DNA of 11,797 nucleotides from Clostridia bacterium (lineage in GTDB: Bacteria > Bacillota > Clostridia > Lachnospirales > WQUN01): positions 1 through 11,797 of the forward strand of contig BNUF01000070.1 in NCBI GenBank assembly GCA_025997155.1, written 5' to 3'. Made by a program: the position numbers and the translations under genes. Each line of letters opens with the position of its first letter. The first letter of the stretch is position 1. The notes below the pieces were generated by a model that was not told the origin of the DNA, did not search any database, and worked only from the letters and a program-made list of their open reading frames with translations. This document shows positions 1-11,797 of the stretch, in pieces.

Positions 1-1532
1 TTTTGCGTAAGTGGCTTGAGATGCCGCTTATTGACATAGAAAAAATTAACGAACGCCTTGACAACGTGGAAGAATTTGTAAACTCGCCCGTACTGCGGGA
101 GGAGCTCCAGTGTATCCTTGCCAAAATCCGCGACCTTGAAAGGATTCTTGCGCGGCTTACCTTTGGCGGGGCGAACGCAAGGGATTTGCTTACGCTCAAA
201 AGTTCTCTTCTGCCGCTCCCCGATTTGCGGTACTATATGGAACATATCGAAAGCGGTTTAGGGAAATCCCTGTACAAAAAAATCGATACCCTTGAGGATA
301 TTTTTAAGCTGCTTGAATCGGCAATCCGCGAGGACGCTCCGCTCACGCTGAAAGACGGCGGAATGATAAAAAGCGGGTACGATTCGGAACTTGACAAATA
401 CCTTTTCGCGAAAGACAACGGCAACGACTGGCTTAGTAAACTGGAAAACGGCGAGAGGGAAAAGACGGGGATTAAGAATCTTAAAATAAAATACAACAAG
501 ATTTTCGGGTATTGTTTTGAGGTGACGAACGGGCAAAAAGCCGCTGTCCCCGATTATTTTATACGGCGGCAGACTTTGGCGGCCTGCGAGCGTTACAGCA
601 CGGCGGAACTTTCGGAGATTGAGGAAACGCTGTTATCCGCCGACGAAAAGGTGAGGGAGCGGGAATACGCGCTCTTTTGCGAACTCCGACGGCAAATTCT
701 TGAAGCGACAGAGCGTGTGAAAAGCACGGCGGATATAATCGCGCAGACGGATTGCCTTGTCGCCCTTGCGGAGGCGGCGGCGCAAAACAACTACACGCGT
801 CCGATTGTGGAAAACGGGGACATAATAGAAATCAGGGACGGGCGGCATCCTGTGGTTGAGAAACTGCCCTCCGCCTCATTTGTGCCGAATGACACATACC
901 TTGACGCGAACGATACCCTTGCGATAATCACAGGACCTAATATGGCGGGGAAATCCACGTATATGCGGCAGACCGCCGTAATCGCGGTTATGGCGCAAGC
1001 GGGGAGTTTCGTCCCCGCGAGTTACGCCCGTATCTCCGTCATAGACAGGATTTTCACGCGTATCGGCGCGTCCGACGACTTGGCGACGGGGCAAAGCACG
1101 TTTATGGTCGAGATGAACGAAGTCGCGAACATTCTCAACAACGCCGCGAAAAACAGCCTGCTTATACTGGACGAAATAGGGCGGGGGACCAGCACCTATG
1201 ACGGGCTTAGTATCGCGTGGGCTATTTTGGAATATATCGTACAGAACATACACGCGAAAACTCTTTTTGCCACCCATTACCACGAGTTGTCGGAACTTGA
1301 GGATAATCTAAAAGGCGTAAAAAATTACCATATCACCGTAAGGCAAAACGGCGACGACATTTCTTTCCTCCGCAAAATCGAAAAGGGACGCTCGCCGTAC
1401 AGTTACGGTATCCAAGTCGCAAAACTTTCGGGGATTCCGAGGGGCGTCATAAGCCGCGCCGAGGGCATCCTGAACCGCCTGAACGGCGCGGATATCGTTA
1501 AAACTCGGGAAGAACCAAGTCAAGGGGTTTAG
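1..1532 (+). CDS. mutS: DNA mismatch repair ATPase MutS, C-terminal part (5' end outside window)
   Basis: MutS recognises mismatched or looped bases and, on ATP binding, becomes a sliding clamp that recruits MutL. The reading frame is open at the left edge. Bases 1-2 fit the end of a Leu codon, giving the usual LLRKWLE motif of the core domain, so the TTG at base 3 is not the real start. Counting residues from base 3, the visible 509 residues hold the core and clamp domains (about 1-270) and the ATPase (about 280-490). Walker A is GPNMAGKST (311-319), the DDLATGQSTFMVEM segment is at 358-371, Walker B is LLILDEIGRGTS (386-397), and the ATHYHEL switch is at 423-429. The protein stops about 20 residues after the final helix-turn-helix, so it seems to lack the longer C-terminal tail found in many MutS proteins. 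Family identity is certain. The N-terminal mismatch-binding domain, which would separate it from other MutS subfamilies, lies outside, but the core fits MutS1. Confidence 0.96.
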   Translation, partial: LRKWLEMPLIDIEKINERLDNVEEFVNSPVLREELQCILAKIRDLERILARLTFGGANARDLLTLKSSLLPLPDLRYYMEHIESGLGKSLYKKIDTLEDIFKLLESAIREDAPLTLKDGGMIKSGYDSELDKYLFAKDNGNDWLSKLENGEREKTGIKNLKIKYNKIFGYCFEVTNGQKAAVPDYFIRRQTLAACERYSTAELSEIEETLLSADEKVREREYALFCELRRQILEATERVKSTADIIAQTDCLVALAEAAAQNNYTRPIVENGDIIEIRDGRHPVVEKLPSASFVPNDTYLDANDTLAIITGPNMAGKSTYMRQTAVIAVMAQAGSFVPASYARISVIDRIFTRIGASDDLATGQSTFMVEMNEVANILNNAAKNSLLILDEIGRGTSTYDGLSIAWAILEYIVQNIHAKTLFATHYHELSELEDNLKGVKNYHITVRQNGDDISFLRKIEKGRSPYSYGIQVAKLSGIPRGVISRAEGILNRLNGADIVKTREEPSQGV

Positions 1533-2679
1533 TCGTCGTGCAATCGAACACCGCGTTGACGACTTTTTCGAGAGAGGTTTTGAGGTCGTGACGCTCTGCC
1601 CCCTCTTTCGTGATAATGTCTACTTCCGCGACTTCCGCTTTGTCTATCTTGATACTTGCCGTGCCTACCGCCTGCCCTTTTTGGACAGGCGCTTTTATTG
1701 TCACGGGGTAATTTTTGTCTACCGCGACTTTTGACGTTTCGTCGGCGCGAAGCGGCAAAATCACCTCGTCCGCGAAACAAAGGGTTATTGACGGGGTTTT
1801 TGAACGCGATACGGACAACGCCCCCGCAGGGTCGCCCGCGTGTATTATCGCGGAGTATTTGTAATTATCGAACCCATAGTTAAGTATTTCCTTTGTGTCG
1901 AGCCATTTCTGTTCGCGTCCTTTGCCGCCCCACCCGCTCGCCAAAACCACGGAAATCAACTGCATATCCCCGCGTCTGGCGCTCCCGACAAAGCAATGCC
2001 CCGCCTTCCCCGTGAAGCCCGTTTTCACGCCGTTCGCTCCCTCATACTCGTTCAGCAGGCGGTTTTTGTTGACAATATAGTGCGTGCCTTTTGAGGACTC
2101 CGCCGTGAAATTCGACGTGTTTATGAGGGGGAGAAAGCCCTCTAGGGAGAGCGCGTACCGCGTGATTAACGCCATATCGTGTGCCGTCGAGTGGTGGTCG
2201 CCGCTGTCAAGCCCGTTCGGCGTTTCAAAAACCGTGTCGGTTGCGCCAAGTTCCGCCGCCCTTTTTGTCATCATCGCGCAAAAGTTCTCGACGCTCCCGC
2301 CGATATGCTCCGATATAGCTACCGCCGCGTCATTCGACGACTGGAGCATAAGCGCGTAAATGAGATATTGCAGTTTTATCTCCTCATGGACGCGTAAATC
2401 CATATTGACCTCGGGGGCGGAGGCGGCGCGTTTCGACACCGTGACGATTTCGTCAGGCTTGCCGTACTCAAGAGCCAGCACCGCCGTCATAATTTTTGTC
2501 GTGCTTGCCATCGCAAGGGGTTTGTCCGCGTTTTTCGCCCACAGCACGCGTCCCGTCGCCCCGTCCAGTAATACCGCGCCGATTGCCTCTACCGTCGGCT
2601 CTTTTGGGGCGGACGCCGCAAAGACGCTCGTACTCGTAATTAAAAACGCAATAAAAAGGGCTGTACATTTTTTAATCAT
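1498..2679 (-). CDS. Serine-type D-Ala-D-Ala carboxypeptidase (PBP5/DacF family)
   Basis: The protein trims the terminal D-alanine from peptidoglycan stem peptides outside the membrane, which controls cross-linking. It has 393 residues. A lysine-tagged hydrophobic signal peptide (about 1-21, ending VFAASA) is followed by the three penicillin-binding motifs in the right order: STTK (59-62, Ser59 nucleophile), SSN (114-116) and KTG (219-221). The segment from about 275 to 365 fits the beta-rich PBP5 C-terminal domain. A short amphipathic helix (about 366-378) could be the membrane anchor. It is followed by an unusual polar and proline-containing tail to residue 393, whose codons overlap the end of mutS on the other strand. 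The ATG is supported by a GGAG Shine-Dalgarno about 8 bases upstream (reverse complement of about 2688-2691). It is transcribed divergently from the ABC/nitrogenase-like operon. DacB, DacF and PBP5 types cannot be separated firmly here. Confidence 0.95.
   Translation of the reverse strand: MIKKCTALFIAFLITSTSVFAASAPKEPTVEAIGAVLLDGATGRVLWAKNADKPLAMASTTKIMTAVLALEYGKPDEIVTVSKRAASAPEVNMDLRVHEEIKLQYLIYALMLQSSNDAAVAISEHIGGSVENFCAMMTKRAAELGATDTVFETPNGLDSGDHHSTAHDMALITRYALSLEGFLPLINTSNFTAESSKGTHYIVNKNRLLNEYEGANGVKTGFTGKAGHCFVGSARRGDMQLISVVLASGWGGKGREQKWLDTKEILNYGFDNYKYSAIIHAGDPAGALSVSRSKTPSITLCFADEVILPLRADETSKVAVDKNYPVTIKAPVQKGQAVGTASIKIDKAEVAEVDIITKEGAERHDLKTSLEKVVNAVFDCTTTKPLDLVLPEF
1669..1700 (+). 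terminator. Possible mutS terminator inside the opposing carboxypeptidase gene
   Basis: A stem of nine paired positions with one C-A mismatch (1669-1677 with 1683-1691), a five-T loop and a following CTTTTATTG lie 137 bases after the mutS stop. There is no free intergenic space to hold a terminator because the two genes overlap. The same bases encode part of the carboxypeptidase C-terminal domain, so the hairpin could be coincidental. Confidence 0.3.
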
Positions 2680-2736
2680 CTTTTCATCTCCGTTTCAATC
2701 TTGAAAATAGTTTTTACAATTTTTTGCGAAATATGC

Positions 2737-2765
2737 TTGACAATGTGAAAAGTGTGTGATAGTAT
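2737..2765 (+). promoter_or_regulatory. Sigma-A promoter of the ABC importer/nitrogenase-like operon
   Basis: A consensus TTGACA at 2737-2742 is followed after 17 bases by TAGTAT (2760-2765), preceded by TG at 2757-2758, which makes an extended -10 element. Transcription would start near 2772, giving a leader of roughly 215 bases before the first structural gene. Two further -10-like boxes downstream, TATAAT at 2819-2824 and TATACT with TG at 2865-2870, lack convincing -35 boxes. The first of them overlaps the leader ORF start. Confidence 0.75.
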
Positions 2766-2772
2766 AAACATA

Positions 2773-2809
2773 TCAAACATATATTTCTTATATATTTACT
2801 ATGTTTTGA
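2773..2809 (+). other. 5' stem-loop bordering the leader Shine-Dalgarno
   Basis: The arms AAACATA (2775-2781) and TATGTTT (2800-2806) are complementary, and the stem extends outward through a one-base bulge. If transcription starts near 2772, this hairpin sits at the extreme 5' end of the RNA and touches the GAGGGGG at 2808-2814. It could stabilise the transcript or control translation of the leader ORF. Confidence 0.45.
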
Positions 2810-2822
2810 GGGGGCAGCTATA

Positions 2823-2906
2823 ATGCTTACATATTTTACTATCTTTATTATATCCGTTGTGTGTTATACTTCGCCGACTTCCCGAAGGCGTTTGTTTTTG
2901 CGTTAA
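2823..2906 (+). CDS. Putative 27-residue leader peptide
   Basis: This short ORF has ATG at 2823 and TAA at 2904-2906. A strong Shine-Dalgarno, GAGGGGG (2808-2814), lies 8 bases upstream, an unusually good site for a chance ORF. The peptide is hydrophobic in its first 13 residues (Thr, Tyr, Phe, Ile, Val), then has a single Cys14 and Tyr15, and ends with a Ser-Arg-Arg-Arg stretch (codons TCC CGA AGG CGT, 2880-2891) and LFLR. The three Arg codons form the 5' arm of the long hairpin that precedes the terminator, a placement typical of attenuation leader peptides. No homologue is recognised. The alternatives are a small membrane peptide or a chance ORF. Confidence 0.55.
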   Translation: MLTYFTIFIISVVCYTSPTSRRRLFLR

Positions 2907-2934
2907 AAAACCGCAAACTCACGCGTGCCTTCGG
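2882..2934 (+). promoter_or_regulatory. Long leader hairpin upstream of the terminator (attenuator element)
   Basis: CCGAAGGC (2882-2889) pairs perfectly with GCCTTCGG (2927-2934). Inside it, either GTTTG (2890-2894) pairs with CAAAC (2914-2918), or TTTGCG (2897-2902) pairs with CGCAAA (2912-2917). The structure sequesters the first copy of AAACTC (2915-2920). That copy could otherwise pair with GAGTTT (2948-2953), the right arm of the terminator. This gives two mutually exclusive folds, as in an attenuator. Confidence 0.55.
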
Positions 2935-2960
2935 AAACTCTTTTACGGAGTTTCTTTTTT
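2934..2960 (+). terminator. Intrinsic terminator within the operon leader
   Basis: GAAACTC (2934-2940) and GAGTTTC (2948-2954) form a 7-bp stem with a 7-base loop, followed directly by six T residues (2955-2960). It lies 28 bases before the ABC ATPase start and downstream of the promoter at 2737-2765, so it should limit transcription into the operon unless it is disrupted. It cannot serve the upstream carboxypeptidase gene, which runs the other way. Confidence 0.7.
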
Positions 2961-2988
2961 ATTCCATTTTTTAAGGTAGGGGTACAAA

Positions 2989-3780
2989 ATGCTTGAAATG
3001 AAGAATTTAAGCCGCGCTTATTATATTAAGGACAAGGGGCAAAAGGTAAAGTTTCAGGCTCTTGAGAAATTTACGCTTTCGGTTTCGGACGGGGAGTTTG
3101 TTGTGATTGTGGGACCCAGCGGATGCGGAAAGTCTACGCTTCTCGATATCCTGTCGGGGCTTTACAAGTCGGACACGGGGTCTTTCAATATAGACGGCGC
3201 GGCGGTGACAGGCCCCGCGCTTGACAGGGGTTTCGTGATGCAAAATTACGCGTTGTTCCCGTGGCGTACAATCAAAAAAAATATCGAATTCGGGCTTGAG
3301 CTAAAAAAAATCCCGAAAGACGAACGCTCCCAAATAAGCAAGAATTTCATAAATCTGGTGGGGCTTAGCGGGTTTGAGAACAGGTATCCCTATGAGTTGT
3401 CGGGCGGTATGAAACAGCGTGTCGCCATTGCGCGAGCTCTCGCGTATAACCCCAGCGTACTGCTTATGGACGAACCTTTTGCCGCCGTGGACGCGCAAAC
3501 CCGCGAGCATATGCAGGACGAACTCACGCGAATCTGGCAATCGACCCAAAAGACGATAATATTTATCACTCACAGCATCGAGGAGGCGGTGCTGTTAGCC
3601 GACCGCGTAGTCGTTATGACCGAACACCCAGGCACAATCAAGGAAATCATAAATATCGACCTCCCGCGTCCGCGAAACTCAGCTTTGGTTCGAAACTCCG
3701 CCGAATACGCGGGGGCGGTAAGCGAAATCTGGAATTTACTGCACAGCGCGGACGCGAGTCTTGACAGTTCCGCGTTGTAG
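2989..3780 (+). CDS. ABC importer ATP-binding protein, NitT/TauT (SsuB/TauB) family
   Basis: This cytoplasmic ATPase powers the importer formed with the next three genes. The 263-residue length is typical of the family. Walker A is GPSGCGKST (42-50), the Q-loop is Gln85 in VMQNYALFPW, the signature is LSGGMKQR (137-144), Walker B is VLLMDEPF (157-164), and the switch His195 lies in ITHSIEEA. The PW after the Q-loop and the ITHSIEEAVLLADRVVVM segment are characteristic of nitrate/sulfonate/taurine-type importers. The ATG is preceded by AAGG and GGGG 6-12 bases upstream. It is the first structural gene of the operon, after an attenuator-like leader. The next gene's Shine-Dalgarno starts at its stop codon, so the two are co-transcribed. 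The substrate cannot be deduced from the ATPase. Confidence 0.96.
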   Translation: MLEMKNLSRAYYIKDKGQKVKFQALEKFTLSVSDGEFVVIVGPSGCGKSTLLDILSGLYKSDTGSFNIDGAAVTGPALDRGFVMQNYALFPWRTIKKNIEFGLELKKIPKDERSQISKNFINLVGLSGFENRYPYELSGGMKQRVAIARALAYNPSVLLMDEPFAAVDAQTREHMQDELTRIWQSTQKTIIFITHSIEEAVLLADRVVVMTEHPGTIKEIINIDLPRPRNSALVRNSAEYAGAVSEIWNLLHSADASLDSSAL

Positions 3781-3790
3781 GGGTGAAGCT

Positions 3791-4540
3791 ATGATAAAAA
3801 AGTTTTCGGCGATAATCGTCGTGATAGGGTTTTTTATAGTTTGGGAGATATTGGCAAAAGCGGGCGTTTTGGATTTGCAGTTCGTCCCCGCGTTCTCCAC
3901 GGTAATGAAAGAAACATGGAAAATGACAAAGACGGGCGAACTCCCGATACACGTTTTGACAAGTCTTACGCGCCTTGTCGTCGGGATACTCTCCGCTATA
4001 ATAACCGCGTTGCCGCTCGGGTTTCTGCTCGCGTACCAGTGTCCCAGGCTTGCTAAGTTTCTCACCCCGCTTTTTGTGAATCTGTCGTTTGTAAACGCCT
4101 TCACGCTAATCCCCGTGTTTATGCTGATTTTGGGAATGGGGGAGCTAAGCAAAGTCTTCATTATATACTGGGTCGTGTTGTGGCCCGCCTTGTTCTCGAC
4201 TATCGCGGGGGTTCTAAACATCGACCCCGTCGTCATAAAAGCGGCGCGGGTTATGGGGGCGCGGGGGGTTAAACTGTTTTTTTCCGTGATAATACCCGGT
4301 TGCGTGAGACGGCTTTTTATGGGTATAAAATCGTCTATATCAATGGGTTTCACGGTGCTTATCGGTGCTGAGATGCTGGGCTCAAAACACGGACTTGGCT
4401 TTATCGTGTTTGTCGCCCAAAAAAACTACAATATCCCTAGAGAATATGTGGGGATTCTGTTTATAGCGATACTGGGCGTTATAGTTTCCGTTTCACTTGA
4501 CACTATACAAAAACGCGTCGTCGTGTGGAAAGAAGGCTGA
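3791..4540 (+). CDS. ABC importer permease 1, NitT/TauT (SsuC/TauC) family
   Basis: This 249-residue integral membrane protein of the BPD-type permease family is one half of the transport channel. Hydrophobic segments appear near residues 5-24, 59-82, 100-117, 122-140, 186-197 and 219-236. The cytoplasmic EAA loop that docks on the ATPase is seen around 149-171 (AARVMGARGVKLFFSVIIPG). The ATG at 3791 was chosen over the in-frame ATG at 3761 because GGGGTG lies just upstream of it and the earlier start would run back into the ATPase gene. It sits 10 bases after the ATPase stop and 5 bases before the likely start of the second permease. It is clearly related to that permease but well diverged from it. 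Confidence 0.93.
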   Translation: MIKKFSAIIVVIGFFIVWEILAKAGVLDLQFVPAFSTVMKETWKMTKTGELPIHVLTSLTRLVVGILSAIITALPLGFLLAYQCPRLAKFLTPLFVNLSFVNAFTLIPVFMLILGMGELSKVFIIYWVVLWPALFSTIAGVLNIDPVVIKAARVMGARGVKLFFSVIIPGCVRRLFMGIKSSISMGFTVLIGAEMLGSKHGLGFIVFVAQKNYNIPREYVGILFIAILGVIVSVSLDTIQKRVVVWKEG

Positions 4541-4545
4541 AGATT

Positions 4546-5316
4546 TTGACAAAATTAAAAAGTATCATTTTCGGAAGCTTTTCGACTATTCTGTTCTTTG
4601 TGGTTTGGTATATATTGTCAAAAACGGGAGTGCTGAATCGGGGCGTTTTGCCGGACCCTCTCACCGTTATCGCGCGTTTGTTTAAGAACCTGGCGGATTT
4701 GCGAAACGGGACTCTGCCGCAGGTCGGGATATCTTTCAGGCGGGCGGGGCTTGGGTTTTTGGCGGCGTTGGGCGTCGGTTTGGTGCTCGGGGCGTTGCTC
4801 CAGACTTTTCTCAAAAAGATAAAACATATTCTCGTTCCCGTGTTCCAGCTGCTCGAACGTATGCACCCTTTCGCGCTTTTCCCCGTTTTTATGCTTTTCT
4901 GGGGCATAAGCGAAAAAAGCAAGATTATCATCGTGTTTTGGGTCGCTCTGTGGCCGATATTGTTCTACACGGCGGCGGGAATAGAGAATGTGGACACTCT
5001 TATCGTTAAGGCGGCAAAGACTATGGGCGCGGATAAAGTCACTCTGTTTTTTCGGGTAATCCTCCCCGCCGCCCTCCCCGACATATACGCGGGGGTCAAA
5101 TTCTCCGCGCAGATAGCGTTTGTGCTGATTGTATCGATTGAAATGCTTAGTTCCTCGTCGGGTATCGGATACCTTCTTATACTCGCGAAACGGAGCTACA
5201 ACCTTCCCGATTTATACTCGGGAATAATACTGGTGGCAATTCTCGGGATTGTGATGAACAAGATTTTAACGCTCGCGGAATCCCGATTGTTTTCATATAA
5301 GGAAAAGTTAATTTAA
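4546..5316 (+). CDS. ABC importer permease 2, NitT/TauT (SsuC/TauC) family
   Basis: This second membrane subunit (256 residues from the chosen start) shares with permease 1 the N-terminal pattern FFxVWxILxKxGVL and the EAA loop (KAAKTMGADKVTLFFRVILP, about 155-174). The two genes are thus an ancient tandem duplication that probably gives a heterodimeric channel. Hydrophobic segments lie near 8-26, 66-90, 108-120, 126-145, 186-200 and 222-240. The start is inferred as TTG at 4546, because AAGAAGG (4530-4536) lies 9 bases upstream. An in-frame GTG at 4525 would overlap permease 1 by 16 bases and has no visible ribosome binding site. Many NitT/TauT systems use one permease as a homodimer, so the pair is notable. 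The family call is secure, the exact start less so. Confidence 0.92.
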   Translation: MTKLKSIIFGSFSTILFFVVWYILSKTGVLNRGVLPDPLTVIARLFKNLADLRNGTLPQVGISFRRAGLGFLAALGVGLVLGALLQTFLKKIKHILVPVFQLLERMHPFALFPVFMLFWGISEKSKIIIVFWVALWPILFYTAAGIENVDTLIVKAAKTMGADKVTLFFRVILPAALPDIYAGVKFSAQIAFVLIVSIEMLSSSSGIGYLLILAKRSYNLPDLYSGIILVAILGIVMNKILTLAESRLFSYKEKLI

Positions 5317-5331
5317 AATGGAGGTTATAAA

Positions 5332-6411
5332 ATGTTAGGAAAAAAGAGTTTAGCTCTTGTACTCGCGGGGGTGCTTTTCACCTCGTGCGCACCCGCGGTA
5401 CAAACAGGCGGGGGCGCTACGCCCTCAGCTACACCCTCAGGCGGCACGCAAGCTCAGGCACCAGCCACGGGAACGGACAGTATGGCGACGCCCACGACGG
5501 ATTTGTTTCCGATTAAGACCGCCACGAGATACGATTGCACCCTTGCTCCGTATATCGTAGCCGACAAAAAAGGGTTTTTCACGGAAGAGGGCTTACAATT
5601 AGTATTCACGGGCGAATTGCCTTCATCGGAGTACATTACGAGCGTCGTCAGCGGGCTTAACGATTTCGCGGACACTCACCCCAACGCGCTTGCGCTTCAG
5701 GTATACGGCGGAGCGGACGTAAAGGCGGTGGGGCGTTCGATAATCGAGCCAGGGCCGGACGAAGACCCGCGCCTGCGCCATATGCGCTACTATGTGACAC
5801 AAGACGCGTATGACAGCGGCGTTAAAACGATTGCGGACTTGGCGAACTACAAACCGAACGAGAAACTCAAATCGGCGGGAGCTGTCAACACCTGCGAAAG
5901 TTTTATACTCGACAAGGCTCTTGACGCGAACGACGTACCGCGCGATAAACTCGAATGGATTTTGTTTGAAGAGGACATTGCGAAGATTCAGGCTCTTAAG
6001 TTGGCGCAGCTCGACATTATCGGCGTTCACCCTCCGTTCTATGACGCGGCGGTAGAGGCGGGGTTACAGCAAATCGGCGACTCGTCGGACGCGAATCTGG
6101 GCGAGGCGGCGGGAACTTACCTGTACTATTTCTCAAACGATTTTATCGCGAAGAATCCCGACAAGGTTCAGGCGTTCGTCCGCGCAATGACAAAGGCACA
6201 GCAGTACGCCAACGCGAATCGTGAAGAAACCGCGAAACTTACGGGCGAATTTATAAACCAGGAAGTAAAAGGCAACCACTACTATTCCGAAACGACAAAA
6301 ATCGACGAAGCGACAATCACCCCGTGGATTGAGGATTTGGAGAACACTGGTACTCTGCCGAAAGGCGCGGTCACGGCAAGCGACATAGTTACACATCAAT
6401 TCGAGGAGTAG
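5332..6411 (+). CDS. ABC importer solute-binding lipoprotein, NitT/TauT (NMT1-like) family
   Basis: This extracytoplasmic receptor captures the substrate and delivers it to the two permeases. The 359-residue product has a lysine-containing N-terminus, a hydrophobic core and a lipobox-like FTSC with Cys19 as the lipidation site. A low-complexity Gly/Ala/Thr/Pro linker follows (about 20-55). The mature part shows the family pattern: an entry segment APYIVADKKGFFTEEGL (72-88), a central segment around DFADTHPNALALQVYGGADVK, and GVHPPFYDAAVEAG (231-244) in the second lobe. GGAGG (5320-5324) lies 7 bases before the ATG. Its stop overlaps the Shine-Dalgarno of the nitrogenase-like alpha gene only 4 bases on, so receptor and enzyme are tightly coupled. 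The ligand is unknown. Family members bind nitrate, sulfonates, pyrimidine precursors and aromatic acids. Confidence 0.92.
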   Translation: MLGKKSLALVLAGVLFTSCAPAVQTGGGATPSATPSGGTQAQAPATGTDSMATPTTDLFPIKTATRYDCTLAPYIVADKKGFFTEEGLQLVFTGELPSSEYITSVVSGLNDFADTHPNALALQVYGGADVKAVGRSIIEPGPDEDPRLRHMRYYVTQDAYDSGVKTIADLANYKPNEKLKSAGAVNTCESFILDKALDANDVPRDKLEWILFEEDIAKIQALKLAQLDIIGVHPPFYDAAVEAGLQQIGDSSDANLGEAAGTYLYYFSNDFIAKNPDKVQAFVRAMTKAQQYANANREETAKLTGEFINQEVKGNHYYSETTKIDEATITPWIEDLENTGTLPKGAVTASDIVTHQFEE

Positions 6412-6415
6412 ACAT

Positions 6416-7972
6416 ATGGCTAATAAAGTTAAGTTAGACCTTGTCAACGTGGAAAACCGCGAAGACAGACTCGGTTCAATCATCAGCTGGGACGGGAGCG
6501 CGTCCCGGCTGGCTGAACTTTCAAAGTACGAGGCGCGGGCGCAGAAGAAAAACCGCGCCTGCGGCGGCTGCGGCGAAAACGCAGGCGGGTATTGCCGTAT
6601 TCAGGAATTCGATATGCCTTTCAATCAGCAGACAATGTGTTCGCACTCAATCGTCGCCTGTCAGATTGGAAATATTACCGACTGTATACTTATCGAACAT
6701 TCCCCGATAGGCTGCTCGGCGATTCACCCGCGTTTCAATATGGGTTATAAAATCGGGCTGGCAAGGCGCGGCAAGCCGATTGAAAGCATACGCATATTCA
6801 GCACGAACCTGCTTGAGGAGGATATGCTTTTCGGAGCGGCCGAAAAACTGCGCAGGACAATCCGCGACGCTTACGAACGGTTCGCGCCTAAAGCTATATT
6901 TTTGTCAATGTCTTGCTCGACAGCCGTTATCGGCGAGGATATCGAGGGCGTCGGGGAAGAGCTGGAGGAAGAACTGGGAATCCCCATCGTGCCTATGCAT
7001 TGTGAGGGTTTTCGGAGCAAACACTGGAGCACGGGTTTTGATATATCTCAGCACGCCGTCGTGCGGCAAATCGTGAACAAGAATCCTGAAAACAAGCAAA
7101 AAGACCTTATAAATATCGTCGCGCTGTGGGGTACGGACTACTTTACGGAAATGCTTAAACCTCTTAACCTGCGCGTCAATTATATGATTGATATGGCGAG
7201 TTTCGACGAGCTGCGCCAGGCGTCGGAGGCGGCGGCTACCGCTACTTTCTGCCACACTCTGGGTTCATATATGGCGACCGCCCTCGAGGAAGAATACGGC
7301 GTGCCGCAAATAAACGCGCCGCAGCCCTACGGAATCGCCGCCACCGACGAATGGTTACGCGCCGTGGCGAAAGTCGTCGGCAAAGAGGGCGAAATTGACG
7401 CGTATATACAGAGCGAACACGAGCGTATCGCCCCGAAGCTTGCGGAACTCCGCGAAAAGTTACAGGGAATCAAGGGTTTTGTGGCAACGGGGTCGTCCTT
7501 TGCCCACGCGATGGCGGAGGTAATCCGCGAACTCGGCGTACAGATAGACGGCTCGATAGTGTTCCACCACGACCCTGTGTATGACAGCGGTTACGAAAAT
7601 CAGGACACCCTCAAACACCTTGTGGAGCATTACGGCGACATTCCGAATTTTACCGTAAGCAAAACCCAGCAGTTCCAGTTCAGCGGGCTGTTAAAACGGG
7701 TCAACCCCGATTTCATAATCATACGCCACAACGGGCTTGCGCCTGTCGCCGCGAAACTCGGTATCCCGTCTTTCGCGATGGGAGACGAGCATTTTCCGCT
7801 GGGCTACGACGGGATTATCCGAACGGGCGAGGCGTTGTTCGAGATTCTGGCGCGTAAAAAATTCGGGCAGGTGCTCAAACGCCACGTGAAACTGCCCTAC
7901 ACGGACTGGTGGCTTGCTCAGGAGGACCAGTTCATCTTAGCGAAACACCCCGAAATTTTGGACGAAGATTAG
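6416..7972 (+). CDS. Nitrogenase-like component 1, alpha (NifD-like) subunit
   Basis: The 518-residue protein belongs to the nitrogenase component 1 / protochlorophyllide reductase superfamily. P-cluster positions of NifD are kept: Cys75 and Cys100 (EHSPIGC) match NifD Cys62 and Cys88, and Cys167 (SMSCSTAVIGEDIE) matches Cys154. CEGFR (196-200) matches the same motif at NifD 183-187. Cys279, in FCHTLGSYMATALEEEYGVP, aligns with the FeMo-cofactor ligand Cys275. Counterparts of Arg96, Gln191 and His195 are Asn108, Trp204 and Phe208. The His442 region reads AMGDEHF, with Gly at the aligned place and His459 three residues on. A true N2-fixing NifD is therefore unlikely. An extra cysteine group (Cys49, 52, 60) precedes the core. 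GAGGAG (6403-6408) overlaps the receptor gene's stop. The alignments are by eye. The reaction and substrate are unknown; it may resemble methylthio-alkane reductase or other non-N2 nitrogenase-like enzymes. Confidence 0.88.
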   Translation: MANKVKLDLVNVENREDRLGSIISWDGSASRLAELSKYEARAQKKNRACGGCGENAGGYCRIQEFDMPFNQQTMCSHSIVACQIGNITDCILIEHSPIGCSAIHPRFNMGYKIGLARRGKPIESIRIFSTNLLEEDMLFGAAEKLRRTIRDAYERFAPKAIFLSMSCSTAVIGEDIEGVGEELEEELGIPIVPMHCEGFRSKHWSTGFDISQHAVVRQIVNKNPENKQKDLINIVALWGTDYFTEMLKPLNLRVNYMIDMASFDELRQASEAAATATFCHTLGSYMATALEEEYGVPQINAPQPYGIAATDEWLRAVAKVVGKEGEIDAYIQSEHERIAPKLAELREKLQGIKGFVATGSSFAHAMAEVIRELGVQIDGSIVFHHDPVYDSGYENQDTLKHLVEHYGDIPNFTVSKTQQFQFSGLLKRVNPDFIIIRHNGLAPVAAKLGIPSFAMGDEHFPLGYDGIIRTGEALFEILARKKFGQVLKRHVKLPYTDWWLAQEDQFILAKHPEILDED

Positions 7973-7998
7973 AAATAAAGCTTTGGAGGACTATATAA

Positions 7999-9324
7999 AT
8001 GTCAAACTCAATACTGCACCCCCACTATGGCTGCGCAATCGGAGCGGCGTACACCGTCGCGGCAATACCGAAAGCCGTGCCGATAGCGAACAGCGGGCCC
8101 GGCTGCGTGGACAACCAATACTGTATGCTCGCGTCGGGGAACGGGTTTCAGGGCGCGGGGTTCGCGGGCGGCGGAGCTATGCCCTCCGCCAACCTCGGCG
8201 AAAAGGAAATAGTTTTCGGCGGGATACCGCGCCTTGACTTGCTCGTTAAATCGACGCTCAAGATAATCGACGGGGATTTGTTCGTAATCCTCTCGGGCTG
8301 TTCGAGCGAACTTATCGGCGACGACATTGTAGCTCTCGCCAAGGAATATCAGGAAAAAGGAAAACCTGTCGTGGCGGTTGAGGCGGCGGGATTTAAGGGC
8401 AACAACCTTGTCGGGCACGAACTTGCGCTTGAAGCCATAATCGACCAGTATGTCGGCGATTATGACGGCGAAAGAACGCGGGGGCTTATCAACGTGTTTT
8501 CGGAAGTGCCGTATTTCAACACGAACTGGCGCGGGGATTTAATCGAGCTAAAGAGGGTTCTCGAGGGCGCGGGGTTTGAGGTGAACATACTTTTCGGACC
8601 GCAAAGTGCTGGCGTGTCGGAATGGAAAACTATCCCGAAGGCGCAGTTTAACCTTCTCGTTTCGCCGTGGGTCGGGCTTTCCACAGTCGAGTATCTTAAA
8701 GAAAAATACGGGCAGGATTATCTGCATATCCCGATACTCCCAATCGGCGAGGAGGCGACGAGCGGGTTTTTGCGCCAAGTCGTCGAATTTGCGGGAATCG
8801 ACAAGGAAAAATCCGAAAAGTTTATCGCCAAAGAGGCGGATGAGTATTACTACTTTTTGGAGCATTTTTCAGAGTTCTTTTCGGAATACTGGTACGGCTT
8901 GCCGTCACGTTTCGCGACAGTCGGCGACAGCGCGTACAACATCGCCGTCACGAAATTTTTAGCCGGCCAAATCGGGCTTATCCCAATTAAGCAAATTATC
9001 ACGGATAACCCGCCGCAAAAGTACCGAGCGGGAATCGCGAAACTTTACGAAAACTTGTCAGAGGGGATTTCCGCCGAGGCGTTGTTTATCGAGGACGGTT
9101 ACGAAGTCGAAAAAGAAGTCGAGAACGCGCCTTTTTGCGGGAGCGTGCCGCTTATTATAGGGTCGTCGTGGGAGAAGGACGCCGCCGTTAAACTGGGCGG
9201 GCTGCTTATCGAAACGACGACCCCCGTAACGGAAGAATTGGTTATAAACAGAAGTTATATCGGATACAAGGGAGCGTTAAGCCTTCTCGAGAAAATCTAT
9301 ACTTTGACGGTAGGCGGAAAATAG
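7999..9324 (+). CDS. Nitrogenase-like component 1, beta (NifK-like) subunit
   Basis: This 441-residue partner of the preceding protein should form an alpha2-beta2 enzyme with it. Cys12 (HPHYGC), Cys36 (NSGPGC) and Cys101 (ILSGCSSELIGDDI) match the spacing of the three P-cluster cysteines of NifK (70, 95, 153). A further Cys42 follows. SGCSSELIGDDI corresponds to the conserved C-x-x-x-[LVM]-IGDD element. The protein is shorter than NifK (about 520) because it begins only 11 residues before the first cluster cysteine and lacks the long NifK N-terminal arm. GGAGGA (7985-7990) lies 8 bases before the ATG, and 26 bases separate it from the alpha gene. It is the last gene of the operon, with a terminator right after the stop. 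NifE/NifN-like scaffold or other nitrogenase-like roles cannot be excluded by sequence alone. Confidence 0.87.
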   Translation: MSNSILHPHYGCAIGAAYTVAAIPKAVPIANSGPGCVDNQYCMLASGNGFQGAGFAGGGAMPSANLGEKEIVFGGIPRLDLLVKSTLKIIDGDLFVILSGCSSELIGDDIVALAKEYQEKGKPVVAVEAAGFKGNNLVGHELALEAIIDQYVGDYDGERTRGLINVFSEVPYFNTNWRGDLIELKRVLEGAGFEVNILFGPQSAGVSEWKTIPKAQFNLLVSPWVGLSTVEYLKEKYGQDYLHIPILPIGEEATSGFLRQVVEFAGIDKEKSEKFIAKEADEYYYFLEHFSEFFSEYWYGLPSRFATVGDSAYNIAVTKFLAGQIGLIPIKQIITDNPPQKYRAGIAKLYENLSEGISAEALFIEDGYEVEKEVENAPFCGSVPLIIGSSWEKDAAVKLGGLLIETTTPVTEELVINRSYIGYKGALSLLEKIYTLTVGGK

Positions 9325-9325
9325 G

Positions 9326-9376
9326 AATTAAAAAATCTCTCGTGAATGAAAAATATTCACAAGAGATTTTTTAATT
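9326..9376 (+). terminator. Strong terminator ending the importer/nitrogenase-like operon
   Basis: A perfect 15-bp stem (9326-9340 with 9362-9376) is followed inward by one C-A mismatch and six more pairs (9342-9347 with 9355-9360). The A-rich left and T-rich right arms give a U tract on either strand, so it can work in both directions. It begins two bases after the beta-subunit stop and insulates the operon from rpoB. Confidence 0.9.
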
Positions 9377-9387
9377 GCAAAAAACTA

Positions 9388-9415
9388 TTGACATAAATAT
9401 CCTATGTGCTATAAT
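9388..9415 (+). promoter_or_regulatory. Sigma-A promoter of rpoB
   Basis: TTGACA (9388-9393) and a perfect TATAAT (9410-9415) are separated by 16 bases, with TG at 9407-9408 making an extended -10. The predicted start is near 9422, leaving a 5' leader of about 78 bases. I see no convincing regulatory fold in that leader. AAGGAG (9483-9488) serves rpoB, with an 11-base spacing that is slightly long. Confidence 0.9.
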
Positions 9416-9499
9416 AGTAAAATGCACTTTAATGGGTAAAATGGGATACCTCTCATATTATGTAAATATGTATAAATTTTCTAAGGAGCGATTAGTTCT

Positions 9500-11797
9500 A
9501 TGGAAGACGAAAAAACTACAAAACCCGCACAGACTCTTGAGGCTAAAAGGGTTAAACTGGGGCGGAACTCACGCGTAAGCTATTCGCGTATCGATGAGGC
9601 GTTAGAGATGCCGAACCTTATCGAGATTCAAAAGGAAAGCTACCAGTGGTTTCTTGACGAGGGTCTTTACGAGGTGTTCGAGGATATTTCGCCGATAACC
9701 GATTACAGCGGCAACTTAATCCTCGAGTTTGTGGGTTACACGCTTGACAACGAACCGAAATACTCCATAGAACAATGCAAGGAACGCGACGCTACATATG
9801 CCGCGCCGCTCCGCGTGAAAGCCCGCCTGCGCCACAAAGAGAACGACGAAATCAAGGAGCAGGGCATTTTTATGGGCGATTTCCCGCTTATGACCGACAC
9901 GGGTACGTTCATCATAAACGGAGCGGAACGCGTAATCGTAAGTCAGCTCGTGCGTTCGCCCGGTATCTATTACGGGCTTGACTACGACAAATTCGGCAAA
10001 AAGATAATCACCTCGACGGTAATGCCTGGGCGAGGCGCGTGGCTTGAATACGAAACGGACTCAAACGATATTTTCAGCGTCCGCGTGGACAGAACCCGCA
10101 AAATCCCCGTGACCGTGCTCTTGCGTTCTTTCGGGCTCGGCACGGACGAGGAAATAATGGATATGTTCGGCGACGACCCGAAACTTTTGGCGACTCTCGA
10201 AAAAGACATAAGCAACAACCGCGAGGAAGGGCTTGTGGAACTGTACAAGCGTATCCGCCCGGGCGAGCCGCCTACCCCAGAAAACGCGGAATCTCTGTTA
10301 AACAGTATGTTCTTTGACCACAAACGCTATGACTTGGCGAAAGTCGGGCGTTACAAGTTTAACAAAAAATTACATCTAAGGAACAGAATAAGGGGCGCGG
10401 CTCTATCGCAGGACGTTATCTCGCCCGACGGCGAGTGTATCGCCGTGGCGGGGACGGTCGTTACCGACGCGGTTGCGAACGAAATCCAGGATTCGGGCGT
10501 TATCGCCTGCTATGTAAACGGCAAGGACGCGTCAAACGACGATATTGAGATTAAAGTTCTCACCAATCGAATGGTAAATATTGACAATTATCTAAAAATC
10601 TATGGCTTATCCGCTAAGTCACTTAAAATAAAAGAGCCTGTATACTACCCCGAACTTATTAAAATTTTTGAGGAATATAACGAGAACGCGTCGGGCAACG
10701 TTAAAGAACTTGCCGAAATCATCAAAAAACGCGCCTCGAAGTTAGTGCCGAAATGCATCGTCTATGAAGATATTTTCGCCTCCATAAACTATGTTATGCA
10801 CCTTGAGTACGGCTACGGCAACAAGGACGACATCGACCACCTCGGAAACAGAAGAATCCGCGCCGTGGGCGAACTTTTGCAGAACCAGTTCCGCGTGGGT
10901 TTGACGCGGCTTGAACGTGTCGTTCGCGAGCGTATGAACATACAGGATTTGGAAATCGTTACTCCGCAAACTCTTATAAATATCCGCCCCGTGACAGCCG
11001 CTATAAAGGAATTTTTTGGGAGCAGCCAGTTGTCGCAGTTTATGGACCAGACAAACCCCCTAGGCGAGCTTAACCACAAACGCCGTCTTTCGGCGCTTGG
11101 GCCGGGCGGACTTTCCCGCGACCGCGCGGGTTTTGAGGTACGCGACGTTCACAGTTCTCATTACAGCCGTATGTGCCTTATCGAGACTCCCGAGGGTCCT
11201 AACATCGGGCTTATTAACTCGCTTGCGACATACGCCCGTATCAACGAGTACGGTTTTATAGAAGCTCCATACCGCGTGGTTGACAAAACAGGCGAAAAAC
11301 CCGTCGTAACAAACGAGTTCGTGTATATCACGGCGGACGAGGAAGAAAACCACATTTGCGCTCAGGCGAACGAACCTCTTGACGCGGCGGGGCATTTCCT
11401 CAACAAAAACGTGCTGGGACGCAAACGGGAGGAAATTTTTAAGGTCGACCCGTCCCGCATCGACTTAATGGACGTGTCGCCGAAACAGATAGTTTCCGTG
11501 GCGACCGCGCTTATCCCCTTTTTAGGCAACGACGACGTTACACGCGCCCTTATGGGGTCTAATATGCAGCGTCAGGCAGTGCCGCTTTTGACGACGCAAT
11601 CCCCCGTAATCGGGACGGGTATGGAATACAAGACCGCCAACGATTCGGGCGTCGTCGCAATCGCTAAGGAGGCGGGCGTCGTTGCGCGTGTTTCCGCGTC
11701 GGAAGTCCAGATACGCGAAGAATCGGGCAAACTCAACAAATACAACCTAACGAAATTTTTACGGAGCAACCAAGGCACTTGCATAAATCAACGCCCG
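9500..11797 (+). CDS. rpoB: DNA-directed RNA polymerase beta subunit (3' end outside window)
   Basis: RpoB forms, with RpoC, the catalytic cleft of RNA polymerase. The ATG at 9500 opens a frame that stays open for 766 codons to the right edge. It starts [20 protein letters not shown] and enters the canonical protrusion domain ([25 protein letters not shown]). The rifampicin-pocket segment ([17 protein letters not shown], 507-523) falls on the same residue numbers as in E. coli. Gln513, Asp516, His526, Arg529 and Ser531 are all the drug-sensitive type. [24 protein letters not shown] follows. The polymerase active-site residues further on lie outside the window. The gene has its own promoter and is not preceded by rplJ-rplL, its usual upstream neighbours. 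The upstream gene is the nitrogenase-like beta subunit. Confidence 0.98.

Follow-up and report, generated by a model that had tools for sequence, protein, structure and literature searches.

The locus analysed here raises the question of what a nitrogenase-like enzyme pair does in an operon that it shares with an uptake system, and whether the two have a substrate in common. The window (the whole stretch of DNA that was analysed, 11,797 nucleotides) is the complete contig C70 of a Clostridia assembly of 502 contigs that is 77% complete. The reading that we prefer, and consider rather probable, is that the operon encodes a methylthio-alkane reductase (Mar)-type C-S reductase with its own ABC importer, for which we predict the uptake of a small sulfur compound destined for reductive C-S cleavage. 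Mar is already published, as is an isethionate reductase with SsuCAB, and the new element is the importer tied to a Mar-type pair. We found no paper on this importer with Mar genes, an earlier mention in North et al. 2020 (Science) or by Haft and Gwadz being possible.

A sequence-only reading had joined a complete importer and a NifD/NifK-like pair in one operon with gaps of 4-26 bases, and this was borne out. All six genes were confirmed in place as open reading frames of the plus strand (Table 1), and the Pfam domain calls (ABC_tran, BPD_transp_1 twice, NMT1, and Oxidored_nitro twice) were all above the Pfam cut-offs. The gaps are 10, 5, 15, 4 and 26 bases when counted from the likely starts of the two permeases (ATG 3791 and TTG 4546) and not from their listed starts. 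The ATPase, the permeases and an NMT1-class substrate-binding protein (SBP) together make up a complete NitT/TauT-class ABC importer according to Pfam, and the fold of the SBP agrees.

Table 1. Features of the importer-D/K operon in the window.
Feature	Positions	Strand	Evidence or remark
Promoter-like site (TTGACA, 17, TAGTAT)	2737..2765	+	10/12 consensus letters
Leader, two hairpins, second terminator-like (2933-2955)	2879..2955	+	folding and terminator scan
NitT/TauT-class ABC ATPase	2989..3780	+	ABC_tran above cut-off
Permease 1	3791..4540	+	BPD_transp_1 68.4 bits; listed ORF start TTG 3761
Permease 2	4546..5316	+	BPD_transp_1 76.5 bits; listed ORF start GTG 4525
NMT1-class substrate-binding lipoprotein (SBP), Cys/His-rich family	5332..6411	+	NMT1 59.8 bits
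MarD-type alpha subunit (D)	6416..7972	+	9fmg_A match, residues, trees
MarK-type beta subunit (K)	7999..9324	+	9d9u_C match, P-cluster Cys
Long end hairpin, likely terminator	9328..9374	+	-24.3 kcal/mol, z -8.5

The operon had also been described as bounded by a leader terminator and a very strong end terminator. The leader does carry a terminator-like hairpin, in a scan that gives 16 such sites versus 9.5 in shuffles, and its folding (z -2.5) was equalled by 2 of 200 shuffles; it is a possible attenuator candidate. The end hairpin was matched in stability by none of 200 shuffles and is likely the terminator of the importer-D/K operon, but among the terminator patterns of the scan it appears for the minus strand and not for the plus strand, so the earlier wording was too firm. 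Promoter-like sites are weak evidence here, the scan giving 15 versus 6.6 in shuffles. A known riboswitch in the leader was considered and dropped: no Rfam family reached gathering level in the window, where five weak matches fell far under the gathering scores, and in seven other loci (L017, L018, L019, L027, L051, L162 and L163) only 5S rRNA and tRNA reached that level.

A foreign composition of the operon was rejected as well. GC is 0.50 in the importer and 0.53 in D/K versus 0.51-0.54 in mutS, a carboxypeptidase gene and rpoB, and GC3 is 0.58-0.65 in importer and D/K versus 0.61-0.65 in the same three genes. Because both values are close to those of host genes, they give no sign of a recent transfer of the operon, although among 38 genomes of its family this genome was the only one found with a D of more than 44% identity.

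For both subunits the best solved relatives are those of Rhodospirillum rubrum Mar, MarD for D (9fmg_A, E 5.3e-196; the next match 5.6e-35) and MarK for K (9d9u_C, E 9.7e-160; the next 1e-16). All nine published MarD residues that were checked (C270, H429, R428, C73, Q74, H194, W195, F199 and H375 in MarD numbering, with positions from PMC12552129) are present in D, which carries the R428-H429-type loop. The six P-cluster cysteines are all kept (C75, C100 and C167 of D; C12, C36 and C101 of K), and the residues that correspond to the [Fe8S9C] ligands are C279, the Cys275/C270-type cysteine, and H438. D grouped with R. rubrum MarD with a support of 100 in a first tree, which was built without L174, and of 100/100 in a second (32 of 99 aligned D rows plus 14 new rows), with the NifD rows far outside; these trees contain one characterised Mar and no IsrD, NfaD, CfbD or Bch rows. 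A clade-specific loss of an N-terminal MarD cysteine was dropped from consideration, as the window D has C49, C52 and C60 there by eye, shifted by an alignment gap.

Judged from these residues and trees, the pair is of the Mar type and not a nitrogenase, consistent with the earlier proposal of a reductase outside N2 fixation. A true, divergent nitrogenase would share the fold family and the P-cluster cysteines, but given the tree position of D and its loop, and the fact that NifB, NifE and NifN were not found in the assembly, we hold this to be extremely improbable. Nitrogen fixation was also rejected by the nifD and nifK models, which scored 133.4 of 653.55 and 59 of 427.3 bits; residues and trees agree. 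Published work on MarBHDK of R. rubrum (PDB 9FMG, 9D9U) describes an enzyme with nitrogenase-grade clusters that frees methane, ethane or ethylene from sulfur compounds (PMC12552129). The window pair resembles it in D/K sequence, P-cluster cysteines, [Fe8S9C] ligands, active-site residues and tree position; it differs in that the operon lacks H, that MarB was not detected in the assembly, and that a four-gene importer is joined to the pair.

The window, a single contig of an incomplete assembly, indeed holds no NifH-like gene, and the electron donor had been expected elsewhere. The genome encodes one full NifH-like protein (E 2.1e-126, above the nifH cut-off), whose gene stands alone on contig C25. 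It takes no firm place in the H tree, where its group includes, from L138, an H whose neighbour is a nifD-like gene; both the location outside the operon and this shared group speak against our main reading. The genome search was less successful for cofactor assembly, with no NifB, PF02579, MarB, NifE or NifN found in the 77% complete, 502-contig assembly. Among the genomes of 50 of the 78 relative loci, 47 of 50 with close D genes match the radical SAM part of NifB and 49 of 50 have some NifB match, and the failure to detect NifB or PF02579 here also weighs against the main reading.

The SBP carries a lipobox-like LFTSC near its N terminus, and its residues C69, H150, C188, H233 and H316 are shared without exception by all 52 SBPs of the alignment, which holds 52 of 108 matches. 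From the predicted secondary structure we infer that these residues may sit in the cleft, and they would suggest a soft or metal-assisted ligand. A second importer type near D/K genes is without the five residues. The assignment of a ligand by sequence or fold was dropped, as the PDB matches by sequence are weak (best E 5.5e-4) and the fold fits binders of nitrate, bicarbonate, sulfonate, taurine and thiamin precursors equally well.

The invariant Cys/His set might instead mean that a metal ion or organometal(loid) is imported and that the reductase uses the metal or cuts a carbon-metal bond. The highest fold Z was to a Staphylococcus aureus SBP solved with zinc, tied with the nitrate and bicarbonate binders, and the neighbours of the SBP in L175 include a gene for a heavy-metal P-type ATPase and genes for corrinoid methyltransferases. 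The ATPase and both permeases also match the selenocysteine-assisted organometallic (SAO) transporter best among NCBIfam models, SaoA (NF040729) with 265.8 of 360, ahead of the taurine ATPase with 246.1 of 357, and SaoP (NF040733) with 112.2 and 118.4 of 295; all of these scores are under the curated cut-offs, and SaoB is absent among the matches listed (for the SAO system, PMC13188914). We consider a metal substrate unlikely, since all of the Mar residues are kept, methionine and cysteine genes neighbour the relatives, and the SBP is common to several D clades.

An import of isethionate, taurine or another sulfonate, from which the pair would free sulfite as does the isethionate reductase with SsuCAB in Rhodobacter capsulatus, is unlikely. 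The importer class is NitT/TauT, with an SsuA_fam match (54.6 of 163.5 bits for the SBP) and TauB- and SsuC-type matches, all under cut-off, and the genome has a sulfite-reductase-like gene above the PF01077 cut-off. Cys/His residues such as those of the SBP are not known to be typical of sulfonate binders, which counts against this substrate; the SBP differs from SsuCAB both in this set of its own and in its score under the SsuA_fam cut-off. The isethionate system remains a precedent for a nitrogenase-like enzyme acting with its importer, as Isr requires SsuCAB, and IsrBHDK is likewise a group-IV enzyme with a NitT/TauT-class importer for sulfur (PMC11423573). However, IsrD is reported to have one of the three P-cluster cysteines and no Cys275 equivalent, whereas D of the window has C75, C100, C167 and C279.

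Whether importer and pair stay together was addressed from both sides. Searches with the SBP only matched 13 other genomes. In 12 of these 13 (13 of 16 regions) D and K genes are found no more than about 6 kb away, versus a chance expectation of about 1 of 13; the component-1 family has 4 to 28 matches per genome in this set. Starting from D, the linkage is weaker: of 77 loci with a close D (not counting L021, whose D is broken into two frames), 49 have none of these SBP genes on the same strand within 5 kb, and SBP genes are only about 2.8 times as dense near D as at greater distance, in a count whose profile was built from the SBPs of these very loci and is biased towards them. Neither of the two outcomes that would have refuted the sequence-only reading was observed: D falls outside the NifD clade, and the importer is linked to such pairs in other genomes, if not beside many of the close D. 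The two figures counted from D argue against the main reading, as does the full nine-residue Mar set in only 3 of 14 D rows beside the SBP family. In the second D tree the SBP family is spread over several D clades, and carriers of the window-type importer form one clade (99/97). Close D relatives are common, with 251 stretches in one scan encoding one, and rumen sample names appear in the titles of many of the 78 kept records with a close D.

It is quite improbable, in our estimate, that importer and enzyme are neighbours without a common substrate, with Mar salvaging internal by-products and the importer serving general sulfur supply. R. rubrum Mar does act in methionine salvage (PMC12552129) and many mar loci are without such an importer, but the SBP-only result and the single clade of importer carriers oppose this.

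Methionine and cysteine genes adjoin the loci of relatives, and the window-type locus L017 has the order permeases-SBP-D-K-H-O-acetylhomoserine sulfhydrylase. Because the Mar residues are kept and such genes lie beside relatives, an organic sulfur substrate, one of the options of the sequence-only reading, appears favoured. MarHDK-like genes have been described in the vicinity of type I mlp methyltransferase clusters (PMC10418091). There, as beside L175, sulfur genes and methyltransferases accompany nitrogenase-like ones, but the text consulted names methionine transporters, not this importer. The O-acetylhomoserine sulfhydrylase and trans-sulfuration link comes from other contigs or relatives and is absent from the window, and a cluster for sulfate assimilation is present in the genome as well; both observations count against the main reading.

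In the Mar-type reading with a dedicated importer, the substrate would go from the SBP to the two permeases and so into the cell, and the P-cluster would receive electrons, with ATP, from the C25 NifH. The C-S bond would be cut by an [Fe8S9C] cluster with C279 and H438 as its ligands, made by a NifB that was not detected in this assembly. Methanethiol freed in this way could enter methionine via O-acetylhomoserine sulfhydrylase, and cysteine could then be formed by reverse trans-sulfuration. We infer that the importer feeds the enzyme pair. The known substrates of R. rubrum Mar are small, uncharged compounds, and a dedicated importer therefore suggests that the imported substrate may be charged or otherwise impermeable.

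A wider and doubtful idea, offered tentatively, is that an entire branch of nitrogenase-like reductases has the SBP family as its dedicated receptor, the Cys/His cleft of the SBP taking soft, sulfur- or metal-bound ligands and handing them over to the nitrogenase-like enzyme of the host. If this were true, these enzymes would be importer-fed cutters of C-S or C-metal bonds and not internal salvage enzymes. For the organism itself, the predicted proteins suggest that the cell likely takes in a small sulfur compound and strips it for sulfur. An importer tied to Mar-type enzymes would mean that some of them act on compounds from outside the cell, and for the many uncharacterised nitrogenase-like enzymes the question of the substrate could then be approached through ligand binding by a single soluble protein.

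The window makes up one complete contig of a 3.05 Mb assembly (502 contigs, 77% complete). ORF listing and Pfam matches gave six plus-strand genes separated by 4-26 bases: an ABC ATPase, two permeases, a substrate-binding protein (SBP) whose start resembles a lipobox, and D (alpha) and K (beta), both of them nitrogenase component-1 genes. Folding against shuffled sequences gave a terminator-like hairpin in the operon leader (z -2.5) and a long hairpin at the operon end (z -8.5). The leader has two hairpins in an attenuator-like arrangement, for which no Rfam family was matched; AAACTC occurs twice there and could offer the terminator arm an alternative pairing partner.

Coordinates of the features discussed
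Feature	Location	Strand	Basis
D-Ala-D-Ala carboxypeptidase-like gene, one flank	window, 1498-2679	minus	named by eye from translation
Leader hairpins	window, 2879-2955		
Importer ATPase	window, 2989-3780	plus	
SBP	window, 5332-6411	plus	
D	window, 6416-7972	plus	
K	window, 7999-9324	plus	
rpoB, other flank	window, from 9500 on		named by eye from translation
Sulfate-assimilation cluster: aprA, cysD, cysN, OAHS-like, sulfite-reductase-like	own genome, contig C48, L155:910-9000		profile matches
Second D beside trans-sulfuration-type genes	own genome, contig C53, L013:12087-14417		
D split across two frames	L021:10001-11593		
SBP importer with more distant D/K	L175:591-13237		

In a PDB sequence search, window D and K were closest to subunits of the R. 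rubrum methylthio-alkane reductase (Mar): D to MarD (E 5.3e-196) and K to MarK (E 9.7e-160), with runner-up entries at 5.6e-35 and 1e-16 respectively. For Mar, the available text of the structure paper (PMC12552129) identifies the residues that ligate the P-cluster, gives C270 and H429 as ligands of [Fe8S9C], lists cluster-surrounding residues, and presents R428-H429 as a possible Mar hallmark. Every MarD residue checked by alignment is conserved in window D: C75, C100 and C167 at the P-cluster, C279 and H438 at the positions of C270 and H429, R437 at that of R428, and H203, W204, F208, H384, C82 and Q83 around the cluster. Window K keeps its P-cluster C12, C36 and C101. In a 99-row D tree built by a quick method, 81 close relatives and R. 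rubrum MarD formed one group (SH-aLRT 100); the group containing MarD had 100/100 in a 46-row tree, and the NifD-like rows L137 and L138 fell far outside it in both. Judged by sequence, the window pair is of the Mar type. By eye, a Cys trio in D residues 49-60 (C49, C52, C60) resembles C42, C46 and C54 of R. rubrum MarD, for which the same available text states no role.

A search from the SBP alone is a stronger test of linkage than counts around D. We queried 391 genomes of the class, the own genome included, at E 1e-50 and 398 of the phylum at E 1e-45, the samples partly overlapping, and the SBP matched seven and six other genomes respectively. D and K were present in 13 of the 16 regions around SBP matches from 13 genomes, and lacking in L178, L194 and L197; by genome the SBP was paired with D/K in 12/13, since the L178 and L197 genomes each contain a pair in a different region. 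In the sole genome without the pairing, G565, the contig ends next to the SBP. The nearest D or K lay within ~3.2 kb of the SBP in 11 of the 12 paired genomes and at ~6.2 kb in G832; in G526 (L199) the SBP and D/K are on different strands. Component-1 genes occur in all 13 genomes (4 to 28 matches each), and from these counts chance would pair SBP and D/K in about 1/13 (0.75-0.94). Single genomes reach 28 (G381), 27 (G405) and 24 (G832) PF00148 matches.

The SBP-adjacent D genes are spread over several clades, the SBP label needing seven changes on the D tree, and only 3/14 have the full nine-residue Mar set; therefore the pairing extends to nitrogenase-like reductases beyond Mar. The three P-cluster Cys and C270 are present in 14/14. 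At L175 the importer and D/K are accompanied by a cysK-type gene, a corrinoid protein, an MtaA/CmuA-type methyltransferase and a heavy-metal P-type ATPase, and L176 has the same gene set, assigned by likeness. Two genomes of the family (G059, L162; G058, L163) have an operon cysK-ATPase-D-K-SBP-permease-H-NifB with D of another clade, whose ATPase is 63-65% identical to that of the window but whose SBP is just 27% identical.

Two importer kinds were found near D in a set of 78 loci with close D relatives. The window-type SBP is in 5/78; the four importer genes are together in three of these (L018, L019, L027), the ATPase follows the NifH-like gene (H) in L051, and no importer ATPase was seen in L017. 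The second kind has one permease and an SsuA-like SBP (cluster c7), present in 23/78. An SBP lay within 5 kb on the same strand in 28 of the 77 loci with intact D, and SBP, ATPase and permease in 17; where 5 kb was present on both sides of D (n=42), the counts were 18 and 12. As a control, 28 SBP genes per 775.5 kb near D compare with 6 per 462.9 kb farther off, about 2.8-fold. The window-type carriers form one D group (92 in the 99-row tree; 99/97 in the 46-row tree with L174 added), which includes rows with Family XIII and Synergistaceae in their titles. The split D of L021 reflects either a sequencing error or a damaged gene copy.

The own genome has 11 PF00142 matches, of which just one, on contig C25, is full and strong (421 bits; the other ten 37.2 or lower). 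This H exceeds the TIGR01287 nifH cut-off and lies among unrelated genes. It falls, with no settled position, inside a group of 54 H proteins supported at 96/98; almost all members come from loci whose D is Mar-type or related, but one (L138) adjoins a nifD-like gene. H directly follows K in all five window-type-SBP loci of the set (L017, L018, L019, L027, L051). In the text available, a single H is proposed to serve several pairs in Heliophilum (PMC9147875), and group-IV genes are described as scattered in a termite-gut spirochete, with cysteine synthase next to nifDK (PMC13067680). Neither NifB nor PF02579 was found in the 77% complete own assembly; a NifB match occurs in 49/50 other genomes with close D genes (47 over the radical SAM part, 8 over the curated cut-off) and in 6/6 other genomes of the family having a D. 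This absence probably reflects missing sequence. Elsewhere in the assembly, both ends of C186 carry the same 102-aa frame, the two copies being inverted, and one end of C114 carries it as well; this is either a repeat or an assembly artefact.

The AlphaFold2 model of the window SBP (mean pLDDT 88.4) has the NitT/TauT SBP fold. In structure comparison, a zinc-containing S. aureus SBP structure gave the top Z, 26.9, level with nitrate and bicarbonate binders; Z was lower for SsuA (24.9) and TauA (22.7). C69, H150, C188, H233 and H316 are invariant in the 52 homologues aligned, of 108 hits, and H116 is kept in 51/52. The c7-type SBPs are without this set, and those of L162 and L163 retain H150, C188 and H233 only. 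In the model, C69, H116, C188 and H233 stand at or just ahead of helix starts, positions that face the cleft in this fold, and the set therefore suggests that the ligand is soft or metal-assisted, and argues against a plain sulfonate.

Genes recurring around the 78 loci are H, a NifB-like radical SAM protein, a PF02579 protein, NitT/TauT importers, cystathionine lyase-type and cysteine/cystathionine synthase-type genes, and O-acetylhomoserine sulfhydrylase (OAHS; over the TIGR01326 cut-off in L015, L017 and L020, under it in L055). These neighbours point to sulfur. The second D of the own genome, 41% identical to window D, adjoins genes best matching an mccB-type lyase and cystathionine beta-synthase, both under cut-off; a K fragment at that contig end is in inverted orientation, through either misassembly or inversion. 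Contig C218 ends in part of a second OAHS, which shares 73% identity with the L020 enzyme.

Mar itself is already published, and MarHDK-like genes close to methyl-sulfur gene clusters are known from the accessible part of PMC10418091. A nitrogenase-like reductase that serves sulfur supply and is fed by an importer is likewise described, in the text available of PMC11423573: isethionate reductase IsrBHDK with SsuCAB, where loss of SsuCAB abolishes growth on isethionate and both together transfer the trait. The cluster ligands of window D are unlike those reported there for IsrD. In the literature searched, the window-type SBP family and its recurrent D/K pairing were not found described, although parts may have been mentioned earlier; the system is therefore a variant on a known theme.

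Taking as established the operon anatomy, the Mar identity, the donor gene elsewhere in the genome and the importer linkage, we propose that the importer would take up a small sulfur compound, that the C25 H would pass electrons to D/K at the expense of ATP, and that an [Fe8S9C] cluster would cleave a C-S bond. Methanethiol could then be converted to methionine via OAHS, and cysteine formed through reverse trans-sulfuration. In the C48 cluster, after which come genes judged by eye to be ThiF-like and JAB-like, aprA, cysD and cysN are over their cut-offs; because the genome has these sulfate-assimilation genes, organic sulfur is probably one of several sulfur sources for this organism.
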